DNA from: Lachnospiraceae bacterium NK4A179
GTDB lineage: Bacteria > Bacillota > Clostridia > Lachnospirales > Lachnospiraceae
DNA length: 47,777 nucleotides
Assembly: GCA_000421045.1 (NCBI GenBank)
Contig: ATWC01000024.1
Span: forward strand, 1-47,777
Direction of reading: 5' to 3'
Shown: piece by piece, positions 1 through 47,777 of the stretch
How the letters are laid out: every line of letters begins with the position of its first letter
Numbering within the stretch: the first letter of the stretch is position 1
Position numbers and translations under genes: made by a program
The notes under the pieces: generated by a model
What the model saw: only the letters and a program-made list of their open reading frames with translations
Told to the model about the DNA's origin: nothing
Databases searched by the model: none

Positions 1-1
1 C

Positions 2-124
2 GGTGTTATATCGGAAAACAAATTAAATGCCCAGGCACTTTCCGGATTGAGCGCTTTTGCAGGATATACTGAGGAGGAATACGAGGATCAGGCGAAACAG
101 ATGAAGGGGCTGTTTAAGGATTAG
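2..124 (+). CDS. C-terminal end of an unidentified protein (partial)
   Basis: An open frame runs in from the left edge and stops at TAG 122-124, giving about 40 residues. The tail is acidic and lysine-rich and looks like ordinary coding sequence (it ends QMKGLFKD). The start and any diagnostic domain lie outside the window, so no function can be given. Confidence 0.55.
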   Translation, partial: GVISENKLNAQALSGLSAFAGYTEEEYEDQAKQMKGLFKD

Positions 125-193
125 GTATGGATTGATGCAAATGATATCCCGGTGTCAGCTTACCGGGATCACTATAATGTTCATGAGGTAAAT

Positions 194-637
194 ATGCAAA
201 CAACAAATATTACGATATACTGCCTTACTGCTCTGCTGATCGTGATCGGCATTTTGTTTATCGTGCGCTGGCGTTTCTACGCCAAGGGATATAAGGATAA
301 ATACACCATCACGGTAACTGCAACGATCGTCGAACCGGAACGCACTGCATTCTTTATACCGTTGATGGTGTATGAAGCTGATATCGATGGTATGCCGGAG
401 ACACTGTATGAGCTTCCGGCGATCGGTGCGCCTTCCTTACAGCTCCCACCGGGGTATGAGGTAAAACTCTATATCCATCCTGATCCCGAAAAACGGAAAA
501 CCGTGATGTTCACCGGAAAGTGCCGGCCCTTCGTCAATGAACTCACAGCTCCTTTCAACAGCTTATTCTTCAAGCTGATGGGAATGGGCTTCCTGCTGGC
601 AGCGATAGTGCTATTCAAATTATCTACTATGATGTAA
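194..637 (+). CDS. Small membrane protein, DUF3592-like
   Basis: The 147-residue product has two predicted membrane helices, one near residues 8-25 (TALLIVIGILFIVRW) and one at the C-terminus (MGMGFLLAAIVLF). They flank a soluble beta-rich domain, the arrangement of DUF3592-type proteins of unknown role. The ATG at 194 is preferred because GAGG lies 5 nt upstream; the frame is open back to a GTG at 152 without a ribosome-binding site. A copy of the GGGGACGGGG repeat family follows the TAA stop by a few bases. Function unknown. Confidence 0.7.
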   Translation: MQTTNITIYCLTALLIVIGILFIVRWRFYAKGYKDKYTITVTATIVEPERTAFFIPLMVYEADIDGMPETLYELPAIGAPSLQLPPGYEVKLYIHPDPEKRKTVMFTGKCRPFVNELTAPFNSLFFKLMGMGFLLAAIVLFKLSTMM

Positions 638-641
638 TTTA

Positions 642-676
642 GTACCTGACCCCAAGGTCCGTCCCCCTGGTTCAAA
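642..676. repeat. REP-like palindromic repeat, copy 1 (divergent)
   Basis: The copy reads as a TACCTGACCCC arm followed by GTCCCCCTGGTTCA, the conserved half of the repeat family found 13 times here. It starts just after the stop codon of the preceding membrane protein gene. Confidence 0.7.
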
Positions 677-700
677 ATTGACTCCGCCTGTGCAGGATAA

Positions 701-842
701 ATGTATAAAGGATATGAGATGGATGTAATAAAAGCAAAACAGATATATTGGTGTTATTGAAAGGCTGGAGTATGCACTTTTGGCATATCGCAACGGCAGC
801 GAGAAACTACTTTCTGAAGATATATTCGAGATGAAAAGATAA
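701..842 (+). pseudogene. Frameshifted small gene of unknown family
   Basis: An ATG at 701 opens a short frame (MYKGYEMDVIKAKQ) that soon stops. The next frame continues with convincing coding sequence (RYIGVIERLEYALLAYRNGS, ending EDIFEMKR) to TAA 840-842. Joining them needs one frame change near 745 and gives a protein of about 47 residues. I do not recognise the family. A sequencing error is the alternative to decay. Confidence 0.35.
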
Positions 843-888
843 TAATATGGACGATGGCTGCAAATCAGAATTTGCAGGAGGAATTTAA

Positions 889-1401
889 ATGAGACGTAAT
901 GACCGAGAGGTGACAGAATTTGCCGATATAGTTTCTATTATTGAAAAATGTGATGTATGCAGGCTTGCTTTAAATGATGAAAACTATCCGTATATATTAC
1001 CGCTTAACTTTGGTTTGAATATCACGGAAGAAAATGTGCTGGAACTGTATTTCCACGGAGCGACAGAAGGTACCAAGTTAGATTTGATCGCAAAGGATAA
1101 CCGGGCGAGTTTTGAAATGGATTGTGAGCACAATCTGGTTTCGGATATCGAACGTGGTAGTTGCACTATGGAATATCAAAGTGTTATAGGTCGAGGACAT
1201 ATCGAGATTTTGCCGGAGAATGAAAAGTATGATGCCCTTTGTATATTGATGAAACACTACCATATGGATACTTTCCCGTTCAATAAAGATGTTATGCCTC
1301 GCACGACAGTTTTCAAATTGATTGTGGAACATATGACAGGAAAAATCAGACTAAAAAGAAATGACCCACAAACCCCGTCCCCTAGGACCATCCGAAAATG
1401 A
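889..1401 (+). CDS. Pyridoxamine 5'-phosphate oxidase-like flavoprotein (NimA-type)
   Basis: The 170-residue product has the split-barrel flavin-binding fold typical of the NimA / PNPOx-like family. It opens with the usual MRRNDREVTE and has a central YPYILPLNFG strand followed by a YFHGATEGTK loop. Members bind FMN or related cofactors; some reduce nitroimidazoles, but most have no known substrate. GGAGG lies 8 nt before the ATG. The last 12 or so residues (DPQTPSPRTIRK) are translated from a REP-like repeat, so the original C-terminus has probably been replaced. Confidence 0.8.
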   Translation: MRRNDREVTEFADIVSIIEKCDVCRLALNDENYPYILPLNFGLNITEENVLELYFHGATEGTKLDLIAKDNRASFEMDCEHNLVSDIERGSCTMEYQSVIGRGHIEILPENEKYDALCILMKHYHMDTFPFNKDVMPRTTVFKLIVEHMTGKIRLKRNDPQTPSPRTIRK

Positions 1402-1427
1402 GCCACTGACCCCGTCCCCCAGGTTCA
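1362..1427. repeat. REP-like palindromic repeat, copy 2 (two half units)
   Basis: Two tandem half units, each ending with CCCCGTCCCC plus a CTAGG or CAGGTTCA end, are separated by ATCCGAAAATGAGCCAC. The left half lies inside the flavoprotein gene and encodes its C-terminus. The right half ends about 15 nt from the stop codon of the convergent CPBP gene. Confidence 0.8.
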
Positions 1428-1441
1428 CACGACAATAGGCG

Positions 1442-2104
1442 TCAATGTGTGAACATCATGAGTACTGCCGGGAGATTGTTCAATATATGAAGTGCATACA
1501 CCAAAGTTATGTTCTTTGTCTTTAGATAAAGTATAGCCATGGCAATTCCGAAGCAAATATGCGGAAGGGTCGACAGCATTTCAGGCACGGTAAAGGCATG
1601 AAGATGGATCATTCCGAAAAGGACAGAGGAAACGAAAACCACTACAGCCTTAGGAATGAAATCACTTTGCTTACGCATAAGAATGCTCCTGAAGACGGTT
1701 TCTTCAACTATGGGTCCCAATATCCCGGCGCCCAACACTAGCAACACGGGTTCAGCGAGCTGTCTTGCAACTTCAAGATTGCTATCATTAATGCTGCCCG
1801 CCTGTTCCGAATAAAGAAGAGCGTACGGGATTATCGCAAGGTTATCTATTATATTCATGACAATAAAACCGCCAATGATCAACAGAACGTTTCTGACGGG
1901 ATGTGCTTTCCACGATGCTCCCGCTTCCTTAAGCTCGGGCAGACTGATTAGCAGACCCGCAATGCCCATTACGATATACATCGCACACTGGTAGTTTGGG
2001 TTATGTAAAAAGTAAGACAATATCTTTATAAAAACGATATAGCAGAAAAGAAAAATGACGCACTTTAACATGCCGCCCTTCAAGGCGGTATTTTTTGTTT
2101 CCAT
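1442..2104 (-). CDS. CPBP-family intramembrane metalloprotease
   Basis: The 220-residue polytopic protein carries the CPBP (Abi/CAAX-protease-like) motifs in order: EETVFR at residues 134-139, FGMIH at 163-167 and HILNN at 206-210. These supply the glutamates and histidines that bind the catalytic metal within the membrane. About six hydrophobic helices are visible. Bacterial members are implicated in peptide processing or bacteriocin immunity, but the substrate here is unknown. The gene lies 19 nt downstream of an XRE regulator on the same strand and is probably cotranscribed with it. Confidence 0.85.
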   Translation of the reverse strand: METKNTALKGGMLKCVIFLFCYIVFIKILSYFLHNPNYQCAMYIVMGIAGLLISLPELKEAGASWKAHPVRNVLLIIGGFIVMNIIDNLAIIPYALLYSEQAGSINDSNLEVARQLAEPVLLVLGAGILGPIVEETVFRSILMRKQSDFIPKAVVVFVSSVLFGMIHLHAFTVPEMLSTLPHICFGIAMAILYLKTKNITLVYALHILNNLPAVLMMFTH

Positions 2105-2123
2105 TAGGTTGTCCTCCGTTGAA

Positions 2124-2678
2124 TCAGCTTATTCCGTTAACTTGAATGGATGCAGACAGGAGCAGGAATACGAAGAATAAGAAGACCATAAGCAGCAATA
2201 TGCCGATAAACATATGCTTAATGCTCCTGTTTCTCCTTGAATCTACGATCATCACTATGGAAGCAACAAGATAAACGCCTCCGACAACTTCAAAGAAGAT
2301 TGCTAAGGGTGCGATATTCTTGAAAACCGACAATACGAGCAGGAGCACCATGGAAGAAGCGAAGACCAGCGCTGTTATCTTACGTTCTTTTTTCCTGTCA
2401 TCGATATTGTACTTAATGGTATCGGCCAAAGTTTCGTTGACTTCTTCAAGTGAAACGGGTACATCTTCCTGTTTTTTGCTGTGCATAAGTTCAAGAAGAC
2501 TGACACCCAGAGCCGAAGACAGGTCTTCCAGCGTCTCGATGTCAGGATAGCCATGTCCGTTTTCCCAGCGGCTTATCGCCTTGTCCGTGACCATGAGTTT
2601 GTCCGCAAGTTCTTTTTGCGTTAATCCCTGAGCTTTTCTCTGAGAAGATATGAACGAACCGAATTCCTTTGTATTCAT
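2124..2678 (-). CDS. XRE-family regulator with C-terminal membrane helices
   Basis: An N-terminal helix-turn-helix domain (GLTQKELADKLMVTDKAISR, with RWENGHGYPD after it) is followed by a linker and about three hydrophobic helices. This is a membrane-tethered XRE regulator layout. I start it at the internal Met at 2678 because AAGGGAG lies 7 nt upstream; the frame is open nine codons further. It directly precedes the CPBP protease, a pairing common in Firmicutes, and may control it. Confidence 0.8.
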   Translation of the reverse strand: MNTKEFGSFISSQRKAQGLTQKELADKLMVTDKAISRWENGHGYPDIETLEDLSSALGVSLLELMHSKKQEDVPVSLEEVNETLADTIKYNIDDRKKERKITALVFASSMVLLLVLSVFKNIAPLAIFFEVVGGVYLVASIVMIVDSRRNRSIKHMFIGILLLMVFLFFVFLLLSASIQVNGIS

Positions 2679-2905
2679 TTGAGTTCTCCCTTGATCTTTG
2701 TCCATCGGGCTTAAGTATACAAAAGCCGTGGGATATTACAATCTATGATTCATAGAGTTCAATGTTTTCAAGGGATAGAGGAATCTCCAGATGGATTAGA
2801 TCACTTATCAAAAAACACCCCTCCCCGTTTTTTATTTCATTGAAAAGGGAACTATATCCTGAATTATATCGGCTGATAACTATTTCAAAAAGTGGTCGCT
2901 ATTGA

Positions 2906-3010
2906 ACCGAGAGCATTGAATATGCAACAATCCTATGCTATTTTATTGATAATAATACGGTCACTTTTGAGATGCGGAATGTAGATGACGGAGACATAGC
3001 ATGCAGGTAA
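2906..3010 (+). other. Short coding-like fragment upstream of TetR gene
   Basis: The 2679-3000 gap holds no full gene. A 34-codon frame without a start (containing YATILCYFIDNNTVTFEM) ends at TAA 3008-3010, overlapping the TetR start. It resembles the tail of a decayed gene. The rest of the gap shows nothing recognisable. Confidence 0.2.
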
Positions 3011-3561
3011 AAAAAGAAGATATCAGCAGTAATATCCTTAACACGGCAAAGCGGCTGTTTATCAGGCGCGGGTATGAGGATACTTCTCTAAAGATGATTG
3101 CTGAGAAGTGCACTATCAGTAAGAGCAATATCTATCGTTACTATAGTTCCAAAGAAGATATCTATGAGACAATCGTCAGTCCTGCAAGAGAAGAGATCGT
3201 CAGCAAAGCACCGTACTTTTTTTCTCAGGAGATCATTAAAAAGAGCGCAGCCGATAAATGTGAAGAAGTTCCGCTTATCCTTTCAGGATTGATGAGCAGA
3301 TTTCATTCAGAGATCCTGATCATGCTCAAGTCAGAAAACGGAGCGGACAGGAGAATGCTTGAGAAACTTATAACTGACAGTTTTATAAACACCTGCCCGA
3401 TCGAAAAGAACGGATCTAAAGAGATGATTTCCAAGATGCTGATATTTGGTCTTACAGATATCCTTATGAAGTATTCGGATGAAGAAGACCTGCTGAGAGA
3501 ATTACGTCCGCTTATCTGTTATCACTATCTCGGTCTTAACGGATTGAAGGAAGTAAGATAA
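3001..3561 (+). CDS. TetR/AcrR-family transcriptional regulator
   Basis: The 186-residue protein has a TetR DNA-binding domain at residues 8-55 (AKRLFIRRGYEDTSLKMIAE, then ISKSNIYRYYSSKEDIY). The C-terminal half is a helical ligand-binding domain. GGAG lies 7 nt before the ATG. It is followed after 14 nt by an Ntn-type amidohydrolase gene and an MBL-fold gene, which it may regulate; no clear palindrome was found in front. Confidence 0.85.
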   Translation: MQVKKEDISSNILNTAKRLFIRRGYEDTSLKMIAEKCTISKSNIYRYYSSKEDIYETIVSPAREEIVSKAPYFFSQEIIKKSAADKCEEVPLILSGLMSRFHSEILIMLKSENGADRRMLEKLITDSFINTCPIEKNGSKEMISKMLIFGLTDILMKYSDEEDLLRELRPLICYHYLGLNGLKEVR

Positions 3562-3575
3562 GGAGATTCACATAT

Positions 3576-4571
3576 ATGAAGGGAGCATTTAATACTCTGA
3601 GATCTTTTAAAAGGATCCCGGACATTACACTCTATTCTTTGGATTATACGGCTGATTATCAGTTGGAACGTCTGCTAAAGATGGGGGCGGGAAGTGACAG
3701 TGAATTTGCAAACAATGTCTGCAGGATACTTCTGAACGGACTTCCCGTGAAAATAAGGCCCGAAGGGGCATGCAGCACCTTTGTTGCAGATACTCCTGAA
3801 AGTGAACGGCTTTTAGCCAGAAATTTTGACTATAAGACAGGTATGGCTATGCTCGTGAAGACCTCTCCCAGGAAAGGTTATAGATCACTGGCATTATCTA
3901 ATCTGGGGCATATCGGATTTGACGAGAATAATCTTCCGGAGAAGAACCTGATCAACAGATTTAAGACTCTGGCATCGGTATACAGTCCGCTCGATGGGAT
4001 GAATGAGAAGGGTTTTGCAGTTGCAGTGAATACTGCAGTAGAACAGATAACGCATCAGGATACCGGAAAGACGAAAGTAATGACAACACTTGCAATCAGG
4101 ATGCTGCTGGATAAAGCTTCTGACGTGGAAGATGGCATAAAGATACTGCAAAATGTTGATATGAATTCAAGCGGTAAGATCGGATATCATTTTCAAATGG
4201 CTGATCGGAAGGGGGATTCGGCCGTCATCGAATACATCGATAACAGAATGGTCGTCATCAGGAAAGATAAGGCGGATCCCTGTTTCTGTCTGACGAATTT
4301 CACATTATCGACAGGGGAAAAGAACGGTACCGGTAAAGAGCGCTTTGAGATAATGGAGGAAGACCTGAAAAAGAATAATGCGATCATGAGCGAAACCTCA
4401 GTGATGGAGCTTCTTGATAAGGCTCAAATGGATGGGCACAGATACTATGAGCCAGGTCACATGTATTATGACAGCAAGACCCAGTGGTCCGTAATCTATA
4501 ATCTTTCAAATTGCTCGGCATCTATATCTATAGGCTCGGATTTTGGCAGGTGTTTTAAGGTAAGACTGTGA
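3576..4571 (+). CDS. Linear amide C-N hydrolase (choloylglycine hydrolase / acyltransferase-like Ntn fold)
   Basis: The 331-residue protein shows the signature ACSTF with Cys66 as likely nucleophile, then RNFDY with Arg82 and Asp85. The offsets (+16 and +19) match Cys2, Arg18 and Asp21 of bile salt hydrolases. The 65 residues before Cys66 mean that either a propeptide is cleaved or the protein belongs to the non-processed C45/C59-like branch. These enzymes cut amide bonds in bile salts, penicillins or N-acyl amino acids; the substrate is not predictable. It sits in a run with the TetR gene and the MBL-fold gene. Confidence 0.8.
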   Translation: MKGAFNTLRSFKRIPDITLYSLDYTADYQLERLLKMGAGSDSEFANNVCRILLNGLPVKIRPEGACSTFVADTPESERLLARNFDYKTGMAMLVKTSPRKGYRSLALSNLGHIGFDENNLPEKNLINRFKTLASVYSPLDGMNEKGFAVAVNTAVEQITHQDTGKTKVMTTLAIRMLLDKASDVEDGIKILQNVDMNSSGKIGYHFQMADRKGDSAVIEYIDNRMVVIRKDKADPCFCLTNFTLSTGEKNGTGKERFEIMEEDLKKNNAIMSETSVMELLDKAQMDGHRYYEPGHMYYDSKTQWSVIYNLSNCSASISIGSDFGRCFKVRL

Positions 4572-4618
4572 AAATGAAGAAGTACGGATAACATTAGTTA
4601 ACGGAGAGGGATAAGAGG

Positions 4619-5278
4619 TTGAAAGCAATAAAATATGATATAACAAGGATCAAAGGTGGGACAGATAATTGCTATCTTGTTTCTGATGGTAAGAAGGCGA
4701 TTCTGTTTGATACTTCGAGTGCCAAAAGCATAGATCAGGTAATCAAGGTGTGCAGCAGGTATGAGATGAAGGCGTTAGTGCTTTCACATCCACACTTTGA
4801 TCATGCCGAAAATGCTGCAGCCATATCGGAACGGTTCAATATACCGGTTGCTTACCATAAAGCTGATGATGAGATCTTCAATAGCTACAATGCACAACCC
4901 TTAAGTTCATATGGGATAGTGGGCTTCGTTGTCCTGAAGATGTCGCTTAAGGCATTGCGGAACACTAAGGTTAGCCGTCCGGAAAATCATTTTTACATAG
5001 AGGAAGGAGATACGTTCGCAGATTACGGTTTCCCTGATATCAGAGTTGTCGAACTTCCGGGGCATACGAAAGGTTCGATAGGTCTTCTCATACAAGACCA
5101 CGCGGTTCTGGTGGGAGATGCACTCGATAACTGGATCAGGCCGGGGATAGGACATCTGTACTACGATCGTGACATTTTAAGAAAGACGTCTGACAGGATC
5201 CGTTCATTTGGCCCGCGCCAGATCTTTTATGGTCACGGTGAACCTAGGGGACGGGGTTCATGGTTCATTTTGAAATGA
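4619..5278 (+). CDS. MBL-fold metallohydrolase
   Basis: The 219-residue protein has the metallo-beta-lactamase fold metal motif HPHFDH (His57, His59, Asp61, His62), then LPGHTKG (His149), VGDALD (Asp168) and a C-terminal GHGEP (His206). All ligands for two metal ions appear present. The substrate is unknown. The start is TTG with GAGG immediately before and GGAGAGGG further up, so the exact start is uncertain. Residues from 208 to the end (EPRGRGSWFILK) are encoded by a REP-like repeat. Confidence 0.85.
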   Translation: MKAIKYDITRIKGGTDNCYLVSDGKKAILFDTSSAKSIDQVIKVCSRYEMKALVLSHPHFDHAENAAAISERFNIPVAYHKADDEIFNSYNAQPLSSYGIVGFVVLKMSLKALRNTKVSRPENHFYIEEGDTFADYGFPDIRVVELPGHTKGSIGLLIQDHAVLVGDALDNWIRPGIGHLYYDRDILRKTSDRIRSFGPRQIFYGHGEPRGRGSWFILK

Positions 5279-5304
5279 CCCACTAACCCCGTCCCCCTGG
5301 TTCA
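5239..5304. repeat. REP-like palindromic repeat, copy 3 (full two-arm unit)
   Basis: The TGAACCTAGGGGACGGGG left arm and the CCCCGTCCCCCTGGTTCA right arm form an inverted pair around TTCATTTTGAAATGA. The left arm is read in frame as the C-terminus of the upstream MBL-fold protein, and its stop TGA lies in the loop. Confidence 0.9.
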
Positions 5305-5339
5305 TATCTGGAAACTGTCTTTTGGGAAAAGGAGGACAT

Positions 5340-6263
5340 ATGGCATATTTATTTGATGTTCCGGAGTATAAAAAAGTACGTGTGATCATTGATACGGATG
5401 CGGCTTGTGAGGCGGATGATCCGTTTGCGATCGTGCAGGCTCTGCTCAGCCCCAAATTGATCGTGAAAGGGATCGTTGCGGAGCACTTCAATGTTCCTGG
5501 ATCCATGGAAAAAAGCTATGACGAGATAAAAACGATCCTGGACTGTATGGATATGGATGTGCCGGCCCTGAAAGGCCAGACCGGTCCTATGGCGCATGAC
5601 GGGACGGCCACGGAAGAACTTTCGGAAGGCGTACGCTTTTTGATCGATGAGGCTCTGCGGGAAGATGAAAAACCGTTATATGTGTGTTGTCAGGGCGCGA
5701 TCACAAATGTAGCAGTTGCGATGAAACACTGTCCGGAGATCATCGATCGGATGATCGTGATCTGGATCGGAACGCATGGGGAAGCTCCGTATCAGGCGCC
5801 GTTTCGGGAGTTCAACGCAGGCAACGATATCGCTGCGGCGAACATGGTACTGAGGAGCGGAGGAGATATCCGGGTCGTTCCCTCTTTGGTATATACGACA
5901 ATCCTCATCGGGATCGCAGAGATTGAGAGAAGGATCTTTCCCTGTGGAAAGATTGGGGAGCATCTTTTCCGGAATCTGGTGGAATACAATAATTCGGAGG
6001 GCGCCGGCTGGACCAAAGGCGAGAGCTGGTCGCTTGGAGATTCGCCGGCCATAGCGCTGGTGCTGAATCCCGACTGCGGGCACTTTAAAGATGTACCGGC
6101 TCCCTTTGTGGCAGACGATACTTCGTCCGTGGAAGCGGATATGGATGATGAAGGCGGATCGTCAAATAAAGAGACGCCGATCGTGAGGATGTATAAAGAT
6201 GTCGATTCGCGCTACATTTTGGAAGATCTGATCGCAAAACTTGAGTTGACTTACAGGAATTAA
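5340..6263 (+). CDS. Inosine/uridine-preferring nucleoside hydrolase-like protein
   Basis: The 307-residue protein opens with VIIDTDAACEADDPFAI, a variant of the DTDxGxDD calcium-binding motif of nucleoside hydrolases (Asp18, Asp20, Asp26, Asp27). Later it has EFNAGNDIAAANMVL, matching the family's distal metal/ribose site. Such enzymes hydrolyse N-glycosidic bonds of nucleosides. The longer spacing in the first motif places it in a divergent subfamily. The start is ATG 5340, with AAGGAGG 4 nt upstream. A repeat copy follows the TAA directly. Confidence 0.75.
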   Translation: MAYLFDVPEYKKVRVIIDTDAACEADDPFAIVQALLSPKLIVKGIVAEHFNVPGSMEKSYDEIKTILDCMDMDVPALKGQTGPMAHDGTATEELSEGVRFLIDEALREDEKPLYVCCQGAITNVAVAMKHCPEIIDRMIVIWIGTHGEAPYQAPFREFNAGNDIAAANMVLRSGGDIRVVPSLVYTTILIGIAEIERRIFPCGKIGEHLFRNLVEYNNSEGAGWTKGESWSLGDSPAIALVLNPDCGHFKDVPAPFVADDTSSVEADMDDEGGSSNKETPIVRMYKDVDSRYILEDLIAKLELTYRN

Positions 6264-6292
6264 TGAACCACCAACCCCGTCCCCTAGGCTCA
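6264..6292. repeat. REP-like palindromic repeat, copy 4 (half unit)
   Basis: A single half unit (TGAACCACCAACCCCGTCCC then CTAGGCTCA) exactly fills the 29 nt between two convergent stop codons. The nucleoside hydrolase ends TAA-TGA and the LysR gene ends TAA-TGA on the other strand, so each has a tandem stop whose second codon is repeat-derived. Confidence 0.85.
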
Positions 6293-7165
6293 TTACTTGA
6301 AAGTCTTTTTTATCTGCTCCAGAAATTTTTCCGCAATAGGAGTAAAGGTCTGATACTTGTTCCATATCAGATACAGCTCTGATTTTAGTTCAGGTGAAAG
6401 CGGTCTGAATACCATGTCAGTTCCTTCAGTATTTATCAGATTTTTAAATGTAAGAAGTATTCCAAGGTTTTCTCTTGCAAATACAGAGCCGTTATAAGAA
6501 AGTCTAAAGGAACCCTCAAGCTTTAGTTCAGGATATCTGTCTTTGGCCCATGCTTTGATTTCATTGTTCCAACTTTGCTTTGAGACAAACAGAGGCTGTC
6601 CTGTCAGGTCGGAGACACGGATGGATTTTTTCTTTGCAAGGCGATGGGATGAAGATATGATTGCTCCCCACACATCAGCTTCAGGGAATTTTACATATTC
6701 GTATTTATTGCTGTCAGGTGTTTCACATAGTACAGCAAAGTCTAAAATGCCCTTATCAAGCTTTTCAGTAACCTGCTCAGTATCTCCGCTTGTTATATGA
6801 TAAGTGAAATTAGGGTATTTTTCTTTTAACTTATAAATCTCTCTGGCGAGGTATCTGATCTGATAGCTTTCTGCCAGTCCAAAATATATATCTCCACCTG
6901 TTATATCATCCAGGGAGTTAAATTCCTGTTCGATCTTATCTGACATGGCCACAAGATCCTGAGCGCGGTCACGCAAAAGCATCCCCTCATCAGTAAGTGA
7001 AATACTGAAGCTATGCCTGACAAATAACTTTTTCCCAAGTTCTTCCTCTAATGCTTTTAATGTCTTTGAAAGAGTAGGCTGTGATACATGGAGCTGCTCT
7101 GCAGCCTTTGACATGTTTTCTTCTCTGGCAACTGCAAGGAAGTATCTGAGATTTTTTATTTCCAT
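6293..7165 (-). CDS. LysR-family transcriptional regulator
   Basis: The 290-residue protein has an N-terminal winged helix (NLRYFLAVAREENMSKAAEQ, then LHVSQPTLSKTLKALEEELG) and a two-lobed substrate-binding domain, the standard LysR length. I start it at Met 7165 because GGAGG lies 6 nt upstream; the frame extends 8 codons further. It is divergent from the small coiled-coil / hydrolase / acetyltransferase operon, the usual arrangement for a LysR activator and its target, with a palindrome in between. Confidence 0.9.
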   Translation of the reverse strand: MEIKNLRYFLAVAREENMSKAAEQLHVSQPTLSKTLKALEEELGKKLFVRHSFSISLTDEGMLLRDRAQDLVAMSDKIEQEFNSLDDITGGDIYFGLAESYQIRYLAREIYKLKEKYPNFTYHITSGDTEQVTEKLDKGILDFAVLCETPDSNKYEYVKFPEADVWGAIISSSHRLAKKKSIRVSDLTGQPLFVSKQSWNNEIKAWAKDRYPELKLEGSFRLSYNGSVFARENLGILLTFKNLINTEGTDMVFRPLSPELKSELYLIWNKYQTFTPIAEKFLEQIKKTFK

Positions 7166-7193
7166 GAAATCCTCCATAAAGATGACCATTTAT

Positions 7194-7218
7194 ATGATAT
7201 TCCCAAAATGAATATCAT
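7194..7218. promoter_or_regulatory. Inverted repeat in LysR divergent promoter region
   Basis: ATGATATTC and GAATATCAT are perfect 9-nt arms around a 7-nt spacer, and the right part also reads AATATCATGATATT, a 14-nt palindrome. The position between divergent LysR and target genes suggests the LysR recognition site. Confidence 0.6.
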
Positions 7219-7287
7219 GATATTAATTCTATTCATTAGCGAAAACCAGGTCAAGGTTTTAATATGGAAACTGGAAGGAGAAATAAG

Positions 7288-7503
7288 ATGGATACAGAGA
7301 AGCTTCTTGAAAACCTTTCAGATATAGGCTGTGACGATAAACAGATTTGCTTCATGAAGAAAACATATGAAGAAGGCGATACCGATATACTCCTTAGAGA
7401 TTTACGGAAATGCAGGTGCCGCCTAATGGATGAGCTTCATGAGAGTCAGAAAAAAGTAGATAACATGGATTTTTTGATACGACAGATTCAAAAAGAAAAA
7501 TGA
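7288..7503 (+). CDS. Small coiled-coil protein
   Basis: The 71-residue protein is highly charged, with a C-terminal heptad-like helix (LHESQKKVDNMDFLIRQIQK). The ATG at 7288 has AAGGAG 8 nt upstream; an upstream in-frame ATG at 7264 lacks one. It overlaps no gene but is 20 nt from the next gene, so the two are likely cotranscribed. Small proteins of this shape often accompany LysR-linked hydrolases, but no function can be assigned. Confidence 0.65.
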   Translation: MDTEKLLENLSDIGCDDKQICFMKKTYEEGDTDILLRDLRKCRCRLMDELHESQKKVDNMDFLIRQIQKEK

Positions 7504-7523
7504 TTAAAACGGAGGAATGTAAA

Positions 7524-8525
7524 ATGATCAGAAAAGAAGAACTAAACCTTGTAACAGAGTGGGATAAGACCTTTAAGAAAAGTGATAAGGTTGACCACAG
7601 CAAAATAACATTTGTAAACAGATATGGAATCACCCTTGCAGCAGATATGTATGTTCCCAAAAATCCAGAAGGTAAGCTTCCGGCTATTGCCGTATGTGGA
7701 CCTTTTGGCGCGGTAAAGGAGCAGTGTTCAGGCCTCTATGCACAGACAATGGCAGAAAGAGGATTCTTAACAATAGCATTTGACCCCTCATTTACAGGAG
7801 AGTCCGGTGGAAATGTAAGATACATGGCATCTCCTGATATCAACACAGAAGATTTCATGGCGGCAGTTGATTTTCTTTCCTTGAATGAGAAGGTTTATCC
7901 TGACAGGATTGGAATCATCGGTATCTGTGGCTGGGGAGGAATGGCTGTAAACACAGCAGCTCTTGATACAAGAATTAAAGCTACGGCAGCTATAACAATG
8001 TATGACATGACAAGGGTAAATGCCAATGGATATTTTGACTCGGAAGATAGTGAAGAAGCAAGATATCAGAAAAAGGCAGCTATGTGTGCTCAGAGACTTG
8101 AAGACCTTAAGGCTGGCGAATATAAGCTTGGAGGCGGAGTTGTAGATCCACTTCCTTCGGATGCACCTTTCTTTGTTAAGGACTACTATGACTACTACAA
8201 GACCGACAGAGGATATCATAAGAGAAGCCTTAACTCTAACGGTGGATGGAATGTCATCGGATGTGAGTCTTTCATAAACCAGCCTATTCTTAAATACAGT
8301 AACGAGATCAGAAGTGCGGTGCTTCTTATCCACGGAGAAAAGGCTCATTCGTGCTATTTCTCAAAGGATGCCTATGCTGATATGACAAAGGACAGCAAGT
8401 ATGCGGATAACAAGGAACTAATGATAATCCCTGATGCAGTACATACTGATCTATATGATGGCGGAGATAAGGATTATATTCCTTTTGACAAGCTGGAGAA
8501 CTTCTTTAAGGAGAATCTGAAATAA
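7524..8525 (+). CDS. Alpha/beta hydrolase (dienelactone hydrolase-like, Cys nucleophile motif)
   Basis: The 333-residue alpha/beta hydrolase has the nucleophile elbow GICGWGG, with Cys135 in place of the common Ser, as in dienelactone hydrolase-type branches. A C-terminal LIHGEKAHS and a VHTDLYD segment supply the likely Asp/His. GGAGG lies 8 nt before the ATG at 7524. The stop TAA overlaps the start of the acetyltransferase gene by one base, so the two are translationally coupled. The substrate is unknown. Confidence 0.8.
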
Positions 8526-9109
8526 TGATAACGGTTGAAGAAGTACTGGAATATCTTAATTCGGACAGAATAGAGGATATGACAGAAGAAATGCATGAAT
8601 GTTCCATGAGGCAGAGCCAGGCTGCTATAAAGCAGACCATGGAATTAAATACAAAGTATCACACACCGGAAGAGATAGTCAGGATCATGTCTGAACTGAC
8701 AGGTGAGGAAGTGGATAAAAGCTTCAGACTGTTTCCGCCTTTTTATACGGATTTTGGAAGAAACATTCACATCGGAAAAAATGTATTCATCAATTCTGGA
8801 TGTAACTTCCAGGATCAGGGTGGTATCTATATTGGTGATAATACCTTGATAGGTCACAGAGTTGTCCTTGCCACTTTGGATCATGATTTGAATCCTTATG
8901 ACAGGCACCTTCTGTGTGCACCGATACATATAGGAAACAGAGTTTGGATTGGAGCAGGAGCGATAATTACAAGAGGTGTGACAATTGGTGATGGAGCTGT
9001 AATTGCAGCCGGAGCTGTTGTAACAAAAGACGTTGAGGAAAACACGATTGTGGGAGGTGTTCCTGCAAAAGTTATAAAGAAGATAGAGAATGTCAGACCA
9101 AAGCTCTAA
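8525..9109 (+). CDS. Sugar O-acetyltransferase (left-handed beta-helix, Maa/LacA type)
   Basis: The 194-residue protein has a helical N-terminus and hexapeptide repeats ([39 protein letters not shown]). The TLDHD histidine matches the catalytic base of maltose/galactoside acetyltransferases, and the length is right for that family. It transfers acetyl from acetyl-CoA to a sugar or related hydroxyl. It starts at an ATG overlapping the upstream TAA. Confidence 0.85.
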
Positions 9110-9130
9110 AATAAAGGAAGTCTGCGATGA

Positions 9131-9179
9131 AATGCCCGTGGTTGTCTGCAACATGTAGATGGCTACGGGCATTATTTCG
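9131..9179 (+). terminator. Possible terminator hairpin after acetyltransferase gene
   Basis: AATGCCCGT (9131-9139) pairs with ACGGGCATT (9165-9173), with G-U pairs extending the stem inward. The T tract after it is weak (TATTTC), so termination efficiency is doubtful. Confidence 0.4.
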
Positions 9180-9198
9180 TTGCAAGAAATAATATATA

Positions 9199-9270
9199 TC
9201 CGACCCAAAGTCGGAAATATATTGACAAAAAAATAAAAATTCCATATCATATAACCGACCGACAGTCGGT
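9199..9270 (+). promoter_or_regulatory. Promoter flanked by two CCGAC-n5-GTCGG operators
   Basis: TTGACA (9222-9227) and TATCAT (9245-9250) are 17 nt apart. A palindrome CCGAC-CCAAA-GTCGG lies at 9200-9214 and ACCGAC-CGACA-GTCGGT at 9254-9270, one on each side of the promoter. This is the form expected for a TetR-type repressor, and the controlled gene is the lipoprotein at 9346. Confidence 0.75.
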
Positions 9271-9345
9271 AAAGAAGTATTTGAGCAGTGCCGGTATGAC
9301 AGGTATTGCTGATTAATAAATATTTGTGTGAGGAGACTTAAGAAA

Positions 9346-10110
9346 ATGAAAAGAAAATCTGTTTTGGGAATTGCTGCAATTGTAATACTGACATTAATGA
9401 TTGGTGGATGCGGATCCGATAAAGAAACGCTGCCGGGGGACAGTAACACTGAAGGCGTATCTTCTGTAAATGTCACATCATCCGGAGATGCGGGCTTGGA
9501 TAGTAATGAAGTGCTTGAAGAAAAGACAACTCAGGAAGATGATTTCGAAGATAATATTGCGGAGGATGATAAGGCGGAAGAGGATATAATTTCGCCTATT
9601 AAAGAATATAGAATACATTTACCGGGTGAGTTCGAGAAAATGCATGAGGCATATCGTAGGATTTATAAATCACAGACAGCTTCAGGCAAAGAGGTATACT
9701 ACTCGCTGATTAATATTCCGGACTATTCCATTGCGAATCCTGATGAATCTTATACAGTGGATAATGCGCCGGATATTACATGGGAATTTATTTTGGAAGA
9801 TATGAGAGCAATCAAATTTCCGGCAGGCGCTGTAAAATCGGTTTGTTTAGCGGATACTGATGAGAAAAGACATATGCTCGGAAATGATGTGATCCGAAGA
9901 ACAGGAACAATGAATCTTGAGAATATTGGTGAAACAATGGAGATTGCATATGCTGCGTATTATATGGTGACAGATATGCAGAACGGAGACTATAAACAGG
10001 TTCCGGTTGTATGGATCGCATTTTCAGAGGATACAAGTGATGAAACAAAGAAATATCTGGAGGAAGTGGTTGATTATACTTATGAGAATTCAGAGATAAA
10101 AGAGAATTGA
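9346..10110 (+). CDS. Exported lipoprotein of unknown function
   Basis: The 254-residue protein begins with a lipoprotein signal (KRK, hydrophobic stretch, lipobox MIGGC with Cys22). An acidic, Ser/Thr-rich linker follows to about residue 85, then a globular domain. The ATG at 9346 has GAGGAG about 10 nt upstream. I do not recognise the globular domain. Expression is probably switched by a repressor through the two palindromes in front, although no matching repressor gene adjoins. Confidence 0.7.
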   Translation: MKRKSVLGIAAIVILTLMIGGCGSDKETLPGDSNTEGVSSVNVTSSGDAGLDSNEVLEEKTTQEDDFEDNIAEDDKAEEDIISPIKEYRIHLPGEFEKMHEAYRRIYKSQTASGKEVYYSLINIPDYSIANPDESYTVDNAPDITWEFILEDMRAIKFPAGAVKSVCLADTDEKRHMLGNDVIRRTGTMNLENIGETMEIAYAAYYMVTDMQNGDYKQVPVVWIAFSEDTSDETKKYLEEVVDYTYENSEIKEN

Positions 10111-10153
10111 AAAAGCCTATACTCATGAATGATCGCCGGATACAGTTTTTTTC

Positions 10154-10309
10154 TTAAGAAACGGAACTTCTGTCTGTTAGCCCGACTTCTTTGCTTTCTT
10201 CCCTTGTTATTTCGTCAGTAAGATAATCATCATAAGAGAGCCAAAAACTATCAATAGTTCGGTCAATCAAATTGTATTCTTGTACCATTCTGTCCAGTTC
10301 TTCTCTCAT
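10154..10309 (-). CDS. Small acidic hypothetical protein
   Basis: The minus strand holds a 51-residue frame from ATG 10309 (MREELDRMVQEYNLIDRTID, later SYDDYLTDE) with a GAAGGAC site upstream. The frame remains open to 10570 through sequence antisense to the winged-helix fragment, so the start is uncertain. The composition is protein-like, but the family is not recognised. It could be part of an antitoxin-like gene near the Fic-type remnant. Confidence 0.35.
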   Translation of the reverse strand: MREELDRMVQEYNLIDRTIDSFWLSYDDYLTDEITREESKEVGLTDRSSVS

Positions 10310-10403
10310 AACAAAGTCCTTCTCTAAACTACGAATATTTATTTCATTAACCTGATGATTAAATACACTAATCGTTTTTATTTTATAACCACGTATATTA
10401 TAA

Positions 10404-10709
10404 TCGAATAAGATTTGTGAACTGGCAGAAAGTTCTACTGAGGATGAAGTAAGCGGAAGCTTATCATATTTAAAGGGTAAGGAGAAGGAACTGCTCCTGT
10501 TTTTGATAAAGAGATATAAAGGAGAGTTTACTCCGATCGAAGTCAGCCGTGAAATGGGGGTGACAAACAAAACGATAATTAACAGATTGTCAGTGCTGGT
10601 GAAAAATGGTTTTGTGGAACCTCTATTGGTAAATCAGCGCATCAGATCCTATGAACTTAGTGATTTTTCGAGGGATAACGAAAAAAAGATAAAAAAGATG
10701 ATTTCATAA
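10404..10709 (+). pseudogene. C-terminal winged-helix fragment, Fic-protein type
   Basis: An open frame of about 101 codons has no credible start and an in-frame TAA just before it at 10401. It encodes a winged-helix domain (FTPIEVSREMGVTNKTIINR, then LSVLVKNGFVEPL). Such a domain is found at the C-terminus of many Fic-family AMP-transferases and related helicase-linked proteins. The catalytic part is missing, so I treat it as the 3' remnant of a larger gene. A short protein started from TTG 10503 is possible but lacks a close ribosome-binding site. Confidence 0.45.
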
Positions 10710-10889
10710 TTTGCATTAGCGGAATCATTCGTACAGGTGTAAAACAATGATGGTAAAATAGTTGGATTTTAACAACCAGACATACCTTGTCCGGTGCTCA
10801 AATACGGCATTTCTCGCTTTGTGTCGTGGTGATATGCGGACAGGTTTTATAAACTTCAATTATCTTAAGGATAGGAGGTAGGCAAGTAA

Positions 10890-12023
10890 TTGGATCAACA
10901 AAAGACCGGCAGATTTTTAAAAGAATTAAGACATGAAAAGAAAATGACACAGGAACAGCTTGCACAGGTTTTTAATGTAAGCTCAAGAACCATATCACGA
11001 TGGGAAAATGGAACCAATCTACCGGACATTTCATTATTGGTTGAGATTGCGGATTTCTATGATGTGGATGTCAGAGAGATAATTGAAGGAGAGAAGAAAA
11101 GCGAGATGATGGATAAAGAAGTAAGAGAAGTGGCCACAAAGATGGCTGATTATGCAAATGAAGAAAAAGGAAAACTGCTTAAGAGTGTACAGATAATCAG
11201 CTTTATAGGGGTGTTGGTCTTACTTATATCAATAGGAATACAGACTTTTAATATAGAAGCAAACCAGATTAACAAAGGTGTGCTTGCTGTTACATTCATT
11301 GCGCTGGTTATAATGGCAATCGTTACGCTCTATGTGACCGGACTTCTGGAAAAAATAGCAGGAAATAAAAAGCTTGTCCGCGGAATAAAAATTGTTACCA
11401 TAGTGGGCCTCGCAGCTGCTTTTTGGCGTGTAATTGTTATGACTGTTATTGTGGGATTTGTGCTGGTTTCCATGGAGCTATCGCCAATTGAAGAATATGA
11501 CGATGTTTCCCGTTACAATGAGTTTATGAACTTCTCAAACGGAGCTTACGAAAAGGGCGTGGATACCCTGTGGCCCAAGAGGACCAAGTGGACCAAGTGG
11601 GGAATGGATGAGACAATATGGCCTGCAAAAATAACAGATTCCATGGATGTGGCTGACTTTAAGATGGTCTACTATGACCCATGGGATGCACAGTATTTAG
11701 GATATTTGGTTGTGGATTATTCCGCTGATGCATATTCAGAAGAGGTAGAGAGATTAAAGGAATATGAGTCTACGGAATATATAGGATATTATTGCGTTGA
11801 AGAGGAGAAAACTTATGAGCTTCTTGCGGTAAACGCGGATCCCTACCAAGGTTTTGTGTACGCCCTTACTGATGGCAAAGGCAGAATAATATATGGGGAG
11901 CAGATATTCTGTAACTATTTCATGGATCTTGATTATACAAAGTATATTCCGGACGAGTATTTACTTGATGGCTTTGATGCGACTAGAGATTCAGATTATT
12001 TTAAAAAAATGTCTGAAAACTGA
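10890..12023 (+). CDS. XRE-family regulator with membrane region and extracytoplasmic domain
   Basis: Residues 1-65 form a helix-turn-helix domain (KKMTQEQLAQVFNVSSRTIS, then RWENGTNLPD). Around residues 100-200 there are three hydrophobic helices, and a soluble domain rich in Trp and Tyr follows to residue 377. The layout suggests a membrane-anchored regulator that senses an outside signal. AGGAGGT lies about 10 nt before the TTG start. The gap in front (10710-10889) has no gene. Regulated targets are not obvious. Confidence 0.75.
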   Translation: MDQQKTGRFLKELRHEKKMTQEQLAQVFNVSSRTISRWENGTNLPDISLLVEIADFYDVDVREIIEGEKKSEMMDKEVREVATKMADYANEEKGKLLKSVQIISFIGVLVLLISIGIQTFNIEANQINKGVLAVTFIALVIMAIVTLYVTGLLEKIAGNKKLVRGIKIVTIVGLAAAFWRVIVMTVIVGFVLVSMELSPIEEYDDVSRYNEFMNFSNGAYEKGVDTLWPKRTKWTKWGMDETIWPAKITDSMDVADFKMVYYDPWDAQYLGYLVVDYSADAYSEEVERLKEYESTEYIGYYCVEEEKTYELLAVNADPYQGFVYALTDGKGRIIYGEQIFCNYFMDLDYTKYIPDEYLLDGFDATRDSDYFKKMSEN

Positions 12024-12026
12024 TTT

Positions 12027-12215
12027 GTGCTGGCAGTAGTTGTAAGAAATCAGGAACAATATACAATAGAATTTAATCTAAATCAACAAAAAATGAGGGC
12101 AGATATCTGTCATATGTTTAATGTAAAAAAGGAAATTACCTTTGTGGGTGAGAACGGCAGTGGTAAGTCAACACTGCTTGAGGCGATAGCTGAAAGAGAG
12201 GTTTTATGGAAGTAG
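12027..12215 (+). pseudogene. Truncated AAA/ABC-type ATPase (N-terminal fragment)
   Basis: The 62-residue frame contains a Walker A motif in a typical context (EITFVGENGSGKSTLLEAIA) of predicted ATPases of the AAA_23/RecF-like group. It then ends abruptly as the next gene starts at 12206. Everything after the P-loop is missing, so the product cannot be a working ATPase. The ATG-less start (it begins at TTG/CTG) is further evidence of decay. Confidence 0.6.
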
Positions 12216-12718
12216 AGAAGATATATTTTGATATGGACGGCGTTCTTGCTGATTTCGAGCGTGGGGTTAAGGAAATCTGTGGATTGACACCACCTTCGCA
12301 GAATGCAAAGCATCATAAGCCCGGTGAGGATGATGAAATGTGGAAGGCTATTAAGGCTTGTCCGAATTTTTACGATTGTCTTGAGCTGATGCCAGGGGCG
12401 AAGGAAATGTTCGATGCTGTATATGAAAAGTATGGCGATAAATGCGAGATACTTACGGGGATACCCAAGCCACGCAGAGAAATCGTGAATGCAGCCGATG
12501 ATAAGAAGATCTGGACTAAAAGGCTGTTGTCGGATGATGTTATCGTGAATATAGTGTTCCGAGAGGAGAAGCCTCAGTATTGTACCAGGGAAGGCTGCAT
12601 CCTGATCGACGATATGGAGCGGAATATCAAAGAGTGGAATGAGATGGGCGGAACCGGTATTGTAAATGTGAGTTCGGAAGATACCATGAACAGGCTGAAG
12701 GAGCTTGGCATCTTATAG
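12206..12718 (+). CDS. 5'(3')-deoxyribonucleotidase-like HAD hydrolase
   Basis: The 170-residue protein begins with YFDMDGVLADFE, the HAD motif I (Asp9 nucleophile and Asp11 acid/base) in the form used by NT5C-type deoxyribonucleotidases. The distal ILIDDMERN is the motif IV acidic pair. It would dephosphorylate a nucleotide or similar small phosphate ester. It overlaps the ATPase remnant by 10 nt. The next gene follows after 44 nt. Confidence 0.8.
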   Translation: MEVEKIYFDMDGVLADFERGVKEICGLTPPSQNAKHHKPGEDDEMWKAIKACPNFYDCLELMPGAKEMFDAVYEKYGDKCEILTGIPKPRREIVNAADDKKIWTKRLLSDDVIVNIVFREEKPQYCTREGCILIDDMERNIKEWNEMGGTGIVNVSSEDTMNRLKELGIL

Positions 12719-12762
12719 AACTTCTGGACACGATGTCCAAAAGTAAGAAAGGATTTAGGAGT

Positions 12763-13116
12763 ATGAATACATTTATTTGCTATGAGCGTTGCACGACCTG
12801 CAAGAAGGCACAGAAGTGGCTGGATACCAAAGGCGTGGAGTATAAGGTTCGCCCGATCAAGGAAAAGAACCCAACCGCAGCGGAGCTGACTAAATGGATT
12901 AAGAAAAGTGGGAAGGAAGCGCGTAAGTTCTTTAACACCAGCGGACAGCTGTATCGGGAGATGGGACTCTCGGCAAAACTCAAAGATATGTCCGAACAGG
13001 AGATGATCGACTTGCTCGCTACAGATGGAATGCTGGTTAAAAGACCTTTGCTCATCACAGATAGTGATATTCTGGTAGGATTCAAGGAAGCGGAGTGGGA
13101 AGAAACGGTTTTATGA
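12763..13116 (+). CDS. ArsC/Spx-family thioredoxin-fold protein
   Basis: The 117-residue protein has the signature CYERCTTCKKAQKWL with a CxxC pair, and the RPLLITDSDILVGF segment typical of the Spx/ArsC/YffB group near the end. Members are redox regulators or thiol reductases, and which one this is cannot be told. The ATG at 12763 has AGGAG just upstream; the frame extends ten codons further. The stop overlaps the next gene in ATGA. Confidence 0.85.
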   Translation: MNTFICYERCTTCKKAQKWLDTKGVEYKVRPIKEKNPTAAELTKWIKKSGKEARKFFNTSGQLYREMGLSAKLKDMSEQEMIDLLATDGMLVKRPLLITDSDILVGFKEAEWEETVL

Positions 13117-13760
13117 GAACAAGAGAGGAAGCACTTAGCTACGGGCTTTCATTTCCGGATACTTATCAGGACGCGCCGTTTCATGATGAAAACTGGCAGC
13201 TTGTAAGGTATAAGGGGAATAAGAAAGCTTTCCTTTGGACATATGAGAGAGATGGATTTATAAATCTTAACGTAAAAGTGGAACCGGATAAGGCTTTTTT
13301 CTGGCGTGATATTTATGAATCAGTCATGCCGGGATATCACCAGAATAAGGAACATTGGAATACGATCATTTTGAATGGGAGTATTCCGGATAAAGATATC
13401 GAATGTATGATTGCGGAAAGCTATGATCTGATCTCAGATAACCCGACAAAGAGAATCTATGAGGTGGTAAAGAAGATTCCGAAGGGGAAGGTTGCAACCT
13501 ATGGTCAGGTAGCTGAGCTTGCCGGTGATAAAAGGATGGCAAGAGCAGTCGGAAATGCACTTCACAAAAATCCTAATCCCGATAACATACCCTGCTTTCG
13601 TGTGGTCAACGCTAAGGGAGAACTTGCCGGGGAATTTGCTTTCGGAGGTGCCGGAGAGCAGGCTAAACTTCTTGAAGCTGATGGTATCAAGGTGGTGGAT
13701 GGAAGGGTGGATCTTGAGAAGTATCAATGGAGACTTTTGGACACGATGTCCGGAAGTTGA
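13113..13760 (+). CDS. MmcQ/YjbR domain fused to alkyltransferase-like (MGMT/ATL) domain
   Basis: Residues 1-105 match the MmcQ/YjbR DNA-binding-like fold (SFPDTYQDAPFHDENW). Residues 112-200 match the C-terminal domain of O6-alkylguanine DNA alkyltransferases (IPKGKVATYGQVAELAG, ARAVGNALHKNP). The usual PCHRV motif reads PCFRVV (Cys161, Phe162). The acceptor Cys is kept, but the adjacent His that activates it is replaced. It may bind alkylated DNA rather than repair it directly. It is translationally coupled to the Spx-like gene (ATGA overlap). Confidence 0.8.
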   Translation: MRTREEALSYGLSFPDTYQDAPFHDENWQLVRYKGNKKAFLWTYERDGFINLNVKVEPDKAFFWRDIYESVMPGYHQNKEHWNTIILNGSIPDKDIECMIAESYDLISDNPTKRIYEVVKKIPKGKVATYGQVAELAGDKRMARAVGNALHKNPNPDNIPCFRVVNAKGELAGEFAFGGAGEQAKLLEADGIKVVDGRVDLEKYQWRLLDTMSGS

Positions 13761-13852
13761 TCGTGTGAGGGTTAATGTATGCTGAAGAATCATGGGTAGG
13801 ATGATTGCAGGAAAATTGTAAATATATATAATCGAAAAACAGACAGGATAAT

Positions 13853-13924
13853 ATGAATGAAATAACGATAAAAGCCTTATCACCGGATTTGCAGAATTCA
13901 AGAACGACGGCAAAACGATCATAA
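13853..13924 (+). pseudogene. N-terminal remnant of a GNAT acetyltransferase
   Basis: A 23-codon frame starts MNEITIKALSPDLQN, the form seen at the N-terminus of many Clostridial GNAT proteins, and then stops. The rest of 13761-14009 contains no other gene. This call is by resemblance only. Confidence 0.3.
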
Positions 13925-14009
13925 TGCGTAAGCATCGGAATTAAATTTTAAGTAGCCTCTTATAGATGCAGCATATAGGAAATATAAAGGATGATTAGAT
14001 AGGATAATC

Positions 14010-14372
14010 ATGAATATATATGATAACATTCTGACAAAACTTAAGTCACGCATCATTCAGTTGGACTCATTGGATGAATGGTTGTTTGTTACCGTAAACA
14101 CGATGAGGGCGATAATAGATAATTCGTGCAAGGAAGATGTTTCTGTAGTTCTTAAGGCCACAGAGCTCGACAGTACTGATCAGATACAGCAACTCTTCGA
14201 CACGATACAGGGCAGATACGGCAGAGACGGGTTCTCGTATCGCAATGCTCCGAGTTACTATTATCTCAGTTCGTTGGTCGCGCGTTTTCCCAAGACTCAA
14301 TTATCCGGTGGAGATCATGATAAGATCCGGGAGTATTATGAGCACGACATATTCTTGCTATATGAGGTGTGA
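14010..14372 (+). CDS. Hypothetical protein
   Basis: The 120-residue frame has an ATG at 14010 and a weak AGGATAAT upstream. The composition is normal for a helical soluble protein (MNIYDNILTKLKSRIIQLDS), and there are no membrane segments or known motifs. It precedes the MBL-fold gene by 7 nt and is likely cotranscribed. Family not recognised. Confidence 0.6.
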   Translation: MNIYDNILTKLKSRIIQLDSLDEWLFVTVNTMRAIIDNSCKEDVSVVLKATELDSTDQIQQLFDTIQGRYGRDGFSYRNAPSYYYLSSLVARFPKTQLSGGDHDKIREYYEHDIFLLYEV

Positions 14373-14379
14373 GACTATT

Positions 14380-14964
14380 ATGATAACTAAGATAAGATAC
14401 GGAAATACGAATACAGTTCTTATCAAAGGAGACAAAGGAAGCATTTTAATCGATACTGACTATGCCGGTACCATGCCTTCATTTTACAAGACTATCAAGA
14501 GTCTTGGCATCAAAGTATCTGATATCACATATGTTTTGGCAACACATTATCATCCGGATCATATAGGCCTTATAAGTGAACTTATGAGCCAGGGCGTTAA
14601 GCTCATCATTATGGAATCGCAGACTGATTTTGTGCACTATTCAGATGGGATATTCGAGAAAGAATCACACCTTGGTTATAAGCCGATAGATGAGAGCAAG
14701 GCCCGGGTTATCCCTTTTGAAAATTCGCGTGATTTTTTGAAAGGACTCGGGATCGAAGGAGAGATTATCCCTACCCCGAGTCACAGTAAGGACAGTATCT
14801 CCGTTCTGCTTGATGATGGTACTTTCGTCGTTGGTGATCTTGAACCTCTCGAGTACCTTGAAGCATATGAGGATAACGAGAAGCTTAGGGTTGATTGGGA
14901 TACATTGCTTAGAGCGGATCCCAAACGTATTATATATGCTCATGCAAATGAGAAATTGCTTTAA
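14380..14964 (+). CDS. MBL-fold metallohydrolase
   Basis: The 194-residue protein has ATHYHPDHIG (His56, His58, Asp60, His61), a TPSHSKDS histidine, VGDLEP and a terminal AHAN. These are the metal-binding series of the metallo-beta-lactamase fold. It is shorter than most, and the final His is in a slightly unusual context. GAGGTG lies about 10 nt before the ATG. A frame extension upstream to 14245 overlaps the preceding gene and is not needed. The TAA is followed directly by a repeat-derived TGA. Confidence 0.8.
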   Translation: MITKIRYGNTNTVLIKGDKGSILIDTDYAGTMPSFYKTIKSLGIKVSDITYVLATHYHPDHIGLISELMSQGVKLIIMESQTDFVHYSDGIFEKESHLGYKPIDESKARVIPFENSRDFLKGLGIEGEIIPTPSHSKDSISVLLDDGTFVVGDLEPLEYLEAYEDNEKLRVDWDTLLRADPKRIIYAHANEKLL

Positions 14965-15046
14965 TGAACCCAGGGGACGGGGTTCATGGTTCATTTCTCA
15001 AATGGTAGTATCCGAAAATGAACCACAAACCCCGTTCCCCAGGTTC
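14965..15046. repeat. REP-like palindromic repeat, copy 5 (two spaced half units)
   Basis: A left half TGAACCCAGGGGACGGGG begins immediately after the MBL gene's TAA. After about 20 nt a right half (TGAACCACAAACCCCGTTCC, ending AGGTTC) is in inverse orientation. The copy lies between convergent genes. Confidence 0.85.
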
Positions 15047-15071
15047 TTACAGGCCGAGCGTTGAAGCGGGC

Positions 15072-15998
15072 TTAGTTCGCTATATTGACGGCTTCCCTTA
15101 CCTTTTCAATGAATATATCCCTGTGTTTTGACAGCAGTTCACCGTGACCGTATCCGTCGAATATGGTCTCACTGTAATTCTCGATGTGCTCTTTTATGAT
15201 ATCGTGAGACTTCTGTGCATAGGGCTCATTGCTTCCGCACCACAACTCGATCTGTGTATCTTTGATCACAACGTCCGGATCAGGCTCATATGTGTAATTG
15301 GCATAGGCGGCAAGACTCATATTCTCGAGGGTCATGTGATTCTTTGTCATGTCATTGATTATCATATCCTTAGCTTCTTGTTCCGTTATTCCCATGAGTT
15401 TACAGGAAACCCTCATGATCCCCAGGTCAAAATCCTCTCCGGCAAGAGCTTTCTCATGGAAGTCATAGTAGTATGATGATGTCATATAAGCTGCCATAGG
15501 TCCCTGATTTGCCGCATAAATACCATCCAGGATCGCTTTATTCACTGATATGTTCCCGCGTTCCAGCATATGGTAGATCATCGTGGCTCCCATAGATATT
15601 CCGTAAGCATAATCAATATGCCCAGCCGTTTCGGCAATCAGATAGTCCTCTATGTATCTGCATTCAGTGTCGAAAGACTCGAATACCGTCTCTTGATTTC
15701 CCTCCATACCGTGATATGTAGGAATGATCAGATAATAGTCATCAGAAAGCTCCATACAATATTCAGCGAGCATTTTCCCATCCATATACATACCGTGCAT
15801 CAATAACAGCGATGGGTTATCAGGAGATCCGTATGTATCGATCACCATATCGGCTTGCTTTATCTCATAGTTACTGACTCTTTTCTCAAAATTGGAGACT
15901 TTTATCTCGAAGACCCCGACTGTTATGATCAATGCCAAAAGGATCGTTCCAACTAAGCCGATCAGGATCTTTTTTACCTTTGTCTTTTTTGTACTCAT
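15072..15998 (-). CDS. Membrane-anchored alpha/beta hydrolase
   Basis: The 308-residue protein has a basic N-terminus and one hydrophobic helix (residues 10-29), so it is probably anchored with the enzyme outside the cell. The alpha/beta hydrolase domain shows LLLMHGM (oxyanion region), the nucleophile elbow YGISMGA (Ser135) and a C-terminal GYGHGELL histidine. The substrate is unknown. It is convergent with the MBL gene and divergent from the AraC regulator, which may control it. Confidence 0.8.
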   Translation of the reverse strand: MSTKKTKVKKILIGLVGTILLALIITVGVFEIKVSNFEKRVSNYEIKQADMVIDTYGSPDNPSLLLMHGMYMDGKMLAEYCMELSDDYYLIIPTYHGMEGNQETVFESFDTECRYIEDYLIAETAGHIDYAYGISMGATMIYHMLERGNISVNKAILDGIYAANQGPMAAYMTSSYYYDFHEKALAGEDFDLGIMRVSCKLMGITEQEAKDMIINDMTKNHMTLENMSLAAYANYTYEPDPDVVIKDTQIELWCGSNEPYAQKSHDIIKEHIENYSETIFDGYGHGELLSKHRDIFIEKVREAVNIAN

Positions 15999-16140
15999 TT
16001 ATTTATTACCTCCGAAATTTCTCCGAAGATGATACTATACCGGCAAAGATAAAAATATGCTCGATCATCAAAAAAGGTTCAAATAGCATTAACTATGTGA
16101 TACACTCTGACCAGATATATATGTGAAGAAAGAAGTAGCG

Positions 16141-17079
16141 ATGACAAAAAGGACATATTCTGAAGGAATCAAATCTGCGCTTTCCAATGATAGGGAGATC
16201 AGCGTTATCGAACGCGAATTACCGGAAAGCCGTCTGAAGATGACTATATATCCGATCGTCAGGGGGATCTATTTGGCTTCGCATGAGATAGAAGGGGCCT
16301 CAATGCCCTTTGAGAAAAACCTCTTCAGCAGACCGATATATACCATCAATTACTGTCTGTCAGGAAGATGCGAGTTCCGAAAAGCCGATGACAAAGTCAG
16401 TTATCTGTCTCCGGGCGTTGTATGTATTGGCAAAAAAGAAAACTTAAGCAGTTTTTATTATCCGCTCGGTCATTACACCGGTTATGAGATATACTTCATC
16501 GAATCCTTATACGATACGGAGACCTTGGGGTTCCTGAAAAGGTTCGAACTTGATCGGGCAAGTCTTTTCGAGAGATATACAGATGAAGATTCTGTATTTA
16601 TCGGAAAGATGCTTCGGGAGCAGGATCTTTTCAAGACCGTTGTCGCTCAAGGGTATTCAAGACTCGGACAGGTGAGGAGCAATGTCATAAGTCTCCTTCA
16701 GGAGTTGCAGTTTGGTGATGCGTTGGTCTCGTTTGCTCCGAATTTCATAACTCCGTATCAGAGACAATTGGCTAACATGGCTCATGATATCCTTATCAAA
16801 GACCTGAGTGTTCATATCCCTATAAGGACGATCTCTGACCAGTTCGGGATAAGTGAGACATATCTGAAGAATTGCTTCAAGGAAGTGTATGGCCTTTGTA
16901 TCTCCGAGTATATGGCTTCCTATCGAATGAGAGAAGCAGCCCGCCTCTTAACCGATACAGACATGTCCATACTCGAGATAGCCGGAAGGGTTGGTTATAC
17001 GAATCAGGGAAGATTCGCCAAAGTCTTTCAGGATAATTATCGAATGAAACCCTTGAAATACAGGCATTATGTTTTATGA
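16141..17079 (+). CDS. AraC-family transcriptional regulator
   Basis: The product is about 312 residues, with an N-terminal sensing domain and a C-terminal double helix-turn-helix (PIRTISDQFGISETYLKNCF, then SILEIAGRVGYTNQGRFAKV). This is the AraC/XylS signature with the usual GYTN..F.K.F end. An upstream in-frame GTG at 16123 is possible; neither start has a strong ribosome-binding site. The stop TGA at 17077 is the first three bases of a repeat copy. Confidence 0.85.
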   Translation: MTKRTYSEGIKSALSNDREISVIERELPESRLKMTIYPIVRGIYLASHEIEGASMPFEKNLFSRPIYTINYCLSGRCEFRKADDKVSYLSPGVVCIGKKENLSSFYYPLGHYTGYEIYFIESLYDTETLGFLKRFELDRASLFERYTDEDSVFIGKMLREQDLFKTVVAQGYSRLGQVRSNVISLLQELQFGDALVSFAPNFITPYQRQLANMAHDILIKDLSVHIPIRTISDQFGISETYLKNCFKEVYGLCISEYMASYRMREAARLLTDTDMSILEIAGRVGYTNQGRFAKVFQDNYRMKPLKYRHYVL

Positions 17080-17144
17080 ACCCCCGGGACGGGGTTTGTG
17101 GTTCATTTCTCAAAAATGCCCCACAAACCCCGTCCCCTAGGTCC
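17077..17144. repeat. REP-like palindromic repeat, copy 6 (two-arm unit)
   Basis: The left arm TGAACCCCCGGGACGGGG starts with the AraC gene's stop codon. The inverted right arm ACAAACCCCGTCCCCTAGG ends at about 17144, and the middle is GTGGTTCATTTCTCAAAAA. Confidence 0.9.
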
Positions 17145-17178
17145 AATCTCCGGGGAACAAATAGTACAAAGGATTGAT

Positions 17179-17454
17179 ATGAAAGATTACTGTCGTAAAC
17201 ATATTGTTTTTTATGGATCCGTGCAGGGGGTTGGTTTCCGCTACCGCGCCAGACAGGCGGCAGATCTGTTCGGTTGTACAGGATGGGTTCGGAACGAGTG
17301 GGACGGAAGCGTGAGTATGGAGATCCAGGGCACGGAGTCTGCGATCGACCGGGTGATAATGGCTATAGAACGTGGTCATTATGTGAGGATCGAGAATATG
17401 GAAGTAAAGGAGCTGGAACCCGTGGAAACGGAATACGGCTTCAGAACATATTGA
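17179..17454 (+). CDS. acyP: Acylphosphatase
   Basis: The 91-residue protein has the acylphosphatase signature GSVQGVGFRYRARQAA, with the phosphate-binding Arg, and GWVRNEWDGSV with the catalytic Asn. It ends YGFRTY, a typical C-terminus, and the length is exactly right for the family. It hydrolyses acyl phosphates in the cytosol. AAAGG lies 6 nt before the ATG. Its stop TGA is the start of a repeat copy, and a synonymous copy of its last seven codons follows that repeat. Confidence 0.9.
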   Translation: MKDYCRKHIVFYGSVQGVGFRYRARQAADLFGCTGWVRNEWDGSVSMEIQGTESAIDRVIMAIERGHYVRIENMEVKELEPVETEYGFRTY

Positions 17455-17483
17455 ACCCCCGGGACGGGGTCAGTGGTCCATTA
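17452..17483. repeat. REP-like repeat, copy 7 (short unit)
   Basis: A 32-nt short form starts TGAACCCCCGGGACGGGG and ends GTGGTCCATT. It supplies the acylphosphatase stop codon. It is flanked by two near-identical 21-nt segments (17434-17454 and 17482-17502) that both encode YGFRTY-stop. Confidence 0.9.
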
Positions 17484-17503
17484 TGGCTTCAGGACGTATT
17501 GAT

Positions 17504-18127
17504 ATGGGAATAAAGTCACAGTTTCAGATTAAGGAAAACGGCATAAAGTTTAAGAGGCTGATCGGCTCAAGGGTCATCCCGTTCAGAGATATCAGGAGTA
17601 TTCGCCTGCTGGATGGAGGCGTTTTGTTTACTACACAGGACGGAGAGGAGATTGAGACGACGGCAGGCACGCCTGTAGCACTATATGAAGCCGTTATTGC
17701 TAATAATATATCCTTTTATGATGAGACTGAACACGAAGAGAAGTATTACACCAGAGAAGAACTGAATCCTTTGATCGATGCAGCTGCTAAAGTGGCGTCG
17801 AAAGCTGCAAATGACTATATAAAAGAACATCTGGGAGAGGATTACAGTATAGACACAGAACTGCTTGAGGATCCGAATGAGATAAATCTGTGTTTTGTGC
17901 TGCTTCATAACGGAATCGTTGTTTCGGATCTTCCGCCTGATGTATTGGATCAGGATCCTGAGCGCGTACCGGGCTGCTGTGACTCAATGACTCTGGCGTG
18001 GTTAAATGAATGGGATTCCGCAAGTTGTTCCGGAAAATACGGTATAGTTGTTGAACTAAAGGATCTTGATATCTGCAGAAAAACTCAATTGGCATCGATG
18101 AAGTATGTTGTAGAAGCATTAAAATGA
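17504..18127 (+). CDS. Hypothetical protein with PH-like N-terminal part
   Basis: The 207-residue protein has an N-terminal segment (ENGIKFKRLIGSRVIPFRDI) resembling a PH/YcxB-type beta domain, then a Cys-containing C-terminal domain. I start it at ATG 17504, because the upstream ATG at 17484 lies inside the duplicated acylphosphatase tail. No family is recognised with confidence. The stop TGA is the first codon of a repeat copy. Confidence 0.6.
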   Translation: MGIKSQFQIKENGIKFKRLIGSRVIPFRDIRSIRLLDGGVLFTTQDGEEIETTAGTPVALYEAVIANNISFYDETEHEEKYYTREELNPLIDAAAKVASKAANDYIKEHLGEDYSIDTELLEDPNEINLCFVLLHNGIVVSDLPPDVLDQDPERVPGCCDSMTLAWLNEWDSASCSGKYGIVVELKDLDICRKTQLASMKYVVEALK

Positions 18128-18190
18128 ACCCCCAACCCCGTCCCCCAGGTTCACCCGAAAATGAGCCACAAACCCCGTCCCCTAGGGTCA
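18125..18190. repeat. REP-like palindromic repeat, copy 8
   Basis: Two half units lie between convergent genes. The TGA at 18125 stops the plus-strand gene, and the outer end on the other side (TCA 18188-18190) is the TGA stop of the minus-strand ABC ATPase. Both ends of the element therefore serve as stop codons. Confidence 0.9.
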
Positions 18191-18982
18191 ACAAGCATTA
18201 TTAACTAATTCCATGGGAACAATACCCTTATAAATTCTTCCTTCATGGAATGAATTGACTATATGTGATTCAACACCAAAATACTCACGGATATTTTCTT
18301 CGGTTATTACGCTTGTTGTATCTCCAAAAAGGTAATCCTTTTTTCCAAGTAAAAGTGTCTTATCCGAGCAGCGCAGAGCATGATCCGGATAGTGTGTATT
18401 TATGATGATTGAAAGATTTTCTTTTGCCAGAGCTTCGATAGTCTGTATTACTATCATCTGATTTTTCATATCGAGACCTGATTCAGGTTCATCCATTATA
18501 AGCAGTTTAGGATTTTTTATAAGAGCTCTTGCTATAAGAACCATCTGCAACTGACCACCACTTAACGTATTACAGGACTGCTCTGCTATCTCCTCAATGC
18601 CAAATTTCTGAAGGAGAGCATAAGCCTTTTCATAATCTTCTTTTTTTGGAGTCATTCCTATTCCGATATTCTGTGACAATCCCATCACAACCATATTTAA
18701 AGCACTATATCCAAATACAAGCTTCTTTGCCTGAGGAACATAGCTTATGGTTTTCCAGAATTCTGTCGGAGTCATTTTTGAAACAGGTTTCCCAAGCAGC
18801 TCAACATTTCCTTTTTTCAGCGTAAGAAAATTCATAAGGCAGCGAAGCAGTGTAGTCTTTCCCACGCCGTTAGGCCCTAAGATCGCAAGGGTTGAGCCTT
18901 CTGTAATTTCAAAGGACAGTTCATCAAAAAGAAGTCGTCCGTTTTTCTTATATGAAAATCCTATGTTTTCTGCTTTAAGCAT
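18188..18982 (-). CDS. ABC transporter ATP-binding protein, FecE/BtuD type
   Basis: The ATPase of about 264 residues has Walker A GPNGVGKT, the signature LSGGQ and Walker B LLIMDEP, in the FecE/FhuC/BtuD order. It powers import of an iron chelate, heme or corrinoid-like ligand together with the permease and binding protein upstream. I start it at the ATG overlapping the permease stop (ATGCTTAA), with GGAGG 8 nt upstream. It is the last gene of the six-gene operon running leftward from the NifH-like gene. Its stop is repeat-derived. Confidence 0.9.
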   Translation of the reverse strand: MLKAENIGFSYKKNGRLLFDELSFEITEGSTLAILGPNGVGKTTLLRCLMNFLTLKKGNVELLGKPVSKMTPTEFWKTISYVPQAKKLVFGYSALNMVVMGLSQNIGIGMTPKKEDYEKAYALLQKFGIEEIAEQSCNTLSGGQLQMVLIARALIKNPKLLIMDEPESGLDMKNQMIVIQTIEALAKENLSIIINTHYPDHALRCSDKTLLLGKKDYLFGDTTSVITEENIREYFGVESHIVNSFHEGRIYKGIVPMELVNNAC

Positions 18983-19979
18983 TCCATGCACCTCCGGTTC
19001 TTCTAAGCATAAGAGCGAAGATAGGCGCTCCGATAAGAGCTGTTAAAATTGATAAAGGTATCTCAGCTGCCGTCAGACTTCTTGCACATGTATCAATGAT
19101 CATCATGTAGGAAGCGCCGGTAAGAATACTCATGGGAAGAAGACGTCTGTGGTCGTTACCAACAAGCATTCGTGTAAGATGAGGAACAGCAAGTCCTACA
19201 AATGAAATAACACCGCACATAGAAACAACGGATGCTGCAATAACTGTAGTTGCAATGATCACTATAAGTCTTGTCTGCCTTAAATTTATGCCAAGTGACT
19301 TTGCTTCATCTTCAGATAAAGAAATGACATTGAGTCTCCATCTGAACAACCATAAAACAAATGTGGCCCCACCGATAAGTGGTAATGCAGTCATTACATC
19401 CGACATGGATGCTCCTGCCATGCTGCCCATGAGCCAGTAAGTTATGGACGGAAGTTTCTGCTCGGGATCAGCTATATACTTTATAAAGGATGTAAGCGCC
19501 TCAAAGACAGATCCTACGACAATTCCCGAAAGAACCAGCATGAGAGTGCTGCTTGTTCCTTTTTTTCTGCTTATACAATAAGTCAGAGCCATCCCTAAAA
19601 ATCCAAAGATCATTGAAAAAGTTTCAACATAAGCAAAATGTGAAAAGAGAAGAATTCCAAGAGCGGCTCCAAAGCCTGCACTGTATGAAACACCGAGTAC
19701 ATGTGTGCTTACAAGGGGATTACCAAACATGGCCTGAAGTGCCACGCCTGCAACAGAAAGACCTGCGCCTACTATAAAAGCCACTATGACCCTTGGAATA
19801 CGTACTCCCCACATTATTGTTTCAAGTATAGGATCATTCTGCTGTCCTGTTATCAGATAGAGCAGTACATCATAGGCAGATATGGTGTATCTGCCTATGC
19901 ATAATGCTGCAAGACTGACAAGAAGCGAGATGATCAATCCTGCGATAAAGATAATGATGAATCTTTTATTTCTTTCCAT
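18975..19979 (-). CDS. ABC transporter permease, FecCD/BtuC family
   Basis: The 334-residue polytopic protein has about ten helices and hallmark stretches of the FecCD family: GVRIPRVIVAFIVGAGLSVA near residue 57, NPLVSTHVLGVSYSAGFGA, and CGVISFVGLAVPHLTR near residue 254. One permease gene is present, so the channel is presumably a homodimer. It starts 5 nt after the binding-protein stop and overlaps the ATPase start. Confidence 0.92.
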   Translation of the reverse strand: MERNKRFIIIFIAGLIISLLVSLAALCIGRYTISAYDVLLYLITGQQNDPILETIMWGVRIPRVIVAFIVGAGLSVAGVALQAMFGNPLVSTHVLGVSYSAGFGAALGILLFSHFAYVETFSMIFGFLGMALTYCISRKKGTSSTLMLVLSGIVVGSVFEALTSFIKYIADPEQKLPSITYWLMGSMAGASMSDVMTALPLIGGATFVLWLFRWRLNVISLSEDEAKSLGINLRQTRLIVIIATTVIAASVVSMCGVISFVGLAVPHLTRMLVGNDHRRLLPMSILTGASYMMIIDTCARSLTAAEIPLSILTALIGAPIFALMLRRTGGAWNA

Positions 19980-19984
19980 GATAC

Positions 19985-21208
19985 TTATTTGCCTGATTTA
20001 TTTGCATTCCAGTTTGTTCCTTTAGCCGCATCAGGTGATGCATCAAGGATTCCCTGTGCCTGTTCATCAGTTACGTCATAATCATAGAATTCCTTATAAT
20101 AGTCCTTTATCTCGGCTATCATGTCATAATCAAAAATTTCAGGATGTAAGGTTTTAGCCATCCATTTAACCATGAGCGGGGTATCACCGCAGGGAACATA
20201 CCAGCGATATACACCAAGGGGCTCTTTATATACTTTGCCATTTTTAACAGCGGATACCTGAGACCAGTCCTGACCATCAATGGTATTGTTATAAAGATCA
20301 TCGGGCATTGTTTCTGTGAACGTTGTGAGTATGATGATTTCAGGATCCCACTCATAAATCTGCTCCATATTTACATCACCAAAATTCTCGATTTCTTTAG
20401 CAACGTTATTACCGCCTGCAGCTTCGATCCAGAAACCACCGTAGAAACCTGAACCGGATGCTGATATCTGCTCATTGCTGTGGTTGTAGAGATATAATAC
20501 CCTAGGCTTTTCTTCATCACTAAGAGAAGAAACTTTTTCAGATACTTCATCAAGGGCTGTGTTTGCGTATTCAATAACCTTATCTGTGTTTCCTCTTGTT
20601 CCAAAGAGCTGACCCATGATATCAACCCATGTCTTTAGTGTAGCGACAACATCGCCGCCTTCCTCTCCAAAAACTCCGACAGCAGGGATGTTTACTGAAT
20701 TTAACGCTTCATACTGATTCTCATATTCGCCCCAGTAGATAACAACATCGGGATCGATCTTTAATAATTCCTCCACGTTGATATCCTGACCTTCAACAAA
20801 GTTATCTGCAATACCTACAAGATCAGGATACATGGAACCCATAATACTGTTTTCGATGGCGCTTGTTGAGCCGGGATGAACACCCTTCAGGTTTTCGATG
20901 GGAGCGCCTGTTATCGCATAGATACTCGGAAGCGGAAGAGCAGTAAGGACAACACTGTCGATGTCTCCATCAATTGTAACCTCTCTTCCGTTCATATCAG
21001 TAACTGTGATGCTATCAGAAGATTCTTCACTTGCAGTTTCCTCTGTAGCTGCAGCCTCTTCGGTTGTTTCAGCTTCGGGAGTAGCAGTTTCAGTAACTTC
21101 CTTATCTGCAGTGTTTTCTACAGACTGCGCATCTGCGGAAGCTTTTCCGCATGCGGATAGAGCCAGCATACCGGCTGTAATAAGTGACAAATAAATCTTT
21201 TTTTTCAT
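19985..21208 (-). CDS. ABC transporter substrate-binding lipoprotein, FhuD/BtuF (TroA-like) family
   Basis: The 407-residue lipoprotein has lipobox LSAC with Cys20, then an acidic Glu/Thr-rich linker to about residue 70. The periplasmic-binding fold of the FhuD/BtuF class follows (VTDMNGREVTIDGDIDSVV, LLKIDPDVVIYWGE, EWDPEIIILT). It captures the imported ligand on the outer face of the membrane. The ligand cannot be read from sequence; location after nitrogenase-like genes argues for a metal chelate, tetrapyrrole or the enzyme's own substrate. Confidence 0.88.
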   Translation of the reverse strand: MKKKIYLSLITAGMLALSACGKASADAQSVENTADKEVTETATPEAETTEEAAATEETASEESSDSITVTDMNGREVTIDGDIDSVVLTALPLPSIYAITGAPIENLKGVHPGSTSAIENSIMGSMYPDLVGIADNFVEGQDINVEELLKIDPDVVIYWGEYENQYEALNSVNIPAVGVFGEEGGDVVATLKTWVDIMGQLFGTRGNTDKVIEYANTALDEVSEKVSSLSDEEKPRVLYLYNHSNEQISASGSGFYGGFWIEAAGGNNVAKEIENFGDVNMEQIYEWDPEIIILTTFTETMPDDLYNNTIDGQDWSQVSAVKNGKVYKEPLGVYRWYVPCGDTPLMVKWMAKTLHPEIFDYDMIAEIKDYYKEFYDYDVTDEQAQGILDASPDAAKGTNWNANKSGK

Positions 21209-21233
21209 AGTACCTCCTTATATATGTAAAATA

Positions 21234-22445
21234 TTAAATTGCTGCCTTTTGTGTGAGTTGCGAATGTATAAGACTGCCTATATCCACACCCAAAAAGGAT
21301 TTTGCATCCTTAAAGTGAATATCACCTGAAACCGTGTATTGCGGAAAGGAAACAAAAACTTTCTTATTATCGCCGGATAACAGTTGTTTCATGATAGGAT
21401 CAGCTATTACCACATCATATGCTTCATCATTTATGGCTTCCTGTATCGCATCTTCATCAGGAAGGGCTATGGCGGAATCAGAAGGCAGGCTTTTATCCAC
21501 GCCGAAAATACAACCTACTGAAACGTGATAACCTGCTCCCAAGGAAGCTTTCATGGATTCACCAATGATCTGATCTCCGACAAACAGAACGTTGATATCG
21601 GAATCATCTTTTCCCTGGCTTATAGTAAAAGGACTCTCAAAGAAAAATCCGGATGTCTTTGTATTTATTACTTCACGGAGTATTTTTAAATATGTATCCT
21701 GTGCGCTTTTTCCAAAAGGAAATCCGCAGATATAAGGAATCCCATATCTTTCTTCCATGTACTTTGCAACGAGATATCCTGAATGTGATAAGGCCAGATT
21801 TACCAAAGAAGACCTCGATTCTCTGAGTTCTGAAATGGTGTAACCGTAACCAAGTCGCATAGTGCAGGAGTAACCTTCTTTTTCAAGAAAAGCCTGAAGG
21901 CTGTCTATGTCATTCGAATACTCATAGTCCAGAGGCGTAGCCCCAAGGATATTGAAGCTTAACGCTTTATTGCTGCTGTCAGAAACAGGTTTCCCATAAA
22001 AGGAATCCATCTTCTCAAAAAGTGCCTTTGCTGCTTTGAAGATTCCGATATCGTAATAATCTGTTCCGGTAGTTTCTATTCCTATAGTCGGTATGCCGGT
22101 TTCATTTTCGATTTCATGGGCTAAGCCTTTTAAATCCATTCCTATCACCATAGGGACAGGACTTCCTATAAGAGCAATGAGCTCAGGCTTCAGGGTATTT
22201 ACTGCTTCCAGAACATTTTCTTTCAGCTTTTCATCATTCCCCATGATCACATCGATCATACGAAGGGCAGAACAGAATACTGTAGCTGTTGAACCGTACC
22301 ATCTTGGCTCATCATGCCCTGTGTAATTTCCTGTACATCCGCCTGCATCGTGCATTACTGTGAGTGCGTTCAGATCAAACAGTATTGAACCTGCGCCGGA
22401 ATAATCCGGAGAAAAGGGGGGTAAATACATACATAACTGCGCCAT
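21234..22445 (-). CDS. Nitrogenase-like component 1, NifK/NifE-related subunit
   Basis: The 403-residue protein has the oxidoreductase/nitrogenase component 1 fold. Its N-terminus has PPFSPDYSGAGS, HDAGGCTGNYTG (Cys37, at the place of a P-cluster Cys) and DEPRWYGSTATVFCS. The position where NifD/K carry the third cluster Cys reads IGSPVPMVIG, so that ligand is missing. Cys5 and Cys58 are other candidates. With its partner it likely forms a heterotetramer that receives electrons from the NifH-like protein. It starts directly after the NifD-like stop. Confidence 0.85.
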   Translation of the reverse strand: MAQLCMYLPPFSPDYSGAGSILFDLNALTVMHDAGGCTGNYTGHDEPRWYGSTATVFCSALRMIDVIMGNDEKLKENVLEAVNTLKPELIALIGSPVPMVIGMDLKGLAHEIENETGIPTIGIETTGTDYYDIGIFKAAKALFEKMDSFYGKPVSDSSNKALSFNILGATPLDYEYSNDIDSLQAFLEKEGYSCTMRLGYGYTISELRESRSSLVNLALSHSGYLVAKYMEERYGIPYICGFPFGKSAQDTYLKILREVINTKTSGFFFESPFTISQGKDDSDINVLFVGDQIIGESMKASLGAGYHVSVGCIFGVDKSLPSDSAIALPDEDAIQEAINDEAYDVVIADPIMKQLLSGDNKKVFVSFPQYTVSGDIHFKDAKSFLGVDIGSLIHSQLTQKAAI

Positions 22446-23708
22446 TTATATCACCAATCCATATTCGTTTATCAGTTGTCTTAAGTTTCTTGGCGTATTA
22501 AAAGCTTCCTCCATACGCTGCATCAGGGAAATGACACCGTCATATCCAAACATCTGCAGATCGGAAAAAATGTCTGCAATATACATGGAATCAGCCATGT
22601 AAGCAGCCTGGATTCCGATGGCAAGACTCTCCTTTAATCTGTGGTCAAAGAGTACGGCACTATGCGCATCAGGTCTGTAAAACTCAACCTCCGGGTGATG
22701 TTCCTGTAACCATTCCATGTGAGGCTTGTCAGACTCGGTAACAGCCTCTGCTTCCACACGGATAACATTGAATCCATATTTAAGAAGAGACATAGCCATT
22801 CCAAAAGGCTGGGATGTTGCAGAAGAATCAACAATAACAGGAATATTTCCAATATGGTTAAGTGCTTTCCTTATCGCATGTTCGGCTTCTTTTCTGTAAG
22901 CATCCGGTCCGGAGGACATTTTTTCTCCAATGGCCGATTCTATTTTTCGATAGTCGTTTGCGATCTCATCAAGGTCGTAGGTTACCGGCACTTCAATGTA
23001 TGGAATATCAAAAGTTTGTTCCATTTCCTGTGCTGCAAGCTTTCCAAGAGGATTGAGAACGAGATTAAGTCTGGACTTTGACATCTCAGTAAATTCATCG
23101 AAGGAATCATAATCAGCTGCATGACGGAGTGTTGCTATGCTTCTAAGCTCATTTGTTTCCGGAAGAGGTTCATAAGCACCAAGGATATTTATGCATTTAT
23201 CTTTTGGTATATCATGCAATTCTTTTCCAATATTTTTAAGATAAGTGCCAATGGTTCTGTAGACATCCCTCTGGATCGCAAGTGCCGGGGGCTCTTTGGT
23301 ATTGGTCTTTATCGGATTCATGTGAGAAGACTGAAAAACGATCCCCGGGAATCTATCAGTAAGTTCATCCTTTAATGCAGCATGATCTGTCCCGATAAGG
23401 TCATCAATACAGGTAAAGATCATAATAATGGCACGTGGTTTTTTCTCCAGCTTCTTTAATATGCGCTCAATGGAATCCCCGATAAGGTGGTCATAACCAT
23501 TTACGATGTCGCTCTGGTCAAGATACAGATAAAATATCCTGTCCTTATAGCCATTCTTTATTGCTCCCAGGGCACCATGTCTTCCGCAGGCAGAAGGACC
23601 AACAAACAGTTCAATACTCTCCGGTACCATCAGACCCATGCGGCAGATTCCATAATCGCCTTTACTTGGAGCATCATAGTGCAAACCTCCTTCACACAAG
23701 CACTGCAT
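22446..23708 (-). CDS. Nitrogenase-like component 1, NifD-related subunit
   Basis: The 420-residue protein has component 1 motifs: [13 protein letters not shown] (Cys41) and [12 protein letters not shown] (Cys100), matching two of the three P-cluster Cys positions. Additional cysteines lie at 3, 5 and 22. The Cys and His that hold FeMo-cofactor in true nitrogenase are not recognisable, so this is not a nitrogen-fixing enzyme. The start overlaps the NifH-like gene by 17 nt, with GGAGG inside that gene's 3' end. It belongs to the poorly characterised group IV nitrogenase homologues. Confidence 0.87.
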
Positions 23709-24459
23709 TATTTATTACCTCCACGAACTTTGCCGCCAGCTCTCTGTACCTGTCTGCCATTTCACTTTCAGGGAGAGCTTCTATAACCGTTTTTCCTTCG
23801 CTTTCTGCAAGCTGTACAGCACTATCTCTTGGAACTATATAAAGCACTTCTGTATCATTTTCACCGGCTGCTTTAGAAACGATCTCATCCTCATTCTCAA
23901 CATTTCTGGAATTCTGGATATATCCTGCCAGTTGTGCATAACCTCTTTTCCCGAAATTTCTGATCGCACGGGAGATATTATCAGCTGCAAAAAGAGCCAT
24001 CATTTCACCTGATGTTACGATCATTACCTGGTCTGCATAGCCTCCTCTTATAGGCATGGCAAATCCGCCACATACCACGTCACCAAGGACATCGTAGAGA
24101 ACTATGTCAGGCTCATATACTTCGAATGCATGGAGTTCCTCCAGCTTTTCAAATGCAGTTATAATGCCTCTTCCGGCGCATCCTATTCCCGGTGTAGGGC
24201 CGCCTGATTCAACACAGATAACTCCGCCATAGCCTTCAAAAGTAATATCTTCAAGGGAAAGGTTTTCGCCCTTTTTGGCTATCTGATCTAAGACAGTCGG
24301 GATTCTTTTTCCTCCCATAAGATTTTTAGTGGAATCGGATTTTGGATCACAGCCGATCTGCATGACCTTAAGTCCCATCTGCGAGAGAGCAGCGGAAAGA
24401 TTTGAAGTGGTGGTGGATTTTCCGATACCACCTTTTCCATAGATAGCGACTTTTTTCAT
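23692..24459 (-). CDS. Nitrogenase iron protein-like reductase (NifH/BchL superfamily)
   Basis: The 255-residue protein has Walker A GKGGIGKS at residues 8-15, a CDPKSDST switch, and the two conserved cysteines that bridge a [4Fe-4S] cluster between subunits: GIGCAGRG (Cys94) and [10 protein letters not shown] (Cys130). It should form an ATP-driven dimer donating electrons to the two component 1 subunits encoded next. GGAGG lies 4 nt before the ATG. It is the first gene of the six-gene operon. No nifB, nifE/N or nif regulators are near. Confidence 0.93.
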
Positions 24460-24489
24460 AATCCTCCAAACTAATTACAATAATTGGGT

Positions 24490-24505
24490 TAGTTATATCT
24501 AACTA
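24490..24505. promoter_or_regulatory. Operator-like palindrome in nitrogenase-like operon leader
   Basis: TAGTTA-TATC-TAACTA lies just downstream of the -10 box of the leftward promoter, where a bound repressor would block transcription. A related GTTAG-n6-CTAAC sits in the promoter at 32530. The regulator is unknown. Confidence 0.5.
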
Positions 24506-24515
24506 TGATTAGGGA

Positions 24516-24545
24516 ATTATACAAGCAACCCCCGGGAATTGTCAA
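24516..24545 (-). promoter_or_regulatory. Promoter of the nitrogenase-like operon
   Basis: On the minus strand TTGACA (24545-24540) and TATAAT (24521-24516) are 18 nt apart, both consensus hexamers. The transcript would start about 50 nt before the NifH-like ATG. Confidence 0.75.
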
Positions 24546-24555
24546 TAAAAATTTT

Positions 24556-24624
24556 TGAACCAGGGGGACGGGGTTAGGGGTTCATTTTGAAAAAATGAAC
24601 CCCTAACCCCGTCCCCCTGGTTCA
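24556..24624. repeat. REP-like repeat, copy 9: perfect 69-nt palindrome
   Basis: Two 33-nt arms are exact inverse complements around the 3-nt centre GAA. Each arm starts TGAACCAGGGGGACGGGG. It is the only perfect copy in the window and the only one placed between divergent promoters instead of at a gene end. Confidence 0.95.
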
Positions 24625-24626
24625 TT

Positions 24627-24661
24627 AACCTATTGACAAGGTAGGTAAATAGGTTTATTAT
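24627..24661 (+). promoter_or_regulatory. Promoter of the sulfhydrylase operon with overlapping operator
   Basis: TTGACA (24633-24638) and TATTAT (24656-24661) are 17 nt apart. An inverted repeat AACCTATT / AATAGGTT (24627-24634 and 24648-24655) covers the -35 and spacer, so a repressor bound there would exclude polymerase. An Rrf2/CymR-type cysteine regulator is a reasonable but untested guess. Confidence 0.7.
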
Positions 24662-24693
24662 CTCCACATAGCTATTAAGTAAGGAGGCATGAC

Positions 24694-24795
24694 ATGGACA
24701 AGTTTATTTTGACAAGTGACATTATGATGTGCTGTCGAATGCTTATCTCCCGGGCAAATCATTTGGCCGGTGTGTCGTGTCGATGCTGTTTTTGA
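24694..24795 (+). CDS. Cys-rich regulatory leader peptide
   Basis: This 33-residue frame with AGGAGG 7 nt before the ATG encodes five cysteines: CC at positions 13-14 and CRCC at positions 29-32, in the context RANHLAGVSCRCCF. It sits between a strong promoter and an O-acetylhomoserine sulfhydrylase-like gene and overlaps the pairing segments of an attenuator. It therefore looks like a cysteine-sensing leader, comparable in logic to Cys-rich leaders described in actinobacteria. Confidence 0.8.
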   Translation: MDKFILTSDIMMCCRMLISRANHLAGVSCRCCF

Positions 24796-24860
24796 TCATT
24801 TGATACCAGGATACACTTGTTGATAATTGCCCGGGAGTAATTGATTCCACGGGCTTTTTT
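24747..24860 (+). promoter_or_regulatory. Transcription attenuator (hairpin / antiterminator / terminator)
   Basis: Segment 24747-24757 (CTCCCGGGCAA) inside the leader ORF is perfectly complementary over 11 nt to 24827-24837 (TTGCCCGGGAG). The latter also forms the 5' arm of a terminator (GCCCGGGA with TCC-A-CGGGC, 24829-24854) followed by TTTTTT. The first segment can instead fold with CATTTGGCCGG (24750-24770). A ribosome stalled on Cys codons 29-32 would cover the 3' arm of that first hairpin and free the antiterminator. Confidence 0.8.
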
Positions 24861-24891
24861 ATTTCATTGATAAATTTAGGAGGACAATACA

Positions 24892-26190
24892 ATGTCAGAT
24901 ATAAGTTTCAGCGCAAAAGCTATAAGAGCAGGATATGATTCATCAGAACACTTCAATTCAGTTAATCCGCCTATCTATCAGACGGCTTCCTTCGATCTTC
25001 AGGATATCGACAGAACAAGACGTTTATGGACCGGAGCAGAAGCAGGCGGTATATATTCAAGAGTAGGAAATCCGACAGCTGCTATTCTTGAATCGAGAAT
25101 AGCAGAGCTTGACGGCGGAAAAGCCGCAGTTGCTCTTTCTTCAGGAATGGCTGCCATAACCTACCCCCTTCTTTTACTCGGACAGGGTGGCGGTAATATC
25201 GTAGCGGGATCATCTCTTTATGGTGCAGCTCAGCTTGATCTTGCAGAGTTTTTACCCAAGTATGGAATTAACACAAAGTTTGTAAAGGATAGAACAACCC
25301 CCGAGGCTTATGGTGAACTTATAGATGAGAATACCAAGGCCGTTTATCTTGAATCCATCAGTAATCCTAACATTGAACTTTACGATATCGATGCAATTGC
25401 CAAGATCGCACATGCACACGGTGTTCCGGTTGTTGTTGACAATACTGTGGCTACACCCTATCTGTACAGACCTTTCGAGCATGGTGCCGACATAATAGTA
25501 TATTCAGCAACCAAGGAAATAAATGGTCACGGGAATGTTATCGCAGGTCTCGTTGTAGAGAAAGGTGATTTCCCGTTCGACGAGAAAAAGTATCCGCAGT
25601 TCTATGAGAAAAGCTGGAAGATGAGAGATCTTCAGGATAATAAGAGAAGTGCCGTTGAGTTTATACCGGGTGCTCCTGTGATCGCAGCACTTAAGATCTT
25701 CTTTACAGAATTCTTCGGTGGAGCGCTGGGTTCATTTGAGTCTTATCTCGTTCTTCAGGGCTTATCTACACTTTCTGTCAGATTGGACAAGAAGATCAGT
25801 ACTGTCAAAAAGGTAGTTGAATTCCTTGAAAGTCGTGATGAGGTCGAATTCGTAAGACATCCCTTTGCAAAAGGAAGTGAATTTAAGGCACTTGCTGACA
25901 GAGATTTTCCCAAAGGTCCCGGAGCGCTTTTATCATTCGGTTTCAAGGGCACCCGTGAACAGGAAGGTAAATTCATAAAGTCGCTTAAAAACTTCAGTTA
26001 TCACGTTAATATCGGAGATGTAAGATCTCTTATCACGAATCCGCCTGAGAATACGCATACCGAACTTGATCCAGAGCTGCGTGATCTGGCAGGTGTTCCC
26101 GATAACCTGATCAGACTTTCAATAGGTCTTGAGGATCCGGAGGATCTGATAAACGATCTCACACAGGCATTTGAAAAGGCTTTTTCCTGA
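24892..26190 (+). CDS. O-acetylhomoserine sulfhydrylase-like PLP enzyme (MetY type)
   Basis: The 432-residue Cys/Met-metabolism PLP enzyme has SRVGNPT near residue 56, SSGMAA, the PLP-facing VVDNT (Asp183) and the Schiff-base lysine in YSATKEINGHGN (Lys208). Length and the ending motif SIGLEDPEDLINDL fit O-acetylhomoserine aminocarboxypropyltransferases, which join sulfide or methanethiol to O-acetylhomoserine. AGGAGG lies 9 nt upstream. Control by the Cys attenuator and divergence from the nitrogenase-like operon tie it to sulfur assimilation or salvage. Confidence 0.88.
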   Translation: MSDISFSAKAIRAGYDSSEHFNSVNPPIYQTASFDLQDIDRTRRLWTGAEAGGIYSRVGNPTAAILESRIAELDGGKAAVALSSGMAAITYPLLLLGQGGGNIVAGSSLYGAAQLDLAEFLPKYGINTKFVKDRTTPEAYGELIDENTKAVYLESISNPNIELYDIDAIAKIAHAHGVPVVVDNTVATPYLYRPFEHGADIIVYSATKEINGHGNVIAGLVVEKGDFPFDEKKYPQFYEKSWKMRDLQDNKRSAVEFIPGAPVIAALKIFFTEFFGGALGSFESYLVLQGLSTLSVRLDKKISTVKKVVEFLESRDEVEFVRHPFAKGSEFKALADRDFPKGPGALLSFGFKGTREQEGKFIKSLKNFSYHVNIGDVRSLITNPPENTHTELDPELRDLAGVPDNLIRLSIGLEDPEDLINDLTQAFEKAFS

Positions 26191-26208
26191 TAGCGGAGGT
26201 AAATGATC

Positions 26209-27015
26209 ATGGCAAACGAATTTAAAGATAAAACAATATTCATCACAGGCGCTGCTAAAGGACAGGGAAGAGCAGTTGCTTTAGCCTTTGCCAAAGAAGG
26301 TGCAAACATAATCGCATTTGATCTCGGTGAAAGGATCGAGTATCCGGCATATAACAGATCTTCTAATGAAGACCTTGAGAAACTTAAGTCTGAGGTTGAG
26401 AGCGAAGGTGGAAAGATACTTATATATGCAGGCGATGTGCGAAAGGCAGCTGATGTTGAGGAGGCTGTTGAGCGCGGTGTTAAAGAGTTCGGCGGTATTG
26501 ATATACTCTTCAGCAATGCCGGTATCGCTGCTTACGGATATTCATGGGAACTTACGGAGGATCAATGGGATGCCTTGATAGAAGTTAATCTTAAGGGCGG
26601 CTTCCTCGTATCAAAGTACGTCATCCCTCATCTTATCGAGAAGAAAAGCGGTGTGATAATCTACAATTCATCTGTAGCGGGTCTGCGTGGTTTTGGAAGA
26701 ATGAGTCATTATGCAGCTTCAAAGCACGGACTTGTCGGGCTTGCTAAGTCTCAGGCAATAGAACTTGCTCCATACGGCATAAGAGTCGTTACTCTTCACC
26801 CGACAGGAGTTAACACGCCGATGAACGACGGACTTGCTGAACTTGAAGGAACAACTCCTACTGAGATCGCCGAGAGATCGGCAGGAAATCTTCTTAGAAC
26901 TCCTTGGATCGAAACGGAAGATATTGTAGAAGCCGTAAAGTATATAGCGAGCGACAAAGCAAGATATATGACAGGTAATCAGTTCGTACTTGATGCAGGT
27001 CTGCTGACACGGTGA
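26209..27015 (+). CDS. SDR-family NAD(P)-dependent oxidoreductase
   Basis: The 268-residue classical short-chain dehydrogenase has the nucleotide motif TGAAKGQGR (near residue 13), SNAGIA, and the catalytic series YNSSVAG with HYAASKHG (Tyr168, Lys172). TGAAKGQGR resembles the subgroup often annotated as carveol-dehydrogenase or mycofactocin-linked SDRs. I start it at ATG 26209, where GGAGG is 9 nt away; ATG 26203 is too close. The gap to the sulfhydrylase is 18 nt, so they form one operon. Substrate unknown. The stop is repeat-derived. Confidence 0.88.
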   Translation: MANEFKDKTIFITGAAKGQGRAVALAFAKEGANIIAFDLGERIEYPAYNRSSNEDLEKLKSEVESEGGKILIYAGDVRKAADVEEAVERGVKEFGGIDILFSNAGIAAYGYSWELTEDQWDALIEVNLKGGFLVSKYVIPHLIEKKSGVIIYNSSVAGLRGFGRMSHYAASKHGLVGLAKSQAIELAPYGIRVVTLHPTGVNTPMNDGLAELEGTTPTEIAERSAGNLLRTPWIETEDIVEAVKYIASDKARYMTGNQFVLDAGLLTR

Positions 27016-27044
27016 ACCCCCGGGACGGGGTTTGTGGTCCATTT
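27013..27044. repeat. REP-like repeat, copy 10 (short unit)
   Basis: The 32-nt short form (TGAACCCCCGGGACGGGG, ending GTGGTCCATT) has as its first codon the SDR stop. It is nearly identical to copies 7 and 12. Confidence 0.92.
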
Positions 27045-27106
27045 TTAAATCAAATGAACTTGTTTAAGTAATATGATATAAATAAGTTCAAGAGGTGATA
27101 AGGCGA

Positions 27107-27233
27107 ATGGATTATAATTTTTCAGATGATCTGCATAGACAGGATTCTGGAAGCAAAGGGATTTGCAAATGATAACATTGACGAAGAGAAAAGACAATTC
27201 GAGATTTTTAAAAGAATAAGAAACATCAAATGA
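27107..27233 (+). pseudogene. Frameshifted small gene
   Basis: An ATG at 27107 with AGAGGTGATAAGG upstream opens MDYNFSD. The next frame then continues with coding-like ICIDRILEAKGFANDN to an ending FKRIRNIK. One extra base near 27127 breaks it. The TGA stop at 27231 is part of a repeat copy. About 41 residues if repaired; family unknown. Confidence 0.35.
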
Positions 27234-27259
27234 GCCACCAACCCCGTCCCCCAGGTTCA
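27231..27259. repeat. REP-like repeat, copy 11 (half unit)
   Basis: A single half unit lies between convergent reading frames. Its TGA (27231) stops the small plus-strand frame, and TCA at 27257-27259 is the TGA stop of the TetR gene on the minus strand. Confidence 0.88.
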
Positions 27260-27856
27260 GAATAGATAATTAACTATCATGGCTGTCAGTTCCCTTGTGA
27301 CAGCCTTTTTATTTTTGCCCTTATTATGAAAAACGGTGTCATGAACTACAGCCTCTACCATAGTGAGGATTATATATGATGCGGTTTTTAAATCTTTGAC
27401 TTTTACCATATCCCTGTAATTGCCAAGCATTTCTACGAACATATCGGAGATCTGTTTTTTATATACCATCTCAATAGCTCTGAACTCATCTGATTGTTCA
27501 GAGAGGGAAGAAATCTCTCTTTGAAATTCCGGCATTATCCCGTGGCCTTTGAAGATATACGATATATACATATATACGGTATCTTCGACAGACATATCTT
27601 CCGGAAGAGAATTAAGATCGACCGGTTCAAGAACCATGCTGTATATATCTGCAACCAGTTCGGTGTAAAGTTCTTTCTTATCTTTGAAATATGAATAAAA
27701 GGTTCCGATGGATACATCGGCCTCTTTTGCAATCTCATTGGAGCTGGTGGAGTGATAGCCTTTTTCAGACATCAGTTTGACGGCGGCGTCTTTGATACGC
27801 TGCTTTTTTTCTATACTCCGCTGCTGTTTAGGGACTCTGGTTTCTACAGATGCCAT
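27257..27856 (-). CDS. TetR/AcrR-family transcriptional regulator
   Basis: The 199-residue protein has a TetR domain (IKDAAVKLMSEKGYHSTSSN, EADVSIGTFYSYFKDKKELY) and a helical C-terminal domain. It is divergent from the ABC exporter operon, and three palindromes sharing ATGAG/CTCAT half-sites lie between them. It is therefore almost certainly the local repressor of that exporter and of itself. Confidence 0.9.
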   Translation of the reverse strand: MASVETRVPKQQRSIEKKQRIKDAAVKLMSEKGYHSTSSNEIAKEADVSIGTFYSYFKDKKELYTELVADIYSMVLEPVDLNSLPEDMSVEDTVYMYISYIFKGHGIMPEFQREISSLSEQSDEFRAIEMVYKKQISDMFVEMLGNYRDMVKVKDLKTASYIILTMVEAVVHDTVFHNKGKNKKAVTRELTAMIVNYLF

Positions 27857-27921
27857 GTCGACCTCCCATATATCTGTTAATGAAGAGAGTATAACACATT
27901 GGGAATTAAATGAAAAGAAAA

Positions 27922-28039
27922 ATATGAGTTATTACTCATATTTCTATTGACAAGATCCTGGCCGGATGCTATTATCCCAAAATATGAGTAGTAGCTCATA
28001 TTAATATTTGTATCATCACAAAACATGAGCAGCTCATAT
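27922..28039 (+). promoter_or_regulatory. Exporter promoter with three ATGAG/CTCAT operators
   Basis: TTGACA (27947-27952) and TATTAT (27970-27975) are 17 nt apart. Palindromes lie at 27922-27941 (ATATGAGT-TATT-ACTCATAT), 27982-28001 (ATATGAGT-AGTA-GCTCATAT) and 28025-28037 (ATGAGC-A-GCTCAT). The third has the same half-sites but a spacer three bases shorter. Confidence 0.8.
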
Positions 28040-28085
28040 TAATTATTTGGTGATCTATTACAGATATTAAAGGAGGAGCAGATAT

Positions 28086-28787
28086 ATGTATTTAGAAGTA
28101 AAAGGATTAAAGAAAAGCTATGGTGAGGGCGGGAGTTATATACAGGTTTTGAAGGGGATAGATCTTTCGGTAGAGAAAGGACTTATGTGCGTGATACAGG
28201 GAACCAGCGGTTCGGGAAAATCTACAATGCTTAATTGCATCGGAGGGCTGGATACAGCTGACAGCGGATCTATAAAAATATCCGGTAAGGAGATAGTCGG
28301 CCTTAAGAATAATCTGCTTTCAGAGTACCGGAGAGAAAGTCTTGGTTTTATTTTCCAGTTCTACAACCTCGTACCGAATCTTACAGTCCGTGAAAATATA
28401 AGGGTTTGCGAATATCTGTCAGATGATCCTATGGATATAGATGAACTGCTGGAGGTTTTGGGATTAACGGAACATCAGAATAAATTTCCTTCCCAACTCT
28501 CCGGAGGACAGCAGCAAAGATGCGCCATAGCAAGAGCGCTCATCAAAAACCCGAAGCTGCTTCTCTGCGATGAGCCTACTGGCGCACTTGATTCTAAAAC
28601 ATCAAAAGATATTTTGATCTTGCTTGAAAAAGTGAATAAAAAATTCGGAACGACAATGTTGATAGTTACACATAATAATGCCATCAAAAATATGGTGGAT
28701 CAGGTGATCATCATGAAGGATGGTGAGATCAGAAAGAATTATATGAATGAAGAAAAGGTTCCTGCGGCTGAATTGGAGGATCTGTAA
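28086..28787 (+). CDS. ABC transporter ATP-binding protein (MacB/LolD type)
   Basis: The 233-residue ATPase has Walker A GTSGSGKS (39-46), Q-loop FIFQFYNLVPNLTVREN, signature LSGGQQQR (138-145) and Walker B LLLCDEPTGALD. These are typical of MacB/LolD-like exporters or FtsX partners. AAAGGAGG lies upstream of the ATG at 28086. The stop abuts the permease ATG. It is regulated through the TetR operators in front. Confidence 0.92.
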   Translation: MYLEVKGLKKSYGEGGSYIQVLKGIDLSVEKGLMCVIQGTSGSGKSTMLNCIGGLDTADSGSIKISGKEIVGLKNNLLSEYRRESLGFIFQFYNLVPNLTVRENIRVCEYLSDDPMDIDELLEVLGLTEHQNKFPSQLSGGQQQRCAIARALIKNPKLLLCDEPTGALDSKTSKDILILLEKVNKKFGTTMLIVTHNNAIKNMVDQVIIMKDGEIRKNYMNEEKVPAAELEDL

Positions 28788-31514
28788 ATGAAAAGTCTGA
28801 ATAAAAGAATATTAAGGGAATTAAAATCTCATTTCGGAAGATATCTGGCACTGCTGTTTATGATAGTGCTGGGTATGTATCTGGTTGTAAGTGTTGCAGG
28901 CATGGCAGAAACTACCATCGCGGGAACGGAAAAGTACAACGAAAGATGCAGATTGCAGGACGGGCAGTTTACGGTATTTGTCCCGCTTATCGATGAGCAG
29001 TTAAAGACTCTTTCCGACAAGTATGGAAGTATTGAGAAGATCTTCAGTGTGGACGTAGCCGTCAGATCAGGTGATACCGCTCCGGAAAAAACTCTCAGGA
29101 TCTTCAAAGTAAGAAAAGATATTGATCTGATAAATATGGATGAAGGCAGTCTTCCTGAGAAAGATGATGAGATAGTGATAATGAATCTCTTTGCAGAAAG
29201 GAATGATCTGAAAGCAGGAGACTGTATAGAATTATCAGGTATAGAATACAGAATATGCGGGATTGGCTGTGTGCCGGATTATAATCTGACCGTAAAAAAT
29301 TTTTCGGATATGACTGCTGATCCTGAAAGCTTTGGAGTTGCTTTTGTATCTGATACTGCATACGAAGAGATAAAGAAAGGGAAAGATGCGGGCGTAGAGG
29401 ATTATACCTATGCATACCGGTTAAAGGATACGGAACAGATTTCTGCTAAAGAAAAAGAGACAAAGGCCAGGGCGCTTAAGGATGATATTAAAGATATTGA
29501 CTTTGATTACAAGGCATCTGGAAATGAGTATCTGATCGAATATGTAGACAGGATGTATCAGGATAAGACGGATTTTGAAGAGGGTCTTGATGAACTTGTG
29601 GATGGAACAGATGAGCTGTATGACGGTATTACAGAAGTATATGACGGAGCATCTGAACTGAATGACGGAACAGCTGAATTTTATGATGCCGTAGAAGATA
29701 ATAATAAGAATTTTAATCTGTTAAAGGCTTCGCCGTATTCGCCGCTTACACAGATAACAGACGGATATCTTGAAGGGGCAGAGGAATTAAAGCGTGGCAC
29801 AGAGGAGTTGAAAGACGGAACCAGGGAACTTAAAGAGGGAGCGGATGAGTTTAAGGATGGCATAGAGGATTTTGATAAGGATGTCAGAGAATTTCTTGAT
29901 GATAATTATGAAGTAAACATCCCTAACCTTGAAAGTTTTTATGAAAATAAAGACAACCCGCGTATCGCCAGCGATGCAGCCAGCGATGTGATCCTTAAGC
30001 GGCTGGTAAGCCTTGTGGCAGGCGCAATCCTTGTAATGCTTTTTGCATATGTGATATCTGTATTTATCATTCATCAGATAAATGAGGAAAGCAGCGTTAT
30101 AGGTACTCTTTATGCCATGGGTGTAAAGAAGTCGAGCCTTATAGCACACTATGTTCTGCTTCCGACTATCGTAACTTTTGTGGCGGGCCTTATAGGAATG
30201 GCAGTAGGCTTCAGCGAAGTGGGTGTGGATTTCCAAATGCTTGACAGTTATCTGTATTACAGCATACCGCAGATGGATAAGATCTATCCGGTATATATAA
30301 TCATGTACTGTCTTGTTATGCCACCGGTCATCTCAGTGATAGTTAATGTTCTGGTGATAAATAAAAAGCTTTCAAAAACAGCGCTCTCGCTTATCAAAAA
30401 TGAGCAGGAGAATCTTGTAAAGGGAGCTTCTATATCAGCTAATGCTGCAGGAAAGGGCAGGAGAAAGGATGGAAATTTCCTCAGACAGTATACCTCCAGG
30501 CAGATATCAAGAGAAAGAAGAAGTGTCCTGACAGTTATCATGGGTATGGTGGTCGCACTCCTTATATTCATGATAGGACTTAACTGCTATGTTCTCTGCA
30601 ATAATGTCAAAAGGGATAATATAGAAGATATCAATTATGAATATATGTATATCCTTAAGTATCCTATGGAGGAAGCGCCGAAGGATGCAGAGGCCTGCTA
30701 TATGAAGAATCTGTCCATGAAATATCTGGATTATTCGCTGGACGTAAATATCATAGGTATAGATGAAGACAATAAGTACTATAACTTCAAAACCAGCGGC
30801 AATAAGAAAGAATTGGTGATAGCATCTTCAACAGCACAGAAATACGATCTTAAAGTTGGGGATACCTTTATACTGGATGATATTTCGGAAGACAGAAGCT
30901 ATGCATTTACGGTTTCGGATATAGTTGATTATTCAATAGGGCTTACTGCCTATATGGATATCGATGAGATGAGAGAACTCTTTGGTGAAGATGATGATTA
31001 TTTCAATATGCTGGTATCAGATAAAGATCTGAATATTGATGGCGGAAGAGTTTATTCTGTAACTAAACGCGCTGATATAGAGAATGCGGCCGGGATATTT
31101 GTAGACCAGATGATGTCGCTTATCGTTATCCTGATAGTCGTATCAATACTCATCTTTATTGCTGTAATGTATCTTATGCTGAATGTTATGATAGACCGTG
31201 CTGCTTTCGGAATCTCTCTGGTAAAGATATTCGGCTACAGAATGAGGGAAATAAGAAAGGTTTATCTGGATGGAAATTTTTATGCTGTGATCGCGGGAGC
31301 CTGCATAGGCATACCTATAGTAAAGAAGATAGCGGATTCAATATATCCGTATTTCATTGCCAATACCGCTATGGGAATGGATCTTAAGTTTGACTGGTTT
31401 ATGTATGCCGGGATACTTGGAGGAGTTGCTCTTGTGTACTTGATCATCAGCAGCATCCTGACAGGAAAGATAAAGAGGATCGTACCTGCGGAAGTCCTTA
31501 AAAACCGGGAATGA
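28788..31514 (+). CDS. FtsX-like permease with YhgE-like repeat region
   Basis: The 908-residue permease has an N-terminal helix near residues 18-40, a large external region, three central helices (about 410-530) and a second FtsX-type block at the C-terminus. Residues 265-370 carry repeated ELxDGTxEL units (DGTDELYDGITEVYDGASEL, GTEELKDGTRELKEGADEF), a coiled-coil-like pattern known from YhgE/Pip-type proteins. With the ATPase it probably exports a toxic or cell-envelope compound. The stop TGA is the start of a repeat copy. Confidence 0.88.
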   Translation: MKSLNKRILRELKSHFGRYLALLFMIVLGMYLVVSVAGMAETTIAGTEKYNERCRLQDGQFTVFVPLIDEQLKTLSDKYGSIEKIFSVDVAVRSGDTAPEKTLRIFKVRKDIDLINMDEGSLPEKDDEIVIMNLFAERNDLKAGDCIELSGIEYRICGIGCVPDYNLTVKNFSDMTADPESFGVAFVSDTAYEEIKKGKDAGVEDYTYAYRLKDTEQISAKEKETKARALKDDIKDIDFDYKASGNEYLIEYVDRMYQDKTDFEEGLDELVDGTDELYDGITEVYDGASELNDGTAEFYDAVEDNNKNFNLLKASPYSPLTQITDGYLEGAEELKRGTEELKDGTRELKEGADEFKDGIEDFDKDVREFLDDNYEVNIPNLESFYENKDNPRIASDAASDVILKRLVSLVAGAILVMLFAYVISVFIIHQINEESSVIGTLYAMGVKKSSLIAHYVLLPTIVTFVAGLIGMAVGFSEVGVDFQMLDSYLYYSIPQMDKIYPVYIIMYCLVMPPVISVIVNVLVINKKLSKTALSLIKNEQENLVKGASISANAAGKGRRKDGNFLRQYTSRQISRERRSVLTVIMGMVVALLIFMIGLNCYVLCNNVKRDNIEDINYEYMYILKYPMEEAPKDAEACYMKNLSMKYLDYSLDVNIIGIDEDNKYYNFKTSGNKKELVIASSTAQKYDLKVGDTFILDDISEDRSYAFTVSDIVDYSIGLTAYMDIDEMRELFGEDDDYFNMLVSDKDLNIDGGRVYSVTKRADIENAAGIFVDQMMSLIVILIVVSILIFIAVMYLMLNVMIDRAAFGISLVKIFGYRMREIRKVYLDGNFYAVIAGACIGIPIVKKIADSIYPYFIANTAMGMDLKFDWFMYAGILGGVALVYLIISSILTGKIKRIVPAEVLKNRE

Positions 31515-31543
31515 ACCCCCGGGACGGGGTTTGTGGTCCATTT
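31512..31543. repeat. REP-like repeat, copy 12 (short unit)
   Basis: The 32-nt short form is nearly identical to copy 10, with the TGA of TGAACCCCCGGGACGGGG acting as stop of the permease gene. Confidence 0.92.
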
Positions 31544-31577
31544 GCGGACAGCTGTGCACTGGCTATGAAGTATCTGG

Positions 31578-31801
31578 TCACAGACTATAAGACGAGTTCT
31601 GTATTATTTCCGTAACTGTTATCCCTTCATAAGCACTTGTCTTGAGAAGCTCAAACAGCGTATCGCTATCGGATTAGGTGTATCCTTCATATAAGCCTCC
31701 AAGTGACACAAATCTGCAAATGTGTATCTCTTTGCGCGATTCCATTGACTATCTGTCCGGTCGATTGTATCATGATTTTTAAAATGACACAATTGTGTCA
31801 C
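31578..31801 (-). pseudogene. Frameshifted small gene, antitoxin-like
   Basis: On the minus strand a frame from a GTG at 31801 runs through YTFADLCHLEAYMKDTPN. A -1 shifted frame then continues SDSDTLFELLKTSAYEG to a TGA at 31578. Joined, they give a protein of about 74 residues with the size and composition of a small regulator or antitoxin, but I cannot name a family. The frame break lies near 31670. Confidence 0.4.
31785..31800. promoter_or_regulatory. Perfect 16-nt palindrome TGACACAATTGTGTCA
   Basis: The palindrome sits at the very start of the broken minus-strand gene and before a rightward gene fragment. It looks like a regulator-binding site. Its half-site TGACAC is also used in the TetR operators at 38202-38248, but with another spacing. 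Confidence 0.55.
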
Positions 31802-31815
31802 ATGGAGTGGAATAA

Positions 31816-31925
31816 ATGGAAATCAAAAAGATCATCCTTTTCCGGGGATCGGACACGGCGAGATCCTGTCATTTTCGGCTAAGATGGTTCGGGAGATAAG
31901 GCGATTTGTTGAAGATGAAGCTTGA
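31816..31925 (+). pseudogene. Frameshifted fragment before GNAT gene
   Basis: ATG 31816 opens MEIKKIILF. A second frame then carries coding-like GHGEILSFSAKMVREIRRFV and ends in TGA 31923-31925, overlapping the GNAT start. It may be a decayed short gene once coupled to the acetyltransferase. Low certainty. Confidence 0.25.
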
Positions 31926-32508
31926 TAAATTGACTGACAGAGAAATAGAAGATATAGCCGGAGTATTCAGTGATCATATATTCGGGAATGGAGAAAAAGG
32001 CTTATACTATCTTTGCAAAAGCCGGGACGAACGAAAGGCGTTCGTTACCGGCTATATTAATTATCTGCTTACGGGAGCACGTTTTTTTACGGTAAGCAGA
32101 AAGAAAGAAGGTTATATCTGCCTGCAGACTCAGACCGAAGGAGCATCGTTAAAAGGAAAAGTGGCATTTGTTTCCGGAATCGTAAAAAGTATGGGCATTC
32201 CGGGAGCGCTCAGATTCGGGATCGATTATATTAAGGCAGGAAAGCCGATAGAAAAACTGTTGAGATCGGAAGGCTATGTTCATATAAGACTGTTGGCCGT
32301 AAGAAAGGAATATCAGGGGCAGGGGTATATGAAAAAGCTTATCGATATTGCATTTGATCAGGCAAAAAAGAAAAATGTACCCTGCATCGTATCTACTGAC
32401 AGTATGGAGAAGGCGGAAAGGTATGAACGCTATGGATTCAGACTGTTCAGGAAAAGACATCTGTCAGATAGTGCAACGGAATATGACATGATATGGCGGA
32501 ACACATAA
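31915..32508 (+). CDS. GNAT-family N-acetyltransferase
   Basis: The 197-residue protein has the GNAT acetyl-CoA motif RLLAVRKEYQGQGYMKKLID (motif A, QGxG form) followed by YERYGFRLFRKRHL (motif B). The N-terminal half is family-specific. The substrate is unknown. I choose ATG 31915, which overlaps the end of an upstream fragment; TTG codons at 31906 and 31909 are alternatives. Confidence 0.82.
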   Translation: MKLDKLTDREIEDIAGVFSDHIFGNGEKGLYYLCKSRDERKAFVTGYINYLLTGARFFTVSRKKEGYICLQTQTEGASLKGKVAFVSGIVKSMGIPGALRFGIDYIKAGKPIEKLLRSEGYVHIRLLAVRKEYQGQGYMKKLIDIAFDQAKKKNVPCIVSTDSMEKAERYERYGFRLFRKRHLSDSATEYDMIWRNT

Positions 32509-32529
32509 CGAATTGTTATATGGAAAACG

Positions 32530-32559
32530 GTTAGCAATGTCTAACTAATGTGCTATAAT
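32530..32559 (+). promoter_or_regulatory. Promoter with GTTAG-n6-CTAAC palindrome
   Basis: TATAAT at 32554-32559 is preceded at 17 nt by a weak TTAGCA (32531-32536). The palindrome GTTAG-CAATGT-CTAAC (32530-32545) covers the -35. CCATTAT/ATAATGG arms in the leader form a further inverted repeat. It drives the hydrolase at 32629. Confidence 0.5.
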
Positions 32560-32628
32560 TCTCTCCGAAAAAGGAACGCATGCCATTATATGCATAAGTA
32601 AGCAAATAATGGATGGTAAAGGAGAGAT

Positions 32629-33483
32629 ATGCGAACATATTCAGAAGAAGAGAAAGAATTTTTAAAATGTCATAGTTACTCGGAAGATGTGATAGACGGT
32701 CACAAACTCCGCTATGTTATATCCGGCACAGAGAATAAACAAGCTATCGTATTCATGAACGGCCTCGAAATTCAGCAAATGTTCATGCGCTATGTTGAGG
32801 CCTTCGAAGATCAATATCAAACTCTGATAATAGAATATCCAACAGATACAAAAAATAATGATGAGCAGCTTTCAGTAATTCATAGTCTGCTGGAAAAACT
32901 AAATATAAAGAATCCTGTCATGATCGGCGCAAGTGACGGCGGAATGCTGGCTCAGTTATATACAAGGCGATATAAAGATATCTGTGCGCTGATCCTTATG
33001 GCAACGGTTACGCTTGATTCGGAGTATCTTGAATCGGATAGAAAAAGGCCGTGGTTTACCAAAGTGCTTACAACAGCGTTTAGGATCGTGCCATGGAAAT
33101 TAGCCGGTAATATACTGACAAAAAAAGTTAACACATACTATGAAGGTGAAAGCGAAGATGAAATGGCATATGGAGCAAGCTTCTTCCGGATGATCGCCGA
33201 AAATCGCCGTAATAAAGAAAAGCTGATACATTCGTTTAGAATGGTTGGAGAATTGATACATGAACCCCTCATGAAGACATCGGATTTTGAATGTGTTCGA
33301 GGCCGGATACTTCTGTTGCAACCAGAAAACGATATCTTTTCGAAGAAAGATCAAAAAACGATCGAAGTATTATTGCCGGAGCCGGAAGTGCATTATATCC
33401 GTGGAAGTCATCATGGCCCCTGGGTCTTGCAGGATGAGTACATTATCAAAATAAAGAATTTCCTTAATCGGATCGTCATATAA
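32629..33483 (+). CDS. Alpha/beta hydrolase
   Basis: The 284-residue protein has the nucleophile elbow IGASDGGMLA (Ser102), an N-terminal AIVFMNGLE oxyanion strand and the C-terminal GSHHGPWV histidine, a full catalytic series for an esterase/lipase-like hydrolase. GGAGAG lies 5 nt before the ATG. Substrate unknown. It is followed by the ATC hydrolase-like gene but separated by a degenerate repeat, so the operon relation is unclear. Confidence 0.85.
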   Translation: MRTYSEEEKEFLKCHSYSEDVIDGHKLRYVISGTENKQAIVFMNGLEIQQMFMRYVEAFEDQYQTLIIEYPTDTKNNDEQLSVIHSLLEKLNIKNPVMIGASDGGMLAQLYTRRYKDICALILMATVTLDSEYLESDRKRPWFTKVLTTAFRIVPWKLAGNILTKKVNTYYEGESEDEMAYGASFFRMIAENRRNKEKLIHSFRMVGELIHEPLMKTSDFECVRGRILLLQPENDIFSKKDQKTIEVLLPEPEVHYIRGSHHGPWVLQDEYIIKIKNFLNRIVI

Positions 33484-33491
33484 AATGTGTT

Positions 33492-33555
33492 TGTTTTCCA
33501 CAGGGGTCAGGTACCAAGGTCTTGCTCATTGGCTTATGCACAAATTTGGAAAACA
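33492..33555. repeat. Inverted repeat enclosing a degenerate REP-like copy 13
   Basis: TGTTTTCCA (33492-33500) and TGGAAAACA (33547-33555) are 9-nt inverse arms. Between them AGGGGTCAGGTACCAAGGTC resembles the GTACCTGACCCCAAGGTC end of copy 1 in the opposite orientation. Confidence 0.45.
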
Positions 33556-33606
33556 GCTTGGATAAACAGTAAATCAGAAGATGAATGGTGAAAGGAATTT
33601 TTTCAG

Positions 33607-34200
33607 ATGAAGAAGTACATTCCTGCTCAAATGATCCGTAAAAGTAGGTTTATTACATTTTTTGCGACCTGGAGTGAAAACGAGAAAGCACAGCTTATTG
33701 CGCAGATGAACAGATTGATAAAAGAGAACCAAGAATATGCGGACTCTAAAAATTACGGACATCTTTGTAATCTGCTTACTTCCATCGCTATGATAATGGT
33801 TCTCGAACAAAACGGGAGAACACGCGAAGAAGCGGAAAAAGAAGTATCAGAGGCTATGTATGAGTATATAAAACCTCAGATCGTGTCCATGAAGAAGCTT
33901 GCAGGTCATGGCTGGTTCGTAAGATTGCTTAAAATATCCATGCCACTTAAATTTAAGAAGACTCTCGGATATGGATGGAGTGTGGAGTTTCCTAAATGTC
34001 CTTCAGATACATTTACTATGATAACTCATAAGTGTATCTATCAGCAGCTTTTCGCAAAGTATGGAATGCCGGAGATGACGGCCAGATTCTGCAAGGTTGA
34101 TGATATCCTGTATAGTGATCTCCCGAGAGCTGAGTTCATTTACACTCAGCAGATAGGAAATGGTGGGGATATGTGTGATTACTCCTATAAGAAAAGATAA
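33607..34200 (+). CDS. L-2-amino-thiazoline-4-carboxylic acid hydrolase-like protein
   Basis: The 197-residue protein resembles the ATC hydrolase family, whose founding member opens a thiazoline ring to make S-carbamoyl-cysteine. Visible family-like features are the long helical N-terminus, FPKCPSDTFTMITHKCIYQQ and the ending CDYSYKK. Most relatives have unknown substrates. The ATG lies 7 nt after a weak AAAGGAA. It is placed between a hydrolase and a methyltransferase. Confidence 0.65.
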   Translation: MKKYIPAQMIRKSRFITFFATWSENEKAQLIAQMNRLIKENQEYADSKNYGHLCNLLTSIAMIMVLEQNGRTREEAEKEVSEAMYEYIKPQIVSMKKLAGHGWFVRLLKISMPLKFKKTLGYGWSVEFPKCPSDTFTMITHKCIYQQLFAKYGMPEMTARFCKVDDILYSDLPRAEFIYTQQIGNGGDMCDYSYKKR

Positions 34201-34300
34201 TCGGAAGATATTTCAGCGGAAGTTCTGATTTCCGAAGGATATACGGTAATATAAAATTTCAGGATATACTGCCTATTACATTGATAAGGAGAAAATAGAA

Positions 34301-35107
34301 ATGTCAGATGAAAAAATAAGGCCTGTACTCACCGGTTCGGCGGAGACAATGCTTCAGAGTTTTTATGCGAGAGCGATGTACAGCAAAAATCCGAAGAATA
34401 AATTTAAGGATTCAAAGGCGGAAGAAATAGTTGAAAAGCTTGATTATGATTTCAATAAAGCCGCAAGTGATTCTGCAATGAGTGGTGGAGTGGTTGCAAG
34501 AACTGTCGTGTTTGATGAACTGGTAAAAAAATTCATCGATGAAAATCCGATGTGTACCGTTGTCAATATCGCTTGCGGACTTGATACAAGATTTTACCGC
34601 ATGGATAATGGTAAAATCACATGGTACAATCTTGACCTTCCGGAAACAATTGAATTACGTGATTCTGTATATAATGAGTCCGGAAGAGTTTCGACCATCG
34701 GTTGTTCTGCATTTGATCCTTCGTGGGCACAGGAAGTGAAGATCAGAAGCAAAATACTGTTTATCATAGAAGGACTTACCATGTATCTGACCGCAGATCA
34801 GGTAAAGACAATGCTTGGTATTATCAGGGATAACTTTGATAATGCTTATGTTATGATGGAATGTTTGTGCCCGAAATTTGTAGGTAAAGAAAAAGTTGAA
34901 AAATCTATACAATCTACCGGTGCTGTGTTCACATGGGGTGCAAACAGTTTTGATGACCTTGGTGATATAGCAAGCGGATTTAAAAAAGTAAAAGACGATA
35001 ATATCCTTCGGGGAATGACAACGCTCAGTCCTGCTTATAGATTTGTTACATGGCTTCCAATTATGAAAAAACTGACACAAAAAATACTGATATTCGAAAA
35101 GGTATGA
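34301..35107 (+). CDS. SAM-dependent methyltransferase, LCM/tetracenomycin O-methyltransferase family
   Basis: The 268-residue protein has motif I VVNIACGLDTRFYRM and the WYNLDLPETIELRDSV acidic loop, diagnostic of the leucine carboxyl methyltransferase-like family (Ppm1/Tcm type). FIIEGLTMYL follows in the expected place. It uses SAM to methylate a carboxyl or hydroxyl group on an unknown substrate. AAGGAG lies 8 nt before the ATG. No polyketide or peptide biosynthesis genes are near. Confidence 0.85.
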   Translation: MSDEKIRPVLTGSAETMLQSFYARAMYSKNPKNKFKDSKAEEIVEKLDYDFNKAASDSAMSGGVVARTVVFDELVKKFIDENPMCTVVNIACGLDTRFYRMDNGKITWYNLDLPETIELRDSVYNESGRVSTIGCSAFDPSWAQEVKIRSKILFIIEGLTMYLTADQVKTMLGIIRDNFDNAYVMMECLCPKFVGKEKVEKSIQSTGAVFTWGANSFDDLGDIASGFKKVKDDNILRGMTTLSPAYRFVTWLPIMKKLTQKILIFEKV

Positions 35108-35178
35108 TTGTTAAAAAACGTAAGGTAACCGCACAAACCGATATGAATTCTTTATTTCCTTTCAAAATTGAATAAATG

Positions 35179-36102
35179 TTATCTGTTTTCTTTAAGTTTA
35201 TCAATTATTTTCTGATAAAGATTATGCTTCATGCCAGGAAATGCGATAAGTAAGCGTCGTGTTCCGAAAAGTTTGCTGTACATAAACTCTTTCTTCAGGT
35301 GTTCAAATCGTTCTTCAAGCTCCAATCTGCGTTTTTGATAGTCTTCCTTGCTGTTTTTTATAGCATTAAGCAGTTCTTCTTTGTTCTCATTAAGATTTTC
35401 GTGTAGCTGTTCCTGCTTTTCGGTTGCAGTTTCATATCCCTTTTCAAGCTTATCCATTGTTTTTATAGTTCCGGTTCCTATTATTTCGGACATTCCATCG
35501 CTGATTTTTAGAATGGATTTCTGAATATCCTCCATTTTTTCAAGCTGTTTATTCATTTTAAGAACTGTAAGAACGGTGATTACAATGTCGGCAACGAAGC
35601 ATAAGTAGATTATTATAAGGGATATAATACCAAGTATATATGGTATCATATCAACTATATTTTCTATTCCGGGCTGTATTACCCTTAAGACAAAAGCTAT
35701 GGCCAGCCCCCAGATTATACTGAATTCCAGACATATATATCCATTGATATTGAATTTTCTGTCACTATAGTCCCACCATCTTGCGTGAAATAGTTTATCC
35801 AAAATAAAACCTGCCAGAAATTCTATTAAAGAAGCAAATACTATACCTATAGCAAATAGAATCACTGGATGAGAAGCATCAACGGATGTTTTGATTCCGA
35901 GAATACTACCTGCAAAATAAAGTACGATAAGTACCATAAGAACACCGGATCCATATACTGGACATAAAGGTCCGTTCAAAAAGCCTCTATTAACGATTTT
36001 TCCCTGAGTAACGGCATGAAATATAACTTCTATCATCCAGCCTATAAGAGAATAAATTATAAAGTACCAGAATATCTGGTAAATAGTCATTCCACAAAAC
36101 AT
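35179..36102 (-). CDS. CmpB-like putative ABC-transporter-type membrane protein
   Basis: The 307-residue protein begins with YSLIGWMIEVIFHAV and has RGFLNGPLCPVYGSG, the signature of the ABC_trans_CmpB family of unknown function. About five helices span residues 1-175. A cytoplasmic coiled coil rich in Glu and Lys follows (about 190-280). AAAGGA lies 7 nt before the ATG. It is in front of and codirectional with nothing obvious, though the TetR gene lies just upstream on the same strand. Confidence 0.8.
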   Translation of the reverse strand: MFCGMTIYQIFWYFIIYSLIGWMIEVIFHAVTQGKIVNRGFLNGPLCPVYGSGVLMVLIVLYFAGSILGIKTSVDASHPVILFAIGIVFASLIEFLAGFILDKLFHARWWDYSDRKFNINGYICLEFSIIWGLAIAFVLRVIQPGIENIVDMIPYILGIISLIIIYLCFVADIVITVLTVLKMNKQLEKMEDIQKSILKISDGMSEIIGTGTIKTMDKLEKGYETATEKQEQLHENLNENKEELLNAIKNSKEDYQKRRLELEERFEHLKKEFMYSKLFGTRRLLIAFPGMKHNLYQKIIDKLKENR

Positions 36103-36136
36103 AATGATTCCTTTGGCTCACCTTCTAATGAAAATA

Positions 36137-36718
36137 CTATAGTATGCCATTTAAACCTTCAAAAATGGATTGGCACAGAGTTGCCATTTTTTTGGGAGAC
36201 TGCTTCATTCCATCTTTGTTCCAGGTTATAATTATCTTGTAAAGGGCGGCTTCTGCAGCAATCTTGGTATATTTATCTTCGATAGTTTTAGAAGGATAGC
36301 GATAACTGATAAAAGATCCATTCTTAAACATACTGTCAAAAGGTATATTTGCATTTATAAGAAGGCTTATAGTCTCGGCATTATCTTTTAAAGTGGTAAA
36401 TAGTTCCAGAAACATACTATACAGATCTTTTTTATGTTCAGGATTCTCTAATATGCGGCACAGCTCATTAGTTACTTCCAGACCAATCTCTTTTAAAATA
36501 TCTTCTTTGACTGAGTAATTTCTATAAAAAGCGGTTCGTGATACACCGGCTCTTTTAACTATATCCGTAATTGAAATTTTATTAAAATCCATTTCGTTCA
36601 TAAGATATATAAGAGCCATAGAAAGACATTCTTTTGTAAGTTTATTTGATTCTTCGTTGTTAAGGCGTAGTATCTCTCTTTTTTCCAGTTCTGTTTTATA
36701 CTCTTTTTTGCTATCCAT
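36137..36718 (-). CDS. TetR-family transcriptional regulator
   Basis: The 193-residue protein has the TetR helix-turn-helix (FNKISITDIVKRAGVSRTAF, YRNYSVKEDIL) after an N-terminal extension rich in Glu and Lys. It is codirectional with the CmpB-like gene 34 nt downstream, which it may control. On the minus strand ATACAA/ATTATA (36860-36833) makes a possible promoter, with the palindrome TTACACTTGTAA at 36811-36822 near the start of transcription. Confidence 0.85.
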   Translation of the reverse strand: MDSKKEYKTELEKREILRLNNEESNKLTKECLSMALIYLMNEMDFNKISITDIVKRAGVSRTAFYRNYSVKEDILKEIGLEVTNELCRILENPEHKKDLYSMFLELFTTLKDNAETISLLINANIPFDSMFKNGSFISYRYPSKTIEDKYTKIAAEAALYKIIITWNKDGMKQSPKKMATLCQSIFEGLNGIL

Positions 36719-36810
36719 TTATAAAATCCTTTCGAAATGTTTTGGCTTTACAGTTTTATGAATTGTGTTCAGTCCGAGAGCTGTTATGTTGACGAACATA
36801 TGTCGTGATG

Positions 36811-36822
36811 TTACACTTGTAA
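36811..36822. promoter_or_regulatory. Palindrome TTACACTTGTAA upstream of TetR gene
   Basis: A 12-nt palindrome lies just downstream of the predicted minus-strand -10 box, a usual site for TetR autorepression. The short length makes chance occurrence possible. Confidence 0.35.
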
Positions 36823-36881
36823 ACACGGTTGCATTATAACATCATTTGTCATAAATACAAGTACTAATGAGGTTAAGTTGT

Positions 36882-37046
36882 ATGGCAATATGGGAAGAGA
36901 TAGAGGATCTTGCCGTGAATTTTGAAGCATGTTACAAAACCCTGTCAGCGATAGGTGATGAGACCAGACAGCATATCATCCTCGAGATGATGAGAATGGA
37001 TTACAACGGATCAAGGGTCATGAGGTGGGTGAAGGATGGCTGTTAG
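36882..37046 (+). pseudogene. Truncated ArsR-type regulator overlapping patatin gene
   Basis: The 54-residue frame matches the first helices of ArsR-family repressors (LSAIGDETRQHIILEMMR) but ends before the recognition helix. It stops 11 nt inside the patatin gene, which begins at 37036. It could be a deletion remnant now serving only to couple translation. Confidence 0.5.
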
Positions 37047-37926
37047 AGTATATTCAGCACTTAATGAGATTCCGGATGGGTATGCTGGAGAGGCTATAAC
37101 GGAAGGATGTCTTGTTCTTGAAGGAGGAGCCTTTAGGGGACTTTATACACAGGGGTTTCTTGATGAACTGATGCTCAGGGACATAAATATACGCTGTGTT
37201 ATAGGTTGTTCGGCAGGTGCTCTTGGCGGCATGAACTACGTATCCGGGCAGATCGGGAGATCGGGAAGGATCAATCTTGGATTTCGCAATGATGGCAGAT
37301 ATGTTGGACTGAAGGCATTTCTCCATAGCAGAAGCATTCTTGATATTGGATTTTTGACAGAGGAGAGAGGAATCATAGAACCCTTGGATATGGACAGATT
37401 TATGAAGCCTGACAGGCGGTATGTGGCAGTAACAACTAATTGCCTGACCGGTGAGGCTGAATATTTTGAAAAGGGAAGGTGCAGCAATATCATACAGGCT
37501 ATAAGAGCATCATCTACCATGCCTTATATTTCACCGATGGTGATGATCGACAATACACCTCATCTTGACGGGGGCTGTTCATGTAAGATTCCCTATAAGT
37601 GGGCCATCGATCAGGGATATGAGAAGATCATGGTTATAAAGACACGGGAGTCATCGTTCAGAAAGAAGAGTAAAAAAGATAAGTTGGCCTATAAAATGTA
37701 CCGAAAGTATCCTGCATTCGCATCAAGGCTTTCCGTCAGTGCGGCAGACTATAATCGTCAGTGTGATGAGATCGAACAGCTCCATAAAGCCGGGCGGATA
37801 CTGAGAATCGCTCCTTCTGAACAGGTCAAAGTATCAAGGATTGAAAAAGATGTTGAAAAGCTTGGGGAACTGTATAACTTGGGAAGAAGGGATTGTATCA
37901 GCAATCTGGAACTCATCAGGTCATAA
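37036..37926 (+). CDS. Patatin-like phospholipase
   Basis: The 296-residue protein has LVLEGGAFRGLYTQG (oxyanion-hole Gly-rich motif, residues 27-40), the nucleophile elbow IGCSAGAL (Ser59) and the catalytic Asp in HLDGGC (Asp178). These make the full Ser-Asp dyad of bacterial patatins, which act as lipid acyl hydrolases. Its start overlaps the end of a truncated ArsR frame; only GAAGG is close upstream. Confidence 0.88.
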   Translation: MAVRVYSALNEIPDGYAGEAITEGCLVLEGGAFRGLYTQGFLDELMLRDINIRCVIGCSAGALGGMNYVSGQIGRSGRINLGFRNDGRYVGLKAFLHSRSILDIGFLTEERGIIEPLDMDRFMKPDRRYVAVTTNCLTGEAEYFEKGRCSNIIQAIRASSTMPYISPMVMIDNTPHLDGGCSCKIPYKWAIDQGYEKIMVIKTRESSFRKKSKKDKLAYKMYRKYPAFASRLSVSAADYNRQCDEIEQLHKAGRILRIAPSEQVKVSRIEKDVEKLGELYNLGRRDCISNLELIRS

Positions 37927-37950
37927 TTTGGGATAGAATGAGGTGCTCGG

Positions 37951-38150
37951 ATGGATAAGAAACGATGCAATTTCAGCTTTGTAAAACTTATATTTGAGAG
38001 ATTATCCTTCAATAGTTCTTTAGTATTGGATATTACCTCATCAAGGGTTGCAGATCAAAAATCACCTGACAGCCAGTCAAGGTAAGCATAGAAGAACCAA
38101 AACAGCAGGAAATTGTGGTGGAATCTAAAGAGGAGAACAATACACAGTAG
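37951..38150 (+). pseudogene. Small frameshifted gene downstream of patatin
   Basis: ATG 37951 with GAGGTG upstream opens a 44-residue frame (MDKKRCNFSFVKLIFERLS, ending SPDSQSR). In another frame at 38076-38150, coding-like KVSIEEPKQQEIVVESKEEN runs to TAG. Together they suggest a protein of about 67 residues broken by one indel near 38075. Family unknown. This is the only content of the 37927-38272 gap apart from the terminator and operators. Confidence 0.35.
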
Positions 38151-38187
38151 GGCGTATAAACATTAATGTTTATGCGTCCTTTTTTTA
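38150..38187 (+). terminator. Rho-independent terminator
   Basis: GGGCGTATAAACAT pairs with ATGTTTATGCGTCC (14 pairs, two of them G-U, 2-nt loop) and is followed directly by TTTTTTTATTTT. It ends the patatin / small gene transcript. Confidence 0.85.
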
Positions 38188-38201
38188 TTTTAAAAATATA
38201 T

Positions 38202-38248
38202 TGACACGGTGTCAGAAAATGAATAAAATTCATATTGACACGAAGTCA
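38202..38248 (+). promoter_or_regulatory. Two TGACAC/GTGTCA operators before TetR gene
   Basis: TGACAC-G-GTGTCA at 38202-38214 is a perfect 13-nt palindrome and TGACAC-G-AAGTCA at 38236-38248 an imperfect one, 34 nt apart centre to centre. Each contains a TTGACA-like -35. They lie directly before the TetR gene and probably mediate autoregulation of the whole redox operon. Confidence 0.7.
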
Positions 38249-38272
38249 GAATAAAAATCAGGAGACAGATAT

Positions 38273-38890
38273 ATGCCAAAAGGATCACCGGAAAGAACCG
38301 CAGCAAGAAAAGAAGAAATCATAAGTGCCTGCGAGAAGCTGTATCAGACCTTGAGCTTTAAAGATATCACTATTAAAGAGATCGGGAATGAAACATCCTT
38401 CTCAAGACCGACAATATATAACTACTACCAGACAAAAGAGGAAATATTTTTAGCCCTTTTTGAGAGGGAGTACATTCGCTGGAATGAAGAATTACAATCT
38501 ATTCTTCAGGAAAATGAGAAGCTTTCCAAGGAGCAGCTTGCAAACAAGCTTGCATCATCCATAGCAAACAGGCAGCAACTGCTAAAACTTCTTTCCATGA
38601 ATAACTATGATATGGAGGAAAACAGCAGACCTGAGCTTCTTACATCTTTTAAGGTAGCTTATGGCGAGTCTATGAAAAATGTATGCAGGATAATCACAAA
38701 GTTCTGTCCGGAGAAATCGGTGCAGGAGATTCAGGATTTCATCTATGTATTCTTCCCGTTCATGTTTGGAATATATCCTTATACTGCAGTGACTGACAAA
38801 CAGAGGCAGGCAATGAAGGAAGCAAGTGTGGATTTTGTATATCAATCAATTTTTGAATTAACAAACAACTGTCTGTTAAAGCTTTTATAA
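38273..38890 (+). CDS. TetR-family transcriptional regulator
   Basis: The 205-residue protein has the TetR DNA-binding domain (FKDITIKEIGNETSFSRPTI, YNYYQTKEEIFLALFE) and a helical C-terminal part. AGGAG lies 9 nt before the ATG. It heads the flavodoxin / cupin / FMN-reductase gene series on the same strand with two operators in front, so it is the likely local repressor. Confidence 0.9.
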   Translation: MPKGSPERTAARKEEIISACEKLYQTLSFKDITIKEIGNETSFSRPTIYNYYQTKEEIFLALFEREYIRWNEELQSILQENEKLSKEQLANKLASSIANRQQLLKLLSMNNYDMEENSRPELLTSFKVAYGESMKNVCRIITKFCPEKSVQEIQDFIYVFFPFMFGIYPYTAVTDKQRQAMKEASVDFVYQSIFELTNNCLLKLL

Positions 38891-38954
38891 GACTGAATGA
38901 TAAAACAGCAGACAGATTTATTTAATCAGTTTTGAAAAAAGGAGATGAAACATA

Positions 38955-39071
38955 ATGGCAGAGAAAAAATTGGTGGCTGTGTTTTCAGCAAGCGGTGTAA
39001 CGAAAAAAGTAGGAGAAGAGATCGCACGGATAGCGGGTGCAGATTTCTTTGAGATAGGAGGAGAGAAATAA
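38955..39071 (+). pseudogene. N-terminal flavodoxin fragment (38 residues)
   Basis: The frame encodes KLVAVFSASGVTKKVGEEIA, the first strand and FMN-phosphate loop of a flavodoxin (S-A-S-G-V-T), then stops after GADFFEIGGEK. GGAG precedes the ATG. A full flavodoxin needs about 140 residues. Either this is a remnant, or, less likely, an independent small protein. The CMD-cupin gene starts 3 nt later. Confidence 0.6.
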
Positions 39072-39074
39072 GAC

Positions 39075-39830
39075 ATGGCAGAAAAAATCGTACAGACAGC
39101 AGGAAGAGATCAGCTTGGTGAGTTTGCGCCGATGTTCGCACACTTAAATGATGACGTACTCTTTGGTGAGGTATGGAATGAAGAAGCAATAGATGTTAAG
39201 ACAAAATGCATCATTACGGTAGTTTCACTTATGGCTTCCGGTATTACAGATTCATCGCTTTCATATCATCTTCAGAATGCGAAGGCTCATGGCGTTACAA
39301 AGGAAGAGATTGCTGCAATTATAACTCATGCCACCATGTATGTAGGATGGCCTAAGGGTTGGGCTGTATTCAGACTGGCAAAAGAAGTATGGAATGAAAC
39401 GCCAGAGGCTGTTACAGAGAAGGATAAGTATCAGAATACTATTTTCTTCCCTATCGGAGAAGAAAATCCTTATGGAGAGTTCTTTGTAGGACAGAGTTAT
39501 CTGTCTCCTGTATCAAAAGAGCAGGTTTCTATTTTCAACGTAACTTTTGAGCCGGGATGCAGAAACAACTGGCATATCCATCATGCAAAGAGTGGTGGCG
39601 GTCAGATGCTGATCTGCGTTGGTGGAAGAGGATACTATCAGGAATGGGGTAAAGAAGCCGTGGAGATGACTCCCGGTAAAGTAATAAACATTCCTGCTGA
39701 AGTAAAGCACTGGCACGGAGCAGCGCCGGATTCATGGTTCTCACATCTTGCAATAGAAGTTGCCGGTGAAGAGACAAGTAATGAATGGCTTGAAGCTGTA
39801 TCTGATGAAGACTACGGCAAATTATCATAA
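39075..39830 (+). CDS. Carboxymuconolactone decarboxylase-like domain fused to a cupin
   Basis: The 251-residue protein has residues 15-105 in the CMD/AhpD-like helical fold (DVKTKCIITVVSLMASGI, HATMYVGWPKGW). Residues 120-235 form a cupin with metal ligands in NWHIHHAKSGGGQ (His167, His169) and KHWHG (His212, His214). The CxxC pair of AhpD peroxidases is absent. Such fusions occur with flavodoxins in gut Clostridia and may handle quinone-like or aromatic compounds; the reaction is unknown. Confidence 0.85.
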   Translation: MAEKIVQTAGRDQLGEFAPMFAHLNDDVLFGEVWNEEAIDVKTKCIITVVSLMASGITDSSLSYHLQNAKAHGVTKEEIAAIITHATMYVGWPKGWAVFRLAKEVWNETPEAVTEKDKYQNTIFFPIGEENPYGEFFVGQSYLSPVSKEQVSIFNVTFEPGCRNNWHIHHAKSGGGQMLICVGGRGYYQEWGKEAVEMTPGKVINIPAEVKHWHGAAPDSWFSHLAIEVAGEETSNEWLEAVSDEDYGKLS

Positions 39831-39853
39831 AACAGGACGGAAGGAAATAAAAG

Positions 39854-40576
39854 ATGAAGAGAAAGATATCGGTACTTGCCGCTGTTTTATTGGCTTTTGG
39901 TCTTGCTGCATGTGGGAATAACAATAGTCAAGTATCGGCTGATGCAACTCAGAATATGCAGATTGAGAGTTCTGTGGAAACAGAAAATACGAATAATACT
40001 GAAGAAGCAGAACAGACTGTGACAAGTGAAGATGCCTCAAACGCAACTGATGAGATGGTGGAAGATACTTCTTCAGAAGCTACAGAAAGTTCGGAAGAAG
40101 ATGGCGGAACCTTGGTCGTATATTTCTCAGCAACCGGAACCACTAAGGGTGTAGCGGAAAAGATTGCAGGTATCACAGGTGCAGATACATATGAGATCAA
40201 GGCGGCACAGGAGTACACGGATGCTGATCTTAACTGGAATGATTCAAGCAGCCGTTCAACCAAGGAGCAGAATGATTCATCCGCTAGACCTGAGATCGGA
40301 AGTGATGCAGTATCGCTGGACGGATATACAACAATCTATATCGGGTATCCTATCTGGTGGGGAGAAGAGCCTCGCATCATGGATACATTTGTGGAGAGTT
40401 ATAGCTTTGATGGCATTACCATGATCCCCTTCTGTACTTCAAGCAGCAGTGGAATAGGAAGAAGCGGTCAGAACCTTGCGGATAATGCAGGAACCGGTAC
40501 ATGGCTTGACGGAAAGCGTTTTGGAGCAGGAACATCTGAGGATGAGATCAGATCCTGGATAGAGGGTTTACAGTAA
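39854..40576 (+). CDS. Flavodoxin-domain lipoprotein
   Basis: The 240-residue protein begins with a lipoprotein signal (lipobox GLAAC) and an acidic Ser/Thr-rich linker to about residue 85. A full flavodoxin follows: LVVYFSATGTTKGVAEKIA (FMN phosphate loop), YIGYPIWWGEEP and IPFCTSSSSGIGRSG. It is an electron carrier anchored outside the cytoplasmic membrane. AAGGAA lies before the ATG. It sits next to the membrane heme-type protein, a probable redox partner. Confidence 0.88.
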   Translation: MKRKISVLAAVLLAFGLAACGNNNSQVSADATQNMQIESSVETENTNNTEEAEQTVTSEDASNATDEMVEDTSSEATESSEEDGGTLVVYFSATGTTKGVAEKIAGITGADTYEIKAAQEYTDADLNWNDSSSRSTKEQNDSSARPEIGSDAVSLDGYTTIYIGYPIWWGEEPRIMDTFVESYSFDGITMIPFCTSSSSGIGRSGQNLADNAGTGTWLDGKRFGAGTSEDEIRSWIEGLQ

Positions 40577-40598
40577 AGAAAGAGTGGAGGACGGTTAC

Positions 40599-41699
40599 GT
40601 GCAGGGAAAACATAATACCATGATAAAAAGAATGGTGGATGTCTGTATGACCGTCCTCTTATTATGCCTGATGGCTTATCAGGTTACAGGCGAAGTATTG
40701 CATGAATGGATCGGAATGGGCATGACTTCACTCGTCGTTATCCATCAGATCCTTAACCGGAAATGGTACAGTGCGATTTTTAAAGGAAAATACAATCCAT
40801 ACCGGATAGTAACGACTGTAGTAAATATAGCCCTTCTTTTATCCTTCGCACTTACAGCTTTCTGTGGTATGTCAATGAGTGGACATGCGGTGCCTTTCCT
40901 CTATGGTATGACAAAGGTTTCTTTTGCCAGAAGGATGCATCTGTCCATGTCTCACTGGGCATTTATTCTCATGGGTTTGCATCTGGGGATGCATATTCCT
41001 GTGATGTTTGCCGGGCTTAAGCTTACAGACAAACTGAAGACGGTGATATCCGCAGCATTATGTGTTGTGGCAGGTATCGGACTGTTTTTATTCATAAAGA
41101 ATGGAGTGCCGGATTATTTGTTCTTCCGTGTACCTTTTGCGTTTCTCGATTACGAGAAAGCCAGCGCTTTAGTGTTTTTAGAGAATATCCTCATGCTTTC
41201 ATTCTGGGCATTTATTGGAACCGAGGTTGCGATTTTTTGCAGGAATTCTCAGATAAAAACAGAAGAAAAAAAGAATCCTCTTTTGCCTGTGGTATTCATT
41301 ATGAGTGCAATAATCCTTGGACTTGTGATCAATATGATATCAGGCAGCATGAACAAAGAGGATTTTGGAGGAGCAGGATGGAACAGTTCTGATGCAGAGG
41401 TAATGATTTCTTCATCAGAAGAGAAAAGCGTAACTGATTCAGTAACTGATAATAAAGACGCACAGACAACGGCGTCATTGACTAACACAGATCCTTCAGA
41501 CCTACAGGACGGTTTTCTGCAGATTACAATACCGTTCTGTTCACATGGCGGAGGAAGATTCGGACAGAGTCTTACTGCAATCGCTAAGCTTGCTCCTAAT
41601 GCTGACATAGGAGAAGGATTATCGGTACATTATTCGGGAGGCTCGTCGCTTTCGGATGATATTCAGAAGTGGCCGGATGTTAATGGTTTCAATAAATAA
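40599..41699 (+). CDS. DUF4405 membrane protein with a flavodoxin C-terminal tail
   Basis: The protein has about 366 residues and six or seven helices. Paired histidines (LVVIHQILN; MHLSMSHWAFILMGLHLGMH) suit heme b binding as in DUF4405/cytochrome b-like proteins. After a linker, residues 305-366 (DGFLQITIPFCSHGGGRFGQ, YSGGSSLSDDIQKW) match only the C-terminal third of a flavodoxin. The GTG at 40599 has GGAGG 8 nt upstream. It probably passes electrons across the membrane to the flavodoxin lipoprotein. Confidence 0.8.
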   Translation: MQGKHNTMIKRMVDVCMTVLLLCLMAYQVTGEVLHEWIGMGMTSLVVIHQILNRKWYSAIFKGKYNPYRIVTTVVNIALLLSFALTAFCGMSMSGHAVPFLYGMTKVSFARRMHLSMSHWAFILMGLHLGMHIPVMFAGLKLTDKLKTVISAALCVVAGIGLFLFIKNGVPDYLFFRVPFAFLDYEKASALVFLENILMLSFWAFIGTEVAIFCRNSQIKTEEKKNPLLPVVFIMSAIILGLVINMISGSMNKEDFGGAGWNSSDAEVMISSSEEKSVTDSVTDNKDAQTTASLTNTDPSDLQDGFLQITIPFCSHGGGRFGQSLTAIAKLAPNADIGEGLSVHYSGGSSLSDDIQKWPDVNGFNK

Positions 41700-41717
41700 G
41701 AAGGCGGTGTGAACTAA

Positions 41718-42254
41718 ATGAAGATAACAATACTTATGGGAAGTCCCAACAGAAATGGCTCCACAAGTATTCTTGCAGATGAGTTTGTAAGAAGAGCTAA
41801 AGAGGCCGGACATACCTGTGAAGTCATAGATGTGTGTCATGCCAATATACATCCCTGCATCGGGTGTGTGGCCTGCGGATATGAAGGTCCCTGTGTGCAG
41901 AAGGATGATGTTGAAGATATTAAGGAAAAACTTCTGTTATCAGATATGGTGGTATTTGCAACACCGCTATATTACTATGGCATGAGTGCGCAGCTAAAAG
42001 CTGTAGTAGACAGGTTCTGTGCTTATAACAGCAGCTTGAACAGCAGACATTTAAAATCAGCACTTCTTACAGTGGCGTGGAATGCAGATGACTGGACTTT
42101 TGAAGCATTGGTATCGCACTATAAAACCCTTGTACGTTATATTAACTTTGATGATAAGGGAATGATACTTGGATATGGATGTGGAAGCCCTGGTATGACA
42201 AAAAGAAGCAGATATCCCGAAGAGGCATATCGGTTGGGAAGGACAATATTTTGA
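41718..42254 (+). CDS. NADPH-dependent FMN reductase / iron-sulfur flavoprotein-like
   Basis: The 178-residue flavodoxin-fold protein has the FMN loop GSPNRNGSTSIL, a Cys cluster CIGCVACGYEGPC (residues 47-59) and ATPLYYYGMSAQLKAVVDRF. The cysteines could hold an Fe-S cluster or act as a redox pair. AAGGCGGTG lies upstream of the ATG. It closes the TetR-headed redox operon. The stop TGA falls inside the first arm of an inverted repeat. Confidence 0.87.
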   Translation: MKITILMGSPNRNGSTSILADEFVRRAKEAGHTCEVIDVCHANIHPCIGCVACGYEGPCVQKDDVEDIKEKLLLSDMVVFATPLYYYGMSAQLKAVVDRFCAYNSSLNSRHLKSALLTVAWNADDWTFEALVSHYKTLVRYINFDDKGMILGYGCGSPGMTKRSRYPEEAYRLGRTIF

Positions 42255-42322
42255 AAAAAGTAGGTTTTCGGTAGGTTTCTGGTAGGAAAGTGATAGGTTT
42301 TGAGTATTCTTTTTTCAAAATA
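42247..42322. repeat. 14-nt inverted repeats enclosing four 11-nt iterons
   Basis: TATTTTGAAAAAAG (42247-42260) and CTTTTTTCAAAATA (42309-42322) are exact inverse complements. Between them TAGG recurs at 42261, 42272, 42283 and 42294, exactly 11 nt apart, mostly as GTAGGTTT. One helical turn per repeat suggests cooperative protein binding. The hairpin may also act as a terminator for the operon. Confidence 0.7.
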
Positions 42323-42390
42323 GGTGTGCATGATACGCATAATGACAACTGAATGAGGGCTTCATGATATGGGGGCATGACCCACCGCGG

Positions 42391-42440
42391 ACGCATGAAA
42401 AGATAACCGGTATAACGGAGTCTTTTCGTGCGTTTTGTTT
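42391..42440 (+). terminator. Rho-independent terminator
   Basis: ACGCATGAAAAGA (42391-42403) pairs with TCTTTTCGTGCGT (42421-42433), one G-U pair, followed by TTTTGTTT. Confidence 0.7.
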
Positions 42441-42466
42441 ATTGTAGCGGACACAACAGTACATCT

Positions 42467-42493
42467 CTTCTTTCCGGTTCGCCCGGAAAGAAG
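42467..42493. other. Strong hairpin without T tract
   Basis: CTTCTTTCCGG and CCGGAAAGAAG form a perfect 11-pair stem with loop TTCGC. No T run follows, so it is more likely a leader structure or protein site than a terminator. Confidence 0.5.
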
Positions 42494-42555
42494 GAGAAGA
42501 TGAACATATCTATTAGGGAAGAAATATTAGGATAGACCCAATTAGAAATTAATAT

Positions 42556-42594
42556 TGTCCCAATATTGACAAAACTGTCCCAAGACGTTATTGT
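42556..42594 (+). promoter_or_regulatory. Promoter of the ATPase/protease module with TGTCCCAA repeats
   Basis: TTGACA (42566-42571) and TATTGT (42589-42594) are 17 nt apart. TGTCCCAA occurs at 42556-42563 and again at 42576-42583, flanking the -35 box at a 20-nt period. These direct repeats probably bind a regulator. Confidence 0.7.
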
Positions 42595-42630
42595 GTTATT
42601 TGGAATCTTATAAGAGAGGAAGTGATAACT

Positions 42631-43680
42631 ATGAAGAAGAAAAATATCGTTAGTCTAATAAAATATTATGCTGAGAAAAATGATACTGGCTTCCGTAATG
42701 AAGCCTATGAAATAGCGAAAGATTTTGATTTATCAGGTGATTATCAGCTTTCGGAATATATTATGTCTTTACTGTCTAATGTAAATACATTTGTGCCACA
42801 GATGTCGGAAGATGTTTCTCCCTTTTTTGAGCGTGTGGATGCTCAAGAAGATATGCTTTTATTACCTGATTCAATTACGAACGATTTGTTGGGAGTTGTG
42901 AACGCTATAGATCATAATATCGGAATAAATAAATTTATGTTTCAGGGGTTACCAGGAACGGGTAAAACAGAAGCGGTTAAACAACTGGCAAGAATTCTTA
43001 ATAGAGAGATTTTTATGGTAGATTTTTCTGCTGTTATTGATAGTAAGTTAGGACAAACTCAGAAAAATTTAGCAGCTTTGTTTAAAGAGATAAATAGTTT
43101 TGTTCAGCCTAATAAAGTGATTGTTCTTTTTGATGAAATAGATGCTTTGGCATTGGATAGAACTAATTCCAATGATCTTCGAGAGATGGGAAGGGCTACG
43201 TCGGCTATGCTGAAGGGATTTGATAGAATGAATGAGAATGTGGTTCTCGTGGCTACTACAAATCTATTTGAACATTTCGATAAAGCTTTGATAAGACGTT
43301 TTGATTCAGTTATTGATTTTAATAGATATACGGAGGAGGACCTTCTATTAATTGCTGAAAAAATGTTGGATAGATACCTTGATAAAATGAAATTGGCAAA
43401 TAGGGATATTAGATTGTTTAGAAAAATCATGAAATTAATGCCACAAAAAATGTACCCTGGAGATTTAAAAAATCTAATCAAGACATCTGTCGCATTTAGT
43501 GATACGCAGGATGGCATGGACTATTTTAGAAGGTTGTATTATTCAATATGCAATGAAAAACCAGAAGACTTAAAAAAACTACAGGCACAGAAATTTACGG
43601 TACGAGAAATAGAAATACTCACTGGAAAATCTAAAAGCAGTGTCGCAAGAGAGCTTAGAGAGGAGGACACTGATGAATAG
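42631..43680 (+). CDS. AAA+ ATPase partner of a subtilisin-like protease
   Basis: The 349-residue protein has a helical N-terminal domain, an AAA+ core with Walker A GLPGTGKT (106-113), Walker B VIVLFDEIDAL (Asp168, Glu169), sensor-1 LVATTN (Asn211) and arginine-finger region DKALIRRFD. The C-terminal segment FTVREIEILTGKSKSSVARE resembles a helix-turn-helix. It could unfold or deliver substrates to the protease encoded next, whose start overlaps its stop. GAGAGGA lies about 10 nt before ATG 42631. The module is visibly AT-richer than its surroundings. Confidence 0.87.
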   Translation: MKKKNIVSLIKYYAEKNDTGFRNEAYEIAKDFDLSGDYQLSEYIMSLLSNVNTFVPQMSEDVSPFFERVDAQEDMLLLPDSITNDLLGVVNAIDHNIGINKFMFQGLPGTGKTEAVKQLARILNREIFMVDFSAVIDSKLGQTQKNLAALFKEINSFVQPNKVIVLFDEIDALALDRTNSNDLREMGRATSAMLKGFDRMNENVVLVATTNLFEHFDKALIRRFDSVIDFNRYTEEDLLLIAEKMLDRYLDKMKLANRDIRLFRKIMKLMPQKMYPGDLKNLIKTSVAFSDTQDGMDYFRRLYYSICNEKPEDLKKLQAQKFTVREIEILTGKSKSSVARELREEDTDE

Positions 43681-45949
43681 TATTCTTCAATTGAAAGGAA
43701 GGTTTGAGCAGCGACCTAATGGTTCAACGCCAGGATTGCCAAAACTCCCAAAAGGAAAAACGGTAACAAGTGATCATTTGAAAGAACTCGCACAACAGAT
43801 ATTAACAATATTACGTTATTGGCAAACAAATACAGATATTGGTGGAGCTCTAGTTAGTGTGCACTATAAACAAATTGTTGCCAAAAGCAATCGACTTAAG
43901 GCTGTCTTGGCAGAGGGGAGTAAGCCACCAACAGATTCTATTAAAGGCGCTAAATTTATCTGGGAAAAGGACGAGAGTGGAAAAACAACCCAGAAACATG
44001 TGTTTACGCATTTTGTGAAACTGGAAACTTTAGAAAAATCGGTTAACCTCTTAAATAATGTGGCCTCTATTATTGATATAGAATATGATGGTACATTAAC
44101 AAGTGAGAAGTGTGAAAGAATAGCCGATAAAAGTGAGTATTATAATGATGAGATGGTTTCCAGATCTGCATTCCTAAAAACAGTTGTAGATGGATATTAT
44201 GTTGAACGATTCGATGTAGATCGTGCGGATGAAGAAATCACGCAAGATTCTATTATTACGATATATGAAACTGGTGTTGAAACAAAGAAATTATTGGCTA
44301 AATTTGGAATCAATATTGTTGATGATAGAATAATCGACGGTACGACATTAAGATTAACGCCAGATGAAGCTAAGCTCCTATATAATAATGCTTCATATCT
44401 AGTGGCGATGAGTTTGACGGATTTTTCGGAAATTAACAGGGATGATATTCTTGATGACATAAACGGGTTTGGTGATAATGTTACCTTGATTCCTGAGCCG
44501 TCAACCGAGCCGGTTATAGGTGTAATCGATACTCAATTTAATGATAAAGTATATTTTAAAAACTGGGTTGAGTATACTAATATGCTTGATGAGAATATAC
44601 CATTATCGGAAGACGATTATAAACATGGTACAGCTGTAAGCTATATCATTGTCGATGGTCCACAGGGAAATCCAAATCTTGAAGATGGATGTGGAAGATT
44701 TAGAGTGAGACATTTCGGAGTGGCAACACATAATGGGTTTAGTTCGTTTGCTGTTTTGAGACTAATCAGAGATATTGTGGCAAAGAATAGGGATATAAAG
44801 GTATGGAATCTGTCTCTGGGGTCTAAGTTAGAAATCAAGCCCAATTTTATCTCTCCAGAAGCAGCAGAACTTGATCGAATCCAAAGCGAATACGATGTCA
44901 TATTTGTTGTAGCTGGAACAAATACTCCTGATGGCATGGATGGAAGGGATATGAAGATAGGTTCTCCTGCGGATTCTCTTAATTCGTTAGTAGTTAATTC
45001 GGTTGATTTTAGAGGTAAATCAGCAACATATACTAGAAGTGGCCCAGTATTATCATTCTTTAATAAGCCGGATTTAAGTTATTACGGAGGAGATGGAAAA
45101 AAAGCTGAAGATAAGATAGTAGTCTGCCGCGACAATATGGGGGCTGCTTATGTGAGTGGAACGTCTTTTGCGGCACCGTGGGTATCAAGAAAACTTGCAT
45201 ATTTGATTCATATCATGGGAATGAGCAGGGAACTTGCAAAAGCATTGCTTATAGACTCTGCAGCAAAATGGGATAGGAAGGATGATATTTCACATAGGAT
45301 AGGATATGGTGTTTTGCCCAAAAATATTAGTGATATAGTTCATTCGCCCGACGAAGAGATACGATTTCTAATGATGGGTACATCGGAAGAATATGAAACA
45401 TACACATACAATTTGCCTGTGCCTATTGTGAATAATGCGCATCCTTTTTATGCTAAAGCTACGTTGGTATATTTTCCGCAGTGTAATAGAAATCAGGGCG
45501 TTGATTATACTAGCACTGAAATGGATATTCATTTTGGAAGGTTGGTCATTAACAAAAAAAATAAGGCTACAATAAAACCTATTGATAATAGCAAACAAGC
45601 TGAGGATGGATTAGTTACCCTTTATGAAGAAGATGCAAGAAAAATGTATCGAAAATGGGATAATGTAAAACATATCAGTGAAGAGATTAAAGATAGGGCT
45701 GTTCCCAGAAAAGCGTATGATTCAGGACTTTGGGGATTGAGCATAAAAACTAAGGAGAGAACAACTACAAGAACTAAGGAGCCTTTACAATTTGGTGTAG
45801 TTGTTACATTAAAAGAAATGAATGGCGTGAATCGTATAGATGATTTTATTAAACTATGTATGGCTAGAGGATGGCTGGTAAGCAGACTTGATGTACAGAA
45901 CCAGATTGATGTTTACTCAAAAGCTGAGGAAGAGATTACATTTGATTAG
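43673..45949 (+). CDS. Subtilisin-like (S8) serine protease
   Basis: The 758-residue protein has an N-terminal region of about 275 residues without recognised motifs. The S8 domain follows: Asp286 in IGVIDTQF, His318 in KHGTAV, the oxyanion Asn in VVAGTNT, and Ser498 in GTSFAAPWVS. A C-terminal beta-rich extension covers about 540-758. No signal peptide is visible, so it acts in the cytoplasm, unlike most subtilases. AGGAGG lies 6 nt before ATG 43673, which overlaps the ATPase stop by 8 nt. Paired cytoplasmic S8/AAA+ genes are candidates for defence modules. Confidence 0.88.
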   Translation: MNSILQLKGRFEQRPNGSTPGLPKLPKGKTVTSDHLKELAQQILTILRYWQTNTDIGGALVSVHYKQIVAKSNRLKAVLAEGSKPPTDSIKGAKFIWEKDESGKTTQKHVFTHFVKLETLEKSVNLLNNVASIIDIEYDGTLTSEKCERIADKSEYYNDEMVSRSAFLKTVVDGYYVERFDVDRADEEITQDSIITIYETGVETKKLLAKFGINIVDDRIIDGTTLRLTPDEAKLLYNNASYLVAMSLTDFSEINRDDILDDINGFGDNVTLIPEPSTEPVIGVIDTQFNDKVYFKNWVEYTNMLDENIPLSEDDYKHGTAVSYIIVDGPQGNPNLEDGCGRFRVRHFGVATHNGFSSFAVLRLIRDIVAKNRDIKVWNLSLGSKLEIKPNFISPEAAELDRIQSEYDVIFVVAGTNTPDGMDGRDMKIGSPADSLNSLVVNSVDFRGKSATYTRSGPVLSFFNKPDLSYYGGDGKKAEDKIVVCRDNMGAAYVSGTSFAAPWVSRKLAYLIHIMGMSRELAKALLIDSAAKWDRKDDISHRIGYGVLPKNISDIVHSPDEEIRFLMMGTSEEYETYTYNLPVPIVNNAHPFYAKATLVYFPQCNRNQGVDYTSTEMDIHFGRLVINKKNKATIKPIDNSKQAEDGLVTLYEEDARKMYRKWDNVKHISEEIKDRAVPRKAYDSGLWGLSIKTKERTTTRTKEPLQFGVVVTLKEMNGVNRIDDFIKLCMARGWLVSRLDVQNQIDVYSKAEEEITFD

Positions 45950-45964
45950 ATAATTGCTTTCTCG

Positions 45965-46129
45965 ATGTGGGTAAGGATTGTATGCATTAAATTATTGTTG
46001 CAGACCGTATTATATGGGGTAACCATTACAGATTATGGAGAACTGCTGCAGCATGTTTTTTATGCTGAAGTAATCAATCTTCCATTACCTGAGTTACTGA
46101 AAACTAACAAAGACACTGCTCAGATATGA
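45965..46129 (+). other. Short open frame of doubtful status
   Basis: The 45950-46216 gap holds no sure gene. A 54-codon frame from ATG 45965 has protein-like content (YGVTITDYGELLQHVFYAEV) but no ribosome-binding site. It may be a remnant. Confidence 0.2.
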
Positions 46130-46216
46130 ATTCTGTGAAATCTTCAAAAGTCTTGCTAATCATCAGGAGGAGTACGTTAAGACACATGAATGACTGAATG
46201 TTTGGGAGATCAAAGT

Positions 46217-46555
46217 ATGGCAATTACAGAGAAAGACGTAATAGATAGCGTTGCTTACGAGAATAATCAGTTGTTGCTACAGTTATATGATCATTTGGAT
46301 TTTGATGAGGAATTCGAAAAAGATCATTTGCTAATGCTGCAAGACAAGCTGAATACATATATTTGGTATATTGATAGTAAGCAATATGAGGATACCTATT
46401 CACAAAAAAGATTTGACGGTTTTACAATCAGGGTATTTTTTATGTTTGAACCGAGTGAATTGTGTATAAAATTCATTTCTCATGTAAATGAACGGTTATC
46501 GAATACAGGAATCAGAGTTGAGTACGCAGTTGAAAAGCAGGAACACGGTAAATGA
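46217..46555 (+). CDS. DUF6572-like small protein
   Basis: The 112-residue protein (MAITEKDVIDSVAYENNQLL, later DKLNTYIWYIDSKQYED) resembles the DUF6572 family, small proteins often found among polymorphic toxin and immunity genes. Function unknown. ATG 46217 is chosen because GGGAG lies 8 nt upstream; the frame is open to 46190. No toxin gene is visible beside it. Confidence 0.65.
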   Translation: MAITEKDVIDSVAYENNQLLLQLYDHLDFDEEFEKDHLLMLQDKLNTYIWYIDSKQYEDTYSQKRFDGFTIRVFFMFEPSELCIKFISHVNERLSNTGIRVEYAVEKQEHGK

Positions 46556-46594
46556 AGGGAGTATAGAGGAAATGATGTGCTTTAAGGAGAAAGA

Positions 46595-46733
46595 ATGTCG
46601 GATTATATAAACGGAACAAATATATATGCAGACGGCGGGTACCATATTCAAAAATAGAGATTGGCAGGTAACACAACATGAAGAAAATACTCATAATCAG
46701 CATAATGATTTGAACAGGCGATTTTGGGAGTAA
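46595..46733 (+). pseudogene. Frameshifted small gene
   Basis: AAGGAG precedes ATG 46595, which opens MSDYINGTNIYADGGYH. A -1 shifted frame then continues KNRDWQVTQHEENTHNQHND and ends RRFWE at TAA 46731-46733. About 45 residues if repaired. The break lies around 46645 next to an AAAAA run. Family not recognised. Confidence 0.4.
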
Positions 46734-46748
46734 GAAAAGAGGGGAGAT

Positions 46749-47240
46749 ATGGATTCTTGCACAACCACTGTAAAAGTAAGAAAGATAATGGGCTTCAAGG
46801 ATATTCGTAAAGGTCTTATTTCGCTTCTTCTCTGGTCTTTTCTGATGATTGCAAGTCTTATCTGTTTAAGGTTTACTCCGTTTGCGGTACTTGTGATGCT
46901 GCTTGTTTTCATTGCGATAATACCGATCTGCGTATATTTGGGTAAATTGACCGCACCTTTTCGCGGGAAAGAGTCTTTCGAGAAAAAGGAAGTAATATTT
47001 AACGTAAAAGACGGAAGACTTTATACGGATGAAATAGAACTTGATATTGAATGGGATGAGACAGATCACTCTGTACTTGTCGATAACGCATATCTTTATA
47101 AAACGTTTAAGCATCAGAAAGGAACGGTGGTAACGAGATTTGCCGGTATTATCGAAGAGCCTTTTGCAGATGATTTTATGAGGTTTCTTAAGGAGAATGA
47201 AGTAGAAGTTCTTGATTCAAATTCGGGGAAGAGGATTTAA
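46749..47240 (+). CDS. YcxB-like membrane protein
   Basis: The 163-residue protein has two adjacent hydrophobic helices (ISLLLWSFLMIASLICLRF, LVMLLVFIAIIPICVYLG) followed by a beta-rich cytoplasmic domain (DGRLYTDEIELDIEWDETD). This is the layout of YcxB-like proteins of unknown function. AGGGG lies 4 nt before the ATG. Confidence 0.7.
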   Translation: MDSCTTTVKVRKIMGFKDIRKGLISLLLWSFLMIASLICLRFTPFAVLVMLLVFIAIIPICVYLGKLTAPFRGKESFEKKEVIFNVKDGRLYTDEIELDIEWDETDHSVLVDNAYLYKTFKHQKGTVVTRFAGIIEEPFADDFMRFLKENEVEVLDSNSGKRI

Positions 47241-47241
47241 T

Positions 47242-47313
47242 ATGCAGCGTAAATTAACAGCAGAAGAAAGGCAGATATTACTCAAAAATCCGGAACTTTG
47301 GGGAATGATATAG
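47242..47313 (+). CDS. Possible 23-residue peptide
   Basis: GAGG precedes ATG 47242, and the frame encodes MQRKLTAEERQILLKNPELW plus three residues. It lies between two membrane-protein genes and may be a small protein or a truncated gene start. Confidence 0.3.
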   Translation: MQRKLTAEERQILLKNPELWGMI

Positions 47314-47325
47314 AGGGTATTCACA

Positions 47326-47777
47326 ATGTGGTTTAGGATGCATCCATGGGTATTTCCAATAATCATAGGCAGTATCGGTATTTTATATTTGATATTAAAT
47401 ATCGGAGCAATCATTGAGACAAAAAAGATTCAGGCAAAAGGATCTGATCATCATATTTCTGGCATTCCGTTCCTTGGAGGAATACATCTGCTTATCGCAG
47501 GACTAATCAGCCCTATCAAGTGGCTGGCGTTGCTCTGTGTCTTGGATTATACATTCTGGAGTTTTCTATATGCGGTATTTATAGGAGACTGCTTTAAGAA
47601 AAATGATGTTACTGAGGAAGAGAACCGGTATGTAGCTGACATAGAGAATAACAGGATGGAGATAAGACCTGTCAAAACATCCAGTGTGGGTGTCGGTGAT
47701 GCGATTGTATTTATTATGCTGGTTATATTTTCTGTAGCAGGTTTCATGGGTAGAAATGTTATTTTGGGATATCTGGC
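47326..47777 (+). CDS. Membrane protein, runs off the right edge (partial)
   Basis: An open frame from ATG 47326 (GAGGG 8 nt upstream) continues to the window end, about 150 residues. It has hydrophobic helices (WVFPIIIGSIGILYLILNIG, LAGLISPIKW and VFIMLVIFSVAGF regions) separated by a soluble loop with acidic residues. Family unknown; the neighbouring YcxB-like gene suggests a local set of small membrane proteins. Confidence 0.65.
   Translation, partial: MWFRMHPWVFPIIIGSIGILYLILNIGAIIETKKIQAKGSDHHISGIPFLGGIHLLIAGLISPIKWLALLCVLDYTFWSFLYAVFIGDCFKKNDVTEEENRYVADIENNRMEIRPVKTSSVGVGDAIVFIMLVIFSVAGFMGRNVILGYL

Follow-up and report, generated by a model that had tools for sequence, protein, structure and literature searches.

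What might a nitrogenase-like reductase do when it is encoded in one operon with its own ABC importer? The question arises in a 47,777-nt stretch of DNA from Lachnospiraceae bacterium NK4A179 (hereafter the window), where such genes lie back to back with a MetY-like gene. A preliminary description had taken the region as one divergent locus for sulfur salvage, related to methylthio-alkane reductase (Mar), with an importer possibly bringing in either its own substrate or a metal chelate. Similar genes are known: the sections of Dos Santos et al. (2012; PMC3464626) that deal with them describe, for Clostridia and Methanocorpusculum, NifH and two divergent component-1 genes that adjoin genes for ABC transporters. 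They suggest that metal transport may be coupled to the assembly of a cofactor, and present no test of function. We found no published function or iron link for importer-linked nitrogenase-like enzymes in the open-licence literature searched. What is new here, relative to the group IV genes as treated in those sections, is an iron-type operator, a broader survey of loci, and evidence that excludes Mar.

Two divergent units

All genes named in the preliminary description are open frames where it placed them, as both ORFs and profile matches attest. On the minus strand, nflH (23692-24459) encodes a NifH-like ATP-dependent reductase of 255 aa from the Fer4_NifH family (PF00142, 331 bits), with a YGKGGIGKS P-loop and paired Cys read in the sequence; its best curated models, CfbC and NifH, score 345 bits each, both under their own cut-offs. 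The same strand carries two component-1 subunits, nflD (22446-23708; 420 aa; PF00148, 82 bits) and nflK (21234-22445; 403 aa; PF00148, 106 bits), and an importer made of a substrate-binding lipoprotein of the Peripla_BP_2 type (19985-21208; 407 aa; PF01497, 86 bits), a FecCD-type permease (18975-19979; 334 aa; PF01032, 289 bits) and an ATPase (18188-18991; 267 aa; PF00005, 110 bits). An attempt to name the two subunits as alpha and beta types failed: the D profile matches NifE best and the K profile NifD, so NflD and NflK are named by gene order only.

A sigma-A-like promoter for nflHDK-fecBCD is predicted from the sequence at 24516-24545 (minus strand; TTGACA, 18 nt, TATAAT). Another, read in the same way at 24633-24661 (plus strand; TTGACA, 17 nt, TATTAT), would serve a Cys leader peptide ORF (24694-24795; 33 aa with 5 Cys, MDKFILTSDIMMCCRMLISRANHLAGVSCRCCF), a MetY-like enzyme of the O-acetylhomoserine sulfhydrylase family (24892-26190; PF01053, 367 bits; TIGR01326, 409 bits, under the cut-off of 495) and an SDR oxidoreductase (26203-27015; PF00106; TIGR03971, 291 bits, under the cut-off of 300), all on the plus strand. 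The two predicted promoters diverge between nflH and the Cys leader, and the nfl-fec genes and the leader-MetY-SDR genes are two units rather than the single locus first proposed. Between them lies a long perfect inverted repeat (24557-24626), possibly a two-way terminator or a repeated element; partial copies of it occur at other places in the window. The preliminary description had noted neither this repeat nor the palindrome and the second, Mar-type cluster described below.

The leader region (24749-24860, plus strand) holds a predicted antiterminator, whose arm at 24749-24757 pairs 9/9 with 24827-24835; the latter arm overlaps a predicted terminator stem (24829-24854), after which comes a T run. 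Its fold has a z of -2.0, with 4 of 200 shuffles folding equally well, and leader-MetY-SDR is probably controlled by Cys attenuation. By eye, no Cys leader is seen in the ~60-nt region 5' of nflH.

That the MetY-SDR pair under its Cys leader serves sulfur salvage, as had been proposed, agrees with its surroundings in related genomes. Specifically, a Mar-type cluster adjoins the MetY ortholog in 4 of the 6 congeners that have one, MCCCRM-type leaders stand 5' of metY in 4 of these 6, and an SDR that is 84-85% identical lies beside Mar-type genes in L217, L218 and L220 (at least 60% in L219). The window's genome also has a Mar-type cluster, on another contig (MarD, 413 bits against R. rubrum Mar). 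The Mar-type stretches are a chosen sample, i.e. L035, 18 of the genomes with a match, and L217-L220; NifB-type MarB is present in 17/23 of them and MetY in 18/23, or 14/19 once L217-L220 are left out, as these were fetched for their MetY and are not independent support for a MetY-Mar link. Leader-MetY-SDR is thus best described as a predicted sulfur-salvage unit, separate from the nfl operon beside it.

Position of NflDK in the nitrogenase superfamily

If the neighboring unit serves sulfur, NflHDK might itself be Mar or a related sulfur-salvage reductase acting together with the importer, MetY and the SDR. The adjoining MetY-SDR pair behind its Cys leader, found beside a Mar-type cluster in congeners, speaks for this, and isethionate reductase provides an example of a nitrogenase-like enzyme and an importer serving sulfur, according to the parts of PMC11423573 that describe it. 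The preliminary description had named a neighborhood comparison beforehand as one refuting test of its sulfur reading. We surveyed 85 distinct loci of relatives (90 less the repeats L036, L038, L039, L040, and L041), with neighbor counts repeated by tblastn because the ORF caller drops overlapping genes. By tblastn, a MetY-like gene lies near NflK in 0/85 loci, against the 18/23 (14/19) Mar-type loci above, and NifB is likewise near NflK in 0/85. As far as these loci go, the outcome is the one named in advance as refuting. A looser blastp search gave one weak PLP-enzyme match, in L121, which tblastn did not reproduce.

The residues of the two subunits also differ from those of Mar. NflD Cys41 and Cys100 are invariant in 54 aligned sequences, and NflK Cys37 is invariant in 57, with Cys58 nearly so. 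Of the six P-cluster Cys, the D rows of the window family (TrD) keep two and its K rows (TrK) one of three positions each (26/26 rows each), while Nif and Mar rows in the same comparison have all six; the ligand of the large cofactor is absent from 25/26 D rows and 26/26 K rows. The window family therefore lacks what marks N2-fixing nitrogenase, namely Cys275 as ligand of the FeMo-cofactor and a complete set of P-cluster Cys, and PDB-based alignments agree. As in the window family, some members described in PMC3464626 have their conserved Cys divided two to one between the subunits, as far as the relevant sections go. In R. rubrum MarD numbering, Cys270 occurs in 1, Arg428 in 0 and His429 in 0 of the 26 TrD rows, compared with 9/9 for each in MarD rows, and at the Cys270 column the residue of the window's NflD is N.

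In the superfamily tree that had also been called for (a quick search with SH-aLRT and no bootstrap), the window's D falls in a TrD+HypD clade and its K in a TrK+HypK clade, at 100% SH-aLRT each, both outside the Mar clade. MarBHDK, as characterized in PMC12552129, resembles NflHDK in pairing a NifH-type reductase with a two-subunit catalytic component; it has six P-cluster Cys, Cys270, Arg428, His429, and MarB, whereas the window family has three of the six P-cluster Cys and no NifB-type gene nearby. Mar membership of NflHDK is rejected on residues, clade, NifB and neighbors. With a Mar-type cluster present elsewhere in the genome and an operator of iron type (below), the sulfur role first assigned to the nitrogenase-like enzyme is scarcely credible.

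A second sulfur enzyme to compare is IsrBHDK with SsuCAB: PMC11423573 describes a nitrogenase-like enzyme lacking the ligands of the large cofactor, plus an importer, and states that Isr depends on IsrB, which is a radical SAM protein, and on an importer of sulfonates. The P-cluster-type Cys reported there number one in IsrD and three in IsrK, versus two and one in the window family. As listed from ORFs and profile matches, the genes of the window operon include neither IsrB nor an SsuCAB-type importer, and SsuA/SsuC-like genes lie near 1/85 relatives. The Cys pattern and the tree led us to set Isr identity aside; congener sequences whose Cys pattern is of Isr type (a label assigned here) group with Mar in the tree. 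The analysis also distinguishes the nfl family from Mar and Isr, two kinds of sulfur enzyme for which proximity makes it easily mistaken.

AlphaFold2 models were made of NflD (pLDDT 91.6) and NflK (pLDDT 85.8). NflD matches NifK, VnfK, NifEN, Mar and DPOR chains in Foldseek, and the first match of NflK is BchB of DPOR, with an identity of about 15-16%. DPOR (BchLNB) resembles the proposed nfl system in its NifH-like donor, its small [4Fe-4S] cluster and a substrate, protochlorophyllide, that is bound in the protein. It differs from the nfl system in this low identity and in the importer that the nfl operon carries.

An operator shared with iron genes

A putative palindromic operator, GTTAG-N6-CTAAC, lies at 24488-24503, between the -10 box, which it follows by 12 nt, and the start codon of nflH, which it precedes by 28 nt. 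The exact site is present in 28 of 73 nflH upstream regions, the window included, and the same palindrome with any other spacer from 0 to 14 occurs in 0 of the 73; with repeats kept, 30 of 78 regions have the exact site, where shuffles give a mean of 0.005. It is missing from 45/73 regions, and a relaxed site from 35/73.

The window's genome has nine exact sites in all. Two of them form a pair in front of feoA-feoB, a third precedes a second feo operon, and flavodoxin, nflH and an MntP-family gene have a single site each. Of the remaining three, two stand in front of genes read by eye as alpha/beta hydrolases and one has no assigned gene; the identities of FeoA, FeoB, MntP and flavodoxin were confirmed. 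When one mismatch is allowed, own-genome sites are not above control (32 vs 43), so the argument relies on exact sites alone and on where they lie. Across eight genomes with the operon, exact versus reversed patterns number 16/2, 14/2, 12/7, 8/0, 8/0, 4/2, 4/1, and 10/5, and the exact site is found in none of 14 Mar-type, 2 MetY-SDR, and 10 Hyp-type stretches.

A wider check covered 32 sites in 20 stretches from four other genomes with the operon. Seven sites lie before feoA or feoB (L269, L273, L278, L282), one before a DtxR-family gene (L282), and three within the nfl locus itself (L281); most of the 32 are not before feo, several of them lying instead at exporter-type ABC pairs (L264-L266 and L275), an enolase, a metal P-type ATPase, or unassigned genes. 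The operator common to the nfl operon, feo genes and flavodoxin marks a putative iron-type regulon. We infer that a DtxR-family regulator pairs with it: the window's genome has one gene of this family, and 4/83 distinct loci have such a gene no farther than 6.5 kb from the operon. The metal sensed could be Mn, given the MntP-family gene behind one own-genome site and an L282 regulator that scores best with MntR models, under their cut-offs. Crp-like genes stand near 14/83 distinct loci, so regulation varies among loci.

The importer and a proposed role in iron release

Importer genes are conserved neighbors of nflK. FecCD lies near NflK in 76/85 distinct loci and a binding protein in 78/85 (80/90 and 82/90 before repeats were dropped), with the nine loci lacking FecCD scored as misses even though three are contigs of 3.5-4.3 kb. 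Named records in the survey include Lachnospiraceae, Oscillospiraceae, Synergistaceae, Treponema, Syntrophomonas, and Methanospirillum. By profile matches, lipoprotein, permease and ATPase in the one operon all belong to the families of FecBCD/BtuFCD; as no component reaches an NCBIfam equivalog cut-off, the substrate is not named.

The nearest solved relatives of the binding protein are 4ovk (205 bits) and then HI1472 (82 bits), a molybdate/tungstate binder. The latter resemblance would suit import of molybdate, tungstate, another oxyanion or a metal, with an unrelated redox role for NflDK. This is very unlikely, as 4ovk is far closer and no molybdate transport gene was recognized by eye beside the operator sites read. 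Import and reduction of a nonheme tetrapyrrole or corrinoid for cofactor use, the operator reflecting the Fe-S content of the enzyme, would agree with the BchB-like fold of NflK and with BtuC as the top model of the permease (210 bits vs a cut-off of 461). However, neither the window nor seven related loci has an Rfam match, cobalamin riboswitch included, and the operator is common to feo genes; we regard this possibility as quite unlikely.

The importer might instead supply a metal or metal complex for cofactor assembly, with NflDK as scaffold or target, a reading that comes near to what Dos Santos et al. (2012) suggested. The operon link favors this, as do a CobW/HypB/UreG-type GTPase, which lies near 9/83 distinct loci and occurs in the congener loci L177 and L178 alike, and sister copies beside hydrogenase maturation genes. 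Yet NifB is absent from the neighborhood throughout the survey, the large-cofactor ligand is lost from nearly all D and all K rows, and the survey found no client enzyme recurring in the operons, which makes such a role unlikely.

We favor, at about even odds (a probability of roughly 0.5), a reading of nflHDK-fecBCD as an importer under iron control whose cargo, an iron chelate such as heme or a siderophore, is acted on by a coupled ATP-driven reductase. The sequences show the operon and that it is conserved across phyla, the loss of ligands for the P-cluster and the large cofactor, and an operator found also at feo and flavodoxin; a reductase in one operon with a metal-compound importer, behind an apparent switch of the iron-shortage type, probably helps anaerobes to release iron from what is imported. 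Of the two substrates first proposed for the importer, a metal chelate fits this reading.

In this scheme, iron limitation would cause a DtxR-family repressor to leave GTTAG-N6-CTAAC, and the operon would be transcribed. The FecBCD-type importer, judging from its family, may then bring heme, a ferric siderophore or another iron chelate into the cell, while NflH would hydrolyze ATP and hand low-potential electrons to the NflDK complex. NflDK would hold a small cluster, probably [4Fe-4S], and bind the imported compound directly, in the way that DPOR binds protochlorophyllide; its reduction of the chelate would set the iron free. More tentatively, and at a little short of even odds, a branch of the nitrogenase superfamily that ranges from Bacillota, Synergistota and Spirochaetota to a methanogen may serve iron acquisition: under iron shortage, an ATP-driven reductase would strip the metal from heme, or from siderophores whose stability defeats ordinary reductases, after delivery by its own importer. 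The link to an iron-type regulon gives a testable role to importer-linked nitrogenase-like enzymes, to which the literature searched assigns no function since the 2012 report. If true, it would join iron acquisition to nitrogenase-family chemistry and point to a way in which strict anaerobes of guts and sediments exploit iron compounds of high stability.

Sister copies of the nfl genes adjoin hyp and hyd genes, with no FecCD match among those listed. Such hyp/hyd-linked copies suggest that the nfl branch is able to do other work.

Gene neighborhoods of the operon and the sulfur unit

The window, contig C24 of the 3.22-Mb NK4A179 genome, encodes an NflK whose closest named records are from Lachnospiraceae. 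A tight six-gene operon on the minus strand (nflHDK-fecBCD, 18188–24459) specifies a NifH-like protein and two component-1 proteins, followed by the three parts of an importer (binding lipoprotein, FecCD permease, and ATPase). On the plus strand, a leader peptide of 33 residues, five of them Cys, precedes a MetY-like enzyme and an SDR (24694–27015). All the genes inventoried in the preliminary description are present in the sequence. Two sigma-A-type promoters diverge between the units, which are separated by a perfect hairpin repeat (24557–24626; core CCAGGGGGACGGGG). Partial copies of this repeat lie near 659 and 5287 of the window, and it looks like a repeated palindromic element.

A K-alignment pattern scan of the genomes of 84,980 species confirmed 211 relatives. 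The best 80 of these, together with loci from the same order and two congeners, formed a set of 90, or 85 distinct loci once 5 repeats were set aside. Within 10 kb of NflK, as far as each stretch extends (62 of 85 are at least 15 kb), tblastn finds FecCD in 76 of these 85 loci, the binding protein in 78, a Ssu-type gene in 1, and a MetY-like gene or NifB in none. The same test on methylthio-alkane reductase (Mar)-type loci recovers MetY-like genes in 18/23 (14/19 without four loci fetched for their MetY) and NifB in 17/23, with FecCD and the binding protein both at 0/23. Within the genus, a K match of any kind is present in 10 of the 35 genomes and reaches at least 39% in just three of them (NK4A179, G318, and G321). 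The operons of G318 and G321 (L177 and L178) have other neighbors, including a Crp-like regulator and a CobW/HypB/UreG-type GTPase, and MetY-SDR lies on a different contig. The single sulfur locus originally proposed is thus not sustained, as none of the 85 related loci surveyed has a MetY-like gene near NflK and the adjacency is seen in NK4A179 only; judged by its neighborhoods, the nitrogenase-like operon appears to be something else, distinct from the sulfur unit.

The MetY ortholog occurs in 6 of 34 congeners (76–83% identity), and in four of them (L217–L220) it adjoins Mar-type genes on the same strand. Gene order in L217, L218, and L220 includes SDR, a second PLP enzyme, D, K, H, and NifB, while the L219 stretch stops within K, with H and NifB outside its view. 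Ssu-type transporter genes intervene in L219 and L220, and a cysteine-synthase-type protein and an Rrf2 regulator are confirmed by Pfam in L217 only. MCCCRM-type leaders lie upstream of metY in L217–L220; none was found in L221 and L222, where MetY-SDR occurs alone. Because it adjoins Mar-type genes behind Cys leaders in these congeners, MetY-SDR is assigned to Mar-linked sulfur salvage, and for this unit the earlier sulfur-salvage reading holds. An antiterminator overlapping a terminator is possible in the leader region (z −2.0; 4 of 200 shuffles fold as well), an arrangement typical of attenuation by leader codons.

NK4A179 also has a Mar-type cluster of its own (L035, C1:75500–95000), comprising D, K, NifX, NifB, H, MetY, and a Ssu-type importer. 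The D protein of this cluster aligns with R. rubrum Mar (9fmg) over nearly its full length at 413 bits (next family 120 bits) and retains Cys270, Arg428, and His429, and a leader ORF with four Cys stands before the cluster. The Cys-containing leader sequence upstream reads MLNLFE.LLRQN.RCGRM; contig C36 (L225) has a leader of this type as well, ahead of a MetY-like gene. Congeners G309 and G324 (L223 and L227) carry yet another nitrogenase-like cluster, separate from the Mar-type one, whose Cys pattern (checked in L223) is of the isethionate reductase (Isr) type; it adjoins genes that by eye are cysteine-synthase-like, siroheme-synthase-like, and MetY-like.

Cluster ligands and placement of the D and K proteins

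In an alignment of 111 component-1 subunits, all Nif and Mar rows have the three P-cluster Cys positions filled. The window family retains two of these in D (26/26) and one in K (26/26), and the large-cofactor Cys is found in 1/26 D and 0/26 K rows, with N at that position in the window D. PDB-based profile alignments agree on the ligand residues. K Cys58 is present in 23/26 rows, and a [4Fe-4S] cluster like that of DPOR (BchLNB) could be bound by the three Cys together with this or some other residue.

The window D and K each fall in a clade of their own (100% SH-aLRT, long stems), in quick searches without bootstrap, with long branches meeting at K in one of the trees. Hyp-type copies, the sister sets beside hydrogenase maturation genes, group with them; Mar, Isr-like, and Nif sequences fall elsewhere, so that the Mar membership suggested by the preliminary description is not borne out. 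AlphaFold gives good models (pLDDT 91.6 for D, 85.8 for K); that of D resembles nitrogenase-type subunits, and the first match of K is BchB of DPOR.

An iron-type operator and putative iron release

The palindrome GTTAG-N6-CTAAC (24488–24503) stands 28 nt before nflH and 12 nt past the −10 box. The exact operator occurs in 28 of 73 distinct nflH upstream regions and the relaxed form TTAG-N6-CTAA in 38; exact half-sites with any other spacer of 0–14 occur in none of the 73, and the relaxed form with spacer 10 in 9. Shuffled regions (78, repeats included) hold 0.005 exact operators on average. Nine exact sites are found in NK4A179: two before feoA-feoB (one of these in the spacer from the −35 to the −10 box); single sites before a second feo operon, a flavodoxin gene, nflH, and an MntP-family gene; two before alpha/beta hydrolase genes; and a ninth without a named gene. 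The genome has one DtxR-family gene. With one mismatch allowed, operators in NK4A179 show no excess (32 vs 43 for the reversed pattern), and the argument is therefore built on the exact sites, their spacing, and where they stand. In four further operon-bearing genomes (20 stretches), feoA or feoB lies downstream of 7 of 32 sites and a DtxR-family gene of 1, an nfl locus contains 3, and most of the remainder lead exporter-type ABC pairs or genes without assignment. The exact operator is absent from 14 Mar-type, 2 MetY-SDR, 2 Isr-like, and 10 Hyp-type stretches.

The importer, of the siderophore/heme/B12 class, would bring in an iron chelate, and a low-potential reductase that is powered by ATP and lacks a large cofactor would reduce this chelate to release the iron. 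Heme is an attractive candidate substrate, since known enzymes of the same design (DPOR, COR, and CfbCD) work on tetrapyrroles. Catecholate siderophores are also attractive, because their reduction is too difficult for ordinary reductases. Rival explanations are that the imported compound is an oxyanion or a tetrapyrrole other than heme, or that the importer supplies metal for cofactor assembly. Putative reductive iron release from an imported chelate fits best, given the iron-type control, the importer class, and an ATP-driven reductase without a large cofactor.

Dos Santos et al. (2012; PMC3464626) already described nitrogenase-like genes adjoining ABC transporter genes, as well as Cys275 types linked to sulfhydrylases and hydrogenase-maturation-linked copies; sister nflHDK copies beside hydrogenase maturation genes were described in 2012 in Coprococcus catus, without a function. 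Morimoto et al. (2024; PMC11423573) showed a different nitrogenase-like enzyme with an importer, serving isethionate, and Kountz and Balskus (PMC10418091) mention Mar-like genes in the vicinity of other sulfur gene clusters. Searches of open-licence papers showed no iron-regulon link for nflHDK-fecBCD, and such a link is proposed here for importer-linked nitrogenase-like genes.

A second exact operator in the window (32530–32545) lies 83 nt upstream of an alpha/beta hydrolase gene (32629–33483); the other hydrolase gene with a site is on contig C28 (L239). In a second, distant transporter-linked nflHDK clade, L053 has exact operators at 3638 and 4569, one directly before the binding-protein gene, and the stretches of L030, L031, L033, and L034, each under 4 kb, have none. 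The CobW/HypB/UreG-type GTPase is near the operon in L057, L059, L077, L087, L091, L094, L099, L115, L125, L177, and L178, often accompanied by a soluble ABC-type ATPase and an SBP_bac_6 protein. Sister nflHDK copies in L044–L050, L052, and L054, often as two tandem sets, adjoin genes named by eye as hypF/C/D/E-like, hydE/F-like, and TM1266-like. In a Syntrophomonas assembly (L080, 5077–6854), two related proteins are encoded directly before nflH, the first with a SIR2-like domain and a partial match to the anti-phage model Avs5 (79.5 bits, falling well short of its cut-off, 1000).
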